Origin: Croceicoccus sp. YJ47
Lineage (GTDB): Bacteria > Pseudomonadota > Alphaproteobacteria > Sphingomonadales > Sphingomonadaceae
Length of the DNA: 64,000 bases
Direction of reading: 5' to 3'
Assembly: GCF_016745095.1 (NCBI RefSeq)
Contig: NZ_CP067087.1
Coordinates: 1,786,501 to 1,850,500, forward strand
How positions within the stretch are numbered: position 1 is the first letter of the stretch; each line of letters opens with the position of its first letter. Shown piece after piece: positions 1-64,000 of the stretch. Made by a program: the position numbers and the translations under genes. The notes under the pieces are model-generated. The model did no database searches. It saw only the letters and a list, made by a program, of their open reading frames with translations, and was not told the DNA's origin.

Positions 1-233
1 ATCTTCCCATTGGCGGAGCGGAACACGAAACGCGGATGCGCGGCCAGCAATTCGGGCGTGCACAGCGCGTCGCAAAGATAGGAGGCGACGCCCAACCCTT
101 CACGCGAATGGCCGGTGGTCTCGATCCGGTGCGTATTGTCCGGAATCTCGCGGCTGCTCATCTTCGAAAACAGCGTCGGGTTGCGCAGAAGCGACGACTT
201 GGCGAGCGCGCGTGCCGTAAAATCCAGGGTCAT
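1..233 (-). CDS. Partial hypothetical protein, possibly phage tail-spike / pectate-lyase-like N-terminus
   Basis: The N-terminal 77 residues of a protein that continues past the left edge. The ATG at 233 overlaps the stop of the preceding gene by 4 nt (ATGA), which supports a real translationally coupled start. The frame is open to the window edge. The sequence holds motifs such as MSSREIPDNTHRIETTGHS followed by a segment ending AAHPRFVFRSANGK. I recognise this layout loosely from the N-terminal lead of phage-type tail-spike or pectate-lyase-3 proteins, where a short 'I..G' strand region precedes a beta-helix. This is recall of a pattern, not a database match. The catalytic part would lie outside the window. 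Confidence 0.6.
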   Translation of the reverse strand, partial: MTLDFTARALAKSSLLRNPTLFSKMSSREIPDNTHRIETTGHSREGLGVASYLCDALCTPELLAAHPRFVFRSANGK

Positions 234-691
234 TGTGCCACCTCGTAGGACAGCGTGCCGCTATCGATCTGAATGAACAGCGCGAGCTGCGCGCCCGACA
301 CCGGCTCCTGCCAGAACGGTTCGCAGGCATTGGCGGTATACACGCCCCAGCTGCTCCCGCCGGCGGTGAGATTGTGGAACGTCGCGCCGCCGTCGCCCGA
401 CCGGCGGATCGTCACGGACCCCGTCCACTCGCCCGACAGGGTCAGCACCACCGGGCGGTCGGGGGCCGGCTCGAACGATGCGCTCTGCATCGATTGCGCC
501 GTCTCGCCGCGCAGTGCCGGTGGCGCGGGGACGGAGCCGGTCGGACTGGGCGCAAGCCCGCCGCCCGCGATCACCACCGGAAGCGGGTTTTGCGGATTGA
601 TCAGCGAGATATACCCCTCGGTATCGCTGAAGCCGATGGCCTGGGCACCGGCATAGCTGGCAGGCATCTTGATTTTTACGGGATCGTCCAT
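230..691 (-). CDS. Hypothetical protein, possibly phage-tail associated
   Basis: A 153-residue protein without a signal peptide or membrane segment. The start at 691 has a good ribosome binding site (AAGAAGGA about 7 nt upstream). The N-terminal part (residues 1-60) is Pro/Gly/Ala rich. The C-terminal half, from VVLTLSGEWTGSVTIRRS on, reads as a compact beta-domain that includes SGDGGATFHNLT and ends in beta-strand-like sequence. Small proteins with 'GxWxGxVxxxRSxDGG' segments are familiar from prophage tail modules in sphingomonads, so a virion-related or carbohydrate-binding role is possible, but no function is assigned. It is coupled by a 4-nt overlap to the truncated gene at the left edge. 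Confidence 0.6.
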   Translation of the reverse strand: MDDPVKIKMPASYAGAQAIGFSDTEGYISLINPQNPLPVVIAGGGLAPSPTGSVPAPPALRGETAQSMQSASFEPAPDRPVVLTLSGEWTGSVTIRRSGDGGATFHNLTAGGSSWGVYTANACEPFWQEPVSGAQLALFIQIDSGTLSYEVAQ

Positions 692-814
692 GGTTCATCC
701 TTCTTCGGGTCGTGAACCAATGCGGTTATTTACTTGCGACAATGTAGGAAAATAAAACTTTGCCTGTGGCCGCGAATTCAGGCAGTCAGTGCGCGCTTGA
801 GAACAGGGGGCCTC

Positions 815-2056
815 ATGGACGTAGCGGTATTCCATCCCGGCACGCAGCACAGCTGGCAGACCGCCACCGCGTTGCAGCAGCTGGACCGGCTGGCCTGGTT
901 CGCGACCAGCATCTTCTACCGGCCAGACCGGTTCCCCTACAGGCTGGAACGCTATGCGCCCGGCGCGCTGGGCCGCATGATGCATCACGAATTCTCACGC
1001 TTCGACCATCCCGCGCTCGATCCGTCCAACGTGCGGACGGCGGGCATGCTGGAATGGCTGGAAAGGATTGCCGCGCGGCTCAAGGCGCGCCGCGTCGCCG
1101 AAACGTTCGACCGTTGGGGCAATGCCCGTTTCGGAAGACAGATCGGCAAGGCACTGACATCCGACGCGCCGTTTCACCTATGGGGTTTCAACAGCTCTGC
1201 GCTGACCAGTTTCGAGATTGCGAAACGGCATTCGCGCACCTGCATCCTCGACCGGACCATCGGCGACTGGCGGGCCTATAACCGCGCGGTCGACAAGATC
1301 TGCGAAACCCATGCCGACTGGTTTCCGGCCGGGCTGGGCCGGATCGACGCGGCAAAGATCGCGCTGGACGACCGCGAATATGCGCTGGCCGACACGATCC
1401 TGTGCGGGAGCGAGTTCGCCGCGGAGACGGTGCGCCGCGAATCGCCGGTTCCGGGTGTCGCGGACAAGGTGCGGGTGCTGCCCTATTGCTTCGACGAAAC
1501 GCTCTTCGCACGCACGACCCCGGTCGCGCCGGTGCCGAGAGACGGCCCCATCCGCTTTCTCTTCGTCGGGCTCGTCGCACCGCGCAAGGGGATACAGCAT
1601 GTGCTGGAGGCGATGGACCGAATTCCCGCATCGCAGGCGCAGCTTACCATCGTCGGGAACATGGACATTCCGACCTCGGTCTTCGCCCGCTATGCCGACC
1701 GGGTCACCTACCGCAGCACGGTCCCGCGGTCCCATATCCCGCAGATCATGGCCGAGCATCACGCGCTCCTTTTTCCCAGCTATTTCGAGGGGTCGGCGCT
1801 TTCGCTGATCGAGGGGCTGGCATCCGGGCTCGCGCTGATCCAGACGCCGCAATCGGGCAATGGCGCGACGCCGGATACCGGCATCATGCTGGACCGGCCC
1901 GATACGGACCTGCTTGTCGAGGCGATGCTGTCCGTGATCGAGGACCGCGACCGGCTCGACACGATGCGCCGCAACGCCGTGGGCGAATCGCGCAAATACA
2001 GCTTTGAAAACTATCGCCGCAATATCGCCGCCCTGCTCGACGACCTCGAATCCTGA
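815..2056 (+). CDS. Glycosyltransferase, GT4-type (GT-B fold)
   Basis: A 413-residue cytoplasmic glycosyltransferase. The ATG at 815 is preceded by AGGGGG and opens directly into the first Rossmann strand (MDVAVFHPGTQHSWQ), so it is preferred over the upstream in-frame start. The C-terminal half carries the GT-B nucleotide-sugar pattern: IRFLFVGLVAPRKGIQHVLEA near residue 245, then the FPSYFEGSALSLIEGLASG region, where the EGS...E pair is the usual E-x7-E donor-binding motif. Donor and acceptor cannot be read from sequence. It is the only plus-strand gene of the polysaccharide cluster, and its stop lies 3 nt from the convergent stop of the flippase gene. It probably adds one sugar to the repeat unit or lipid-linked precursor. 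Confidence 0.88.
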   Translation: MDVAVFHPGTQHSWQTATALQQLDRLAWFATSIFYRPDRFPYRLERYAPGALGRMMHHEFSRFDHPALDPSNVRTAGMLEWLERIAARLKARRVAETFDRWGNARFGRQIGKALTSDAPFHLWGFNSSALTSFEIAKRHSRTCILDRTIGDWRAYNRAVDKICETHADWFPAGLGRIDAAKIALDDREYALADTILCGSEFAAETVRRESPVPGVADKVRVLPYCFDETLFARTTPVAPVPRDGPIRFLFVGLVAPRKGIQHVLEAMDRIPASQAQLTIVGNMDIPTSVFARYADRVTYRSTVPRSHIPQIMAEHHALLFPSYFEGSALSLIEGLASGLALIQTPQSGNGATPDTGIMLDRPDTDLLVEAMLSVIEDRDRLDTMRRNAVGESRKYSFENYRRNIAALLDDLES

Positions 2057-2059
2057 GGG

Positions 2060-3445
2060 TCAGCGCGAGGCGCGAAACCGTTCGGGCAGGCGCTTCTCGA
2101 CCAGTCGCCACACGCGAAAGGGCGCATCGCGCAAGGCGGAGCGGTTGACCATTTCGAGCACCACGGCCTGATACCCGACCCAGCCCAGCATCGCGACGTC
2201 GAGCAGGAGAAGCCCGATCGCGGCGCCGAGCGGGCCGAGCTCATGCGTGAGCAGATACGCGACCGGCAGCATCAGGATCGTGAGCAGCATGAACACATAG
2301 CTGAACCGCCCATGCTGATTGAGCGCGATGATCAGGTTCGAGATCGGCTGCCATATTCCGTTTACGAGCATCACGCACGACATCACCGCAATCAGCAGCC
2401 AGTCGGGCTCGACCGTGCCGGAGGTCCAGATCTCCACCACCCACTGGCCGAGCAGCAGCAGCCCGAAGAACGCCGGCACCAGGATGAAAAGGCTCGCCAC
2501 GAGGCTGAGCGCGAAAAGATCGGCCTTGCGTTCGGTATGGTCGGTCGCCGCCGCGACGGTGAAATGCGGCATCGTCGCCTGATTGACCACGCCGGTAAGC
2601 TGAATCGCTGTCCGGGTCAGCGTGCGCACGACGGTGAACACCGGAACCGCCGCCGGTCCCGCCGCTGCCCCGACGACGAGAACCAGCCCCTGAATCGACA
2701 GGAGATAGGCGATGGGGACCGTCATCAACGCCATCGCCGGGCGGAACAGGCGCCGCAATTCCCCGAAGTTCGATTGCCAGCGCAGCGAGAGCAGCCAGCC
2801 CGCGCGCCTGTGCAGGAATGCGGACATCGCAGCGAGGCCGATCACCCGCCCGACGAAATAGGCGATGGCAACATGCAGCAGCGTGCCGCCCAGCATCACG
2901 GTCGCCAGCGCCATGAGGGTATAAAGCAGCGTCGTGATCGAGGTGATATACTGGCTTTGTGCGTAAAGGCCGGCTGCCCGCATCCCGGCCATGAGGATAC
3001 CGTTGCTGAACGAGGTGACCGCGAACAGGATGAGCACGAAGGTCACCTCCTGCGCCTGACCGTCGCTCGCCGCCTGCGCGAATTCCAGCATGTGGTCGGC
3101 GGGGCCGAAGATCAGCACCGCGCTCACCGCCAGGATCAGGACACCGATCGCCGCCATCAACGCGCGGATCGCCTGATAGGTGGAAAGCGCGGAGGCCCGG
3201 TCCCCGCGGGCGACATCGGCGGTCATGTCGTTCGCCGCCGCGCCGCTGAAGCCGAGGTCGGCCATGTTGAGATAGGCCGGAATGGTAAAGAGGATCAGCC
3301 ACACGCCATAGGTGTCCAGCCCCCAGTACGCGGTGAAAACCGGCACCGTGACGAGCTGCACGACGAGGTTCACGATCTGGTTCGAGCCATTCGCGCTGAT
3401 CGCGCCGACGAGGCCCGACCCGAAGATTTCCTTGAACTTTATCAT
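2060..3445 (-). CDS. Wzx-like polysaccharide flippase / O-antigen transporter family membrane protein
   Basis: A 461-residue integral membrane protein with about 12-14 hydrophobic segments spread over its whole length, the profile of the MOP-superfamily lipopolysaccharide flippases. The N-terminus (MIKFKEIFGSGLVGAISANGSNQIVNL) matches the usual start of these transporters, with a short amphipathic lead followed by helix 1 carrying a polar GSNQ patch. The expected role is to move undecaprenyl-linked repeat units to the periplasmic face of the inner membrane. It is the last gene of the minus-strand polysaccharide operon, 18 nt after the GT gene. No Wzy polymerase or chain-length regulator is seen in the window, so the rest of the pathway lies elsewhere. 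Family confidence is good; substrate is unknown. Confidence 0.87.
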   Translation of the reverse strand: MIKFKEIFGSGLVGAISANGSNQIVNLVVQLVTVPVFTAYWGLDTYGVWLILFTIPAYLNMADLGFSGAAANDMTADVARGDRASALSTYQAIRALMAAIGVLILAVSAVLIFGPADHMLEFAQAASDGQAQEVTFVLILFAVTSFSNGILMAGMRAAGLYAQSQYITSITTLLYTLMALATVMLGGTLLHVAIAYFVGRVIGLAAMSAFLHRRAGWLLSLRWQSNFGELRRLFRPAMALMTVPIAYLLSIQGLVLVVGAAAGPAAVPVFTVVRTLTRTAIQLTGVVNQATMPHFTVAAATDHTERKADLFALSLVASLFILVPAFFGLLLLGQWVVEIWTSGTVEPDWLLIAVMSCVMLVNGIWQPISNLIIALNQHGRFSYVFMLLTILMLPVAYLLTHELGPLGAAIGLLLLDVAMLGWVGYQAVVLEMVNRSALRDAPFRVWRLVEKRLPERFRASR

Positions 3446-3463
3446 GCAGCGAAAACTTTCGGT

Positions 3464-4681
3464 CTAGCGACCCAGCATATCTAGCATCTCGCGCTCTACC
3501 GCGTCGATGATCGATTCCCTCGCCCACCGTTCCCGGGCGCGTTTTCGTGCCTCTTCGCCGAGCCGGTCGGCCCTCGCCGGATCGTCGGCCAGCGCCGCGA
3601 TCGCATCAGCCAGCGCGGCCGGGTCTTCCGGCGGGACGACGATGCCGCAACCCTCGACCTCGTCGGCAAGGCCGGTGCCGCGCGCCGCGGTCGCGACGAC
3701 CGGCCGGCCCGATGCGAGCATGTTCGTGAGTTTCGACGGCAGCACGAGATCGAGCGCATCGGCGAGCTGCGGCAACAGATGCACGAACGCACCCGACAGC
3801 ATCTCTCCCATCCGCTCCGCCGGTTGAAGGTCGTGGAACTGCACATGGTCGAGCCCGCTCGCCAGCGCTTGCAGCCGCTTGCGGTTCGGCCCCTCGCCGC
3901 AAATCACGAAGGCGAGATCGTCGCGATGCGAGAGCCGCCGCGCCGCCTCGATCACGATGTCCAGCCCCTGCTTGTTCGCGATATTGCCCGAATAGAGCGC
4001 GATCTTGCGCTGTCCGACCCCCCATTCCTGGCGATAATCGCCAAGCGGCGGGGCAGCCGGATCGACCAGATGATTGGCCCAGTTGCGCATCTCGACGATC
4101 TTTTCCGGTGCGACGCCCTTCGCCGCCAGCCGGTCGCGCATCTGCGGGCTGATGGTGGAGACCCGGTCCGCGCTTTGCAGGAGGCGCCCCTCGACCGTGT
4201 CGGCCATGCGGGCCAGCGCGGATTTGCCGTCGATCAGGCCCGTGGCGATCGCGGCCTCGACCTCGAAATCCTGCACGTGGATCCACAGCTTTGCCCCGCC
4301 CAGCTTCGCGGCCAGCCATGCGACCGGCACCGAAAGCAGCGCCGGCGCGACGGCAAGCACGATATCGGGGCGCTTGGCCGCCTGTGAAATTGCGGGCGCG
4401 ATGGCGGAGAGCGCAAAGCTGCTGTGATGGAGCAGGCGTTTCGCACCGCTCGGATTTTCGGGGATGTAATGCGGACAGCGCGTGATCCGTACGCCGCCTT
4501 GCTTCTCCGATTGCCAGCCGTGGTGCCCGCTATGGGCCTTCCACTGCGGGTAGTAGGGCTGTGCCGCGATGACCGAGACATCGTGCCCGCGCGCCGCCAT
4601 GCTTTCGGCGAAACCGGCGCTATAGGGACCGATGCCGACCGGCTCGGGACTGTAATTGATGCCCAGGAGCAGGAGTTTCAC
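3464..4681 (-). CDS. WcaI-like glycosyltransferase (GT4 type)
   Basis: A 405-residue glycosyltransferase that starts with GTG at 4681. The N-terminus LLLLGINYSPEPVGIGPYSAG is the hallmark of the WcaI/WbuB-type family found in colanic acid and related exopolysaccharide loci. In the C-terminal domain, KIALYSGNIANKQGLDIVIEA (about residue 228 on) and the LVLPSKLTNMLASGRPVVATA segment form the nucleotide-sugar site. The family often transfers fucose or related deoxy-sugars. Its place directly after fcl in the same operon fits a GDP-fucose donor, but that is inference from context. Confidence 0.88.
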   Translation of the reverse strand: MKLLLLGINYSPEPVGIGPYSAGFAESMAARGHDVSVIAAQPYYPQWKAHSGHHGWQSEKQGGVRITRCPHYIPENPSGAKRLLHHSSFALSAIAPAISQAAKRPDIVLAVAPALLSVPVAWLAAKLGGAKLWIHVQDFEVEAAIATGLIDGKSALARMADTVEGRLLQSADRVSTISPQMRDRLAAKGVAPEKIVEMRNWANHLVDPAAPPLGDYRQEWGVGQRKIALYSGNIANKQGLDIVIEAARRLSHRDDLAFVICGEGPNRKRLQALASGLDHVQFHDLQPAERMGEMLSGAFVHLLPQLADALDLVLPSKLTNMLASGRPVVATAARGTGLADEVEGCGIVVPPEDPAALADAIAALADDPARADRLGEEARKRARERWARESIIDAVEREMLDMLGR

Positions 4682-4708
4682 GCCGAACGTTCCGCAGCGC
4701 CGGCCGGA

Positions 4709-5665
4709 TCAGCCATTCATCACGACACGGCGCCCGCCATCGCTCTTCAGGAAATCATCATAGGCCGTCGCGATCCCCTCGCGCAGCGCGATGCTCGGCG
4801 ACCATCCCATGTCCCGCAGCATGGTCGAATCCATGAGCTTGCGCGGCGTGCCATCGGGCTTCGTCGTGTCGAAATCGAGATCGCCCTCGAACCCGACGAC
4901 CTCGCACACCAATTGTGCCAGTTCGGCGATGGTGATGTCGTCGCCATAACCGACATTGACGTGGCTTTCGTCCGAGTAGTTCTCCATCAAGAAAACGCAG
5001 GCATCGGCCAGATCGTCCACGTGGAGGAATTCGCGGCGCGGCGTACCCGTGCCCCAGATCGGGATGGAACCGTCGCTCGCGTTCTTCGCATCATGCGCCT
5101 TGCGGATCATGGCGGGCATCACATGGCTCGTCGCGAGATCGAAATTGTCGCCGGGGCCGTAGAGATTGGTGGGCATGGCGCTGATGAAGTCGGAGCCATA
5201 TTCGCGGCGATACGCCTGACACAGCTTGATCCCGGCGATCTTGGCGATGGCATACCATTCGTTCGTCGGTTCGAGCGGCCCGGTCAGCAGCGAATCTTCG
5301 GTGATCGGCTGCGGTGCGAGCTTGGGATAGATGCACGACGAGCCGAGCATCAGCATCTTCTCGACACCGTTGCGATGGGCGGCATCGACGATATTCGCCT
5401 CGATCATCAGGTTGTCGTAAAGAAATTGCGCCGGATAGCGGTCATTGGCGAGGATACCGCCGACCCGCGCCGCAGCGACGATGGCGGCGTCGGGGCGATT
5501 CTCCTCGAACCATGCGCGCACCTTGTCCTGCTCGCGCAGGTCGGTCGAGCGGTCCGATGTCAGGATCGTGCAGTCCATGGCCTCCAGCCGGCGCACGATG
5601 GCGGAACCCACCATGCCGCGATGGTAAGCTACGTAAACGCGCTTTTTCGCAAGGGAATAGCTCAT
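4709..5665 (-). CDS. fcl: GDP-L-fucose synthase (GDP-4-keto-6-deoxy-D-mannose 3,5-epimerase/4-reductase), with variant Rossmann motif
   Basis: A 318-residue extended SDR enzyme that should convert GDP-4-keto-6-deoxymannose to GDP-L-fucose with NADPH. The ATG at 5665 is chosen because the family begins here; a longer in-frame extension has no family similarity. Visible motifs are [15 protein letters not shown] (catalytic Ser), [16 protein letters not shown] (catalytic Tyr-x3-Lys), [12 protein letters not shown] and [17 protein letters not shown], all typical of Fcl/WcaG. The odd feature is the dinucleotide-binding loop: residues 12-20 read VAYHRGMVG, so the first Gly of GxxGxxG is Tyr14 (codon TAC). 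Activity may therefore be reduced or lost. It lies between a GT2 gene (85-nt gap) and the WcaI-like gene. Confidence 0.92.
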
Positions 5666-5750
5666 TGGGGGTCTTCCGAATTGATGATCGTCGATGGGTT
5701 GCGATTGGGTCGGTCTGCGATGATGCGGAGGTAGGGCGCGGCGAGATGCT

Positions 5751-6557
5751 TCAAGCGCGAGAGGGCCCGCCGGCATGGATCGCGACGAAACGGCGCCAAT
5801 CCTGCGCATGCAGCTTGCCCTCCTCGGCCCAGCGCTGCCGCAGGCGGACGAGGCGCGGCTGCGAGGAATCGAGCGATCCCGTTACCGGGTTGGCGGCGCA
5901 TGTCCCGCCGCTTCGCGAGGCGAGATACATCGGCACGCCCGACTCGCCCGCCCGGAATCCGTAGTCGAGATCGCCGTAAATATGCACGAAACGCGGGTCC
6001 ATATTGCCGAGCCGCTCCTGCGCGGAGGCGGACACCAGCACCATATTCCCGCTGATCGTGTCGACGGGTTCGGGCTTTCCGGTCGGCTTGACCATGTTGA
6101 GCCGCAGGGGATTGGACGCGCTGGGCCGGCGATGCGCGCCATAGGTGATCGTGTCCGGTTCGCCCGGTTCGTTCGCCGCCGCGGCGACGATCACCGGGCC
6201 GCCGCGCGGCACCATGGCATCGGCGTCCGCCACCATCATCGCCAACGTCCCGTCGGCCAGCGCGACATCGTCATTGAGCCAGAGATAGAAATCGAAGCTT
6301 CGCGGATCGCGCGTCGCCGTGTCCCAGGCCAGCCGCATCCCGCCGTTCCAGAACAGCGACCCGGTGCCCTGGATCACCTGCGCCTCGGGAAATGCCTCGC
6401 GCACCGCGTCGCCGGTTCCGTCGCTCGACCCGTCGTCGACGAGGAACAGCGCGGAGGGATCGAACCCGTCCTGTCCGGCGAGCGTCGCAAGACACGCAAG
6501 CGTCAGCGCACGCCGGTTGAAGCATGTCATCAGGACGGCGATCTTCGCATCGGTCAT
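5751..6557 (-). CDS. Glycosyltransferase family 2
   Basis: A 268-residue GT-A fold glycosyltransferase. The start at 6557 overlaps the upstream gene's stop by 4 nt and opens into the first beta strand, [17 protein letters not shown]. Next come [15 protein letters not shown] (the conserved Asp pair binding the nucleotide), GNGGM-like [18 protein letters not shown]-type sequence around residue 80, and FYLWLNDDV, which contains the metal-binding DxD-type acidic site. It resembles rhamnosyl/galactofuranosyl-type GT2 enzymes, but the donor cannot be deduced. The C-terminal 60 residues are basic. It is a member of the minus-strand polysaccharide operon. Confidence 0.87.
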
Positions 6558-7546
6558 GTCGCGTCTGCCTCGCATTTGGTGGCGGCCTCGCCCTTTGCAC
6601 GATCGGCTTCGACCATGCGGCGCGCGACCTCCTCGATCGGGACCGACGCCTTCCAGCCAAGCTCGCGCATGGCGTGCGACGGGTCGGCGCCGCTCCACAA
6701 CAGGTCCGACGGGCGGGCGAAACTTTCATCGTTGCGCACATGGTCGCGCCAGTTCAGCCCGACTGCGTCGAAAGCCAGCTCGGCAAATTGCGCAAGGCTG
6801 ATCGAGCGGCCGGTCGCGATGACGAAATCCTGCGCCTCGTCGATCTGCAGCATGCGCCACATCGCATCGACATAATCCGGCGCCCAGCCCCAGTCGCGAA
6901 TGATGTCGGTGCGCCCGAGCGTCAACGTCTCTGGCGAACCGGCCGCGATGCGCGCGGCGGCGGCGGTAATCTTGCGCGTGACGAAACGTTCGGGGCGAAG
7001 CGGGGATTCGTGGTTGAACAGAATGCCATTCGCCGCGAACAGCCCGTAGGCCTCCCGGTAATTCGCCACCAGCATATGGGCCGACGCCTTCGCCACGCCA
7101 TAGGGGCTGCGCGGGCGGAAGGGCGTGTGTTCGGTCGCGGCCTCGCCATGGAGATCGCCGAAGCACTCGCTCGAACTCGCGTGATAGAACTTGATCGGCC
7201 GTTCGGTGAGCCTGATCGCCTCGAGCAGGTTCAGCGTGCCGAACACGATGGAATCGAGCGTTTCGGCTGGCATTTCGAAGGACAACCCGACCGAGCTTTG
7301 CCCGGCGAGGTGATAGATCTCGTCCGGTTCGGCGGACACCAGCGCGGTGAACACGCTACGAAAATCGTTGGGCGCCATCGACAGCAGCTCGACATCGTTC
7401 GCGATGCCCAGCGTTTCGAGATTGGCCAGCGGACCGCGATGAATATCGCGCGAGGTGCCCGCCACGCGGTACCCCTTTTCAAGGAGCAGCCGCGCGAGAT
7501 AGCCGCCGTCCTGCCCGCCGATGCCGCAGATCAATGCGCGTTTCAT
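6554..7546 (-). CDS. GDP-mannose 4,6-dehydratase-like SDR (Gmd paralogue)
   Basis: A 330-residue extended SDR closely resembling Gmd. The Rossmann motif is GIGGQDGGYLA, the active-site segment is YHASSSECFG (Gmd usually has STSE; here Ser replaces Thr), and the catalytic pair is in PRSPYGVAKASAH. The Gmd-specific [12 protein letters not shown] and RFVTRKIT blocks are present. It is about 26 residues shorter than the canonical gmd product two genes away and differs in the C-terminal substrate region (RPSDLLWSGADP instead of [12 protein letters not shown]). It may be a second dehydratase, or a reductase acting on the 4-keto sugar (for example toward GDP-D-rhamnose). ATGA overlaps join it to both neighbours. 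Confidence 0.85.
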   Translation of the reverse strand: MKRALICGIGGQDGGYLARLLLEKGYRVAGTSRDIHRGPLANLETLGIANDVELLSMAPNDFRSVFTALVSAEPDEIYHLAGQSSVGLSFEMPAETLDSIVFGTLNLLEAIRLTERPIKFYHASSSECFGDLHGEAATEHTPFRPRSPYGVAKASAHMLVANYREAYGLFAANGILFNHESPLRPERFVTRKITAAAARIAAGSPETLTLGRTDIIRDWGWAPDYVDAMWRMLQIDEAQDFVIATGRSISLAQFAELAFDAVGLNWRDHVRNDESFARPSDLLWSGADPSHAMRELGWKASVPIEEVARRMVEADRAKGEAATKCEADAT

Positions 7547-8676
7547 GCGACCCCTTTTTCTGCAAGCCGGTGATAGACCTCGGCCGTTTCGCGGGCGCAA
7601 CGCTCCCACGAAAACTGTGCCGCCTGTTCGAAACCGGCCTGGCGGAACCGTTCGGCGGTGGTCTCGTCATCGAGAATTCGACGCATCGCCGCGCCCAGCG
7701 CATCGGGCGATCCGTCCTCGGCATAGGCCGCCGCATCGCCGCACACCTCGGGCAGGGAGGCCGCGCGCAGCACGACGACAGGGCAGCCTGCGATCATCGC
7801 CTCCAGCGGCGGAATTCCGAAGCCTTCATAGGTGGAAGGATAGACCATGCAGGCGGCATGCCGGTAATAGCGCGCAAGCAGCGCGTCGTGCGCGCCCAGC
7901 TGATGCACCCGTGAGCCGAGCTTCGCGGCCTCGATCTCGGCACGCTCCTCCCCGGTAAATGCGCCGCCGCCGATGCAGATGAGATCGAACGATCCGTGGA
8001 TCGCCGGATCGTTGCGATAGGCCGCGAACAGATTGCGGAAATTCTTATAATCGCGCGCCCGCTCCCCGATATAGAGGACATAGGGCCGGTCGTGCGGCGA
8101 GGGCGCGCCGGTCGTGTCGGGAAGCTGTGCCGACAGGTGAATGGTCGAGCTTTTCGCCGCCGAATGGGGAAACAGGCGGATCATGTCCTGCCGCGTGTTT
8201 TCCGAAATGCAGGTGATCCAGTCGGCCCGGTCGATCGCGTCTGCTTTCAATTTCAGCACGGGATCGCCTGCGAAGCTGTCGTCGAGTTCGTGGATCATGT
8301 CATACATGGTGACCACGATCGGTACGCCCCTGGGCGCGGGGCGCCGCGCCGCGTAATAGGTTTCGTGCACGACCTGCGCCCCGCATAGCCGCGCGGCCAG
8401 CGGAGCGGCAAAGGGTTGCACCCGGATGGCCGCCGCCTTTTGAAGGCGATTGTCGATCTGGTGCCCGATGCCGCCCACGAAACGTTGGGCGGGCAGGTCG
8501 CCGAGGTAGGCGTTCGCATGAAACGGCGCGAACACCTTCGGATCGATGGCAAAGCGCGGCAGGTTGCGGACGAGTTCGACAAAGAAGCGGGAAATCCCCC
8601 CGAACCGTTGCCGCATGAAGATGTCCTCGTTGAACATCACGCGCAGCCCGGTGGGATCGGCCTTCGCACTCGCCAT
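7543..8676 (-). CDS. Glycosyltransferase, GT4-type
   Basis: A 377-residue GT-B fold glycosyltransferase. The N-terminal region contains LRVMFNEDIFMRQRFGGISR, the GGI(S/A)R loop typical of GT4 mannosyl- and rhamnosyl-transferases. The second domain carries RPYVLYIGERARDYKNFRNLF and the donor-binding YPSTYEGFGIPPLEAMIAG, with the E-x7-E pair. ATG 8676 is used; an in-frame GTG at 8697 would add seven residues and leave only 3 nt to the gmd stop. The product is cytoplasmic or membrane-peripheral and is presumed to transfer mannose or a deoxy-sugar, given the GDP-sugar genes on both sides. Confidence 0.88.
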   Translation of the reverse strand: MASAKADPTGLRVMFNEDIFMRQRFGGISRFFVELVRNLPRFAIDPKVFAPFHANAYLGDLPAQRFVGGIGHQIDNRLQKAAAIRVQPFAAPLAARLCGAQVVHETYYAARRPAPRGVPIVVTMYDMIHELDDSFAGDPVLKLKADAIDRADWITCISENTRQDMIRLFPHSAAKSSTIHLSAQLPDTTGAPSPHDRPYVLYIGERARDYKNFRNLFAAYRNDPAIHGSFDLICIGGGAFTGEERAEIEAAKLGSRVHQLGAHDALLARYYRHAACMVYPSTYEGFGIPPLEAMIAGCPVVVLRAASLPEVCGDAAAYAEDGSPDALGAAMRRILDDETTAERFRQAGFEQAAQFSWERCARETAEVYHRLAEKGVA

Positions 8677-8700
8677 TGCGCCGCTACCCGCCGCCACTAA

Positions 8701-9771
<1,071 letters not shown>

Positions 9772-9913
9772 GACGAACTCCAAGCAGCCATTGATACAAT
9801 GCCGCCCTTTTAGAGCTTTTCACCTATGCTGCAATGCAAAATTATTTAACGTCCCAAATTGCACAATCGTGAGTTGAGACCCTTTGCGGACAAGGGGCGT
9901 CGTGCAAACAGGA
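9772..9913. promoter_or_regulatory. Intergenic region upstream of gmd, with a TGC-AAT-GCA box
   Basis: 142 bases between the lptA stop and the gmd start, noticeably richer in A+T than the flanking genes (for example AAAATTATTTAAC near 9838-9850). It should hold the promoter of the polysaccharide operon. At 9829-9839 it contains CTGCAATGCAA, an imperfect dyad 58 nt before the gmd start that nearly matches a site at a similar distance before phaZ. I see no convincing -35/-10 pair and no strong terminator for lptA. Confidence 0.4.
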
Positions 9914-10492
9914 TCAGTTTTGCGGCACGGAAAAGCTGCCCGTGACGCGCCCGTCGGAGCGTGCAGCATTATTTCCCGCTGCGGCTGCGCTTGCCGGTGT
10001 GCTGCCGTCGACGCTCGATACGCCGGTGGTGAGATCGATGGTGAGCCGCCCGCCATTGAGCGTGTCCGAACCGCGGCGCAGCGCGACCCCGCCGGTGAGG
10101 GTGATGATACGGCGGTTGAAGTCGTAGACGCCGACATTCCCGCTCGCGATTTCGTTGCCGCGGGTGACGCGCACGCCGCCCGTCGCCGCGATCCGCTGAA
10201 TGCGCAGGGCGCCGGCGTCGGAATAGTTGACGATGGTACGCTGCGCCGTCAGCCGCAGGTCCCCCTGATCGACGACGACATCGCCCGACAGGACGACGCG
10301 GTTCGAACGGTCCTGCAATTCGATGCGATCGGCGGCATAATTGACTGGCTGGTTCGAATTGAAACCGGCGATCGACTGCGCGGACAAAGGCGCACCGATG
10401 AACGCCCCGACCCCTGCGAGGGTGATGGCAAAGGCCGCCACGCCCGCCTTTGCCGGTGCCGGAATGCGGGACGGTGTTTTCGATCGGATCAT
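9914..10492 (-). CDS. lptA: LptA-type periplasmic LPS transport protein (OstA-like)
   Basis: A 192-residue protein with an N-terminal signal-type hydrophobic segment (residues 17-38, ending APLSAQS), followed by an OstA/LptA beta-jellyroll pattern: NYAADRIELQDRSNRVVLSGDVVVDQGDLRLTA is the classic start of this domain. It forms the periplasmic bridge that carries LPS (or lipooligosaccharide) from the inner membrane to LptD. The start overlaps the lptC stop by 4 nt. In most relatives lptB follows next. Here the polysaccharide cluster follows instead, so lptB must be elsewhere. Confidence 0.9.
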   Translation of the reverse strand: MIRSKTPSRIPAPAKAGVAAFAITLAGVGAFIGAPLSAQSIAGFNSNQPVNYAADRIELQDRSNRVVLSGDVVVDQGDLRLTAQRTIVNYSDAGALRIQRIAATGGVRVTRGNEIASGNVGVYDFNRRIITLTGGVALRRGSDTLNGGRLTIDLTTGVSSVDGSTPASAAAAGNNAARSDGRVTGSFSVPQN

Positions 10493-11136
10493 TGCGGAAG
10501 CCTCAATTCGCCCGGAACCATGCGCAGGCGTGCATCGCCGATAAGCGAAACCGTGCGGTCCTGCAAATCCACTTCGAGCCGGTCGGCGCTGAACCGGCCC
10601 GACGGGATGGTACCCTCGATCCGCCCTTCGCCGACGAGCGATTGCGAGGCGAGATCGACCGACACGTTGCGCGCCATCAAGCGATAGCCGTCCGCCGCGG
10701 TGAAATTCACGACGCCGCCGACATCGATGCGCTCGTCCCCGAAATCATAGAGGCCGCGGCTGGCCGTGAGCTGCGCCGGCCCCTCGTTGAGCAGGATGCG
10801 CGCGATGAGCGAATCGAGCTCCACCTCGCGGACTGCCTCCGTGCGCTGCACCGCCTCGCCCGCGTTGATGGAGAACGGGCGCCCCTTGTCGTCCGCGCCG
10901 CGGTACATCGCCCGTTCCACCGCCATGCGGTTGTCGGTCAATGCCACCTTGTTGCGGTCGAGCAGGAAGCTGATCTCGCTGCGCGGAGCGAGCGGGGCCA
11001 GCACCATGAGCGCGGCCACCACGCCGATCGCGATGGGAAGCGCGAACAACAGAACCCGGATCAGCCGGTCATGCCCGCCACCGGGACGCGCCACGTGGCG
11101 GCGTTTGTCGCGGATGAGTTCGGCCTGTGCGGTCAT
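10489..11136 (-). CDS. lptC: LptC, LPS export system bitopic inner-membrane protein
   Basis: A 215-residue protein with one N-terminal membrane helix (about residues 25-48) and a periplasmic beta domain. The segment RSEISFLLDRNKVAL after the helix and the later pattern of repeated strands fit LptC (DUF1239 type). LptC docks on LptB2FG and hands LPS to LptA, whose gene overlaps its 3' end by 4 nt. The short RNase D gene lies 69 nt upstream on the same strand, an order common in alphaproteobacteria, so all three may be cotranscribed. Confidence 0.9.
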   Translation of the reverse strand: MTAQAELIRDKRRHVARPGGGHDRLIRVLLFALPIAIGVVAALMVLAPLAPRSEISFLLDRNKVALTDNRMAVERAMYRGADDKGRPFSINAGEAVQRTEAVREVELDSLIARILLNEGPAQLTASRGLYDFGDERIDVGGVVNFTAADGYRLMARNVSVDLASQSLVGEGRIEGTIPSGRFSADRLEVDLQDRTVSLIGDARLRMVPGELRLPQ

Positions 11137-11205
11137 GACGATCCATATGGGGGCGGGGCGCCGGATTGAAACCTGCGACCCGGGAGAGGGCGGCGCCGGC
11201 TATCC

Positions 11206-11826
11206 TCAGGCTTCGTGGCTGAATATATCCTTGTCTTCCCACCCGGCGATGTCGAGCAGCGCGCGCGTCGGCAGGAAATCGAAGCAGGCCTCGGCCATGG
11301 CGGTGCGGTTTTCGCGTTCCAGCCTTTCGCGGAAAATCTCGACCATCGCGTGCAGGAACCGGACGTCGGACGCGGCATAATCCTTCTGAGCATCGTTGAG
11401 TGTCGGCGCGCCCCAGTCGCTCGATTGCTGCTGCTTGGAAATATCCTTGTTCAGCAATTCATTGACCAAATTCTTCAGCCCGTGCCGGTCGGTGTAGGTC
11501 CGGGTCAGCTTGCTCGCGATCTTGGTGCAGAATACGGGCGCGGCCATCACGCCGAGGTAATACTGGATCGCGGCGAGGTCGAAGCGGGCGAAATGATAAT
11601 ATTTCTCCCGCGCCGGATCGGCCAGCACCGCCTTGAGGTTCGGCGCGTCATACCGGCTGTCGGGCGCGAACCGCACCAGATGTTCGTCGCCATTGCCGTC
11701 CGCGATCTGCACGACGCAGAGCCGGTCGCGCCGGGTGACGAGCCCCATGGTTTCGGTGTCCACCGCGATCGGGCCGGGGGCGAGCACGCCTTCGGGCAGG
11801 TCTTCTTCATGAAAATGCACTGTCAT
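11206..11826 (-). CDS. Ribonuclease D-type 3'-5' exonuclease (exonuclease domain only)
   Basis: A 206-residue DEDDy exonuclease. IAVDTETMGL carries the first Asp/Glu pair, HFARFDLAAIQYY the second Asp, and YAASDVRFLH the Tyr and last Asp of the DEDDy set. Only the catalytic domain is present; the HRDC domains of E. coli RNase D are absent, as is usual for the short alphaproteobacterial form. It probably trims 3' ends of tRNA or other stable RNAs. The ATG at 11826 (MTVHFHEEDLPEG) is preferred over extensions that run into the divergent ung promoter region. It is divergent from ung with an 79-nt gap. Confidence 0.92.
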   Translation of the reverse strand: MTVHFHEEDLPEGVLAPGPIAVDTETMGLVTRRDRLCVVQIADGNGDEHLVRFAPDSRYDAPNLKAVLADPAREKYYHFARFDLAAIQYYLGVMAAPVFCTKIASKLTRTYTDRHGLKNLVNELLNKDISKQQQSSDWGAPTLNDAQKDYAASDVRFLHAMVEIFRERLERENRTAMAEACFDFLPTRALLDIAGWEDKDIFSHEA

Positions 11827-11905
11827 GCCCCTGCCCTTAGGCCGATTGGCGAAAGAGGGGAAGGGGGCTGGCGAGCGCCGCGCCACATGGCTAGGCACAC
11901 AGGCC

Positions 11906-12583
11906 ATGACCGACCATGCCGTACCGCCCGCCTGGGCCCCGATCCTCGCGCCCGTTCTCGACCGGCCGGAGGCGCGGCAACTCGGCGGCTGGCTCCGGGC
12001 GGAGGAGGATGCCGGGCGCACGATCTACCCGCCGCGCGGGCAGCGGCTGCGCGCATTGGAACTCACCCCGCCCGACGCGGTGCGGGTCGTGATCCTGGGG
12101 CAGGACCCCTATCACGGGCCGGGGCAGGCGAACGGGCTGGCGTTCTCGGTCGCAGGGGCGCAGAAGTTGCCGCCCTCGCTCCGCAATATCTTCAAGGAGC
12201 TGGAGGCGGATTGCGGGACGGCCCCGCCACCCGGCGGCGATCTGACGCGCTGGGCGGAGCAGGGCGTGCTCCTGCTCAACAATGCATTGACGGTGGAGGC
12301 AGGGGCCGCCGGCTCGCATCAGAAACGCGGGTGGGAGCCGATTACCGATGCGGTCGTGGCCGCCGTCGCGGCGCAGGGCGCGCCGACCGTCTTCATCCTG
12401 TGGGGCAGCCACGCGCAGGGCAAGGCGGACCGGATCGGCCTGTCGGACGATGGTCCGCACTGCGTGATCCGGTCGCCGCACCCCAGCCCGCTTTCCGCGC
12501 ATCGCGGCTTTTTCGGCTCAAAACCGTTCAGCCGCGCCAACGCGTTCCTGTCCGAACACGGGCGCGGTAAGATCGATTGGTAA
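11906..12583 (+). CDS. ung: Uracil-DNA glycosylase (family 1)
   Basis: A 225-residue base-excision repair enzyme that removes uracil from DNA. The water-activating loop VILGQDPYHGPGQANGLAFS places the catalytic Asp at residue 67, and the minor-groove loop with the catalytic His is HPSPLSAHRGFFG near residue 195. LLLNNALTVE gives the uracil-specificity Asn. The start at 11906 is the first ATG consistent with the family; an upstream in-frame start would run across the RNase D start. Length is normal for bacterial Ung. Confidence 0.97.
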   Translation: MTDHAVPPAWAPILAPVLDRPEARQLGGWLRAEEDAGRTIYPPRGQRLRALELTPPDAVRVVILGQDPYHGPGQANGLAFSVAGAQKLPPSLRNIFKELEADCGTAPPPGGDLTRWAEQGVLLLNNALTVEAGAAGSHQKRGWEPITDAVVAAVAAQGAPTVFILWGSHAQGKADRIGLSDDGPHCVIRSPHPSPLSAHRGFFGSKPFSRANAFLSEHGRGKIDW

Positions 12584-12595
12584 AGGGCGGGGGGG

Positions 12596-13705
12596 TCAGG
12601 CGGTTTCGTCGACCTTCAACGTGCCGCGCCGCACCTGGTCGCGCTCCATGCTTTCGAAGAGCGCCTTGAAATTGCCTTCGCCAAAGCCTTCGTCGCCCTT
12701 GCGCTGAATGAATTCGAAGAACACCGGGCCGATGCTGGCCTCGGCGAAAATCTGGAGCAGGAGGCGCGGCTGGCCGCCCTCGGTCGACCCGTCGAGCAGG
12801 ATGCCCCGCTTGCGCAATTCGTCCACCGCGACGCCGTGACCGGGGAGGCGTTCTTCCAGCATCTCGTAATAGGTTTCGGGCGGCGCGCTCATGAACGGCA
12901 CGCCGGTTTCCTTCAAACGATCCCACGTCTCGAACAGATTGTCGGAGATGAAGGCGATGTGCTGAATCCCCTCGCCATTATATTCGCGCAGGAATTCCTC
13001 GATCTGGCCCTTGCCGCCGTCGCCTTCCTCGTTGAGGGGTATGCGGATCTTGCCATCGGGCGCGGTCAGCGCCTTGGACGTGAGGCCGGTATATTCGCCC
13101 TTGATGTCGAAATAGCGGATCTCGCGGAAATTGAAGAGCTTCTCGTAATAATCGGCCCAGAACGCCATGCGCCCGCCATAGACATTATGGGTGAGGTGAT
13201 CGATCCGGTCGAGCGCCGCCCCGCGCGGAAACCGTTCGACGCCGGGCAGATATTCGAAATCGATGTCGTAGATCGAAAGCGCACGTTCGCCGCCTTCCTG
13301 CTCCGGATCGTCATAGCGATCAACGAGGTAGATGATCGCATTGCCGATGCCGCGAATGGCAGGCAGGCGCAATTCCATCGGGCCGGTCTCGACCTCGACA
13401 GGCTCCGCACCGCGTTCGAGCAGCTCGGCATAGGCCTTGCCCGCGTCCTTGACCCGGAATGCCATGCCGCATGCGCTCGGCCCGTGTTCCCGGCTGAAGA
13501 ACCAGGCCGGGCTGCGCGGTTCGTAATTGGTGACGAGGTTGATTTCGCCCTGGCGCCACAGCTCGACATCCTTGGACCGGTGGCGGGCCACCTTGGTAAA
13601 GCCCATGGCCTCGAATACCGGCTCCAGCATGCCTTTTTCAGGGGCGGAGAACTCGACGAATTCGAACCCGTCGAGGCCGATGGGATTTTCGAAAAGATCG
13701 GTCAT
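12596..13705 (-). CDS. hppD: 4-hydroxyphenylpyruvate dioxygenase
   Basis: A 369-residue Fe(II) dioxygenase converting 4-hydroxyphenylpyruvate to homogentisate in tyrosine breakdown. Two vicinal-oxygen-chelate halves are visible. The C-terminal metal site includes RIDHLTHNV (first His), EGIQHIAF (second His) and the Glu in [21 protein letters not shown], a segment highly diagnostic for HppD. The gene overlaps phhA by 4 nt (ATGA), so the two are coupled: phhA makes tyrosine and hppD acts two steps later. Homogentisate dioxygenase is not in the window. Confidence 0.96.
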
Positions 13706-14586
13706 ATGGCTTGCTCCTTGTGAGCGATGGAATGGCGGTGGGGTGAATGTACGCGGTCGCCGTCCTGCACCTGTTCGGGCGGGAAGGGCGCGGCATCGCG
13801 GTATGTTTCGTAGATGGGTCCGAAATCCAGCCCGACGAGCTCGTCGATCAGTTGCTGCGTGCTGTCGAGCACGAAATAGACCTTCTGAAAATCGTCGATG
13901 GCATAGGCGGTGCGCATGACCCGCACCGGATCGAAATGCAGGCGCAGCACGTTTTCATCCTGCACCGAATAGACCGTTTCGCCCGAGGACGACACGATGC
14001 CCGCGCCAAACGCCTTCAGCCCCGCATCGGTCTGCATCAGCCCGAACTCAACCGTGTACCAGTATATCCGCGCCAGCATGTCGAGCGCGTCCATCGCCAT
14101 CGCCTTTTCGCCCGCCTGTCCGTAGGCGGCGAGGAAATCGGCGAACACGGGATCGAGCAGCATCGGGACATGGCCGAAGAAATCGTGAAACAGGTCGGGC
14201 TCGACCAGGTAATCGAGCTCCTTCTCCTCGCGGATCCAGACGGTCACCGGAAAGCGGCGATGGGCGAGATGGTCAAAGAAATTGGCATCGGGAATGAACC
14301 CCGGCACGCCGACGAGGGTCCAGCCCGTCGCCGCCTCGATCACCGCGTTCGCATCCTCGAACCGGGGAATGCCGCCGGCGCAGTCCAGCCGGTCCAGCCC
14401 GGCGAGAAATTCCGGCGCGGCATGTTCGCGCACGATCGCGCTCTGCCGGGCATAGAGACGGCGCCAGCGGTCATGCTCCGCCTCGCTGTAATCTTCCCAA
14501 CCCTGCGGCACGGTCCAGTCGTCCGCCGCCTGGCTGTAATCGCCGCGAAGGTCGCTGGTGCTCTTTGCTGTCGACGGTGTTTCCAT
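13702..14586 (-). CDS. phhA: Phenylalanine 4-monooxygenase
   Basis: A 294-residue pterin-dependent hydroxylase converting phenylalanine to tyrosine. The non-haem iron site is visible: [14 protein letters not shown] supplies the two His ligands and [11 protein letters not shown] the Glu. The substrate-binding and pterin segments also match the bacterial single-domain form. The ATG at 14586 is used; a TTG 9 nt upstream is less likely. It is transcribed away from an Lrp-type regulator gene with 109 nt between, and is the first gene of the phhA-hppD operon. Confidence 0.96.
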
Positions 14587-14695
14587 GGTCCTCAAACTAA
14601 CACGGACGGCAAAGGGTTTCCGTGCGCAATTGCCACGCGGGCAGGCGTCCGGTAGGGGATTTCACCAAGAATATGGGTTTTTGAGGGGGTTTTCG
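14587..14695. promoter_or_regulatory. Divergent promoter region between phhA and the Lrp-type regulator
   Basis: 109 bases separating two divergent genes. They contain a short inverted repeat, CACGGA-N12-TCCGTG, near 14600-14623, and a strong ribosome binding site for the regulator (GAGGGGG at 14683-14689). The divergent arrangement of a feedback/feast-famine regulator with phenylalanine catabolism suggests that the regulator binds here. No firm promoter hexamers are claimed. Confidence 0.35.
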
Positions 14696-15157
14696 TTGGA
14701 ACTCGACGCTTTCGACCGTGCGATCGTCGCCGCCCTGCAAAAGGATGGGCGGATGTCCATCGCGCAGCTGGCCGAAACCGTCGCCCTGTCACCCACGCCG
14801 GTCAGCCGCAGGCTCAAGCGGCTGGAAGAGGACGGGCTCATCACGGGCTATGCCGCGTTGCTCGACGGACGGATGCTGGACCTCGCGCTCGAAGCCTATG
14901 TGCAGGTGAACCTCGAACGGCACGAGGACGAGATCATCGCCCATTTCGAGGCGGAAATCGCCGCCAATCCGCATATCATCACGTGCCACGCGGTGACCGG
15001 CGACATGGATTACCTCCTCCATGTCGTGGCGCGCGATGTCGATCATCTCAGCCAGATCACGCTAAAGACCCTGCTCCGCATCAGGGGGGTGCGGGACGTG
15101 AAATCGGTCATCGCTTTGGAGGAAGTCAAGCGGACCCGGGCGCTGCCCCTGCAATAG
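14696..15157 (+). CDS. Lrp/AsnC-family transcriptional regulator of the phhA-hppD pathway
   Basis: A 153-residue regulator with an N-terminal winged HTH (LDAFDRAIVAALQKDGRMSI..., recognition helix in LSPTPVSRRLKRLEEDG) and a C-terminal RAM/AsnC effector domain (VTGDMDYLLHVVARD). The start is TTG at 14696, which sits 6 nt after GAGGGGG and gives the standard Lrp N-terminus; upstream in-frame ATGs would add nonhomologous sequence overlapping phhA. It likely senses phenylalanine or tyrosine and controls the divergent phhA-hppD operon (inference from context). Its 3' end overlaps the convergent GNAT gene by about 32 nt. Confidence 0.9.
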   Translation: MELDAFDRAIVAALQKDGRMSIAQLAETVALSPTPVSRRLKRLEEDGLITGYAALLDGRMLDLALEAYVQVNLERHEDEIIAHFEAEIAANPHIITCHAVTGDMDYLLHVVARDVDHLSQITLKTLLRIRGVRDVKSVIALEEVKRTRALPLQ

Positions 15158-15596
15158 GGCGCATCGCGGCATAGGCGGTGCGCAGGCCGGGCCGGAAACC
15201 GGCGCTTTCGTAAAACCGGTGAATGCGCGGATCGGCCCGCCCGCTCTGCAACAGCACCTGATGGCAGTCGAGCGTCCATGCGTGAGCGAGCGCCGCGGCC
15301 ACGACCGACCGGCCAAGACCGCGCCCGCGCCATGCAGGATGCGTCATCACGTTTTCGAGGAAGGCGTGGGAGCGTCCCTCGCGCAGGATATTGGGCGCGG
15401 TGACGAGCATGGACGTCGCGGCAATTTCCTGCCCTGCGACCGCGACGAAGACATGCGCGAAAGGGCTGTCCATCGTCTCCTGCCAGATCGCCGCGGCCCG
15501 CGCAGGGGGCCGCGCTGCCGGGCTGACTTCGCATGCCGCGAAGAGCGCCAGCAGCGCGGGAAGATCGTCCATCCGCGCGAGGCGGGCGGCCGGCAC
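15126..15596 (-). CDS. GNAT-family N-acetyltransferase
   Basis: A 156-residue acetyltransferase. The acetyl-CoA binding motif A is clear: HAFLENVMTHPAWRGRGLGRSVVAAAL, with the RGxGxG/A loop. The C-terminal motif B is RIHRFYESAGFRPG. The substrate is unknown. The GTG at 15596 is chosen because it includes the first beta strand (VPAARLARMDDLPALLALF); ATG 15572 would cut it. The start lies 8 nt after the gltD stop, so it may ride on gltBD mRNA. Confidence 0.82.
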   Translation of the reverse strand: MPAARLARMDDLPALLALFAACEVSPAARPPARAAAIWQETMDSPFAHVFVAVAGQEIAATSMLVTAPNILREGRSHAFLENVMTHPAWRGRGLGRSVVAAALAHAWTLDCHQVLLQSGRADPRIHRFYESAGFRPGLRTAYAAMRPIAGAAPGSA

Positions 15597-15604
15597 CGGC
15601 CTCG

Positions 15605-17041
15605 TTACCGGGGCAGGTCGGTCCGCCCCATTAGCGCCTCGTCCACGCTGCGCGCGCACTGGCGGCCTTCGCGAATGGCCCATACGACCAGGCTCTGTCC
15701 CCGGCGCATGTCGCCGCATGCCCACACGTTTTCGTCGCTGGTGCGGTAATCGATGGTGTTCGCCTTCACATTGCCGCGCGCGTCATGCTCGACCGCGGCC
15801 TGGTCCAGCATCCCGGTCTTGCGCGGGCCGGTAAAGCCCATGGCGAGCAGGATGAGATCGGCGGGAAGTGTGAAATTGCTCCCCTCGACTTCCTTCATCT
15901 CGCGCCCTTCCCATTCGAGGCGAACGCATTCGAGGCCCGTGACTTTCCCGTTTTCGCCGACGACACGCTTGGTCAGGACGGAAAAATCGCGATCCACCCC
16001 TTCCTCATGGCTCGACGATGTCCGCATTTTCAGCGGCCAGTGCGGCCAGGTCAGCAGCTTGTCTTCCTTCTCCGGCGGCTGCGGCATGATTTCGAGCTGG
16101 GTCACGCTTTTCGCGCCCTGCCGGTTGGACGTGCCGACACAGTCGGAGCCGGTATCGCCGCCGCCGATGACGATGACATCCTTGCCCGTCGCGGTCAGCG
16201 TGCCGCGCGGTGCCGCACGCTGTTCATCGTCGCCGGCGTTGCGCTTGTTCTGCTGCGTCAGGAATTCCATCGCCAGCCGCACGCCGGACATTTCGGCGCC
16301 CGGAATGTCGAGCTGGCGCGCTTCCTCCGCACCGCCCGACAGGACGACGGCATCGAAATTCTCCTTCAGCGTCTTCATCGAGATATCGACGCCCACCTCG
16401 GTCGAGGTGCGGAAATGCACGCCCTCGGCCTCCATCTGCCCGGCGCGGCGATTGATGAGGTGCTTCTCCATCTTGAAGTCGGGAATGCCATACCGCATCA
16501 GCCCGCCGACCCGGTCGTTCTTCTCGAACAGGGTGACGGAATGCCCCGCGCGGGCCAGCTGCTGTGCGCAGGCCATGCCGGCGGGACCGGAGCCGACGAC
16601 GGCGACGGTCTTGCCCGTGCGCTGTTTCGGCGGCTGCGGCGTGATCCAGCCTTCCTCCCATCCCTTGTCCACGATGGCGCATTCGATCGACTTGATCGTA
16701 ACCGGTGCATCGGTGATGTTGAGCGTGCACGCCGCCTCGCACGGGGCGGGGCAGATCCGGCAGGTGAACTCGGGAAAATTATTGGTCGAATGGAGGTTGA
16801 TCAACGCCTCGCGCCATTCGTTGGTATAGACCAGATGGTTCCAGTCCGGGATGATGTTGTTCACCGGACAGCCGTTGTGACAATACGGAATCCCGCAATT
16901 CATGCAGCGCGAAGCCTGGCCTTTCAGCTCGCCCTCGCTGTGCGGAATCGTGAATTCCTTGTAATGCTGCAACCGCTCTTCGGGTGCGGCATAGCTGCGG
17001 TCCTGCCGGTCGAGTTCGAGGAAGCCCGTTTCCTTGCCCAT
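15605..17041 (-). CDS. gltD: Glutamate synthase [NADPH] small subunit
   Basis: A 478-residue beta subunit that passes electrons from NADPH to the large subunit. The N-terminal cysteine clusters [14 protein letters not shown] and [12 protein letters not shown] bind two [4Fe-4S] clusters. [20 protein letters not shown] is the FAD site and [13 protein letters not shown] the NADPH site. Length is normal. It lies 13 nt downstream of gltB in the same orientation, forming the usual gltBD operon for ammonia assimilation in the cytoplasm. Confidence 0.97.
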
Positions 17042-17054
17042 GTCTAATGCTCCC

Positions 17055-21701
<4,647 letters not shown>

Positions 21702-21930
21702 AGTCACCTATCCTGTCGGAACCCGGGCCTGATTGCCCGGAAATCAGGCGCAACAAACCGACCCACCCCGAAAGGCAGCGAAAAGTTGCGCGTTCAGCCC
21801 CCTTTGGCGAAAGGAAACTGTTTTTGCAACTATGCGACGCGGGTTTTTCGGCAAGACGCGACGCATCTGCGGCAAATTTTTCGCAGATGCGGCACGATCT
21901 GCCGGGTGACACGCGTGCGAATCGCCGGCG
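21702..21930. promoter_or_regulatory. Region between phaZ and gltB
   Basis: 229 bases holding the gltB leader and the 3' end of the phaZ transcript. The main structure is the inverted repeat at 21863-21890. The stretch also has several A/T runs (for example TTTTTGCAAC near 21823). No small gene is supported. Confidence 0.35.
21863..21890. repeat. Perfect 9-bp inverted repeat between phaZ and gltB
   Basis: GCATCTGCG, a 10-nt spacer (GCAAATTTTT) and CGCAGATGC. It lies 40 nt after the phaZ stop and about 160 nt before gltB. It could be a terminator-like hairpin for phaZ, but no U-tract follows on the minus strand. It could also be an operator for gltBD. Confidence 0.55.
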
Positions 21931-23175
21931 TCAGGCGACCGCCTTCAACGATTTGCGGCGGTTCGCGGCGATCCACTCCTCAACGATGGGTGCGATCTGG
22001 CCGCGCCATTTCGAGCCGTTGAAGATGCCGTAATGCCCGACGCCGGGATGCATGTGATACTTGCGCTTCGCCTCCGGCAGGTTGTTCACCATGTCGAGTG
22101 CGGCCTTCGTCTGGCCGATGCCGGAAATATCGTCGCGCTCGCCCTCGATGCACAGGATGGCGGTGTCGGTGACCGCGTCGAAATCGATTCGCTCGCCCCG
22201 ATGGGTGAGCAGGCCGCGCGGGAGCAGATGCTCCTGAAACACTGCGTCGACGGTCGAGATGTAGAATTCCGCCGTCATGTCGCACACCGACAGATATTCG
22301 TCGTAGAAATCCTTGGTCGCATCCGCGCTTTCGCCGTCGCCCGCCACCAGATGCTTGAACATGCCGTAATGGCTCATGATGTGATTGCCGAGGTTCATCG
22401 ACATGAAGCCGGCAAGCTGGAGAAAGCCGGGATAGACCTTGCGTCCGGCGCCCGCATACTGGGCCGGGACGGTCGCAATCAAATTCTGACGGAACCAGGC
22501 GAGCGGGCGTTTCGTCGCCATTTCGTTCACCTCGGTCACGCCTTCGCGGGTGTCGATGGGGCCGCCCATCATGGTCAGCGTGGCGGGGCGGGCGGGGTTG
22601 CCGTCCTTGGCCATGATCGCGGTCGCGGCAAAGGCGGGGACCGAAGGCTGACACACGGCCATGACATGGGTGCCCGGCCCGATATGTTCGAGGAATTCGA
22701 TGACATAGTCGATATAGTCGTCGAGATCGAAGCGCCCCTCGGACAATGGCACGAGCTTCGCATCGGTCCAGTCGGTGATATACACCTCGGCGCTTTCGAT
22801 CATGCGTTCGACCGTCCCGCGCAGCAGCGTTGCGTAGTGCCCGCTCATCGGCGCGACGATGAGAAGTTTGGGCGCGTCCTTGGCCAGCCCCTCGCGGCGG
22901 AACTGCTTCAGATTGCCGAACGGCTTGTGCAGCACGTCCGATTCGACGACCGGATAGTCCTTGCCGTCCACTTCCACGGTGTCGAGGCCGAATTCCGGTT
23001 TCCCGCGCGAGCGTGCGGCATGGGAAAACACCTCCAGCGCGCTGGCCGCGGACGGTCCGAAACCGTTATACCCCCAAGGATTGCGCGGATTTCCGAGCAT
23101 TTGCGCCGCGACCGACGCGGCCGCGCTCGCCGAGGACAGAAAGGCGCGTTGCAGTTCGTAGAATTGATACAGCAC
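21931..23175 (-). CDS. phaZ: Intracellular poly(3-hydroxybutyrate) depolymerase
   Basis: A 414-residue cytoplasmic, granule-associated depolymerase. The start is GTG at 23175 with AGGAG about 10 nt upstream. The N-terminus LYQFYELQRAFLS is typical of PhaZ. The nucleophile segment AVCQPSVPAFAATA has Cys in place of the usual lipase-box Ser, as in known intracellular PHB depolymerases. The later IEGERDDISGIGQT and HPGVGHYGIFNGSKW supply the Asp and His of the triad. It implies that the organism stores PHB; phaC and phasin genes are not in the window. The 210-nt upstream region carries TTGCAATGCAG at 23238-23248. Confidence 0.94.
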   Translation of the reverse strand: MLYQFYELQRAFLSSASAAASVAAQMLGNPRNPWGYNGFGPSAASALEVFSHAARSRGKPEFGLDTVEVDGKDYPVVESDVLHKPFGNLKQFRREGLAKDAPKLLIVAPMSGHYATLLRGTVERMIESAEVYITDWTDAKLVPLSEGRFDLDDYIDYVIEFLEHIGPGTHVMAVCQPSVPAFAATAIMAKDGNPARPATLTMMGGPIDTREGVTEVNEMATKRPLAWFRQNLIATVPAQYAGAGRKVYPGFLQLAGFMSMNLGNHIMSHYGMFKHLVAGDGESADATKDFYDEYLSVCDMTAEFYISTVDAVFQEHLLPRGLLTHRGERIDFDAVTDTAILCIEGERDDISGIGQTKAALDMVNNLPEAKRKYHMHPGVGHYGIFNGSKWRGQIAPIVEEWIAANRRKSLKAVA

Positions 23176-23385
23176 CGTAAAAGTCTCCTGAAATTAAGCG
23201 GCGAGGGCGCGGGGGAAAGCAGCGCGCCTTCTTGATATTGCAATGCAGCACGGCCCATTTGGCTCCCGCAAGGGATATATACAAGTGTGCCGGGATGACG
23301 CGGCGATGATGCGCCGCGGCGCGCAACGAAAGAATAAGGCGCGCATACGGCTTCACCCGCTCTCCCGCTTGGGCTAGGGGGCGGC
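23176..23385. promoter_or_regulatory. Divergent promoter region of phaZ and the ABC exporter, with a TGC-AAT-GCA box
   Basis: 210 bases. TTGCAATGCAG at 23238-23248 lies 63 nt upstream of the phaZ GTG and is a near-dyad of the TGC-N3-GCA form known for PhaR/AniA-type regulators of polyhydroxyalkanoate genes. An AT-rich stretch GGATATATACAAG at about 23272-23284 may belong to the promoter of either gene. Confidence 0.4.
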
Positions 23386-25187
23386 ATGGCAAGCTCAAAG
23401 ACCAGGGCCTCGCGCCTGCGTGGCGGTTCCACACCATCGAACGAACGTCCGCCGGCGGATACTCTGTCTCCGCTTTCGCTGCTGCTCGGCATGGCGCGGC
23501 AATATCCCGGCCGGCTCGCGGCGCGATTGCCGCGCTGAGCGTGACGGCGGCGGCGACGCTGGCTATCCCCTCGGGTTTCAAGCTGGTGATCGACCGCGGT
23601 TTTTCGGGCGATGGCGACATTGCGCGCTGGTTCGAATATCTGCTCGTCATCGTGGTGGTGCTGGCCATCGGCACGGCGCTGCGCTTTTATTACGTGTCAT
23701 GGCTCGGCGAACGGATCGTCGCCGATCTGCGCGTGCGGGTGCAGGACAATCTGCTCTCGTTGCCGCCCGGCTTTTTCGAGGAAAACAGCCCGGCCTAGAT
23801 TTCGTCGCGCATGACGTCGGACACCGCCATTATCGAGCAGGTCGTCGGCAGCACCGTATCGGTCGCGCTGCGCAACGTGCTCATGGCGGTGGGCGGCACG
23901 ATCTATCTGTTCGCGCTGACGCCGGAACTGACGGCGGGATTGTTCATCCTCATTCCCATCGTCATCGTGCCGATCGTGTGGTTCGGGCGGCGGGTGCGCA
24001 ATCTTTCCCGGTCGAGCCAGGACCGCATCGCCGATGTCGGCGCCATGGTGTCCGAAGTGCTGGGCGCGATGAAGATCGTGCAGGGCTTCAACCAGGAAGA
24101 CCGCGAACGCGCGCGTTTTGCCGCCGCCGTCGACCGCAGTTTCCAGACCGCGCGCCGCCGCATCATCATCCGGTCGATCATGACCGGCCTCGTGATCTTC
24201 CTCATCTTCACCGCGCTGACGCTGCTCATGTGGAAAGGCGCCTCCGACGTGGCGGCGGGGCGCATCACCGGCGGCACCATCGCCGCCTTCGTCATCACCG
24301 CCGGGCTGGTGGCGGGCGCGTTCGGCTCGCTGACCGAGGTGTACGGCAACCTTCTGCGCGCGGCGGGCGCGACGCAGCGGCTGGGCGAATTGCTGGCCGC
24401 GCGTCCCGCCATCGCCGCGCCCGCCCGTCCGCAGGCGCTCCCCGATCCGCCGCGCGGAGCGATCGCGTTTCGCGACGTGACCTTCCGCTATCCCACCCGG
24501 CCCGACGCCGCCGCGCTCGAGGATTTCTCGCTCGTGGTGGAGCCGGGCGAGACGGTCGCCATCGTCGGCCCGTCGGGCGCGGGCAAGTCGACCCTGTTTC
24601 AGCTCGTCGCGCGCTTCTACGATCCGCAGGCGGGCAGCGTGCGCGTCGACGGGGTGGAGCTGACCCGTGCGGACCCGGCGGAGGTGCGCCGCCGCATCGC
24701 GCTGGTCCCGCAGGAAAGCACGCTGTTTGCCGCCAGCGCACGCGACAATCTGCGCTATGGCCGCTGGGATGCGAGCGATGCGGAGATTGCCGACGCGGTC
24801 GAGGCCGCCAATGCCGCGGAGTTCCTCGCCGCCCTGCCGCAGGGGCTGGACACGCAGCTGGGCGAAGGCGGGGCGCGCCTGTCCGGTGGTCAGCGGCAGC
24901 GCATCGCGATTGCCCGCGCGCTTTTGCGCGATGCGCCGATCCTGCTCCTCGACGAAGCGACGAGCGCGCTCGACGCCGAGAGCGAGCGGCTGGTGCAGGG
25001 CGCGCTGGACGAGCTGATGCAGGGGCGTACGACGCTGGTCATCGCGCACCGGCTCGCGACCGTGCGCGCCGCCGACCGCATCATCGTCATGGACGGGGGC
25101 CGCATCGTCGAGGAAGGCACGCACGACAGCCTCAGCGCGTCGAGCGGGCTCTACGCCCATCTCGCCGGCCTGCAATTCGACAGTTGA
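23386..25187 (+). pseudogene. ABC exporter (transmembrane + ATPase), broken by a frameshift and an in-frame stop
   Basis: Together the frames encode one MsbA-like half transporter. Residues 1-46 are read from ATG 23386. At about 23523-23529 one nucleotide appears to be missing (RLAA then IAALSVTAAATL in the next frame), because the original frame hits TGA at 23536. The second frame continues the first helices to ...FFEENSPA, where TAG at 23796-23798 interrupts it. Four codons later the same frame goes on with MTSDTAIIEQVVGS from 23811 to the end. The tail (458 residues) is intact and has helices 3-6, Walker A GPSGAGKST, signature LSGGQRQR and Walker B ILLLDEATSALD. The family usually has GAG (Glu) where TAG stands. 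The intact tail lacks the first two helices, so normal transport is unlikely. A sequencing error is possible for each lesion. Confidence 0.85.
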
Positions 25188-25342
25188 GACCGGCAATTCA
25201 GCAGGCTTTCATTCCGCGCCTGTTAAAGGTAGCATTTGAAACCGGATTTCGTAAGGCCGGCGCATCATGCGCCGCGTCCGGCACAGGGCGTTTGCCCGAT
25301 GCAACGCAGGGCTTCCGCCCGATGAAAGAGGATCTTATCTCC

Positions 25343-27535
25343 ATGAGAATGTCAAAACTTGCACTGTCCCTGTCCGCCGCCGCGGCCGCGCTGACCGCGC
25401 ATGTGCCTGCGTTTGCCCACGGGATCGACGGCCACGATCACGCGGATGGCCACGGCGCCCACGCGCATGTCATGCAGGATGCCGCGACGGGCGAAGGGGC
25501 GGCCTACGATACGCCGACGATGAATTTCGGCAGCTGGGGCATCGACCCGAGCGAGATCGACACCACCATCGATCCGGGCGACGATTTCTACGCCTACATG
25601 AATCGCAAATGGATGCAGGCGAACACGATACCGTCGGATCGTTCGCGCTTCGGCTCGTTCGACCTCCTCGCCGTGCAGGCGGAGAAGGATTTGCGCACGA
25701 TCGTAACCGACATGGCGGCGCAGGGCGGCTCGCTCGACACGCCGGAGGGGCGCGTGGCGGCGGCCTATGCGGCCTATCTCGATACCGACACGATCAATGC
25801 GAAGGGGCTGGCGCCCGCGCGGCCCTATCTCGACGCGATCTATGGCGCGGGCGATCTCGCGGGGTTGATGCGGCTGTTCGGGACGCCGGGTTATCCCGCG
25901 CCGCTGGGCCTCGGCGTCACGACCGATTCCAAGAACCCGGATCAGTATATTCCCATCCTCGCCGTGGGCGGGCAGGGGCTTCCCGATCGCGATTACTACC
26001 TCAAGGATACCGAGAAGAACCTCGAGATCCGGGCGAAATATCGCGAATATCTGACCTTCCTCGCAAGCCAGCTCGGCTATGCCGACCCCGGCGCCACCGC
26101 CGATGCGGTCTATGCGCTGGAGCGCCGGTTCGCGATGGCGGACTGGGACAATGCGATGTCGCGCAACCGCAACCTGACCTACAATCGCCTGTCGCGCGAC
26201 GAATTGATGGCGCTGGCGGGCGATGCGCCGCTGGCCGCGATGCTGGATGCATCGGGCATCGATACGGATCAGTTCTGGGTCTATCACGTGACGCCCACGG
26301 CGGAGGAAATCGCGCAATACGGCCTCACCGATGCCGATCTGGCCAAGCTTGGCGGCGGGGTGGAGCAGCAGCTCGAAATCCTGTCCGAAACCGACATGGC
26401 GACGTTGCAGGCATGGGCCGCGCTCCATCTCATCGACAATCGCGCCTCCGTCCTTCCCGAGGCGATCGACAATGCGAGCTTCGAATTCTACGGCAAGACG
26501 CTTCAGGGCACGCCCGAGCAGCAGGCCCGGTGGAAGCGTGCGCTGTCCGCGACCGAGGGGATGATGGGCGAGACGCTCGGCAAGGAATTCGTGTCGCGCC
26601 ACTTCCCGCCGGAAAACAAGGCGAGCATGGACCAGCTCGTCGCCAACCTGCGCAAGGCGATGGCCGTCAATCTCGAAGATCTCGACTGGATGGGCGCCGA
26701 AACGCGTAAGGAGGCCGTGGCCAAGCTCAACGCCTTCACGCCCAAGATCGGCTACCCGGACGAATTCGAAACCTATGACGGCATGGACATCGTTAAGGGC
26801 GATGCGTTTGCCAATGCGATGGCGTCGGATCGCTGGCACTGGAACGACATGGTGTCGAAGCTGGGGCAGCCGGTCGATCGCGGCGAATGGCACATGACGC
26901 CGCAGACGGTGAACGCCTATTACAACCCCACCATGAACGAGATCGTTTTCCCCGCCGCCATCCTGCAGCCGCCGTTCTTCAACGCGGGCGCCGACGATGC
27001 GGTGAACTATGGCGCGATCGGCGCGGTCATCGGCCACGAAATGGGCCATGGCTTCGACGATCAGGGCGCAAAGTCGGATGGCGAGGGCGTGCTGCGCAAC
27101 TGGTGGACCGACGAGGATCTCGCCAATTTCGAGGCGCTGACCTCCTCCCTGACCGAGCAGTACAATGCGTTCTGCCCGTTCGACGATGGCGAAACCTGCG
27201 TGAACGGGAGCCTGACGCTGGGCGAGAATATCGGCGACCTGGGCGGGCTGAGCCTTGCCTATCGTGCGTACAAGATGTCGCTCGGCGGAAAGGACGCGCC
27301 GGTCATCGACGGGCTCACCGGGGATCAGCGGTTCTTCCTCGCCTGGGCGCAGGTGTGGCGCACGCTGATGCGGGAGGAAGCGGCCCGCACCCGCATGGCC
27401 ACCGACCCGCACTCACCGAATCAGTACCGGGTGAACGGCATCGTCCGCAATTTCGACGAATGGTACGAGGCGTTCGGCGTCACGGCACAGGATGACCTCT
27501 ATCTCCCGCCGGAGGAACGCATCCGCATCTGGTAA
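25343..27535 (+). CDS. M13-family metallopeptidase (neprilysin/PepO type), secreted
   Basis: A 730-residue zinc peptidase with an N-terminal signal peptide (residues 1 to about 27, ending AHVPAFA) followed by a His/Asp-rich stretch (HGIDGHDHADGHGAHAH) that could bind metal. The M13 N-terminal domain begins at PGDDFYAYMNRKWMQ. The zinc site is VIGHEMGHGFDDQGAK near residue 565, with the third ligand Glu in LGENIGDLGG, and the C-terminus ends in the family's YRVNGIVRN...F form. ATG 25343 is preceded by GAGGA at 10 nt. It acts in the periplasm or outside the cell, probably on small peptides. A hairpin terminator follows. Confidence 0.94.
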   Translation: MRMSKLALSLSAAAAALTAHVPAFAHGIDGHDHADGHGAHAHVMQDAATGEGAAYDTPTMNFGSWGIDPSEIDTTIDPGDDFYAYMNRKWMQANTIPSDRSRFGSFDLLAVQAEKDLRTIVTDMAAQGGSLDTPEGRVAAAYAAYLDTDTINAKGLAPARPYLDAIYGAGDLAGLMRLFGTPGYPAPLGLGVTTDSKNPDQYIPILAVGGQGLPDRDYYLKDTEKNLEIRAKYREYLTFLASQLGYADPGATADAVYALERRFAMADWDNAMSRNRNLTYNRLSRDELMALAGDAPLAAMLDASGIDTDQFWVYHVTPTAEEIAQYGLTDADLAKLGGGVEQQLEILSETDMATLQAWAALHLIDNRASVLPEAIDNASFEFYGKTLQGTPEQQARWKRALSATEGMMGETLGKEFVSRHFPPENKASMDQLVANLRKAMAVNLEDLDWMGAETRKEAVAKLNAFTPKIGYPDEFETYDGMDIVKGDAFANAMASDRWHWNDMVSKLGQPVDRGEWHMTPQTVNAYYNPTMNEIVFPAAILQPPFFNAGADDAVNYGAIGAVIGHEMGHGFDDQGAKSDGEGVLRNWWTDEDLANFEALTSSLTEQYNAFCPFDDGETCVNGSLTLGENIGDLGGLSLAYRAYKMSLGGKDAPVIDGLTGDQRFFLAWAQVWRTLMREEAARTRMATDPHSPNQYRVNGIVRNFDEWYEAFGVTAQDDLYLPPEERIRIW

Positions 27536-27589
27536 TCCGCGGTTCGGCGCGCGAGTGGTTGCGTGCGCGCCTTTTGGTGGACGCCTGCA

Positions 27590-27621
27590 AACGCCGTCCG
27601 GTTCGCGCCGGGCGGCGTTTT
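27590..27621 (+). terminator. Rho-independent terminator after the M13 peptidase gene
   Basis: A 12-bp GC-rich stem (AACGCCGTCCGG / CCGGGCGGCGTT, one T-G pair) with a 6-nt loop TTCGCG, followed by a short T run. It lies 55 nt after the stop codon. Confidence 0.7.
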
Positions 27622-27706
27622 GTCGTGGTGCGGAATCGCGCAAGATGGAACCATGGCGCGCCTTGCCCGGTTGTAGGAGACGAACGTACAATCGAAAGAA
27701 ACGACG

Positions 27707-27958
27707 ATGGGTATCATAATCGTGATCATCGTCGGTGCCATTCTCGGCTGGCTCGCCAGCATCGTCGTGCGCACCGGCGCCAAACAGGACGCCGCCCTCA
27801 ACATGGTGGTGGGCGTATCGGGTGCATTGATTCCGGCGCTGCTGTTCGCCGGGCCGGACATCGTCACGCGGTTGAGCGCGGCGACCCTGCTTCTGGCCGT
27901 GGTGGGGGCGCTGGTGCTGTTGTCGACGGTGTGCATCTTTCGCCACCATCCGGCGTGA
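27707..27958 (+). CDS. GlsB/YeaQ/YmgE-family small membrane protein
   Basis: An 83-residue protein with three hydrophobic helices and the family's opening GIIIVIIVGAILGWLAS, followed by the charged turn RTGAKQDAALNMVVGVSGAL. Members are inner-membrane proteins often induced by stress. The precise function is unknown. It stands alone between the M13 peptidase terminator and another small gene. Compared with the usual family (about 80-90 residues) the length is normal. Confidence 0.8.
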   Translation: MGIIIVIIVGAILGWLASIVVRTGAKQDAALNMVVGVSGALIPALLFAGPDIVTRLSAATLLLAVVGALVLLSTVCIFRHHPA

Positions 27959-28063
27959 GCCGCCTGAGCCGTCTCATCCGGCGCGGGTGGATCAGGAACC
28001 GAAACGCCGCGCCCGCGCTATAGAGACAAAGCCCATCTGCCCATTTGTCCCGGAGCCTTTCCC

Positions 28064-28378
28064 ATGACCACTACCCCCGCCCAGATCGCCACCGGCAAGC
28101 GTGACATGGAAGATGTCGTCGTCGGACGGTTCCGCTCGATGGGCGCGACCAACCCTGCCACCGCCGTCGATATCGTGCCGGCCGACCCGGTCGAGGCCGA
28201 CCGTTTCGACCGCCTGCGGGCGCAGGGCGTGATTCGCGGGTCGGGCGGCGGGTTTTTCCTCGACGAATCGGCGCTTGCCGAATTGCGGACACAGCGCAAG
28301 GGCGCGCTCTATGGCGGGCTCGGCGGGGTGGCCGTGATCGGCGGATTGCTGACCTGGCTGCTGCGCCGCGGGCGTTGA
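28064..28378 (+). CDS. Hypothetical small membrane-anchored protein
   Basis: A 104-residue protein not assigned to a family. Residues 1-80 are soluble and charged (DMEDVVVGRFRSMGATNPATAV...), including a segment that resembles a small helical wing-like domain (FDRLRAQGVIRGSGGGFFLDESALAELR). A C-terminal helix (about residues 82-99, GGLGGVAVIGGLLTWLL) ends in RRGR, fitting a tail-anchored inner-membrane protein with a cytoplasmic head. Codon use is like its neighbours. Confidence 0.72.
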   Translation: MTTTPAQIATGKRDMEDVVVGRFRSMGATNPATAVDIVPADPVEADRFDRLRAQGVIRGSGGGFFLDESALAELRTQRKGALYGGLGGVAVIGGLLTWLLRRGR

Positions 28379-28469
28379 GCCTTAGCAAAGCTTGACTTAT
28401 CGACCGGCCTGCCGCAAAGGCGCAGGCATTCGGGGCGGCGCTGAGATACAGTGCCGCCTCGCCTGCTTT

Positions 28470-28487
28470 ATCCGACGCGAATCGGAT
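28470..28487. repeat. Inverted repeat upstream of rpmG
   Basis: ATCCGA, 6-nt spacer, TCGGAT, lying 78 nt before the rpmG start inside the 186-nt leader region. It could form a small mRNA hairpin or be an operator. There is no direct evidence of function. Confidence 0.35.
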
Positions 28488-28564
28488 GGCGGGACATTTA
28501 TCGAAGACCGAAACTGAGCGTATCCGGGCCGACCGGCGCGCGAAGCAATTTTTAGGATAGCGCC

Positions 28565-28732
28565 ATGGCGAAGCCCGCAACCGTCAAGATCCGGCTGGTT
28601 TCCACCGCCGACACCGGCTTTTTCTACGTCACGAAGAAAAACCCGCGCAACATGACCGAAAAGATGGTTCAGCGTAAGTATGACCCGGTCGTGCGCAAGC
28701 ATGTCGAGTTCAAGGAAGCCAAGATCAAGTGA
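28565..28732 (+). CDS. rpmG: 50S ribosomal protein L33
   Basis: A 55-residue ribosomal protein: [20 protein letters not shown] and then [21 protein letters not shown] match the L33 family closely, with normal length. It lacks the CxxC zinc pairs of some L33 forms, as is usual in proteobacteria. It is a single gene with a hairpin shortly after the stop. Confidence 0.96.
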
Positions 28733-28740
28733 TCGCGGCT

Positions 28741-28761
28741 TTCCCGCAATAGTTGCGGGAA
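28741..28761 (+). terminator. Hairpin after rpmG, terminator-like without T run
   Basis: TTCCCGCAA, loop TAG, TTGCGGGAA: a perfect 9-bp stem 8 nt after the rpmG stop. No T-tract follows, so it may be a weak or Rho-assisted terminator or an mRNA-stabilising end. Confidence 0.5.
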
Positions 28762-28825
28762 CGCATGTCCTCTGCATGGTTTTCGGTTCACGGCGCGTTC
28801 AATGCCGCAATGTGAAAAGACCGAT

Positions 28826-29488
28826 ATGATGACCATGAAAACAAAACTCTCCGGGATCGCTCGTGCCATCGGTGCGGGCGCTCTCATGCTTTCGGTGCCC
28901 GCCGCGATGACGGCGGGCGTGACCCCGGCCATGGCCGCGACCGGCGATCTCGACCGGGCGGTGTCGGCCCTGCGCGCGATACAGACGATGCAGGCCGATT
29001 TCACGCAGGTGGGCCGCGGCGGACAGAGCGTCGGCGGGACGATGACCCTGAAACGTCCGGGCAAGATCCGGTTTCAGTATCAGAAGGGCGTCCCCATGCT
29101 GATCGTGTCGGACGGGTCGCGTCTGACCATGCTCGACTACGAAGTTCGCCAGAAGCAGGTGTGGCCCGTCGCCAACAGCCCGCTTGGTGCGCTGCTCGAC
29201 CCCGGCAAGGACGTCGCGCGTTATGGGCAGATCATGCCGAGCGGCAATCCCAACGTCACCAGCGTCAAGTTGAAGGATCCCAAGCATCCCGAATATGGCG
29301 CGATCACGCTGATCTTTCGCAAGAAGTCCGGCGCGCCGGGCGGGATGGAGCTTGCCAGCTGGGTCGCGGTCGATGCGCAGAACAACGTGACCAAGGTGTT
29401 TCTCGACAATCACCGCTACGGCATGGCGGTCAGCGATTCGATGTTCCGGTACAAGGACGTCACCCCCGCCGCGCGCCGGGGCCGCTAA
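28826..29488 (+). CDS. lolA: LolA-family outer-membrane lipoprotein carrier protein
   Basis: A 220-residue periplasmic protein. The signal peptide covers about residues 1-36 (cleavage after PAMA), and the mature part starts ATGDLDRAVSALRAIQTMQADFTQ, the conserved opening of LolA. GGTMTLKRPGKIRFQYQKG and the following LIVSDGSRLTMLDYE strands complete the half-barrel. It should ferry lipoproteins from LolCDE to the outer membrane. ATG 28826 has a GAAAAGA ribosome site; in-frame ATGs at 28829 and 28835 are alternatives. Confidence 0.9.
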   Translation: MMTMKTKLSGIARAIGAGALMLSVPAAMTAGVTPAMAATGDLDRAVSALRAIQTMQADFTQVGRGGQSVGGTMTLKRPGKIRFQYQKGVPMLIVSDGSRLTMLDYEVRQKQVWPVANSPLGALLDPGKDVARYGQIMPSGNPNVTSVKLKDPKHPEYGAITLIFRKKSGAPGGMELASWVAVDAQNNVTKVFLDNHRYGMAVSDSMFRYKDVTPAARRGR

Positions 29489-29786
29489 GCCGATTCGGTC
29501 CGGATGCGGCGATAATCCGTGTCTCGCTGGCGCCGGACCGAGAAGAGCGGAATTTTTGTTCAGCAATCCGACAGCGAATTCCCCCTAGAACGGGAAAGAC
29601 AAGACGGGCGGTCCACCGGGTTTCCCCCCTGTTGCCCAGGTCCGCCGGATCGTCTTGGCAAAGCGTGACGAACGCGAAAAGGAACCCTCGTCCCATTGCC
29701 CCCGGGACGAGGGTTTTTTGCTGTTTCCCATCGATGGGCGGCCCTGTGAACTGGACATTGCGCGCGACCGCCCTATGGCCGTGCGC
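29489..29786. other. 298-nt intergenic region with an internal terminator
   Basis: The stretch between lolA and xthA holds no supported gene. Its one strong element is the terminator at 29685-29719. The open frame that extends xthA upstream runs through this hairpin and is therefore judged noncoding. Confidence 0.5.
29685..29719 (+). terminator. Strong Rho-independent terminator upstream of xthA
   Basis: A perfect 10-bp stem CCCTCGTCCC / GGGACGAGGG with a 9-nt loop, followed by six T residues. It lies about 200 nt after lolA and about 70 nt before xthA. Such a distant terminator may end the lolA transcript or a small RNA starting in the gap. Confidence 0.85.
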
Positions 29787-30581
29787 ATGGTAAAGATCGC
29801 CACATGGAACATCAATTCGGTGCGCCTTCGCATCGACCAGGTCACCCGTTTCCTGAACGAAGAACAGCCCGACGTGCTGTGTCTTCAGGAGATCAAGGTT
29901 GCCGAGAATCTCTTCCCCCACGCCCCGTTCGAGGAATTGGGATATACCCACCGCGCCGTGCATGGCCAGAAAGGCTATCACGGCGTCGCCACGATCAGCC
30001 GCCTGCCCTTGCGCGAATTGTCGCGCCACGACTGGCAGGACAATGGCGAGGCGCGCCATGTCGGCGTGGAGGTCGGCGGCGCGGCACAGGGGATGCTGCT
30101 CGAAAATGTCTATATCCCGGCGGGCGGGGATGTCCCCGACCGGGCGGTGAACGACAAGTTCGGGCAGAAGCTCGATTTCCTCGAACGGATGGCGCGCTGG
30201 GCCGAAACGGTCGATCGGCCGAGCATGATCGTCGGCGATTTCAATATCGCACCGCTGGAACATGACGTGTGGAGCAGCAAGTCGCTGCAGAAGGTGGTGT
30301 CGCACACCCCGGTCGAGCGCGAGGCGCTGGTCCGGTTCAAGGATGCGCATGGATGGGTCGACATCGGGCGCGAGCATGTGCCGCACGATGAAAAAAGCTA
30401 CAGCTGGTGGTCCTATCGCAATCGCGACTGGAAAAAATCGAACCGGGGCGCGCGGCTCGACCATATGTGGGCGTCCCCCGAACTGGCGAAGCAGGCGACC
30501 GGGCACGAGGTCCACCTGGCCTGCCGGGACTGGGAACGGCCGTCGGATCATATCCCGCTCGTCACCCGCTTCGAATTGTGA
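29787..30581 (+). CDS. xthA: Exodeoxyribonuclease III
   Basis: A 264-residue AP endonuclease/3'-5' exonuclease of base-excision repair. VKIATWNINSVRLR (Asn), CLQEIKV (metal-binding Glu), ENVYIPAGG (Tyr region), IVGDFNIAP (Asp/Asn) and a C-terminal WERPSDHIPLV (catalytic His) are all present. ATG 29787 gives the standard N-terminus; ATG 29775 would add MAVR. It is followed after 11 nt by ribA on the same strand. Confidence 0.95.
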   Translation: MVKIATWNINSVRLRIDQVTRFLNEEQPDVLCLQEIKVAENLFPHAPFEELGYTHRAVHGQKGYHGVATISRLPLRELSRHDWQDNGEARHVGVEVGGAAQGMLLENVYIPAGGDVPDRAVNDKFGQKLDFLERMARWAETVDRPSMIVGDFNIAPLEHDVWSSKSLQKVVSHTPVEREALVRFKDAHGWVDIGREHVPHDEKSYSWWSYRNRDWKKSNRGARLDHMWASPELAKQATGHEVHLACRDWERPSDHIPLVTRFEL

Positions 30582-30592
30582 GAGCCTGAACC

Positions 30593-31672
30593 ATGAAGGG
30601 CACCGCGTCATCCCGGCGGGCGGGGCAGGCGATCGACGCATTGCGCCACGGCTGGCCAATCCGGATCGAGGACAGGGTCACGCTGCTGCCGGCCGAAACC
30701 GGCTATGATGCGGGGGCGACCTCCCGGCTGCTGCTGATCTCTGCGGCGCGGGCGGTCACGTTGAAACTCGCGAATCAGAAGGACGCGGCGGCGCCCGATG
30801 CGCCGGCGCTAATCCGCGCGGCGGAACCGTTCGCGCTGCGCGATGCGCGCGAGCTGGCCGACCCGGCGCGCGACCTCGCCAATCCGCTGGCCGGTCCGTT
30901 TCGGGCGCAGCCTCGGGATTGGGAGGAGATCGCGGTCGCGGCGATGACGCTGGCGCGGATTGCGGGCTTGCTGCCGGCTTTCATGGTGGATCCCGCGATC
31001 CCGGGCGAAGACCTGTGTGACGAGGCCGTGCCCGTGTCGCTCGCCGATCTCGCGCAGTTTCAGGACAGCGCCCGGCTCACCGTGCAGGCCCGCGCCGCCT
31101 TGCCGACCGAGGCGGCGGACCATGCCGAGATCGTCGCCTTCCGCGCGCCGGACGATCTGCGCGAACATGTCGCACTCGTCATCGGGCGGCAGGGGGACGG
31201 GCGCGTGCCGCTCGTCCGGCTGCATTCCGAATGCCTGACCGGCGATGTGCTCGGAAGCCTGAAATGCGATTGCGGGCCGCAGCTCGACGCGTCGCTTGCC
31301 GCCATGGCGGAGGAGGCGGAAAAGGGCGGCTGGGGCGTCCTGCTCTACCTGCGGCAGGAAGGGCGCGGCATCGGGCTGATCAACAAGCTGCGCGCCTATC
31401 GGCTCCAGGATCAGGGGTTTGATACGGTCGATGCGAACAACCGGCTGGGCCTGCCGACGGAGGCCCGCGATTTTCCGGTCGCGGCGCGCATGTTGCATCT
31501 GTTGAACGTCGATGCAGTACGCTTGATGACCAATAATCCGGCCAAGGTCGCGGCATTGGAGGAGGTCGGCGTGACAGTCACTGAACGCGTGCCGCACCAA
31601 TTGCCCGCCAATCCGCACAATGCCCGCTATCTCGATACGAAGCGCGACCGGACGGGGCACCTGTTGCGCTAG
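30593..31672 (+). CDS. ribA: GTP cyclohydrolase II with a long N-terminal extension
   Basis: A 359-residue protein. The C-terminal 200 residues are a full GTP cyclohydrolase II. VRLHSECLTGDVLGSLKCDCG provides the zinc cysteines, LRQEGRGIGLINKLRAY the catalytic site, and the NNRLGLPTEARDF and LMTNNPAKV blocks follow. It makes the first riboflavin precursor from GTP. Residues 1 to about 155 form an extension that does not show the acidic DHBP synthase motifs of RibB, so this is not an evident RibBA. A similar N-terminal region is typical of sphingomonad RibA (recalled), of unknown role. It sits 6 nt from the convergent recQ stop. Confidence 0.93.
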   Translation: MKGTASSRRAGQAIDALRHGWPIRIEDRVTLLPAETGYDAGATSRLLLISAARAVTLKLANQKDAAAPDAPALIRAAEPFALRDARELADPARDLANPLAGPFRAQPRDWEEIAVAAMTLARIAGLLPAFMVDPAIPGEDLCDEAVPVSLADLAQFQDSARLTVQARAALPTEAADHAEIVAFRAPDDLREHVALVIGRQGDGRVPLVRLHSECLTGDVLGSLKCDCGPQLDASLAAMAEEAEKGGWGVLLYLRQEGRGIGLINKLRAYRLQDQGFDTVDANNRLGLPTEARDFPVAARMLHLLNVDAVRLMTNNPAKVAALEEVGVTVTERVPHQLPANPHNARYLDTKRDRTGHLLR

Positions 31673-31678
31673 GCCGGT

Positions 31679-33460
31679 TTACGCGAACCGGCGGATCACG
31701 TTGAGAAAGGCGGTGCCATAGGCGTCGAGCTTTTTTGCACCCACGCCCGGCAATTGCGACAGTTCGCCGCGATTGGCGGGTTTCAGCCCGGCCATGTCGC
31801 GCAGCACCGAATCGTGGAACACCACATAGGGCGGCACGCCCGCCTCCTCGGCCAGTTCGCGGCGCAGCGTGCGCAATTCGTCGAACAGCGGATCGCCCAC
31901 CGGGTTCAGCGCCTGCCCTGCGCCGCGCGTCCGGCGGCCCCGCCCCCGCTTGGGCGGCAGCACGATTTCGAGCGTCTGCTCCCCTTTCAAAAACGGCCGC
32001 GCATCGGGGCCGAGCATCAGCCCGCCATGCTCGGTCGGCAGCAACGCCCCGCGCACCTGCAACGCGCGCTGTACCGGTTTCAGGAGTGCGGCTTCCTCCC
32101 CCTCGACAATGCCGAAGACCGACAGGGTGTCATGCGCGTTCTGGCGGCTGCGGTCGCTGGACTGTCCGGTGAGCACGCTCTCGATATAGCCGCCGCCATA
32201 CATTTGCCGCGTGCGCGCCACGGCGGACAGGTATTTCTGTGCCGTGACCGTCGCATCAACCGATTTGGGCGGGTTCAGGCAATTGTCGCAATTGCCGCAA
32301 TGCTGCGCCGGGTTTTCACCGAAATGGCGCAGCAAGATCGCGCGGCGGCACCCCCCCGTTTCGACCAGCGCGCCCAAGGCCGACAGCCGCGCCCGCTCGC
32401 TTTGCCGGCGGCTCTCCTCGACCTCCATGATGCGTTGATTGGCGCGGGCGAAATCGTCGGCGCCCCAGAACAGATGCGCAGTGGACGGATCGCCGTCGCG
32501 GCCCGCGCGCCCGGTCTCCTGGTAATATCCCTCGATGCTCTTGGGAAGACCGGCATGCGCGACGAAGCGTACGTCGGGCTTGTCGATGCCCATGCCGAAC
32601 GCGACGGTCGCACACATCACCATGTTTTCCGACGCGACGAAGGCGGCCTGGTTGCGGCTGCGCACCTCGGGCGGCATGCCGGCGTGATAGGCGCGCACCT
32701 CGCGGCCCGGCGTGGCCAGCGATTGCGCCAGCCGTTCGGTCGCGGCGCGCGTCGGTGCATAGACGATGCCCGGTCCCGGCTCTGCGGCCAGCAATTGCTG
32801 CAACTGGCGCGTCAGGCTGTCGCGCGGCGTAATGTGATAGCGGATGTTGGGCCGGTCGAACCCGGCGACGATCATGCCATCCTCGGCAATGCCGAGCTGG
32901 GCGAGAATATCCTCTCGCGTGTGTTCGTCCGCCGTCGCGGTCAGCGCAAGCCGCGGCACATCGCCGAATTCGTCCAGAAGCGGGCGCAGCAAGCGGTAAT
33001 CGGGCCGGAAATCATGGCCCCATTCCGATACGCAATGCGCCTCGTCAATGGCGAAGAGGCAGACGCGCGCGCTGCGCAGCATGTCGCGGAAATAGGGCTG
33101 GCTCGCGCGTTCGGGCGCGACGTAAAGCAGGTCGAGCGCGCCATCGCGAAACCGCGCGATGGTTTCGGCGCGATTGTCGTCCGCGCTCGTCAGCGTGGCC
33201 GCCCGAATGCCGACCGCTTCGGCGCTGCGCAGCTGATCGTGCATCAGCGCGATGAGCGGGCTTACCACCACGCATGTGCCCTCCAGCATCATCGCGGGCA
33301 ATTGATAGGTCAGCGACTTGCCCGCGCCCGTCGGCATCACGGCCAGTGTCGACTGTCCCGACAGGACGCGCGACACCACCGCCTCCTGCCGCCCGCGAAA
33401 CGCAGAAAAGCCGAAGACGTCCTTCAATCGGGCAAGGGCATCGTCAATCGTATGCGGCAA
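31679..33460 (-). CDS. recQ: ATP-dependent DNA helicase RecQ
   Basis: A 593-residue superfamily 2 helicase. Walker A is MPTGAGKSLTYQLP (about residue 42), motif II IDEAHCVSEWGHDFRPDY, motif VI QETGRAGRDGD. A zinc module (CRRAILLRHF..HCGNCDNC) and winged helix follow. The C-terminal HRDC domain spans about 515-593 (LRTLRRELAEEAGVPPYVVFHDSVLRDMA). It unwinds DNA in recombination and fork repair. It starts 5 nt after the metH C-part stop, so it is probably the last gene of the methionine operon, an unusual partner. Confidence 0.96.
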   Translation of the reverse strand: MPHTIDDALARLKDVFGFSAFRGRQEAVVSRVLSGQSTLAVMPTGAGKSLTYQLPAMMLEGTCVVVSPLIALMHDQLRSAEAVGIRAATLTSADDNRAETIARFRDGALDLLYVAPERASQPYFRDMLRSARVCLFAIDEAHCVSEWGHDFRPDYRLLRPLLDEFGDVPRLALTATADEHTREDILAQLGIAEDGMIVAGFDRPNIRYHITPRDSLTRQLQQLLAAEPGPGIVYAPTRAATERLAQSLATPGREVRAYHAGMPPEVRSRNQAAFVASENMVMCATVAFGMGIDKPDVRFVAHAGLPKSIEGYYQETGRAGRDGDPSTAHLFWGADDFARANQRIMEVEESRRQSERARLSALGALVETGGCRRAILLRHFGENPAQHCGNCDNCLNPPKSVDATVTAQKYLSAVARTRQMYGGGYIESVLTGQSSDRSRQNAHDTLSVFGIVEGEEAALLKPVQRALQVRGALLPTEHGGLMLGPDARPFLKGEQTLEIVLPPKRGRGRRTRGAGQALNPVGDPLFDELRTLRRELAEEAGVPPYVVFHDSVLRDMAGLKPANRGELSQLPGVGAKKLDAYGTAFLNVIRRFA

Positions 33461-33465
33461 TGGGT

Positions 33466-36093
<2,628 letters not shown>

Positions 36094-36111
36094 GTGTTTT
36101 CCGCTCGTGGC

Positions 36112-37173
36112 TCAACCGGCCATCACAAAGGGTTCGAGGCCCGCAAGCCGCATTTTCGTTTCCGGCGTGGGGCGTGTGCGCGGCGTCAGGCCGGCAACCG
36201 CCTTCGCCATGGCGGCGATATGCTCCGGACTGGACCCGCAACACCCGCCCAGCACGTTGACCTGCCCGCCATCCGCCCATTCGCGGACGAGCGCGGCGGT
36301 GGTGTCGGGCATCTCGTCATATTCGCCAAGCTCGTTCGGCAGGCCCGCATTGGGGTACACCATGATGAGCGTGTCGGCGATTTGCGAGAGCGTTTTGACA
36401 TGCGGGCGAAGCTGCGTCGCGCCAAAGCTGCAATTCAGCCCGACGGTCAGCGGCCGGGCATGGCGCACCGCGTACCAGAACGCCTCCACCGTATGGCCCG
36501 AAAGATTGCGCCCCGAAAGATCGGTCAGCGTCATCGACAGCATGATCGGGATTTCGCGGCTAAGTTTCCGCTCCACCTCGCGCACCGCCATGATCCCCGC
36601 CTTGGCGTTCAACGTGTCGAAGATCGTCTCGATCAGGATGAAATCCGCGCCCCCGTCGATCAATGCCTCGACCTGCTGCGCGTAGACAGCGGTGAGATAG
36701 TCGAAATCGATCTCCCGAAAACCGGGGTCGTTGACGTCGGGCGACAGGGACAATGTCTTGTTCGTCGGGCCGATCGCGCCGGCGACGAAACGGGGACGCC
36801 CGTCGGCGGCGGCGAATTCGTCCGCGACCCGGCGGGCCAGCATCGCGCTTTGCCGGTTGATGTCGTCGACGAGGTGTTCCGCCGCGTAATCGGCCTGGCT
36901 GATGGTGTTCGCGCTGAACGTATTGGTGCAGGCGATGTCGGCGCCCGCCTCGAAATAGGCGCGGTGGATGGATTCGGGCACGTCGGGACGGGTGAGGGCG
37001 AGGATGTCGTTATTGCCCTTCGCATCCTTCGCAAGGGCAAGATCGCCCATGTAATCCGTCTCGACCAGCTTGCGGTTCTGAATCTGCGTGCCGAAGGCGC
37101 CGTCGGTGATGAGAATGCGCTTTTTCGCCTCGGCTTCGAAGCTTTGGCGGGCGGCGGATGGGGTGATGCTCAT
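36112..37173 (-). CDS. metH: Methionine synthase, homocysteine-methyltransferase part
   Basis: A 353-residue (betaalpha)8 barrel corresponding to the N-terminal domain of MetH. ILITDGAFGTQIQ opens the barrel, VGLNCSFGA carries the first zinc Cys, and VLGGCCGSSPEHI the other two. ATG 37173 overlaps the metF stop by 4 nt (ATGA), which fixes the start; the upstream open frame lies inside metF. The stop is 18 nt before the second MetH gene, so both parts should be made in equal amounts. Confidence 0.94.
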   Translation of the reverse strand: MSITPSAARQSFEAEAKKRILITDGAFGTQIQNRKLVETDYMGDLALAKDAKGNNDILALTRPDVPESIHRAYFEAGADIACTNTFSANTISQADYAAEHLVDDINRQSAMLARRVADEFAAADGRPRFVAGAIGPTNKTLSLSPDVNDPGFREIDFDYLTAVYAQQVEALIDGGADFILIETIFDTLNAKAGIMAVREVERKLSREIPIMLSMTLTDLSGRNLSGHTVEAFWYAVRHARPLTVGLNCSFGATQLRPHVKTLSQIADTLIMVYPNAGLPNELGEYDEMPDTTAALVREWADGGQVNVLGGCCGSSPEHIAAMAKAVAGLTPRTRPTPETKMRLAGLEPFVMAG

Positions 37174-38117
37174 GCGGCCTGCTCCGTCTGCTCGGCAGCG
37201 ACCGGGCGGCGGCCCAGCAGGTGGCAGATGGCGTAGGACAGGTCCGCACGGTTCAAGGTGTAGAAATGGAAATCCCGCACGCCGCCTGCGTAAAGTCGGC
37301 GGCAGAATTCCGCCGCCAGCGTCGCGGCGACCAGCTTGCGCGCGCCGGGCCGTTCGTCCAGCCCTTCGAACAATCCATCCATCCATGCGGGGATCTGCGC
37401 CCCGCACTGCGCCGCGAACTTGCGCGTCTGCGCGACATTGGAGACGGGCAGGATGCCGGGGACCAGCGGCGCATCGACGCCGTCCGCCGCGAGCCTGTCC
37501 CGGAAATCGAGGAAGCATTCGGGCCGGAAGAAGAATTGCGTGATCGCCCGGTCGGCGCCCGCGTCGAGCTTTCGTTTGAGATTGTCGAGATCGCTTTGCG
37601 CGCTCTGCGCCTCGGGATGGGTTTCGGGATAGGCGGCGACCGAAATCTCGAACGGGGCGATGGCCTTCAATCCGGCGACAAGATCAGCCGCCCCGGCATA
37701 GCCGTCGGGATGCGGTTCGAACCGTCCGCCCGGCGTGGTCGGATCGCCGCGCAGCGCGACGATGTGGCGCACGCCCGCCTCCCAATATTGTTCGGCGACG
37801 CGGCGAATGTCGTCCTTGCTCGCCTCCACGCAGGTCAGATGCGCGGCGGCGGGGATGCGTGCCTCGCGGATGATGCGTTCGACCGTCGCATGGGTGCGTT
37901 CGCGCGTCGATCCGCCCGCGCCATAGGTGACCGACACGAATTCGGGCGCCAGCGGGGCCAGCTTTTCCACCGCGTCCCACAGCTGCGCCTCCATCTTCTC
38001 GCTCTTCGGGGGGAAGAATTCGAACGACACGCCAATATCGCCCGGCAGGCTGGCGAACAGGGGCACGCCATCGGCGGTGATGCAATCGGCAGGGGAGGCG
38101 GAAACGGGATCGGTCAT
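37170..38117 (-). CDS. metF: 5,10-methylenetetrahydrofolate reductase
   Basis: A 315-residue FAD enzyme that makes 5-methyl-THF, the methyl donor used by MetH. VSFEFFPPKSEKMEAQL, SVTYGAGGSTRERTH, HLTCVEAS, VALRGDPT and ITQFFFRPE are signature segments. It overlaps its neighbours on both sides by 4 nt, so the regulator, metF and metH are translationally coupled. Confidence 0.97.
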   Translation of the reverse strand: MTDPVSASPADCITADGVPLFASLPGDIGVSFEFFPPKSEKMEAQLWDAVEKLAPLAPEFVSVTYGAGGSTRERTHATVERIIREARIPAAAHLTCVEASKDDIRRVAEQYWEAGVRHIVALRGDPTTPGGRFEPHPDGYAGAADLVAGLKAIAPFEISVAAYPETHPEAQSAQSDLDNLKRKLDAGADRAITQFFFRPECFLDFRDRLAADGVDAPLVPGILPVSNVAQTRKFAAQCGAQIPAWMDGLFEGLDERPGARKLVAATLAAEFCRRLYAGGVRDFHFYTLNRADLSYAICHLLGRRPVAAEQTEQAA

Positions 38118-39166
38118 CGGGACATGGCCTTCGCTGAAAAATCGGAGGTCGGGGTCATCAGGGGCATATCATCGCGAAGCCCCGTCCAGATGCGGACGGT
38201 GAGCTCCTTGCCCGGAAGGGTACTGTCGGCCGCAGGGGTATAGCCCGCATGCGTCAAGAGCTGGTGCATCTGCGTATCCGTAAAGCCGAGCCGGGCATGG
38301 GCATGGCTTTCGCGCAATTCCTCGTGCCGGTGGGCGGCGAAATCGACGATCGCGATGCGCCCGCCGGGCCGGGTGACGCGCGCCGCCTCGGTCAGGACAT
38401 CCTCCGGCGCCTGCGCATAATGCAGGACGAGATGGAACAACACGGTGTCGAACCGGGCATCGGCGAAAGGCAGCGCGCGAAAATCCCCTTGCAGCAGGGT
38501 GAGCCGCGCCGGGGGAAGATTTTGCAGCCGCGTCCGGGCGAGGCGTAGCATCTCCGGGCTCTTGTCGATGCCAGCGACATGGGCGGCGGCGGGCGCGAAC
38601 AATTCGGCCATGCGCCCGGTGCCCGTGCCGACGTCGAGCAATTCGCCCAGGCTCGCCCCGTCGCCGGATGCGGCATCGTCCCTCGCGCCGACGCGCAGCA
38701 GGCGGGCGAGCTCCGCCTCCACTTCCCGCTCCGCAATGTGCAGGCTGCGCAGCGAATCCCATTCCTCTGCATGACGCTCGAAATAGCGGGCGGCGCTGGC
38801 CTCGCGCGCAGTGCGGATCGTGTCGAGGCGTTGGCGGTCGGCCGCGCATTCGGCGGCGAACGCGCTATCCTCACGCTCCGCCGCGGCGAGCAGCCGGTCC
38901 GCCGCCGCGCGCATCGCCGCCGATTCGCCGCGCGCCGCATCGAGCGGATCGTGCAGGCGGCTGCGCAAGAAGACCCAGCTTCCCTCCTTGCGCTTTTCGG
39001 CAAGGCCGGCCTCGGTCAATATGCGGACATGGCGCGAAATGCGCGGCTGGCTCTGATCCAGCACCTCGGCCAGTTCGCCCACCGCAAGCTCCATGCGCGA
39101 CAATAGCCGCAGCAGCCGCAGCCGCGTCGGATCGTCGAGTGCGCGAAGAAGATCGCCGATGGTCAT
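38114..39166 (-). CDS. ArsR-type regulator fused to a SAM-dependent methyltransferase (SahR-like)
   Basis: A 350-residue two-domain protein. Residues 1-95 are an ArsR winged HTH (LLRALDDPTRLRLLRLLSRMELAVGELAEVL, recognition helix QSQPRISRHVRILTEAGL). Residues 145-330 are a class I methyltransferase with motif I LLDVGTGTGRMAELF and motif IV DTVLFHLVLHYA. ArsR-methyltransferase fusions ahead of metF/metH are known as SahR-type repressors that sense S-adenosylhomocysteine. That role here is inferred from architecture, position as first gene of the operon, and the perfect inverted repeat 9 nt upstream. ATG 39166 gives the normal ArsR start. Confidence 0.9.
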   Translation of the reverse strand: MTIGDLLRALDDPTRLRLLRLLSRMELAVGELAEVLDQSQPRISRHVRILTEAGLAEKRKEGSWVFLRSRLHDPLDAARGESAAMRAAADRLLAAAEREDSAFAAECAADRQRLDTIRTAREASAARYFERHAEEWDSLRSLHIAEREVEAELARLLRVGARDDAASGDGASLGELLDVGTGTGRMAELFAPAAAHVAGIDKSPEMLRLARTRLQNLPPARLTLLQGDFRALPFADARFDTVLFHLVLHYAQAPEDVLTEAARVTRPGGRIAIVDFAAHRHEELRESHAHARLGFTDTQMHQLLTHAGYTPAADSTLPGKELTVRIWTGLRDDMPLMTPTSDFSAKAMSR

Positions 39167-39174
39167 GGCGGCAT

Positions 39175-39196
39175 CATATAAAGGAAGCTTTATATG
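39175..39196. promoter_or_regulatory. Inverted-repeat operator of the methionine operon
   Basis: CATATAAAG-GAAG-CTTTATATG: perfect 9-bp arms around a 4-nt spacer, in an AT-rich island 9-30 nt before the start of the ArsR-methyltransferase gene. The size and symmetry fit an ArsR-dimer site and suggest autoregulation of the whole metF-metH operon. The position so close to the start codon would place it over or just after the promoter. Confidence 0.75.
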
Positions 39197-39274
39197 TTTG
39201 CAACGATTGCGGAGACACGGCGCGCGCATTAGGGGAATTGCGTCACAACCCCCTATCCGTGAAGGATCGAACCC

Positions 39275-39586
39275 ATGAAGAAACTTGTTCTTTTCGCCGG
39301 CGTAGCAAGCCTCGCCCTGTCCGCCTGCGGATCGACCGACGATGCCGACGCACCGGCAGAGGCCGACAATGTCGAGATGCCCGCCGATGAGGTGATGATG
39401 CAGCCCGGCATGGACGCGGATCCCGCCGTCGATCCCGCAATGGCCGGCGACATGGCCGGCCCCGAACCGCGCGAAACGCCCGAAACGGTCGAAACCCCCG
39501 CCGCCGAAGCCGTCGCCGACGATGCCGCCATGGCCGCCGACGACCTGACCGCCGCGATGAACGAGGATGCGCAGGACGCACAGTAA
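39275..39586 (+). CDS. Acidic Ala-rich lipoprotein, hypothetical
   Basis: A 103-residue secreted lipoprotein. The signal peptide MKKLVLFAGVASLALSAC ends in the lipobox LSAC (Cys18). The mature part is low-complexity, rich in Asp, Glu, Ala, Pro and Met, with no recognisable fold. Asp/Gly/Ser after the lipid Cys do not give a clear sorting prediction. A short gap (10 nt) separates it from a second small lipoprotein gene. Function unknown. Confidence 0.78.
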   Translation: MKKLVLFAGVASLALSACGSTDDADAPAEADNVEMPADEVMMQPGMDADPAVDPAMAGDMAGPEPRETPETVETPAAEAVADDAAMAADDLTAAMNEDAQDAQ

Positions 39587-39596
39587 GGTCCGCGCC

Positions 39597-39803
39597 ATGC
39601 GACGCATCCTGCCCGCCGTGACGATCGCCGCGATGCTGGCATCGTGCGGCGGGCAGGACACCGCCCCCGATCCCGCCCCGCCGCAGGACGAGGCTGCGTT
39701 CCTCGCCGATGCGGCGGCGATGCTGCCCGCCGATGAAACGCAGGATGCCGCGCGCGCCGACCCCGCTCCGGCCGATGAAACCGGCTCCGACGCGCCGGAC
39801 TAG
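39597..39803 (+). CDS. Small hypothetical lipoprotein
   Basis: A 68-residue protein with a basic N-terminus (MRRILPAVTIAAMLASC) and lipobox LASC (Cys17). The mature peptide is about 51 residues of Pro/Asp/Ala-rich sequence. Its TAG stop at 39801-39803 shares the CTAG tetranucleotide with the stop of the convergent arfB gene. It is probably cotranscribed with the preceding lipoprotein gene. Function unknown. Confidence 0.65.
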   Translation: MRRILPAVTIAAMLASCGGQDTAPDPAPPQDEAAFLADAAAMLPADETQDAARADPAPADETGSDAPD

Positions 39804-40216
39804 TCCCAGCCGGTGACGCGCCCGCGTTTCTCCTTGACCGCGCCGCGTTCCTTCTTCTTCTTCAATCGCTGCACCTTGCCGATGCGGTTCACGCGGGTTT
39901 TGGCGCGGGTCTTGGGCTGCCGGCGCGCCTCTTCCAGCAAATCGGTCAGCCTCTGGCGCGCATCGCTGCGGTTGGCGTCCTGCGTGCGGTGACGGCGCGC
40001 ATCGATGAGCAGGTCACCCGACTGCGTCAGACGGCTCCCCGCCAATTGCTTCAGCCGGTGAAAGATCGGCGGCGGCAGGCCGAGCGCATAGATGTTGACC
40101 CGCAACTGCACCGCGGTCGCGACCTTGTTCACGTTCTGCCCGCCCGGCCCCGACGCCGTGACGAAGCGTTCCTCGGCCAAAGCGTGGGCGCGGTCGATGA
40201 TCGATCCGCCGGTCAC
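39800..40216 (-). CDS. arfB: Alternative ribosome-rescue factor / peptidyl-tRNA hydrolase ArfB (YaeJ)
   Basis: A 138-residue protein with the release-factor GGQ motif in TASGPGGQNVNKVATAV near residue 25 and a long basic C-terminal tail (QRLKKKKERGAVKEKRGRV) that enters the empty mRNA channel of stalled ribosomes. It lacks the codon-reading domains of RF1/RF2. Length is normal for ArfB. It is the last of four genes linked by ATGA overlaps. Confidence 0.93.
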   Translation of the reverse strand: MTGGSIIDRAHALAEERFVTASGPGGQNVNKVATAVQLRVNIYALGLPPPIFHRLKQLAGSRLTQSGDLLIDARRHRTQDANRSDARQRLTDLLEEARRQPKTRAKTRVNRIGKVQRLKKKKERGAVKEKRGRVTGWD

Positions 40217-40911
40217 TCGGCCTCTCGCCGCGCCTCGACACGGGGGGCCGGTCCCGGATCGTCGAAGCCAAGGTCCGCGAAGGCGCGCGGAAAAGGCGCG
40301 CGCGCGGCGAGGGCGGGCTTGTTATCGCGCGGCACGCACAGCGCGGCGGCATGCAGCATCGTGCGGCGCGCGCGGGCGTCCGGCCGTCCATAGACCGGAT
40401 CGCCGAGCAATGCCGCGCCCAGGCCGTGTTGTGCATGGATGCGGATCTGATGGGTGCGGCCGGTCTCGGGCCGGAACTCGACCAGGCTCAGCCCGCCGCG
40501 CACCGCGATCCGGCGCCACCGGGTCAGCGCGGGCTTCCCCTTCTTCGCCGCGATCATTCGCCATCCGTCTTTCTCGCTGCTGACCTTGCTTAGCGAGAGC
40601 GCGATCTCGCCCTCCGCCTCGGCCAGTTCGGTGCTCACGATGCCGAGATAGGTCTTCTCCACGAGCCGTTCCTCAAACGCGCGGGACAGCCGTTTCAACG
40701 CCTTGGGATTGCGGGCGAGCAGCAGGCAGCCCGACGTATCGGTGTCGAGCCTGTGCACCGGCACCGGTTCCCGCGCGAAGCCCAGCGTCAGCGCGCCGAG
40801 CCGGTCCGCGAGCGAGGGCGCGCCATTGCGCGGCCGGTCCACCGGCAGCCCCGCCGGCTTGTCGATGATCAGCGCCTCGGCATCCTCGAACAGGATGGGA
40901 ATGTCGGTCAT
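40213..40911 (-). CDS. RluA-family pseudouridine synthase
   Basis: A 232-residue pseudouridine synthase. The catalytic block is PVHRLDTDTSGCLLLARN (the Asp of HRLDxxTSG), preceded by IIDKPAGLPVDRPRN. The later GRTHQIRIHAQHGLGAALLGDPVYG is the RluA-class motif. No S4 domain is present. Target could be 23S rRNA or tRNA; it cannot be told from sequence. It is coupled to both neighbours by 4-nt overlaps. Confidence 0.92.
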   Translation of the reverse strand: MTDIPILFEDAEALIIDKPAGLPVDRPRNGAPSLADRLGALTLGFAREPVPVHRLDTDTSGCLLLARNPKALKRLSRAFEERLVEKTYLGIVSTELAEAEGEIALSLSKVSSEKDGWRMIAAKKGKPALTRWRRIAVRGGLSLVEFRPETGRTHQIRIHAQHGLGAALLGDPVYGRPDARARRTMLHAAALCVPRDNKPALAARAPFPRAFADLGFDDPGPAPRVEARREAE

Positions 40912-42119
40912 AATGCGGCCACGGCCCTTTCCATGCGGGTGAGCGCCTCTGTCAGGCTGTCATCGTCGGCGGCGAAGCTGACCCGGAATCCCTGTATCCC
41001 GCAATGCGCCCCGCCAAATGCCGAGGCCGCGACCACCGCAACCCCGTGTTCGAGCAGGTGCAGCGCGAGCGCATTGTCATCGGCGCAACCCTCGCCGATG
41101 AGCGGCGCGGCATCGACGAAGCAGTAAAACGCCCCATCCGGCACCGGGGTCGACAGGCCGGGGATCGCATGGATCGCCTCCACCACCCGGTCGCGCCGCG
41201 CCCGGAAAATCGCGCGCCAGTCGGACAGGAAATCCTGCGGCCCTTCGAATGCGGCGACCGCACCGGCCTGGCTGATCGAGCAGGGATTGCCGCTGCTGTG
41301 CGACTGGAGCCGTTCCATCGCCCGGATCAGCCATCCCGGCCCGGTCGCGACGCCGATGCGAAAGCCGGTCATCGCATGGCTTTTCGACACGCCCGACACG
41401 GTGAGGATGCGGTCCGCCAGATCGGGACGCAGCGCCGCGAGCGTCGCATGCGGCGTATCGCCATAGCGCAGCGGCGCGTAAATATCGTCGCTCATCACCA
41501 TGATACGCGCGTGCCGGTCCAGCACGTCGGCCAGCGCGCGAAGATCGTCCGCCGTGTACACCGCACCCGTCGGATTGCCGGGGCTGTTGAGCAGGAGCCA
41601 GCGTGTCGCCGGCGTGATCGCCTTGGCAAGCTGCTCTGCCGAAATGCGAAAACCGTCCGCGGCCGTGGTCGGCAATGGCACCACCTGCGCGCCCGCGAAC
41701 CGCGCGATTTCGGGATAGCTCACCCACCATGGCGCGGGAATGAGCACCTCGTCACCCGGATCGATCGTGGCGAGCAGCGCGTGGAAGATCGCCTGTTTTC
41801 CGCCCGCGCTGACCGTGACGTCGGCGGGTGTGGCGGCAATGCCGAGATCGCGCGTGAAATGCAGCGCGGCGGCCCGTTTCATCGCCGCGGTGCCGCCGAC
41901 CGGCGTATATTTCGTGGCGCCTTGGTCGAGCGCATCCTTCACCGCCTCCACCACATGGGCCGGGGTGGCGAAATCGGGCTCCCCGACAGAGAGCGACACG
42001 ATGTCGCGCCCCTCGGCCCGCAATGCGGTCGCGCGGTCGGTCATCGCGGTGGTCTGCGACGGGGCGATACGCGCCAGTGCGGCGGAGATCCGGTCCGCCG
42101 AACCCTGCTCCTGCGTCAT
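40908..42119 (-). CDS. Pyridoxal-phosphate-dependent aminotransferase, class I (aspartate aminotransferase-like)
   Basis: A 403-residue fold-type I aminotransferase. LSVGEPDFATPAHVVEAV, GATKYTPVGGTAAMKRA, LLLNSPGNPTGAVYT (Asn), SDDIYAPLRYG (Asp/Tyr) and VSGVSKSHAMTGFRIG (PLP Lys) give a clear subgroup I-gamma pattern. Substrate is probably aspartate or an aromatic amino acid with 2-oxoglutarate. The start at 42119 overlaps the pabB-pabC stop by 4 nt, which fixes it. Confidence 0.92.
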   Translation of the reverse strand: MTQEQGSADRISAALARIAPSQTTAMTDRATALRAEGRDIVSLSVGEPDFATPAHVVEAVKDALDQGATKYTPVGGTAAMKRAAALHFTRDLGIAATPADVTVSAGGKQAIFHALLATIDPGDEVLIPAPWWVSYPEIARFAGAQVVPLPTTAADGFRISAEQLAKAITPATRWLLLNSPGNPTGAVYTADDLRALADVLDRHARIMVMSDDIYAPLRYGDTPHATLAALRPDLADRILTVSGVSKSHAMTGFRIGVATGPGWLIRAMERLQSHSSGNPCSISQAGAVAAFEGPQDFLSDWRAIFRARRDRVVEAIHAIPGLSTPVPDGAFYCFVDAAPLIGEGCADDNALALHLLEHGVAVVAASAFGGAHCGIQGFRVSFAADDDSLTEALTRMERAVAAL

Positions 42120-43897
42120 ATCAACCGTGCCCGCATCATGCCGCGAAGAGCGTTGCCAATGTGAAAACCGTCCTTCAGATCGTCGAGCGTCAATTCCGCC
42201 TCCCGTGCCACCCCTTCGTCGAGCAATTTCTGCCGCATGACGCCGGGCAACAGCCCGAGCGATGCAGGCGGGGTCAGCCATGCACCATCGCGTTCGACAA
42301 AGATATTGGTGAAGCTGCCCTCGGTCACGCGGCCGTCCTGCCGGACCAGAACCGCCTCCTCCGCGCCGAGACCCGCCGCCGCGAACCGCGCCGCATCGTA
42401 GAAATCGCGCAGGCTGGTCTTGTGCGACAGGCGCCAGTCATCTGCCTCCACCGGCAAGTCGTGGGGCATGCAGGGCACCGGCTGCGTCAGCGGGTCGGGC
42501 ATGGCACCCCCCTCCAGTGTCCAGGATCCGTCCTGCGCCAGCATCACGCGCAAACGCGCCGGTTCGCGGTGGGTAAAGCAGAACGCCTGAATATCGTTGC
42601 GAATGGCATGGCGGTCGCAGGCAAAGCCGAGCGCATGCGCGCTCTGCTTCAACCGTTCGAGGTGGCGTTCGACCATCGGCACACCGATCAGCGGATCGAA
42701 ATGCATCGTCTCGATGAGGTGGAAGGGCGCGAGATCCGGCGACGCGAACCGTCCCTTCACCAGGCATTCGTCCCATTCGGCCCGCGCGTCGGACCCCGCG
42801 GTAATCGCCGAGCCCACGCCCAATATCGCATCGCCCCCCGCATCGAGGCGCAAGGTGCGGATCGCCACGTTGAACGCCGCATCGCCATCCGGGTCGAACC
42901 GCCCGACGGCCCCGCAATACACGCCCCGCGCCGCGTCCTCCTCCCGGTGGATCAGCTCCATCGCCCGGATCTTCGGCGCGCCGGTGATCGAGCCGCAGGG
43001 CATGAGTGCGCGCAGCACGGCGCCGGCATCGCGTCCCGGCGCCAGATCCGCGGTGATCGTCGTCACCATCTGATGCACGGTCGGGTATGTTTCGATGGCG
43101 AAGGGCGCCGCGACCCGCACGCTGCCCGGCACGGCGACGCGGCTGATGTCGTTGCGCATCAGGTCGGTGATCATCAGGTTTTCGGCCCGGTCCTTCGCGC
43201 TGTGAAAAAGCGCATCGGCGAGCGCGCTGTCCTCCTCCGGCGTGGCCCCGCGCGGGCGGGTGCCCTTCATCGGTTTCATCGTGACGGTGCCGTCCATGAC
43301 CGCAAAGAACAGCTCGGGCGAGAAGGACAGCGTCCAGTCGGTGCCATCGAACACGATGCCGCCGTGGCCCGCCGCCGCGCGCCCCCGGATCGCGGCATAG
43401 ATGGCGAGCGGATCGCCGCGCCAGCGCCCCGCCAGCGCAAAGGTCAGATTCGCCTGATAGATATCGCCGGCCTCGATCGCGTCGCGCAGCGCGGCGAAAC
43501 GGCGGGCGTATTCGTCGAATTTGCACGTAGGGCGAAGCGGCGAGAGATGCGTCGGCGGCAATCCGTTTTCCGCAATCCGCGCCGCCAGCCATTGCGGCAC
43601 GTCGCCCGCCGAAATCGTTTCGCAGCCATCGAACGCGGCGAGCCAAACGAGCGGTGCATCACCTGCGCGGGCAAGTGGCGCCAGCCGCGGTTCGAGCGCG
43701 AGCCCGGCATCGTAGGCGATCTGGCCTGCGACATGGTGCCCGGCGGCAAGCGCCTCGCGCGCGGCGGCAAGCGCCGGTGCGACCTCGTCCCCGCGCCGCG
43801 CGACGAACGTCGCCCGCGGCTCGCGATAGAGCCGCGCCGGAGCGGGATTTTCCGCCAGCGGACGCGCATCGTCGAGAAGGATGAAAGCTTCGCTCAT
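42116..43897 (-). CDS. pabB: Aminodeoxychorismate synthase component I fused to aminodeoxychorismate lyase (PabB-PabC)
   Basis: A 593-residue bifunctional folate-pathway enzyme. The PabB part (to about residue 360) has KPMKGTRPRGATPEED, LMITDLMRNDISRV and LMPCGSITGAPKIRAMEL of the chorismate-binding fold. The rest is a class IV PLP aminotransferase-like PabC domain, with RLRVMLAQDG, the Lys in LSHKTSLRDFYDAAR and VTEGSFTNIFVE. Together they turn chorismate plus glutamine-derived ammonia into 4-aminobenzoate. ATG 43897 is preferred (MSEAFILLDDARP). PabA is not in the window. Confidence 0.94.
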   Translation of the reverse strand: MSEAFILLDDARPLAENPAPARLYREPRATFVARRGDEVAPALAAAREALAAGHHVAGQIAYDAGLALEPRLAPLARAGDAPLVWLAAFDGCETISAGDVPQWLAARIAENGLPPTHLSPLRPTCKFDEYARRFAALRDAIEAGDIYQANLTFALAGRWRGDPLAIYAAIRGRAAAGHGGIVFDGTDWTLSFSPELFFAVMDGTVTMKPMKGTRPRGATPEEDSALADALFHSAKDRAENLMITDLMRNDISRVAVPGSVRVAAPFAIETYPTVHQMVTTITADLAPGRDAGAVLRALMPCGSITGAPKIRAMELIHREEDAARGVYCGAVGRFDPDGDAAFNVAIRTLRLDAGGDAILGVGSAITAGSDARAEWDECLVKGRFASPDLAPFHLIETMHFDPLIGVPMVERHLERLKQSAHALGFACDRHAIRNDIQAFCFTHREPARLRVMLAQDGSWTLEGGAMPDPLTQPVPCMPHDLPVEADDWRLSHKTSLRDFYDAARFAAAGLGAEEAVLVRQDGRVTEGSFTNIFVERDGAWLTPPASLGLLPGVMRQKLLDEGVAREAELTLDDLKDGFHIGNALRGMMRARLI

Positions 43898-43952
43898 GCC
43901 GCCCCTGCATGGCGGCTGTCGCTGCGGGCGGCAAGGGCGAAGCGCTCGCGGC

Positions 43953-45377
43953 CTACACCGGCAGCGACAATTCCGCGCACAAACCCGTCGCCCCGCCATC
44001 ATCCGCATCGCGATTGGCGAGGATGAGCGTGCCCCCGTGCTGCTCCGCGATCGCGCGAGCCAGCGTCAGGCCGAGGCCCGCGCCGCCGGTGCCGCGATTG
44101 CGCGACGGATCGCCCCGCGCGAACGGCTCCATCATCGCGGAAATCTGGCCGTCGGGAATGCCCGGTCCCCGGTCCATGACGCGCACGATGGCGCGATTGC
44201 CGCGCCGTTCCACCGACACGTCGGCGCCGCCGGCATAGCGCACCGCATTCCCGATCAGATTGCGCAGCGCCCGGCGCAGCCATGTCGCGCGTAGCGGGAG
44301 CACGATCCGCTGCGTCTCGCCCAGCTCGACCGGGTCGCCCATGTCCTCGAACTCTTCGACGACCGATACGACGAGGGCGGACAGTTCCGTCGTTTCGAGC
44401 GGGTCGGACGGCCGCCCCACCCGCGCGAGCGACAGGATGTCGTCGAGCGTGCGGACGATATCCTCGATCGTGGCGGCCATGCGGGCGCGCTCGTCCTCGT
44501 CCTCCACCGATTCGATGCGGACGCGCAGCGCGGCGAGCGGCGTCTTCAGATCATGGCCGATCGCGCCCAGCATCACGTTCTTTTCATCGAGAAGCGCGCC
44601 GATCCGCTGCTCCATCCGGTTATGCGCGATGATCAGCCGGCGCGTGTCGGTCGGGCCGGCGGGCTGCACCCGCGCGTCGGCCGACATGGCGGGGTCGCGC
44701 GAAAAATCCTCGACCCTGCCGGTCAACGCTTTCAACGGTCCGGTAATCCGGCGCAGCAGCAACGCGATCGCGCCGACGAGCACGATATAGGTCAACACCG
44801 TCTGTAGCAGCAGCAGGCGCACGAAACGCCCGGTGCGCGCAGGCGGAAGATCGCGCGCCACGATCCAGTGGCTGGCACCTGCGGGGCGCATCGCGGCGAC
44901 GACCACCTGCGACCGGTCGGGCGGGGGGGAGGCGCCGAACCGGCGGCGAAGGAAATTCTGCGCCGGGGGGTCGTCGGCGAGCGGACGTTCGAAGACATCG
45001 AGCGCGGTAAAGGCAATGCCCTGCTCGCTCAGCACCTGCGCGAGGCGCTCCTGCAGATTGCCGCGCATGCGGTCCTGCGACGTGCGCGGCGAAACATTGG
45101 CCGAAACGAGCCCCATGGAGCGGCGCGCGCCTCTGCCCCGCATGCCGTGCATCGCATCCCGGCGCCCGACGCGCGCGTCGAACGCCTGCGCCCCGATCAG
45201 GCGGAAGGCCAGCGTGTGGGCGATCGAATTGTCGGCCCGCGCAACCTCCGCGCGGTAGATGATGACCGCACTGATCGCCTGACCCAAAAGCAGCGCGAGC
45301 GCGACCGCGAGCAGCATCTGCCCCTGCAGGCTGCGCGGCAATATCCGGCGCGACAGGATGGACAGCCGGCGGCGCAA
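43953..45377 (-). CDS. Sensor histidine kinase (HAMP-HisKA-HATPase)
   Basis: A 474-residue membrane kinase. Helix 1 is about 20-42, the periplasmic sensor 43-185 is Arg-rich, helix 2 about 186-208, then HAMP. The phospho-acceptor is His275 in GAIGHDLKTPLAAL. The ATPase boxes are NLIGNAVRYAG, DRGPGIPDG and GTGGAGLGLTLARAIAEQHGG. The only start that gives the full first helix is TTG at 45377, 4 nt after the response-regulator stop, so the pair is coupled. The stimulus is unknown; EnvZ-like organisation. Confidence 0.93.
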   Translation of the reverse strand: MRRRLSILSRRILPRSLQGQMLLAVALALLLGQAISAVIIYRAEVARADNSIAHTLAFRLIGAQAFDARVGRRDAMHGMRGRGARRSMGLVSANVSPRTSQDRMRGNLQERLAQVLSEQGIAFTALDVFERPLADDPPAQNFLRRRFGASPPPDRSQVVVAAMRPAGASHWIVARDLPPARTGRFVRLLLLQTVLTYIVLVGAIALLLRRITGPLKALTGRVEDFSRDPAMSADARVQPAGPTDTRRLIIAHNRMEQRIGALLDEKNVMLGAIGHDLKTPLAALRVRIESVEDEDERARMAATIEDIVRTLDDILSLARVGRPSDPLETTELSALVVSVVEEFEDMGDPVELGETQRIVLPLRATWLRRALRNLIGNAVRYAGGADVSVERRGNRAIVRVMDRGPGIPDGQISAMMEPFARGDPSRNRGTGGAGLGLTLARAIAEQHGGTLILANRDADDGGATGLCAELSLPV

Positions 45378-45381
45378 GCGT

Positions 45382-46119
45382 TCAGCCAGACGCCGCGCGC
45401 GTCACGTCGGCGGCCAGCATGTAGCCGCCGCCCCGCACGGTCAGGATGAGCTGCGGATCGGAGCGGTCGATTTCGATCTTGCGGCGCAGGCGGCTGATCG
45501 CATTGTCGACGGCGCGGTCGAACAGATGCGCCTCGCGCCCCTGCACCATGTCGAGCAGGCGATCGCGGTCGATCACCTGTCGCGGGCGGTCGCAAAACGC
45601 CTTGAGCAGGCGGAATTCGGCCGAGGATATGGCCACCACCGCCCCTTCGGGATCGAGCAGCCGCCGCTTCAGCGGATCGAGCCGCCACCCCTCGAAACAG
45701 TAATCCGCCTCGGTCCCGGTCGGTGTCTCCGCCCGGCTCGCCCGGCGCAGAACCGACCGGATGCGCGCGACGAGCTCGCGCGGCTCGAACGGTTTCACCA
45801 CGTAATCGTCGGCCCCGATTTCGAGGCCCACGATACGATCGGTCGCCTCCCCCCGCGCGGTGAGGAGGATGACCGGCACGCGCTGCGTCTCGACGAGATG
45901 GCGGGTGAGCGACAGCCCGTCCTCCCCCGGCATCATGATGTCGAGCAGGACGAGATCGGCCGCCTCGGATTTCAGCATGGTGCGCGCGGCGGCGGCGCTT
46001 TCGGCCTGCCGCACGGCGAAACCCTGCTTGGTCAGATATTGGCAAAGCGGCGTGCGCAACGCCTCCTCGTCATCGACGACGAGGATCCGGTCGGGCACGG
46101 TTTCGGGCGCGTCGGCCAT
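45382..46119 (-). CDS. OmpR-family response regulator
   Basis: A 245-residue regulator. The receiver domain has DD at 16-17, the phosphorylation site Asp60 in LVLLDIMMPG, Thr in ILLTARG and Lys in YVVKPFEPRELVARI. The C-terminal winged HTH (about 150-240) ends in RLRRKIEIDRSDPQLILTVRGGGYML. It is transcribed first, followed directly by the histidine kinase gene. The order and domain type match OmpR-EnvZ-like systems. Confidence 0.95.
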   Translation of the reverse strand: MADAPETVPDRILVVDDEEALRTPLCQYLTKQGFAVRQAESAAAARTMLKSEAADLVLLDIMMPGEDGLSLTRHLVETQRVPVILLTARGEATDRIVGLEIGADDYVVKPFEPRELVARIRSVLRRASRAETPTGTEADYCFEGWRLDPLKRRLLDPEGAVVAISSAEFRLLKAFCDRPRQVIDRDRLLDMVQGREAHLFDRAVDNAISRLRRKIEIDRSDPQLILTVRGGGYMLAADVTRAASG

Positions 46120-46158
46120 CAGCCGCCGCGCCCTGATCGGTATGCGGGATGATGGGCG

Positions 46159-46692
46159 TCAGCCTGCATCGCCGCTCCGCTGCCGGTGCATGGCGCGCAT
46201 CGCGTCGCGGGCGGCCTTTCGCTCCGCTGCGGTGACGGTGCCGTCGCCATTCGTGTCCATGCGGGTGAAATGGCTTTTCGCTGCGGCGCGCATTTCGGCG
46301 CGGGTGATGGCGTCGTCGCCATTGGCATCGGCCATTTTCACCATGCCCATACCCCTGCCGGCGCCGCGATGCGCCATCGGTCCGCGCTCTTCGCGCTGGC
46401 CGCGTGCGGCGAATTCGGTGCGGCTGATCTGCCCGTCCTTGTCGGCGTCGAGCCGGTCGAACATGGCGTCCTGGCGGGCCTGCCGGTCGGCGGCGTCAAT
46501 CGTGCCATCGCCATTGCGGTCCATCCGGTCGAACAGGGCGAGAGCGCGGGCCTCCGCCGTGGCGAGCGTCATGGGTTCCATCGCGGGACGGTCGCGGTCC
46601 TGCGGCGCGGCGCGGGCGATATCGGGGGCGGCGACGGCCACGGTGCCAAGGCCGATGACGGCGATTCCCGCGGCAAGAACGGTCTTTTTCAT
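46159..46692 (-). CDS. Secreted EF-hand calcium-binding protein
   Basis: A 177-residue exported protein with a signal peptide (MKKTVLAAGIAVIGLGTVAVA). Four EF-hand loops are visible: DRNGDGTIDAAD, DADKDGQISRTE, DANGDDAITRAE and DTNGDGTVTAAE, each with Asp/Asn at the calcium positions (the third has Asp for the usual Gly at position 6). The spacing suggests two EF-hand pairs linked by an Arg/Gly/Met-rich segment. It lies 39 nt upstream of the two-component genes on the same strand, so it may be cotranscribed with them or be part of a signal chain (inference). Confidence 0.88.
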   Translation of the reverse strand: MKKTVLAAGIAVIGLGTVAVAAPDIARAAPQDRDRPAMEPMTLATAEARALALFDRMDRNGDGTIDAADRQARQDAMFDRLDADKDGQISRTEFAARGQREERGPMAHRGAGRGMGMVKMADANGDDAITRAEMRAAAKSHFTRMDTNGDGTVTAAERKAARDAMRAMHRQRSGDAG

Positions 46693-46831
46693 GGTCGATC
46701 CATCCACTTGCAAAAAGGGTGAAGCCGCGGCCAGCGCATCGGGCCTTGGGGGAGGGGACATCAGGGGAAAACCCGAATGATGCGCCGTCCGCGACTTCGT
46801 GAAACCCTTATAGCGGCCCGCCTGTCGCAGG

Positions 46832-46862
46832 ATTATGCCACAATCGGGAATAATTGTCGCAA
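46832..46862 (-). promoter_or_regulatory. Possible promoter of the EF-hand gene
   Basis: Reading on the minus strand, TTGCGA and CATAAT are separated by 19 bp in an AT-rich part of the 222-nt gap upstream of the EF-hand gene. The spacing is longer than ideal and the start would lie about 140 nt before the ATG. Weak evidence. Confidence 0.25.
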
Positions 46863-46914
46863 CGGGTATCAGGGACCGGCCCGTGTTCATCGGCGCGCAA
46901 GGGCTGGCGTCCCG

Positions 46915-48729
46915 TCACCCCTCCAGAGGCGCGCATTGCGCCGCGACCCAGGCCAGATCGCCCTCGTCGTCCATCACCGATTTCGCGATCTCCAGCGTGC
47001 GGGCATGGTAATCGTCCACCCATTGCCGTTCCGCCTCGGTCAGCATGGCGACATCGATGAGTCGCCGGTCGATCGGCACGAAGGTCAGCGTCTCGAACCC
47101 CAGCACATCGAGTTCGGCGCCGGGCACATCCTTTTTCACGGTCAGGATCAGGTTCTCGATCCGGATGCCGTATTCGCCGGCCTTGTAATAGCCCGGCTCG
47201 TTCGAGAGAATCATGCCCGCGTGGATCTCCTGCGCCGTGCCGGCCTGCCCGCCGCCGGGCTTTGCGATGCGCTGCGGCCCTTCGTGCACGCCGAGATAGC
47301 TGCCGACGCCGTGGCCCGTGCCATGCGCGTAATCGACGCCCGCCTGCCACAGATATTGCCGCGCGAACCCGTCGAGCTGGCCTCCGGTGGTGCCTTGCGG
47401 AAAGAGCGCGGTGTCGATGGCGATATGCCCCTTCAGCACGCGGGTGAAACGGTCGCGTACCTCGTCATGCGGGGCGTCCGGCCCGACCCATATCGTGCGG
47501 GTGATGTCGGTGGTGCCGCCCGGATATTGCCCGCCGCTGTCGACGAGATAGACGCTGTTGGGCTCCAGCTTGCGGTTGCTCTCCGCATTCACGCGGTAAT
47601 GCGGGCTGGCGCCGTTCGGCCCGGCGCCCGATATGGTGTCGAAGCTTGTATCGCGCAGGTCGCCGCTCTGCGCGCGTTCGTTATAGAGCCTTTCCACCGC
47701 GGCAAGCTCGTCGATGTCGCCCTTGGGCGCTTCTTCGTCGAGCCATTTGAGGAAGCGGGACACCGCCCGCGTATCGCGGGCCTGCGCCTCGCGGTGGCCC
47801 TTGACCTCGGCGGCGTTCTTGATCGCCTTGGGAAGCATGATCGGATCGGTGAGCGTGACGGGCGTGGCGCCGGCAATCTCCAGCACGTCGTAGATGGCCG
47901 CCACGCCGCTGTCGGGATCGACCGCGACACGCTTGCCGCCAAGCTCGTTGAGCCCGGCCTCGATCTCGTCCCGGCCGCGCAGCGTGACCTGATTGCCGAG
48001 ATGTTCGCGCAGGTCGCCATCGACCTTTTCGGGCGCGACGAACCATTGCGCGGTCCCGTCGGCGGCGACGATGACATAGGACAGCGCGACCGGCGTGTGG
48101 CTGACGTCCGCGCCGCGAATGTTGAGCAGCCATGCAATGGAATCGAGCGCGCCGATCACCGCGGCATCGCAGCGATTCTCCTTGAGCCAGCGGGCAACCG
48201 CCTCGCGCTTGTTCGCGCTGGTCTCGCCGGCGAGGTCGTTGGCGTAGGGCTGTGCCTTGGCCGGGGACGGTTCGGGCCGGTCCTGCCACACCGCGTCGAT
48301 CGGATTGCTGTCGAGCGGGACGAGCTCGGCGCCGACCGCCTCGAGCGCCTTTTGCGTGTCGGCAACCCAGCCGCGCGCATGCAGCCACGGATCGAACCCG
48401 ATGCGCGCACCCTTCGCGACATTCTTCGCCAGCCATTGCCCGTGGCTGGTCGCCGGCACGTTTTCATAGTCCCAGAACTTGCCATCGACCTGTTCGCGCA
48501 CCTGGAGCGTATAGCGCCCGTCGACGAACATCGCGGCCTTGTCGCGCAGCACGATGGCGCTGCCCGCGCTTCCGCCGAACCCGGTGAGCCAGGCGAGCCG
48601 CTGGGCATAATCGCCGACATATTCGCTCATGTGCTCATCGCTGATCGGCACGACGAAGCCGTCGAGATCGCGGCGTTTCAATTCCTCGCGCAGGGCGGAG
48701 AGGCGGGCTTCGTGGGTGTGCATCAACAT
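46915..48729 (-). CDS. pepP: Xaa-Pro aminopeptidase (M24B, aminopeptidase P, long form)
   Basis: A 604-residue three-domain aminopeptidase that removes N-terminal residues before proline. Two creatinase-like domains (1 to about 310) precede the pita-bread catalytic domain. Metal ligands appear in YLVDSGGQYPGGTTDITRT (two Asp), HGTGHGVGSYLGVHEGP (His), ILSNEPGYY (Glu) and a final Glu in LDVLGFETLTFVPIDRR. It has no signal peptide, so it is cytoplasmic. It is divergent from the S9 peptidase gene; both act on proline-containing or small peptides. Confidence 0.93.
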   Translation of the reverse strand: MLMHTHEARLSALREELKRRDLDGFVVPISDEHMSEYVGDYAQRLAWLTGFGGSAGSAIVLRDKAAMFVDGRYTLQVREQVDGKFWDYENVPATSHGQWLAKNVAKGARIGFDPWLHARGWVADTQKALEAVGAELVPLDSNPIDAVWQDRPEPSPAKAQPYANDLAGETSANKREAVARWLKENRCDAAVIGALDSIAWLLNIRGADVSHTPVALSYVIVAADGTAQWFVAPEKVDGDLREHLGNQVTLRGRDEIEAGLNELGGKRVAVDPDSGVAAIYDVLEIAGATPVTLTDPIMLPKAIKNAAEVKGHREAQARDTRAVSRFLKWLDEEAPKGDIDELAAVERLYNERAQSGDLRDTSFDTISGAGPNGASPHYRVNAESNRKLEPNSVYLVDSGGQYPGGTTDITRTIWVGPDAPHDEVRDRFTRVLKGHIAIDTALFPQGTTGGQLDGFARQYLWQAGVDYAHGTGHGVGSYLGVHEGPQRIAKPGGGQAGTAQEIHAGMILSNEPGYYKAGEYGIRIENLILTVKKDVPGAELDVLGFETLTFVPIDRRLIDVAMLTEAERQWVDDYHARTLEIAKSVMDDEGDLAWVAAQCAPLEG

Positions 48730-48837
48730 GGGCGTTACCTTGCAATCGGATCATCGGGCCAAAGTTCAATCGGCGGTTTAATCGGCGGGCGCGCTTGCAG
48801 GGGCAGGGGCGCGACCATAGATGCCCAACATAGACAC

Positions 48838-48866
48838 GCCGACCCGCGCTTTAAAGCGCAGTCGGC
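48838..48866. repeat. Nested inverted repeat between pepP and the S9 peptidase gene
   Basis: The core is the 14-bp palindrome GCGCTTTAAAGCGC at 48846-48859, flanked by GCCGAC (48838-48843) and GTCGGC (48861-48866). It lies between two divergent peptidase genes. It could be a dimeric operator or a stem in the leader. A separate tandem pair of AATCGGCGG (48768 and 48780, 12-bp period) lies closer to pepP. Confidence 0.5.
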
Positions 48867-48927
48867 ACGCGGCCTGTGCGCATGAACGCCGCACCGGGCC
48901 GGATACCGCCATTGGAAGGGCATTTTC

Positions 48928-51021
48928 TTGACCGACACGACCCCCGCGACGCAGCCCCCCATCGCCCGGAAACAGGACGATCGCACGACCCATCACGGCA
49001 TCGCGATTACCGACGAATATGCCTGGCTGCGCGATGCCGGCTATCCCAAGGTGGAGAACGCGGACATCCTCGCGCATCTCAACGAAGAGAACCGCTGGTT
49101 CGAAACGCGCATGAAACCGCACGAAGCGCTGGTCGAAACCCTGTTCAAGGAGATGCGCGCCCGGATCAAGGAAGCCGACGCCTCCGTCCCGCAGAAGGAT
49201 GGCGACTGGTACTACTGGATCGAGTATCTCGACGGCGCGGAATACAAGCAATGGTGGCGCAAGCCTGCCGCCGGCGGCCGCGACGGCGAGGAGGGAAAGC
49301 AGCTGATCCTCGACGAGGCGGCGCTGGCCGAAGGGCACGAATATTTCAGCCTCGGCGCCTTTTCGGTGAGCGCGGATGGCACGATGCTCGCCTATGCGAC
49401 CGATACCGACGGGTCGGAACGCTATGAGGCGCGGTTTCGGAACCTGACCACGGGTAAGGATCTGCCCGACGTCATTCCCGGCACGCTCGGCTCGCTGGTG
49501 TGGGTGAAGGGCGACAGCGGCATCGTCTATTCACTGGCCAATGAAAACTGGCGCACGGACAATGCGCGGCTCCACTGGCTGGGCCTACCGGTGGCGGAGG
49601 ATACCGAGCTGTTTCATGAGGATGACGAAGGTTTCCGCGTCGGTTCGGGCCTCTCCGCGACGGAGGAATGGCTGATCATTGCGACGAGCGATCATGAAAC
49701 GAGCGAGGCGTGGATCGTGCCCGCCGACGATCCGGAGGCCGAACCCGTGCTGATCCGCGCGCGGGAGAAGGGCGTCGAATATGATATCGACATGCGCGGC
49801 GATACGATTTTCATCCACACCAACGACACCCACGAAAATTTCCGCCTCGCCACCGCGCCGCTGTCCGATCCCGCCGCATGGACCACGCGCATCGAGGGGT
49901 CGGACGATTTCTACCTGACCGGTTTCGAACTGTTCCGCGATTTCTATGTGATCGAGGGGCGCCGCGACGGGCTCGACCAGATCGAGATCCGCTCCTACGA
50001 CGATCCGGCGGACGTGCGGCCCATCGCCTTTCCCGAGGCCAGCTTCGTCGCCAGCCTCGGCAACAATCCCGAATATGCGGTCGATACGCTCCGCCTGTCG
50101 TATAATTCGATGGTCACGCCGGGCACCGCCTATGATTATCACCTCGCCGACCGGCGGCTGGAGGTGTTGAAGGTGCAAGAGATCCCGTCGGGCTACGACC
50201 CTGCGCAATATCGCACCGAACGCGTCACGATCACCGCGCGCGACGGGACCGAGGTGCCGGTGTCGCTGGTGATGCGGGCCGATACGCCGAAGGACGGTTC
50301 GGCGCCGCTGCATCTCTATGGCTATGGCGCCTATGGCATCGCGATCCCGCCCGGTTTTTCGACCACGCGGCTCAGCCTCGTCGATCGCGGTTTCATCTAT
50401 GCCATCGCGCATATCCGCGGCGGCGACGATCTCGGGCGGCGCTGGTATCTCGATGGAAAGCTGGAGCGGCGGACCAATGCGTTCACCGATTTCGTCGATG
50501 CGGCGAACGGGCTGATCGACCTCGGCTATACGCGCAAGGGCCGGGTGACCGCCTCGGGCGGGTCTGCGGGCGGCGAACTGATGGGCGCGATCGTCAATAC
50601 CGATCCCGATATCTGGGGCGCGGTGGTGGCGCATGTGCCCTTCGTCGACGTGCTCAACACCATGCTGGACGCATCCCTGCCGCTGACGCCGGGCGAATGG
50701 CCCGAATGGGGCAACCCGATCGAGGACAAGGCCGCCTTCGAACTCATTCGCAGCTACAGCCCCTATGACAATGTCACGGCACAGGATTACCCGCCGATGC
50801 TGGTCACCGCCGGGCTGAACGATCCGCGCGTGACATACTGGGAGCCGACCAAATGGGTCGCCCGCCTGCGCGATCGCAAGACCGACGACCATGAATTGCT
50901 GCTCAAGGTGAACATGGGCGCCGGGCACGGGGGCAAGTCGGGCCGGTTCGATTCGCTGCGCGAAGTGGCGGAGGAATTTGCCTTTATCCTGTGGCAGATG
51001 GGCATGACGAAGGCGGCGTGA
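48928..51021 (+). CDS. S9A-family oligopeptidase (protease II / oligopeptidase B type)
   Basis: A 697-residue serine peptidase with no signal peptide. The N-terminal beta-propeller (about 60-420) starts DEYAWLRDAGYPKVENADIL, and the alpha/beta-hydrolase domain has the nucleophile Ser near residue 548 in TASGGSAGGELMGA, the Asp in GLNDPRVTYWEPTKW and the His in GAGHGGKSGR. This matches PtrB, which cleaves small peptides after basic residues. The start is TTG at 48928, 7 nt after GGAAGGG; no ATG lies nearby. It overlaps the next gene by 1 nt (TGATG). Confidence 0.93.
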   Translation: MTDTTPATQPPIARKQDDRTTHHGIAITDEYAWLRDAGYPKVENADILAHLNEENRWFETRMKPHEALVETLFKEMRARIKEADASVPQKDGDWYYWIEYLDGAEYKQWWRKPAAGGRDGEEGKQLILDEAALAEGHEYFSLGAFSVSADGTMLAYATDTDGSERYEARFRNLTTGKDLPDVIPGTLGSLVWVKGDSGIVYSLANENWRTDNARLHWLGLPVAEDTELFHEDDEGFRVGSGLSATEEWLIIATSDHETSEAWIVPADDPEAEPVLIRAREKGVEYDIDMRGDTIFIHTNDTHENFRLATAPLSDPAAWTTRIEGSDDFYLTGFELFRDFYVIEGRRDGLDQIEIRSYDDPADVRPIAFPEASFVASLGNNPEYAVDTLRLSYNSMVTPGTAYDYHLADRRLEVLKVQEIPSGYDPAQYRTERVTITARDGTEVPVSLVMRADTPKDGSAPLHLYGYGAYGIAIPPGFSTTRLSLVDRGFIYAIAHIRGGDDLGRRWYLDGKLERRTNAFTDFVDAANGLIDLGYTRKGRVTASGGSAGGELMGAIVNTDPDIWGAVVAHVPFVDVLNTMLDASLPLTPGEWPEWGNPIEDKAAFELIRSYSPYDNVTAQDYPPMLVTAGLNDPRVTYWEPTKWVARLRDRKTDDHELLLKVNMGAGHGGKSGRFDSLREVAEEFAFILWQMGMTKAA

Positions 51022-51518
51022 TGCGAAAACTTCTTGCCTTGCTGCTGTTTGCCGGGCTGCTTTTCGGCGGCTGGTACTATGCCTCACCGCGCTACGCACT
51101 GCACCGGCTGGAGCAGGCGGCGCGCGATGGCGATGCCGCCGCGTTGGAGGAGCGGGTCGATTTCGCTGCGCTGCGCGGCTCGCTCGTAAGCGAGCTCGAT
51201 GAGGAGATCGGCGCACGTGGGGGCTCGCCGCTCGAACGCTTGGGCGCGCGGATCGCCGGCGTTGCGGCGGGGCCGGTGGTGGACCGGCTGGTCACGCCGG
51301 AGGGTGTTGCCCGGCTCCTGCGCGAAGGGCGCGCCGGGCCGGTCGTGATCCGTCCCGAGCGCGGCGACGATGGTCGCGAGGCGGAAACGCCCGACCTGCG
51401 TATTCTTCGCCGCGGTCTCGACGAATTTCGCGTGACCGGGGCGGCGACGCAGGGTGCGCCGGCGCTGATCTTTGCGCGGGACGGGCTGGGATGGACATTG
51501 GTCGGGGTGGATTTGTGA
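51021..51518 (+). CDS. DUF2939-type membrane-anchored protein
   Basis: A 165-residue protein with one N-terminal membrane helix (LLALLLFAGLLFGGWYYA) followed by SPRYALHRLEQAARDGDAAALEERVDFAALRGSL, which I recognise as the opening of the DUF2939 family. The remainder is soluble and probably periplasmic. Its ATG shares one base with the S9 peptidase stop, and its stop overlaps the GTG of the thioesterase gene, so the three form one coupled unit. Function unknown. Confidence 0.85.
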   Translation: MRKLLALLLFAGLLFGGWYYASPRYALHRLEQAARDGDAAALEERVDFAALRGSLVSELDEEIGARGGSPLERLGARIAGVAAGPVVDRLVTPEGVARLLREGRAGPVVIRPERGDDGREAETPDLRILRRGLDEFRVTGAATQGAPALIFARDGLGWTLVGVDL

Positions 51519-51937
51519 GCCGTTTTACCATGCGCTTTACCGCAAGGGCCGAACATATCGACATCATGGGCCATGTGAACAATGCCGTGTGGCTGCAATG
51601 GGTGCAGGACATCGCGGGCGCGCACTGGCACGAAATCGCCACGGCGGAGGAGAACGCGGCGGCGATCTGGCTCGTGACGCGGCACGAGATCGACTATCGC
51701 GGCAATATCGCACAAGGGGAGAGCGTCATCGCCGAAACCTGGGTGCCGGATCGCCCCGCCGGTGCGCGGTTCGACCGCATGGTCGCATTCCGGCGCGAGG
51801 CGGACGACGATGGCGCACCCGGACTGGCGCGGCCCATCGTGTCGGCGCGCTCGACCTGGGCCATGCTGGACCGCGAAACGCGCCGTCCCATGCGCGTGCC
51901 GGCCACGCTCGCGGACCGGGTGCTGACGGCGGATTAG
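51515..51937 (+). CDS. Acyl-CoA thioesterase (4-hydroxybenzoyl-CoA thioesterase family, hotdog fold)
   Basis: A 140-residue hotdog protein. The motif DIMGHVNNAVWLQWVQDI contains the H-N-N/Y pattern of YbgC/FadM-like thioesterases with catalytic Asp or adjacent residues, and HEIDYRGNIAQGESVIAETW follows. GTG 51515 gives a 4-nt overlap (GTGA) with the DUF2939 stop and a GGGGTGG ribosome site; the earlier ATG at 51491 adds eight residues. Substrate is unknown. Its 3' end overlaps the convergent diguanylate cyclase gene by 4 nt. Confidence 0.88.
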   Translation: MSRFTMRFTARAEHIDIMGHVNNAVWLQWVQDIAGAHWHEIATAEENAAAIWLVTRHEIDYRGNIAQGESVIAETWVPDRPAGARFDRMVAFRREADDDGAPGLARPIVSARSTWAMLDRETRRPMRVPATLADRVLTAD

Positions 51938-53712
51938 GCGCCGGTCGGGCCGTTGTCCTCCGCGCGGCGCCCGCGACTTGTCTGCGGATTGCGGCGGTCC
52001 GCCGTGCGGCCGGGCGCCGAGAAGAATTGCATGCGTTCGCTGATCATCCGGTTGCGACCGCTGTTCTTCGCTTCGTACAAAAGCCGGTCGGCATGGGCGT
52101 AGAGCTGCCGCATGCTCGTCCTCGTGCCCGGCGGCGTATCGACCAGTCCCATGCTCGCGGTGACGACGAGGTCGATGCCGGGCATCTGATTGGCGACGCG
52201 GATGGGAATGGCGCTGCGGATGCGTTCGCAGCGTTCCTGCATGGCATTGCCCCGCACGAGCAGGACGAATTCCTCGCCCCCCATGCGAAAGGGAAGGGCC
52301 TCGTCGTCGCTGCTCAACACCTTGGCGACTTCCTGCAGGACGCGGTCGCCGGCGGAATGGCCGAAGCGGTCATTGACCTGCTTGAAGAAATCGAGGTCCA
52401 CCACCGCGAGGCCGGTAAACCCCTCGGCCCGGAGTTCGGCGAACTTCTGCTCCAGCGCGCGGCGGTTGAAGATCCCGGTGAGCGCATCGCGGTCGACGAG
52501 GCCGGACAGCATTTCGAGCCGGGAGCGGGCCTGGTCGTGATCGCGGCGCAGGATGTCGAAACGATCGACCACGCCCAGCGACGTCATCAGCACCTCGAAC
52601 GCGAGGGTAAGGAAAAACAGCTGTCCGACCCATGGCTGGCTTTCAGAAAGGCCGACGCCCTTGGCGATGCGTTCGAGGCCGAGCAGCAGCAACGGGGTCC
52701 AGCCGATGATCTGAAACCATACCGCGCGCGATCCGCGGCGGCGCGCCTGTATCATGGCGGCGACGTACACGAAGGTGAGGGGGAGGAACCCCGCGCTGAA
52801 CATGCTGAGCGAGACGGTGCGGAACAGGGGCAGCGGCAGGAGGATCGTGCCCAGCACGGCAAACGTGGTCCACCCCGTGACGACGAGCGCGCGGCGCATG
52901 CCGGGGCCAAGCATCCCGGGCTCTAGAAAGCGGACCGTGAATTGCGTGCCGAGAAACGCGGCGGTCAGGAAGCTGAACGGGTAGAGGAACAACAGCACAT
53001 GGATATTGGGCGTGACGAAATAATTGCCGAGCCCGCTCGCGAGCTTGATGTAGATCAGCATGCTGATGACGGCCGCACTGTGCCAGATGATGAACATCTT
53101 GCGCAGCACGCGGTAGAACGCGAGATTGTAGATCAGCGGCACGAGCATCAGTCCGCACAGAAACGCCATCAGCAGCATGGACCCACGGCCCCGGCCGAGC
53201 GACATCGCGCCGTCGTTTTGCGCCTGTTCCAGCATCGCGTCGGATGCGATGGCCCGGTTCCACGGTTTGGTGACCGTCACGATCAAGGCGTCCGCACCGC
53301 GCAGATCGGGGAGCGGCAGGGCGAAATTCGGCCCGTTCACGAACATGTCGATATCGTCGAGCGTGTAGCGCGCAACCTCCTTCGTCGTATCGCCGCGCCG
53401 CACCGCCATCGACAGCGTGTCGAAACGGGCGACGTGGCTGACGAAATGGGTGGCATGCGCCGCGGCGGCGAGGTCGCCCGAATCGAACAATATCCGGACC
53501 GGCCCGGTGACCGACCCGTGACCGACGGGTTCGCACACCCATTCGACCCCGCCCGGATTCGCCACCCCGGCATCGGCCGGGCCGAATGCAAAACACGAAG
53601 CCTTCACCGAATCCACCGGAAGCGGATGTGCCAGCGCGAGACCCACGACGCCGATCCCGCCGGTTACCGCAGCGAGAAACGAAAAGAGAATGAATATCAG
53701 CCGAATCGACAT
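51934..53712 (-). CDS. Membrane diguanylate cyclase (7TM sensor + GGDEF)
   Basis: A 592-residue signalling protein. A signal-type helix at residues 5-28 is followed by a periplasmic domain (29 to about 180) and seven hydrophobic helices between about 180 and 385, the 7TMR-DISM layout. A short coiled-coil linker (RRDHDQARSRLEMLSGL) leads to the GGDEF domain, whose motif is MGGEEF at 477-482, an active form. The RxxD product-inhibition site is absent upstream. It would make c-di-GMP in response to an extracytoplasmic signal, possibly a carbohydrate. The C-terminal tail (about 30 residues) is Arg-rich. Confidence 0.9.
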   Translation of the reverse strand: MSIRLIFILFSFLAAVTGGIGVVGLALAHPLPVDSVKASCFAFGPADAGVANPGGVEWVCEPVGHGSVTGPVRILFDSGDLAAAAHATHFVSHVARFDTLSMAVRRGDTTKEVARYTLDDIDMFVNGPNFALPLPDLRGADALIVTVTKPWNRAIASDAMLEQAQNDGAMSLGRGRGSMLLMAFLCGLMLVPLIYNLAFYRVLRKMFIIWHSAAVISMLIYIKLASGLGNYFVTPNIHVLLFLYPFSFLTAAFLGTQFTVRFLEPGMLGPGMRRALVVTGWTTFAVLGTILLPLPLFRTVSLSMFSAGFLPLTFVYVAAMIQARRRGSRAVWFQIIGWTPLLLLGLERIAKGVGLSESQPWVGQLFFLTLAFEVLMTSLGVVDRFDILRRDHDQARSRLEMLSGLVDRDALTGIFNRRALEQKFAELRAEGFTGLAVVDLDFFKQVNDRFGHSAGDRVLQEVAKVLSSDDEALPFRMGGEEFVLLVRGNAMQERCERIRSAIPIRVANQMPGIDLVVTASMGLVDTPPGTRTSMRQLYAHADRLLYEAKNSGRNRMISERMQFFSAPGRTADRRNPQTSRGRRAEDNGPTGA

Positions 53713-53783
53713 CGGACGGGCGTATAGGACAAATTTACAGCCTTCGAGTTAACGCATTCCCCGAAAAGACCGTTAGCGGGGGA

Positions 53784-54899
53784 TCAGCCGATAGCCTGTG
53801 AAACCGGCAAATATTCGTATCCCAGTTCTTCGGCCACGGCGCGATAGGTAACATGTCCATTATGGACGTTAATACCCTGCGCGAGATGCGGGTCGGCCCT
53901 TGCCGCGGCCTGCCACCCGTCCCGCGCGATGGCGAGCGCATGGGGCAATGTCACGTTGTTGAGCGCATAGGTGCTCGTTCGGGCGACCGCGCCGGGCATG
54001 TTCGCGACGCAGTAATGCACGATGCCGTCCACGATATAGGTCGGGTCGTCATGGGTGGTGGCATGGCTGGTTTCGAAACAGCCGCCCTGGTCGATGGCGA
54101 CATCGACGAGCACTGCGCCCGTCTTCATCGACGACAGCATGTCGCGCGTCACAAGCTTGGGCGCCGCCGCACCGGGGATCAGCACGGCGCCGATGACGAG
54201 ATCCGCCTCGCACACCGATTCGAACAGGTTCGCCTTGTTCGAAAAACGGGTCTTGGCCCGGCTTTCGAAATGATTGCCCAGCCGTTCGAGCTGTTCCGGG
54301 CTGCGGTCGAGGATGGTGACATCCGCGCCGAGGCCGACCGCCATCTGCGCCGCGTTGAAGCCGACGACGCCGCCGCCGATCACCGCGACCTTCCCCGGCA
54401 TCACGCCCGGCACCCCGCCGAGCAGCGTCCCGCGCCCGCCGTGCCGCTTTTCAAGCGCGGTCGCGCCAGCCTGGATCGACATGCGGCCGGCGACCTGGCT
54501 CATGGGTTTGAGCAGGGGGAGCTGTCCGTTCGGTCCCGTCACCGTTTCATACGCGATGGCGGTCACGCCCGACTTCACCAGATCGGCGGTCTGCGCCGCA
54601 TCGGGCGCGAGGTGGAGATAGGTGTAGAGAATCTGGTCGCCGTGCAGCTTAGCGCGTTCTTCCGCCTGCGGTTCCTTGACCTTCACCACCATGTCGCAAT
54701 CGGCAAAGATCGGATCCGGGCCGTCGACGATTTTCGCGCCCGCATCGACATATTGCCGGTCATCCGCACCGATGCCGTTGCCCGCCCCGCTTTCGACCCA
54801 AAGCTCGTGGCCCGCGGCGACGAGTTCGTGCACGCTCTCGGGCGTCAGGCCGACGCGATATTCGTGGTTCTTGATTTCGCGGGGGGTGCCGATGCGCAT
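53784..54899 (-). CDS. ald: Alanine dehydrogenase
   Basis: A 371-residue NAD-dependent enzyme interconverting alanine and pyruvate plus ammonia. RIGTPREIKNHEYRVGLTPESV is the conserved N-terminus, VKVKEPQ holds the substrate Lys region, and VAVIGGGVVGFNAAQMAVGLGADVTILDRS is the NAD site. GGCFETSHATTHDDPTY and HYCVANMPGAVARTST are also diagnostic. It is divergent from an Lrp-type regulator, the usual alanine-responsive arrangement. Confidence 0.97.
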   Translation of the reverse strand: MRIGTPREIKNHEYRVGLTPESVHELVAAGHELWVESGAGNGIGADDRQYVDAGAKIVDGPDPIFADCDMVVKVKEPQAEERAKLHGDQILYTYLHLAPDAAQTADLVKSGVTAIAYETVTGPNGQLPLLKPMSQVAGRMSIQAGATALEKRHGGRGTLLGGVPGVMPGKVAVIGGGVVGFNAAQMAVGLGADVTILDRSPEQLERLGNHFESRAKTRFSNKANLFESVCEADLVIGAVLIPGAAAPKLVTRDMLSSMKTGAVLVDVAIDQGGCFETSHATTHDDPTYIVDGIVHYCVANMPGAVARTSTYALNNVTLPHALAIARDGWQAAARADPHLAQGINVHNGHVTYRAVAEELGYEYLPVSQAIG

Positions 54900-55038
54900 G
54901 CGGGTATCCTGTCGATGAATTGTCCTGTCCGGCCATGATACGCGGCATGGGGCGTAATGTTTCGCCTATTTCGCCTTGCCATGCGGGCATGGGTGGGAAT
55001 AATTCCCGGCCTGGATCCAAATTGCGGGAAGATCATGC
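54900..55038. promoter_or_regulatory. Divergent promoter region of ald and its Lrp-type regulator
   Basis: 139 bases with the 13-bp palindrome GGGAATAATTCCC at 54995-55007, which may be a binding site for the Lrp-type regulator. The regulator's ribosome site is GCGGGAAG at 55025-55032. Confidence 0.45.
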
Positions 55039-55509
55039 ATGGACCGTCACGATGTTGCCCTGATCGAAGCGCTGCAACGCGATTCATCGCGGCCCATCGC
55101 GCAGCTTGCCGAAACGCTCGGCCTGTCCGCCTCGGCGTGTCACCGGCGGATCCGTGCGCTGGAATCGCGGGGATTGATCGCGGGCTATATCGCGCGGGTG
55201 AATCCGCGCGCGCTCGGCCTCGCGATCGAGGCGTTCGTCGAAATCACGCTGGTCAGCCAGAGCCGCGAGACGATGGACCGGTTCGAGACGGCCGTGGGCG
55301 ATTTCGACGATATTCTCGAATGCCATCTGATGAGCGGGGCGCATGATTACCAGCTGCGCGTGGCGGCGGCCGATCTGTCCCAATACGACCGGATCCACCG
55401 CGAATGCCTGTCCCGCCTGCCCGGTGTATCGTCGATGCGGTCGAGCTTTTCCATCCGGCGGATCAAGCGGATGCGCGCCTATCCGGTCCCGGACGGGGCG
55501 GGCGGTTAA
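55039..55509 (+). CDS. Lrp/AsnC-family regulator of alanine dehydrogenase
   Basis: A 156-residue regulator with an N-terminal HTH (DVALIEALQRDSSRPIAQLAETLGLSASACHRRIRALE) and a C-terminal RAM domain (LMSGAHDYQLRVAAADL). The ATG at 55039 follows a good ribosome site. By position it should activate or repress the divergent ald gene in response to alanine, as in other proteobacteria (inference). Its stop shares TTAA with the convergent ftsK stop. Confidence 0.92.
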   Translation: MDRHDVALIEALQRDSSRPIAQLAETLGLSASACHRRIRALESRGLIAGYIARVNPRALGLAIEAFVEITLVSQSRETMDRFETAVGDFDDILECHLMSGAHDYQLRVAAADLSQYDRIHRECLSRLPGVSSMRSSFSIRRIKRMRAYPVPDGAGG

Positions 55510-57488
55510 AGCACCTGCCCGTCCTTGTCGCGGTAGATTTCGCGGCGTCCCACATGGTTCGCCGGCCCGACCAGACCGTCCTTCTCCATCCGCTCGACCC
55601 ATTTGGACGCGGTGTTGTAGCCGACGCCCATCTGCCGCTGAATCCAGCTGGCGGAGACTTTCTGTGCCTCGAACACCATCTGGCACACCTGCATGTATTT
55701 GCGGTCGTCGGGATTGTCCGCCGCCCCGTCGAGATCGTCGAAGCTGAACCCGCCGCCGTCCTCCGGCTCCTCGGTGACCGAATCGACATATTCAGGTGCC
55801 CCCTGCGCGCGCCAGTGGTCGGCGACCGCCTCGACCTCCTCGTCCGAGACGAACGGGCCGTGCACGCGGGTCAGCGGTTTCGAACTCGCCTTGTACAGCA
55901 TGTCGCCCTTGCCGAGCAGCTGTTCCGCGCCCTGATCGCCGAGGATCGTGCGGCTGTCGATGCGGCTGGTGACGTGAAACGAGATGCGGGTCGGCATGTT
56001 CGCCTTGATCACGCCGGTGATGACATCGACCGAGGGACGCTGCGTCGCCATGATGAGGTGGATGCCCGCCGCGCGCGATTTCTGGGACAGGCGCTGGATC
56101 AGCACCTCGATCTCCTTGCCCACCGTGATCATGAGATCGGCAAGCTCGTCCACGATCAGCACGATCTGCGGCAGCACCTCGTAATCGAGCTGCTCTTCCT
56201 CGAACAGTTCCTCGCCCGTTTCGGGGTCGAAGCCGGTCTGCACCCTGCGGCCGAGCGGCTTGCCCTTGGCGGCGGCGGCCTTCACCCGTTCGTTGAAGCC
56301 GGTGAGGTTACGCGCGCCGATGCTGCTCATCATCCGGTAGCGGCGCTCCATCTCCTCCACCGCCCATTTCAGGGCGCGGACCGATTTGGCAGGCTCGGTC
56401 ACCACGGGCGACAAAAGATGCGGAATATCGTCGTAGCTTTTGAGCTCCAGCACCTTCGGATCGATCAGGATGAGCCGGCATTCGGCGGGCGTCAGCCGAT
56501 AGAGCAGCGAGAGCAGGATGCAGTTCAGCCCCACCGACTTGCCCGAACCGGTCGTGCCCGCGACCAGCAGGTGCGGCATCGCGGCGAGGTCGGCGACGAT
56601 GGGTTCGCCCGCGATATCCTTGCCCAGGATGATCGGCAGCATGCCCGAATGATCGGCAAAGGCGGCGCTGGTGATCAATTCACGAAACGCGACCATCTGC
56701 CGGTCCGCATTGGGAAGCTCGATCCCCATGACGGTCTTGCCCGGAATGGGCGACACGCGGGCGGAAATCGCGCTCATGTTCCGGGCGATGTCGTCGGCGA
56801 GGCCGATGACGCGCGCGGCCTTCACGCCGGGGGCGGGTTCGAGCTCGTACATGGTGACGACGGGGCCGGTGCGCACGGCGGTGATCTCGCCCTTCACCTT
56901 GAAATCGTCGAGCACGTTTTCGAGCAGGCGGGCGTTGCGCTCCAACGCCATCTTGTCGAGCTTCGGCGCGCTATGTTCCGGCGGCTCGGCGAGGAGTTCG
57001 GGGCTGGGGAGGGCGAAATTGCTGTTGAAGAAATCGCCCTGGCTTGGCCGGGTGCGCATCTCGGCGGGTTTGGGCGGCGCCGTGGGGTCGGAGATTTCGG
57101 GCGCGCGGCGGGGCGGGCGCGGCGCGGCGTCGGCCTCGTCACCGGCGAAATCATCGTCGCCCGACGGGGCGGCGGGCGCGGCGCGGCGGCGTTCGGCCTT
57201 CGGTTCGGGCGCGGTATCCTGATGTGGCGCATGATCGCGCGCTGGGCGCAGGCGGTGCAGCATCGCGGGCAACGTCATCAGCCCGCGCCAGTCGATCGCG
57301 AACACCCGCCCGGCAAGGACCACCCCCGCCGCCAGCGCCGCAATCGCCAGCGCCAGAATGATCCACCCCGCATACACCGCGCCGGCCAATCCCGCGACCC
57401 CGGTGATCAGCATCGCGCCGCCCAGCCCCGCGATCCCGCCCATCCCCGCAGGAAGTCCGCCGACCGGATTGTCGAACACCAGCGCCAT
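55506..57488 (-). CDS. ftsK: FtsK/SpoIIIE DNA translocase, main part after an in-frame amber codon
   Basis: A 660-residue stretch of FtsK. It opens in the fourth-helix region of the membrane domain (MALVFDNPVGGLPAG...), passes through a Pro/Arg/Glu-rich linker (about 75-150) to the alpha domain (VLDDFKVKGEITAVRTGPVVTMYELEPAPGVK), then the motor with Walker A AGTTGSGKSVGLNC (about 305-315) and Walker B QIVLIVDELADLM, and ends in the gamma winged helix (MVFEAQKVSASWIQRQMGVGYNTASKWVERMEKDGLVG). In frame with it and 6 nt upstream is TAG (57495-57497), which separates it from the first membrane helices. ATG 57488 lies 5 nt after AGG, and GTG 57491 is also possible. Motor residues are intact. Confidence 0.88.
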   Translation of the reverse strand: MALVFDNPVGGLPAGMGGIAGLGGAMLITGVAGLAGAVYAGWIILALAIAALAAGVVLAGRVFAIDWRGLMTLPAMLHRLRPARDHAPHQDTAPEPKAERRRAAPAAPSGDDDFAGDEADAAPRPPRRAPEISDPTAPPKPAEMRTRPSQGDFFNSNFALPSPELLAEPPEHSAPKLDKMALERNARLLENVLDDFKVKGEITAVRTGPVVTMYELEPAPGVKAARVIGLADDIARNMSAISARVSPIPGKTVMGIELPNADRQMVAFRELITSAAFADHSGMLPIILGKDIAGEPIVADLAAMPHLLVAGTTGSGKSVGLNCILLSLLYRLTPAECRLILIDPKVLELKSYDDIPHLLSPVVTEPAKSVRALKWAVEEMERRYRMMSSIGARNLTGFNERVKAAAAKGKPLGRRVQTGFDPETGEELFEEEQLDYEVLPQIVLIVDELADLMITVGKEIEVLIQRLSQKSRAAGIHLIMATQRPSVDVITGVIKANMPTRISFHVTSRIDSRTILGDQGAEQLLGKGDMLYKASSKPLTRVHGPFVSDEEVEAVADHWRAQGAPEYVDSVTEEPEDGGGFSFDDLDGAADNPDDRKYMQVCQMVFEAQKVSASWIQRQMGVGYNTASKWVERMEKDGLVGPANHVGRREIYRDKDGQVL

Positions 57489-57494
57489 CACGGC

Positions 57495-57875
57495 CTACAG
57501 CAGCACCATCGACAGCAGCAAAAGGCCGAGCGGCCGCCACCAGCGCGGGCGCGCGCCATCATCCTCCGGGTCCGCCAATTGCCACAGCCGCCGCGCAAAC
57601 ACGTAGATCAGCGGCAGCAGCAGCGCCGCGACCGGCCCGAACAGCACGAGCAGCCGTTCCGCGGCAAAGGCACCGGCCTGCCCCATCCAGTTGGCGACAT
57701 CGGTGCCCGCCGCCGTGCTGGGCGAGGGGTCGGTCTGGCTATAGCTGAGCAGCGCGAGCGCCAGGAACAGCGCGAGCGCGAAGAGCGCGGCGGCCCCTGC
57801 CATTTCCAGAGTGCGGCTTACGCTGCGCTGCCATGCCGCGCGCCAGTCGGGCGCGCCCCGTGCCGTGGTCGCCAT
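57495..57875 (-). CDS. ftsK: FtsK N-terminal membrane fragment, ended by an in-frame amber codon
   Basis: 126 residues containing the first transmembrane helices of FtsK (ALFALALFLALALLSYSQTDPSPSTAAGTDVANWMGQAGA is the conserved helix 1 plus loop), then LLVLFGPVAALLLPLIYVFARRLW and LGLLLLSMVLL. The next codon is TAG (57495-57497), and the same frame then continues as AVMALVFDNPVGG. ATG 57875 has GGGGGG upstream; ATG 57887 would add four residues. Either the gene is split and the downstream part is re-initiated, or this is a nonsense mutation or a sequence error. The last helix of the membrane domain lies after the stop. Confidence 0.8.
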   Translation of the reverse strand: MATTARGAPDWRAAWQRSVSRTLEMAGAAALFALALFLALALLSYSQTDPSPSTAAGTDVANWMGQAGAFAAERLLVLFGPVAALLLPLIYVFARRLWQLADPEDDGARPRWWRPLGLLLLSMVLL

Positions 57876-57942
57876 GCGGCCCCCCATTGAACGAACGATC
57901 GAACGAAATCGCCGCGATTATGCGCCGCGCCGGGACTCCGCG

Positions 57943-58545
57943 TCAAGAAAGCGGCGCCCCCTTGCGACGAATGTGCAAAACTCGCCCCGCCGCCTGTCCG
58001 CTCAGCCCGTCGATCGCGGCCCAGCCATGCGGGACGAGCCGGCCCGCCCGCGCCGCCGTCATCCCGCCGAGGAACGCGACCGGCATCGCCGCCCGCCGCG
58101 CCAGCAACATCGCCCGCGCCGGGCCGAGCGTCGCGCCGCCCGGATGCGAGCGAGTGGCGAACACGGGGGACACGAATACCATGTCCGCGCCCGCCCGCCG
58201 CGCCATGCCCAGTTCGTGCAGCGAATGCACCGTCGCGAGCCGAAGCAGGCCCTGCGCCGCATGCAGGGCCGACGGCGGCCCGTAAATCGCATCCGCCCCC
58301 CACGCCCGCGCCAGCGCCGCATCGCCCGACAGCGCCACGACATGCCCCCGCGTGCGTGCCAGCTTCTGCAACACGCCGAACCGCCGCCGGCGTTCTTCGG
58401 GTGCGAGATGGTAGTGCCGGAACACGAACCCGCTGCCGCGCGGCAGGCGGCGCAGGCTGTCGGGCAACGCCGCATCGTTGCGCGCATCGGACAGCAGCCA
58501 GACGCGCGGCAGTATCCCGCGTTGCAAAGGGTTTCGCCATGTCAC
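57943..58545 (-). CDS. ThiE/TenI-like thiamine phosphate synthase family protein
   Basis: A 200-residue small (betaalpha)8 barrel. LPRVWLLSDARNDAALPDSL opens the barrel, VVALSGDAALARAWGADAIYGP, SLHELGMARRAGADMVFVSPVFATRSHPG and PVAFLGGMTAARAGRLVPHGWAAIDGLSG follow the ThiE pattern. The expected pyrophosphate loop PVFATRSHPG is altered from the TxTK form, so it may be a TenI-like or noncanonical member rather than an active thiamine phosphate synthase. GTG 58545 is a plausible start; an ATG at 58569 would overlap the divergent YggS start. Confidence 0.8.
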   Translation of the reverse strand: MTWRNPLQRGILPRVWLLSDARNDAALPDSLRRLPRGSGFVFRHYHLAPEERRRRFGVLQKLARTRGHVVALSGDAALARAWGADAIYGPPSALHAAQGLLRLATVHSLHELGMARRAGADMVFVSPVFATRSHPGGATLGPARAMLLARRAAMPVAFLGGMTAARAGRLVPHGWAAIDGLSGQAAGRVLHIRRKGAPLS

Positions 58546-58567
58546 CCATCCGCTATAGCATTGCGGC

Positions 58568-59221
58568 ATGACGACACCACTCACCGAAACGAAGGCGCGC
58601 ATCGCCGCCGCCGCCGAACTGTCCCGCCGCGAACCGGGCGATGTCACGCTCATCGCCGTGTCCAAGACGCATCCCGTCGATGCGATCCGCCCGCTCCTCG
58701 ACGCGGGTCAGCGGGTGTTCGGCGAAAACCGGGTGCAGGAAGCGGCGGAGAAATGGGACGTGCTGCGCCGCGAATACGACGGCGTGGAACTGCATCTCGT
58801 CGGACAGTTGCAATCGAAGAAGGCGGACGATGCCGTCGCGGTTTTCGACATGATCCATTCGCTCGACCGGGAAAGCCTCGTGAAGGCACTGGGCAAGGCG
58901 ATGGCAAAGGCGGAGCGCACGGTGCCCTGTTTCGTGCAGGTGAACATCGGCGACGAGGATCAGAAGGGCGGCTGCGCGATTGCCGATCTGCCGGCGCTTC
59001 TCGCCATGGCGCGGGACGAAGGCGTGCCGGTCGCAGGGCTGATGTGTCTCCCGCCGCAGGGGATCGAACCCGCGCCGTTCTTTGCGCTGCTGGCCAAGCT
59101 GGCACAGGATCACGGGCTCGATGCGCTGTCCATGGGGATGAGCGCGGATTTCGAGACGGCCGTGACGCTGGGCGCGACGCATGTGCGGGTCGGGACGGCG
59201 CTGTTCGGGGCGCGCGACTGA
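58568..59221 (+). CDS. YggS/PROSC-family PLP-binding protein
   Basis: A 217-residue single-domain alanine-racemase-fold protein involved in pyridoxal-phosphate homeostasis. The PLP Lys is in LIAVSKTHPVDAIRPLL (about residue 35), followed by RVFGENRVQEAAEKW. Other signature segments are HLVGQLQSKKADDAV and FVQVNIGDEDQKGG, with LSMGMSADFETAV and THVRVGTALFGARD at the end. Length is normal. The start is at the edge of the ThiE-like gene's promoter region, on the opposite strand. Confidence 0.95.
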   Translation: MTTPLTETKARIAAAAELSRREPGDVTLIAVSKTHPVDAIRPLLDAGQRVFGENRVQEAAEKWDVLRREYDGVELHLVGQLQSKKADDAVAVFDMIHSLDRESLVKALGKAMAKAERTVPCFVQVNIGDEDQKGGCAIADLPALLAMARDEGVPVAGLMCLPPQGIEPAPFFALLAKLAQDHGLDALSMGMSADFETAVTLGATHVRVGTALFGARD

Positions 59222-59291
59222 AGGATGCGCGGCAGGCATGCTGGAACGCTGCCACGCCCGGTCGGTTGATCGGGCAAAGGAGCATAGCACC

Positions 59292-59585
59292 ATGGCCAAG
59301 ACCACGATTACCCACCACGCGGCTGCCGATGGCGGCGAATATCACGCCGCGGTCGAAGGCGCCGACGCGATCGGGCGCCTGACCTACAAGATGCGCGGGG
59401 CGGATGTGCGCGTTGCCGATCACACGCTGGTCCCCCCGGCGATCGGCGGGCAGGGCGTTGCCGCGCAGCTTGTCGAGGCGCTGATCGCCGATGCGAAGGA
59501 AGAGGGTTTTCGCATCGTACCCCAATGCAGCTATGTCGAGGCGGCGTTTCGCAAGCATCCCGAATGGAGCGATCTGCGCGCCTGA
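59292..59585 (+). CDS. Small GNAT-like N-acetyltransferase (COG2388/NATD1 type)
   Basis: A 97-residue minimal GNAT protein. EYHAAVEGADAIGRLTYKMRG and then HTLVPPAIGGQGVAAQLVEALIADAKEEGFRIVPQCSYVEAAFRKHPEW match the YjdJ/COG2388 family, with the G-x-G-V-A acetyl-CoA loop and the C-terminal 'P.C.Y...F....P.W' motif. Substrate unknown. The tRNA-Thr gene lies 111 nt downstream on the other strand. Confidence 0.9.
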   Translation: MAKTTITHHAAADGGEYHAAVEGADAIGRLTYKMRGADVRVADHTLVPPAIGGQGVAAQLVEALIADAKEEGFRIVPQCSYVEAAFRKHPEWSDLRA

Positions 59586-59696
59586 TTCGCAGGACGCACG
59601 ATCTCGCCGGGCACACGATGCGGCGCGCTTCCGCATGTTCCGCTTGGGCGGGGCGGGGCGGGTCGGTGGGGCGCCGGATTGCGATTTCGGGGAAAA

Positions 59697-59771
59697 TGGT
59701 GCTGCTGGGGAGGATTGAACTCCCGACCTCGTCATTACCAATGACGCGCTCTACCACTGAGCTACAGCAGC
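59697..59771 (-). tRNA. tRNA-Thr (GGU), CCA encoded
   Basis: A full cloverleaf on the minus strand: 7-bp acceptor GCTGCTG/CAGCAGC, D-arm GCTC..GAGC, 5-bp anticodon stem CGTCA/TGACG with loop TTGGTAA (anticodon GGT), a 5-nt variable region AGGTC and T-arm GGGAG-TTCAATC-CTCCC. The discriminator is A and CCA is encoded (59697-59699). No integrase or att-like duplication is seen beside it. Confidence 0.97.
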
Positions 59772-59880
59772 ACGTGCCGACCGCCGGGCCTTGCGTCCGC
59801 CCGGTGTCGAGGGCGCGCTATTGGCGGGCGGCTGCGTCATTGTCAAGGCGCTTGCGATGTGCGGACAGGCTTGCCATCAC

Positions 59881-60054
59881 ATGCGCATGAACGATGCTCC
59901 CGTCTCCCATGGCGAAAAACCCGAAGCCGAGCCCCGGCCCGACACCCTTTCGCGCGAAGAACGCCTCGCCGCGCAATTGCGGGCCAATCTGCGGCGCAGA
60001 AAGGCGCAATCGCGCGCCATCGACGCATCGAAGCCGCAGACGCCGCCGGACTGA
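59881..60054 (+). CDS. Small hypothetical protein
   Basis: A 57-residue charged, probably cytoplasmic protein. The central helix LSREERLAAQLRANLRRRKAQSRA is the most conserved-looking part; short proteins with this 'RLAAQLRANLxRRKAQ' segment are common in sphingomonads. No function can be given. ATG 59887 is an in-frame alternative two codons later. Confidence 0.65.
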   Translation: MRMNDAPVSHGEKPEAEPRPDTLSREERLAAQLRANLRRRKAQSRAIDASKPQTPPD

Positions 60055-60142
60055 CCGCGCCGCGCGCACCGCTGGCGTTATCGTTCAGCTTTTCAACATG
60101 CGGGATGCTTTAATTGCAGCGCCCATGATTTCAGGAAATTCG

Positions 60143-62044
60143 ATGATCCGTAAAGCAACGCTTGCCCTTTCCGTCGCCGCGATCGCGATGGTGCCCGCCC
60201 TTTCCGCCCATGCACAGGACCGGCAGGCGCCCGCCCCCGTGCTGACCACGCCGGAGGCGCAGGATGCGTGGACCTATGCCGAACCGGCCGAGGCGCGGGT
60301 GAGCCATGTCTCGCTCGACCTCGTCACCGATTTCGACAATCGCCGCATTTACGGCACCGCCACGCTCGACATCACCGCCGGCGACGATGCCGATACGCTG
60401 GTGCTCGACGATGCGGGTCTGCAGATCGGCACCGTAACCGATGGCGAGGGCAATCCGCTGTCCTACGAACTCGGCGCGGCAAAGAATGTCGATGCCATGG
60501 GCGAGGCGCTGGGGCGTCCGCTCACGATCGCCATCGGCGATGCGCGGCAGGTGCGGATCGACTATGTGTCCGCGCCCGATGCGAGCGCGCTCCAATGGCT
60601 CCCGCCCGAGGCCACGGCCGGCGGTGAGAAGCCGTTCCTCTTCAGCCAGGGCCAGCCGATCAGCAACCGCAGCTGGATCCCGACGCAGGACAGTCCCGGC
60701 ATCCGGCAAAGCTGGGACGCGCGCATCACGGTGCCAGAGGGGCTCGTCCCCGTGATGAGCGGCGTGCGGCAGGCCGGGGACATGCACGAATGGGGCAATG
60801 GCTGGACCAGCTATGGTTTCGTCATGGACAACCCGGTGCCGCCCTATCTCATCGCGCTGGCGGTGGGCGATCTTACCCATCGCGATCTCGGCCCACGGTC
60901 GGGCGTGTGGGCGGAGCCGTCGATGGTGGATGCCGCAGCCGAGGAATTCGGCGATGTCGAGGCGATGATCGACGCGGCGGAGGATCTTTACGGGCCGTAT
61001 CGCTGGGGCCGGTACGACATGCTGCTGCTGCCGCCGTCCTTCCCCTATGGCGGGATGGAAAACCCGGTGATGACGTTCCTGACGCCGACGCTGCTCACCG
61101 GCGACCGGTCCAATACCGATGTCGTCGCGCACGAGCTGGCGCATAGCTGGTCGGGCAATCTGGTCACCAATGCGAGCTGGCGCGACAGCTGGCTCAACGA
61201 AGGGTTCACCACCTATTTCGAAAACCGCATCATGGAATCGCTCTATGGTGCGGAGCGGGCGGCGATGTATGCCGATCTCGACTGGGGTGCGATGATCGCG
61301 GACATCGACGACGCGGGCGGCATGGATGCGCCCTCGACCCGCCTGCATGGCGAACCGGGCGAAACCGCCGGGCAGCTCGATTATTTCAAGGGCAGCACCT
61401 TCCTGCGCACCGTGGAAAAGGCGGTGGGGCGTGACAGGTTCGATGCGTGGCTGCGGTCCTATTTCGACCGCTTCGCGTTTCAGCCGCAGACGAGCGCGGG
61501 GCTGATCGCGGACATGCGCGCCAATCTTTTGACCGATGCGGAATTCGCGGCCATCGGGGTCGAGGACTGGATCTACGGGCCCGGCCTGCCCGGCAATGCG
61601 GTGCATCCCGAATCGGAGACATTGAAGGCCGTCGATGCGCAGCTTGCCGCGTTCAACGCGGGCGGCCCGGCCTCTGCGGTCGACACCGAGGGCTGGGCGA
61701 CGCAGCAATGGCTGCGCTTCCTGCGCGGGATCGACCGGACGCAGGATGCCGCGCGCCTTGCCGAGCTGGACAATGCGCTGACCCTGTCGAACAGCGGCAA
61801 CGCCTATGTGCAATCGGCGTGGTTCGAACTGGCCATTGCCAATCGTTACGAACCGGCGGTGCCGGCGATGCGCGCGTTCCTCGACAATGTGGGGCGGATG
61901 CTGCTCATCCGGCCGATCTATGCGGGGCTTGTGGAGCAGGGCGATTGGGGCATGGAAATCGCGCGCTCCGCCTTTGCGCAATCGCGGTCCGGCTACCACC
62001 CCATCGCCGCCAATATGGTGGAGGGGATCCTGGCCTCCGAATGA
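60143..62044 (+). CDS. M1-family metallopeptidase (aminopeptidase N / leukotriene A4 hydrolase type), secreted
   Basis: A 633-residue exported zinc aminopeptidase. The signal peptide covers residues 1-24 (ending LSAHA). The exopeptidase motif GGMENP is near residue 304 and the zinc site HELAHSWSGN near 330, with the third ligand in WLNEGFTTYFE 18 residues on. The C-terminal helical domain from about 480 resembles the leukotriene A4 hydrolase type. The start at 60143 follows AGGA at 6 nt. It probably trims peptides in the periplasm. Confidence 0.95.
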   Translation: MIRKATLALSVAAIAMVPALSAHAQDRQAPAPVLTTPEAQDAWTYAEPAEARVSHVSLDLVTDFDNRRIYGTATLDITAGDDADTLVLDDAGLQIGTVTDGEGNPLSYELGAAKNVDAMGEALGRPLTIAIGDARQVRIDYVSAPDASALQWLPPEATAGGEKPFLFSQGQPISNRSWIPTQDSPGIRQSWDARITVPEGLVPVMSGVRQAGDMHEWGNGWTSYGFVMDNPVPPYLIALAVGDLTHRDLGPRSGVWAEPSMVDAAAEEFGDVEAMIDAAEDLYGPYRWGRYDMLLLPPSFPYGGMENPVMTFLTPTLLTGDRSNTDVVAHELAHSWSGNLVTNASWRDSWLNEGFTTYFENRIMESLYGAERAAMYADLDWGAMIADIDDAGGMDAPSTRLHGEPGETAGQLDYFKGSTFLRTVEKAVGRDRFDAWLRSYFDRFAFQPQTSAGLIADMRANLLTDAEFAAIGVEDWIYGPGLPGNAVHPESETLKAVDAQLAAFNAGGPASAVDTEGWATQQWLRFLRGIDRTQDAARLAELDNALTLSNSGNAYVQSAWFELAIANRYEPAVPAMRAFLDNVGRMLLIRPIYAGLVEQGDWGMEIARSAFAQSRSGYHPIAANMVEGILASE

Positions 62045-62088
62045 TGGCATGGAACGGGCACGGCGGGGCTTTACCATTTCGTCGTGCC

Positions 62089-62136
62089 CGTTAATCTTTG
62101 GGCGCGTTAATCTTTGGCCCCGTTAATCTTTGGCCA
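62089..62136. repeat. Triple 16-bp tandem repeat upstream of the serine hydrolase gene
   Basis: Three copies of CGTTAATCTTTGG plus three variable bases start at 62089, 62105 and 62121, an exact 16-bp period with a 13-bp identical core. They occupy the space between the M1 peptidase stop and the ribosome site of the serine hydrolase gene. They could be an array of regulator binding sites or a replication-slippage tract. Confidence 0.9.
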
Positions 62137-62162
62137 ACGCTCACCATGCTATCGGGGAAGAC

Positions 62163-63197
62163 ATGCTGGGACTGAACCTTACGAACATCCGGCGGACGGC
62201 GATGTCCGCATTTGCCGCAATGGGCCTTGGCGCCGCCGGTCTCGCGATGACCGCCGGCGCCGCGCAGGCGCAGAGCTTCGAGGAATTCTTGAAGAGCGAG
62301 AACGGCGCCGTTCTCGACGGGCGCGAACGGGTGCGCGACGTGCCGCCCGCGCTGCGTCAGGCGCTCTTTGCCGTGGCGCAGCCGGACAATGGCCGCATCG
62401 GTGTCGCCGCGCTCGATCTTAATACCGGGGCGGAGGTTTCCATCCTGGGGGAGCAGGCCTTCCCCATGGCCAGCACGTCGAAAATCGCGATCGCGGCGAC
62501 GTTCCTCGCCGGTGTGGATGCCGGGCGTTACAGTCTTCAACATAAATATCCGTTGATGATCCCGGTCGCGTCGAAGGCATTTTCGACGCCCGTCGCCCCG
62601 GTGAAGCCGGGCATGATGCTCACCGCGCAAAGCCTGATCGAGCTGATGATCACGCGCAGCGACAACACCGCGACCGATGCGATGCTGGCCGCGGTCGGCG
62701 GGCCGAAGGCGGTGACCGCCTGGCTGCGCAGCGCCGGCATCGATCGGCAGCGTATCGACCGCGACATCGCGACATTGGTGCGCGACGATGGCGAGTTCGA
62801 TCCCGCCCTCGTGGTGGATGAGCGCGACAGCACGCCGCCCGCCGAAATGGTCGAGCTTATCGCCGGCCTGTATCAGGGCAAATGGCTCAGCCCCAGAAGC
62901 CGCGACGTGGTCATCGGCGCGATGACCCGCACCGTGACCGGGCGCAGCCGGATCAAGGCGGGCCTGCCCTCCGGCGTGGAATTCGGGCACAAGACAGGCA
63001 CGCTCAACAATACGGCGAGCGACGTCGGCTTTGTCGAAATGCCCGACGGGCGCGTGATCGTCATGGCGATCTACGTCACCGGGCAGGGCGGCCGGGCACA
63101 GCGCAGCCAGAAGATCGCGTCCATCGCGCGCACGCTCTACAACGGGTTTGCCCAGAATCGCTATGCCGGGAACGAGGCGGGTCGCCGTACCCCTTGA
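62163..63197 (+). CDS. Class A beta-lactamase-like serine hydrolase, exported
   Basis: A 344-residue exported protein. The ATG at 62163 follows GGGGAAG. A signal peptide with a long basic lead ends near AAQAQ (residue 37). The serine hydrolase motifs are S104-T-S-K107, S166-D-N168 in ITRSDNTATDAM, and KTG 277-279 in GHKTGTLNNTASD. The class A omega-loop ExxLN (Glu166/Asn170) is not present in the matching region between DRDIAT and DERDSTPPAEM, so hydrolytic deacylation may differ. It could be a beta-lactamase relative or a periplasmic peptidoglycan-acting enzyme. Its stop overlaps the next gene's start by 4 nt. Confidence 0.88.
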   Translation: MLGLNLTNIRRTAMSAFAAMGLGAAGLAMTAGAAQAQSFEEFLKSENGAVLDGRERVRDVPPALRQALFAVAQPDNGRIGVAALDLNTGAEVSILGEQAFPMASTSKIAIAATFLAGVDAGRYSLQHKYPLMIPVASKAFSTPVAPVKPGMMLTAQSLIELMITRSDNTATDAMLAAVGGPKAVTAWLRSAGIDRQRIDRDIATLVRDDGEFDPALVVDERDSTPPAEMVELIAGLYQGKWLSPRSRDVVIGAMTRTVTGRSRIKAGLPSGVEFGHKTGTLNNTASDVGFVEMPDGRVIVMAIYVTGQGGRAQRSQKIASIARTLYNGFAQNRYAGNEAGRRTP

Positions 63198-63688
63198 CGC
63201 ATCTGTGCATCATGGGGCCGAGCGGGTGCGGTAAGTCCACGCTCGGCCGCGCGCTTGCCGACAGGCTTGCGGTCCCTTTCATCGAGGGGGACGATCTGCA
63301 CGGGCCTACCAATGTGGCGAAAATGGCGGCGGGTCACGCGCTCGACGATGCGGACCGGATGCCGTGGCTCCGCGCGCTGGGGCATGCGCTTGCCGCATCG
63401 GATGGCGCGGTGGCGAGCTGTTCCGCGCTCAAACGTGATTATCGGGACGGGTTGCGGGCGGCTTGCCCGGATGTGCGGTTCGTCCTGCCCGAGCTGACCA
63501 TGGCGCAATTGCATGCGCGGATGACCGGGCGCGAGGGGCATTTCATGCCGCCGGCGCTACTGGCCGATCAATGTGCGGTGCTGGAACGGCCCGATGCGGA
63601 CGAAAACGCGATCCTGGTCAAGGGCGACATGCCAGTGGAGCGGCAGGTCGAGGCCGTCCTGCGCGCGCTTGGCCCAGAGCCGGAATAG
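63194..63688 (+). CDS. gntK: Gluconokinase (GntK/IdnK type)
   Basis: A 164-residue P-loop kinase that phosphorylates gluconate to 6-phosphogluconate. The Walker A is IMGPSGCGKSTLGRAL, followed by PFIEGDDLHGPTNVAKMAAGHALDDADRMPWL, the gluconokinase signature, and VASCSALKRDYRDGLR and REGHFMPPALLADQ. The TTG start at 63194 overlaps the preceding stop as TTGA and supplies the first beta strand (LTHLCIMG); ATG 63212 would delete it. It is cytoplasmic and feeds the Entner-Doudoroff or pentose phosphate route. Confidence 0.94.
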   Translation: MTHLCIMGPSGCGKSTLGRALADRLAVPFIEGDDLHGPTNVAKMAAGHALDDADRMPWLRALGHALAASDGAVASCSALKRDYRDGLRAACPDVRFVLPELTMAQLHARMTGREGHFMPPALLADQCAVLERPDADENAILVKGDMPVERQVEAVLRALGPEPE

Positions 63689-63746
63689 GGCGAGAACAGG
63701 CCGTAATCGTGCGACAGGGGCGGTGCGTGGCCGAAATGCAGGCACG

Positions 63747-63777
63747 AAAAAGGGCGCGAAGGATATCCCTCGCGCCC
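63747..63777 (-). terminator. Rho-independent terminator of the right-edge gene
   Basis: On the minus strand an 8-bp GC-rich stem (GGGCGCGA / TCGCGCCC) with a 10-nt loop is followed by five T residues. It starts 26 nt after the stop codon of the truncated gene at the right edge, and may also affect gntK transcripts from the other side. Confidence 0.75.
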
Positions 63778-63803
63778 CAATTCTTTACGCGAATGCGTAA
63801 GGA

Positions 63804-64000
63804 TTAGTCGGCCTGCGCTTCGGCAACCGTCTCGTCCTGCATGTCGGCTTCGGCTTCGGCAGCAGCCTGGTCGACGTCGGTGGCGACATCGTCAGCCATC
63901 ATTTCGGTCTCGGTGCCCAGCTCTTCCATCTCGGCGCCAGCGGCGTCCATGTTGGCTTCGGTGTCAGCAGCCATCGAGTCAGCGGTCATTTCCGCGTTCT
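63804..64000 (-). CDS. Partial acidic Ala-rich protein, 3' part
   Basis: The C-terminal 65 or so residues of a protein running off the right edge: the frame is open upstream of Met at 63989 (N-A-E before it), so the start is outside. The visible part is low-complexity Ala/Glu/Asp/Met (for example MEELGTETEMMADDVATDVDQAAAEAEADMQ), compatible with a helical or disordered acidic tail. It resembles in composition the lipoprotein at 39275-39586. Function unknown. Confidence 0.6.
   Translation of the reverse strand, partial: NAEMTADSMAADTEANMDAAGAEMEELGTETEMMADDVATDVDQAAAEAEADMQDETVAEAQAD

Follow-up and report, generated by a model that had tools for sequence, protein, structure and literature searches.

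In the RefSeq assembly of the marine bacterium Croceicoccus sp. YJ47, the gene for the cell-division DNA translocase FtsK is interrupted by an in-frame TAG, raising the question of whether the organism makes the protein in two pieces, carries a nonsense mutation, or has an ordinary gene that was recorded wrongly. The gene lies in the 64,000-nucleotide stretch of DNA analysed here (the window), within a single-contig genome of 3.35 Mb with a completeness of 99.91%. Based on comparison of sequences, we estimate at roughly 95% the probability that the TAG is a consensus sequence error and that the organism most likely possesses an ordinary full-length ftsK. The deposited sequence does contain the stop; the organism itself very likely does not.

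The ftsK gene and its in-frame TAG

The features of the locus are as follows.

55506..57875, minus strand: ftsK, 789 codons and a stop codon apart from the TAG; ATG at 57875, with a second in-frame ATG upstream at 57887; aligned to the two nearest relatives over residues 1-789
57498..57875, minus strand: ftsK piece before the stop, 126 residues, comprising the first part of FtsK_4TM
57495..57497, minus strand: in-frame TAG at residue 127, within the third hydrophobic stretch; a serine codon in the two nearest relatives
57491..57496, unstranded: altered six-base palindrome, presumed to be a miscalled site; CGGCCT here versus CGGCCG in both near relatives
55506..57494, minus strand: ftsK piece after the stop, comprising the remaining membrane domain (by position), FtsK_alpha, the FtsK_SpoIIIE motor and FtsK_gamma

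The minus-strand frame is continuous on both sides of the TAG, confirming that the stop is in frame, and the flanking open reading frames extend over 57495-57887 (130 aa) and 55506-57491 (661 aa). Pfam profiles identified FtsK_4TM on the first piece (profile positions 4-102 of 171) and FtsK_alpha, FtsK_SpoIIIE and FtsK_gamma on the second, so that the four domains of an FtsK/SpoIIIE translocase occur in the expected order across the two pieces. No other stop interrupts the frame, in agreement with the initial annotation, which had described the gene as otherwise intact. That annotation had also placed the stop between membrane helices, in the region of the fourth, which proved incorrect: residue 127 falls well inside the third hydrophobic stretch (residues 116-134). 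FtsK_SpoIIIE has a single match in the whole genome, and no second FtsK was found there. Relative to the two nearest relatives, ftsK shows 70 and 91 differences, 59 and 73 of them at third positions, and apart from the TAG the gene looks to be under constraint.

The nearest named relatives, among the best 80 of at least 515, are C. hydrothermalis JLT1 (G002) and an uncultured Croceicoccus isolate (G009), whose FtsK proteins are 99% and 98% identical to that of YJ47, respectively; identity over the window DNA is approximately 96%. The YJ47 gene shares with the FtsK/SpoIIIE DNA translocases of Erythrobacteraceae the four domains, the gene extent and, for these two relatives, 98-99% protein identity, and differs by the TAG alone. 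Matches to ftsK were obtained in 59 of the 60 genomes searched (YJ47 included), and among the best matches the TAG occurs in the YJ47 copy only, stops being otherwise present only in G020. In that 86%-complete genome, the ftsK match (G020:C1:1252991-1255117) contains an internal TGA and TAA.

A stop at codon 127 was observed in 0 of the 108 related loci covering the codon, in any aligned piece; these loci, which remain from 109 fetched after exclusion of one that falls short of the codon (L026), are not all independent, some being one record twice, and were drawn partly from the best 80 of at least 515 relatives. The residue at this position is small in all 108 (A 43, S 38, G 18, C 7, T 2). 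As far as the collections compared show, the TAG thus appears private to the YJ47 assembly. A naturally divided gene would be expected to keep its break in at least one relative; none of those compared does, and this comparison speaks against a divided ftsK.

Base changes at CGGCCG and GCCGGC

Approximately 0.4 Mb of YJ47 was examined for gene lesions, and about 0.34 Mb of the 3.35 Mb was aligned to G009, which served as the reference for two-way counts because G002 is more distant in segments B and C than in A. TCGGCCG is changed to TAGGCCG at 7 of 149 occurrences in YJ47, as against 0 of 132 with the two genomes swapped, and when the seventh base is A, C or T, the same change is seen at 0/171, 0/166 and 0/222 sites (0/559 in total). 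GCCGGC is replaced by GTAGGC in 15 and by GTAAGC in 9 of 950 strand readings (24/950; reverse 0/854), and the matching TAGGC change is found at 0/749 ACCGGC, 0/911 CCCGGC and 0/484 TCCGGC words (0/2144 in total). Background rates for the same base change are 1/1237 at TCGGCG (reverse 2/1233) and 1/669 at TCGGCA (reverse 0/652). These exact-word counts confine the changes to the palindromes CGGCCG and GCCGGC in their exact form, with a few per cent of such sites altered. Within the stretches compared, YJ47 shows one and the same change repeatedly at a given motif and its relatives do not, as expected of a consensus error; the changes are motif-specific, assembly-specific and frame-blind.

They are also blind to coding, with no sign of selection against protein-changing events. 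The 29 listed motif events (28 distinct, one being listed twice), whose patterns were chosen after earlier change contexts had been seen, comprise 15 missense, 7 nonsense (6 distinct), 2 silent and 5 noncoding changes; private codon changes of YJ47 as a whole are silent in 3412 of 4255 cases (80%). When 64 six-base palindromes were ranked by excess of protein-changing private changes, GCCGGC came first (p 4e-5) and CGGCCG second (p 0.0014), both uncorrected and in a test where a single stop may be counted under both motifs if their sites overlap. Corrected for the 64 tests, p for CGGCCG rises to about 0.09, and GATATC follows close behind (0.0015 uncorrected). Private substitutions in the motif set, seen versus expected, amount to 279/177 in YJ47, 290/260 in G002 and 95/126 in G009. 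Among six-base words with at least 40 sites, ranked by plain loss, CGGCCG is first and GCCGGC sixth; since the G002 control likewise loses CGGCCG at a raised rate (41/180), loss alone is a weak indicator, and the signal lies in what the sites change to. Taken together, small private indels are weakly, and not clearly, enriched near the motifs, with 7 on a motif versus 3.4 expected and 16 within 8 nt versus 11.8 expected.

General low assembly quality was the first explanation tried and was rejected, as private changes in the window genes are not enriched in protein-changing ones; of 52 private one-base indels, 41 occur in runs no longer than 3. The private changes of the window genes (silent, changed, stop) number 704, 154 and 1 in YJ47, 397, 97 and 1 in G002, where the stop is not real and reflects an interval (42282-43950) listed in the wrong frame, and 388, 63 and 0 in G009.

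Alignment of the window with the two near relatives revealed a second broken gene.

23386..25187, plus strand: ABC exporter of 600 aa (named by eye); one base is deleted at 23523 on a GCGGCCGC site, and a CGGCCG site reading CGGCCT coincides with a TAG at 23796-23798

Both the deletion and the TAG of this gene fall on CGGCCG sites of the relatives. The change of TCGGCCG to TAGGCCG is shared by ftsK, the ABC exporter, a thioredoxin-like gene and fusA, and other genes are changed at GCCGGC. In fusA (G000:C1:2411068-2413161; L203 11068-13161), the sole EF-G match above the curated cut-off in the genome, a TAA occupies codon 75 on a CGGCCG site of G009. The gene for ribosomal protein L3, rplC (named by eye; L203 15108-15975), has a frame-breaking 5-base deletion 3 nt from a GCCGGC. 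A growing bacterium should not survive a broken fusA or rplC. The lesions in rplC and in fusA, the only full-length EF-G gene, therefore argue for error and not mutation, and the changes are blind to essentiality as well as to reading frame, which again is the behaviour of a consensus error.

Among genes intact in both references, raw frame lesions were recorded in 24 of 221 for YJ47, 10 of 207 for G002 and 4 of 192 for G009, the control lists being untrimmed. Eight of the 24 YJ47 genes (116, 503, 432, 187, 298, 1481, 570 and 255 aa) were set aside by eye, either because the frame was judged wrong or because the lesion preceded the probable start or affected only the final codons, and one lesion ahead of the probable start of an 873-aa ORF was also dropped. 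Manual reading left 17 lesions. Eleven of them overlap a CGGCCG or GCCGGC site and 14 have one no more than 8 nt away; the corresponding shares of coding positions are 1.3% and 4.6%. All 8 stops among the 17 overlap such a site. Three lesions lie more than 8 nt from a reference site, in a Cdc48-like gene, lpd and a flavin-oxidoreductase gene (named by eye), so some other source of error, or genuine change, is present as well.

Restriction-modification loci and the proposed miscall

Two restriction-modification loci and a further methyltransferase match are present in the genome.

0.60 Mb (L223 1477-3811): C5-cytosine methyltransferase, NaeI-family endonuclease (PF09126) and Vsr endonuclease in a row, some 200 bases from tRNA-Arg
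1.14 Mb (L220 399-2610): NotI-family endonuclease (PF12183) adjoining a C5-cytosine methyltransferase
2.97 Mb: third, weaker C5-methyltransferase match

The NaeI-family protein matches PF09126 with 198 bits and the solved NaeI structure 1ev7 with an E-value of 7.4e-32. The NotI-family protein matches PF12183 over the whole profile (341-342 bits); it gave no sequence match among solved structures and no PADLOC match. Among 14 same-genus genomes, the NaeI family was detected in YJ47 only (1/14), and the NotI family exceeded the cut-off in three, with 342 bits in YJ47 and 28 bits in two others. Both G002 and G009 carry C5-methyltransferases of their own.

NaeI acts at GCCGGC, whereas NotI acts at GCGGCCGC and its relative EagI at CGGCCG; a literature search on NotI together with EagI gave nothing useful. 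As in the known NaeI and NotI type II restriction-modification systems, the PF09126 and PF12183 genes of YJ47 each adjoin a C5-cytosine methyltransferase gene, and the specificity of these methyltransferases for GCCGGC and CGGCCG would follow from the neighbouring endonuclease family. The NotI-family member would need to act on the six-base CGGCCG, as EagI does, and not on the eight-base GCGGCCGC. What points most strongly to methylation is that the two error motifs, derived from the alignments alone, agree with the two enzyme families. The review PMC4081073 prints the NaeI site as GCC|CCG, which we take for a misprint of GCCGGC.

From these observations we infer the methylation, the sequencing platform and the miscall itself. 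The C5-methyltransferases of the NaeI-family and NotI-family type II loci would modify GCCGGC and CGGCCG, and in single-molecule sequencing of native DNA the modified sites would distort the signal. A few per cent of them would then be miscalled in a stereotyped manner, pyrimidine-CGGCCG becoming TAGGCCG and GCCGGC becoming GTAGGC or GTAAGC. Because such a miscall writes TAG or TAA, a false stop would arise wherever the frame fits, as in ftsK. The contig names of the relatives appear to be of a short-read assembler type, which fits the absence of the error there.

Comparable errors have been published. In a Klebsiella benchmark with default models, Dcm sites accounted for about 70% of nanopore consensus errors (PMC6591954), and five nanopore-only genomes contained 1533-5670 mismatches ascribed to modifications; known 5mC counts did not distinguish the good genomes from the bad there, and suspicion fell on unusual modifications (PMC10687267). 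Modification-linked nanopore consensus errors are also described in PMC11610573. YJ47 resembles these cases in having stereotyped, motif-fixed mismatches in one assembly only, with false lesions as a result, and differs in its motifs (CGGCCG and GCCGGC) and in an outcome that writes TAG or TAA; its sequencing platform is presumed.

The conclusion that the TAG is an error rests on the kind of change, the exact motif, the blindness to coding, and EF-G, and we regard it as a strong inference rather than proof. Sequence error had been the third option offered for this stop, beside re-initiation and nonsense mutation, and is the only one to find support, through the motif-specific class of changes across the compared stretches.

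Competing explanations for the stop

A real and recent nonsense mutation, with the strain living on truncated FtsK or low-level read-through, is very unlikely. The base does stand as written in a single-contig, 99.91% complete assembly, and the gene for RF1, the factor that terminates at TAG, is intact. Against this, the identical change recurs at the identical six-base site, frame-blind, across the assembly, the same class of change also breaks the only full-length EF-G, and ftsK otherwise looks constrained (59/70 and 73/91 differences at third positions). The mutation proposed in the initial annotation is accordingly unsupported, the stop belonging to a motif-specific class of change in the compared stretches.

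Slightly less probable again is that the restriction-modification loci, or repair at their sites, truly change pyrimidine-C to TA at CGGCCG and GCCGGC. Real changes driven by the two systems, with the ftsK and EF-G stops tolerated through unseen read-through, would be strictly motif-specific, as is observed, and a Vsr repair endonuclease gene adjoins the NaeI-type methyltransferase. However, deamination of 5-methylcytosine is established to yield C to T, not C to A or CC to TA; moreover, the cell should not survive if the TAA in its only full-length EF-G were genuine, and no selection against protein-changing events is seen.

It is hardly credible that FtsK functions as two interacting membrane pieces, with termination at the TAG and re-initiation at GTG 57491 or ATG 57488. 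These start codons follow the stop at distances of 3 and 6 nt, with an AGG 5 nt ahead of ATG 57488, but the A of this AGG stems from the TAG change itself: both near relatives have TCGG where the window has TAGG, and the presumed ribosome-binding site is present only because the change supplies the A. The stop is also absent from relatives (0/108 loci covering the codon), the break would cut the third hydrophobic stretch at its middle, and the Val-Met pair of the presumed start is kept in 8 of 40 aligned rows. A literature search on FtsK amber mutants gave nothing useful.

Amber suppression or recoding, in which TAG would be read as an amino acid, agrees with the open frame on both sides of the TAG and yet has a negligible likelihood, given that RF1 is present, that stops of the same class include TAA besides TAG, and that the suppressor tRNA for which a search had been suggested did not appear, no CTA anticodon occurring among the 44 identified tRNA genes, a count that covers tRNAs outside rRNA operons. 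This scope arises because the rRNA operons were not visible in the search: 16S rRNA was unmatched in the YJ47 genome, the same search being positive in only 9 of 14 genomes. The tRNA search returned 45 matches, 44 of them named by ARAGORN. The remaining match is weak (31 bits; L155 101-171), was not called by ARAGORN and is perhaps a degenerate tRNA. Ile-GAT and Ala-TGC tRNAs are absent from the YJ47 tRNA list, which, like the missing 16S rRNA, may reflect rRNA operons that were masked or withheld.

With the TAG read as a consensus error, the ftsK finding goes away as biology, FtsK being most likely whole. Although the genome is closed and scored as 99.91% complete, false stops and frameshifts are apparently numerous in it, with raw lesions in 24 of the 221 genes compared, and most of the kept lesions (14/17) lie on or beside sites that the restriction-modification systems of the strain itself probably recognise. 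A motif check could screen claims of gene loss or split genes made from such assemblies, and conversely a miscalled motif may predict the specificity of an uncharacterised methyltransferase.

Elsewhere in the chromosome, a segment of about 40 kb at G000:C1 ~1994050-2033680 (L171-L173) is unaligned to the compared stretches of both near relatives and ends at tRNA-Phe; it is likely an island.
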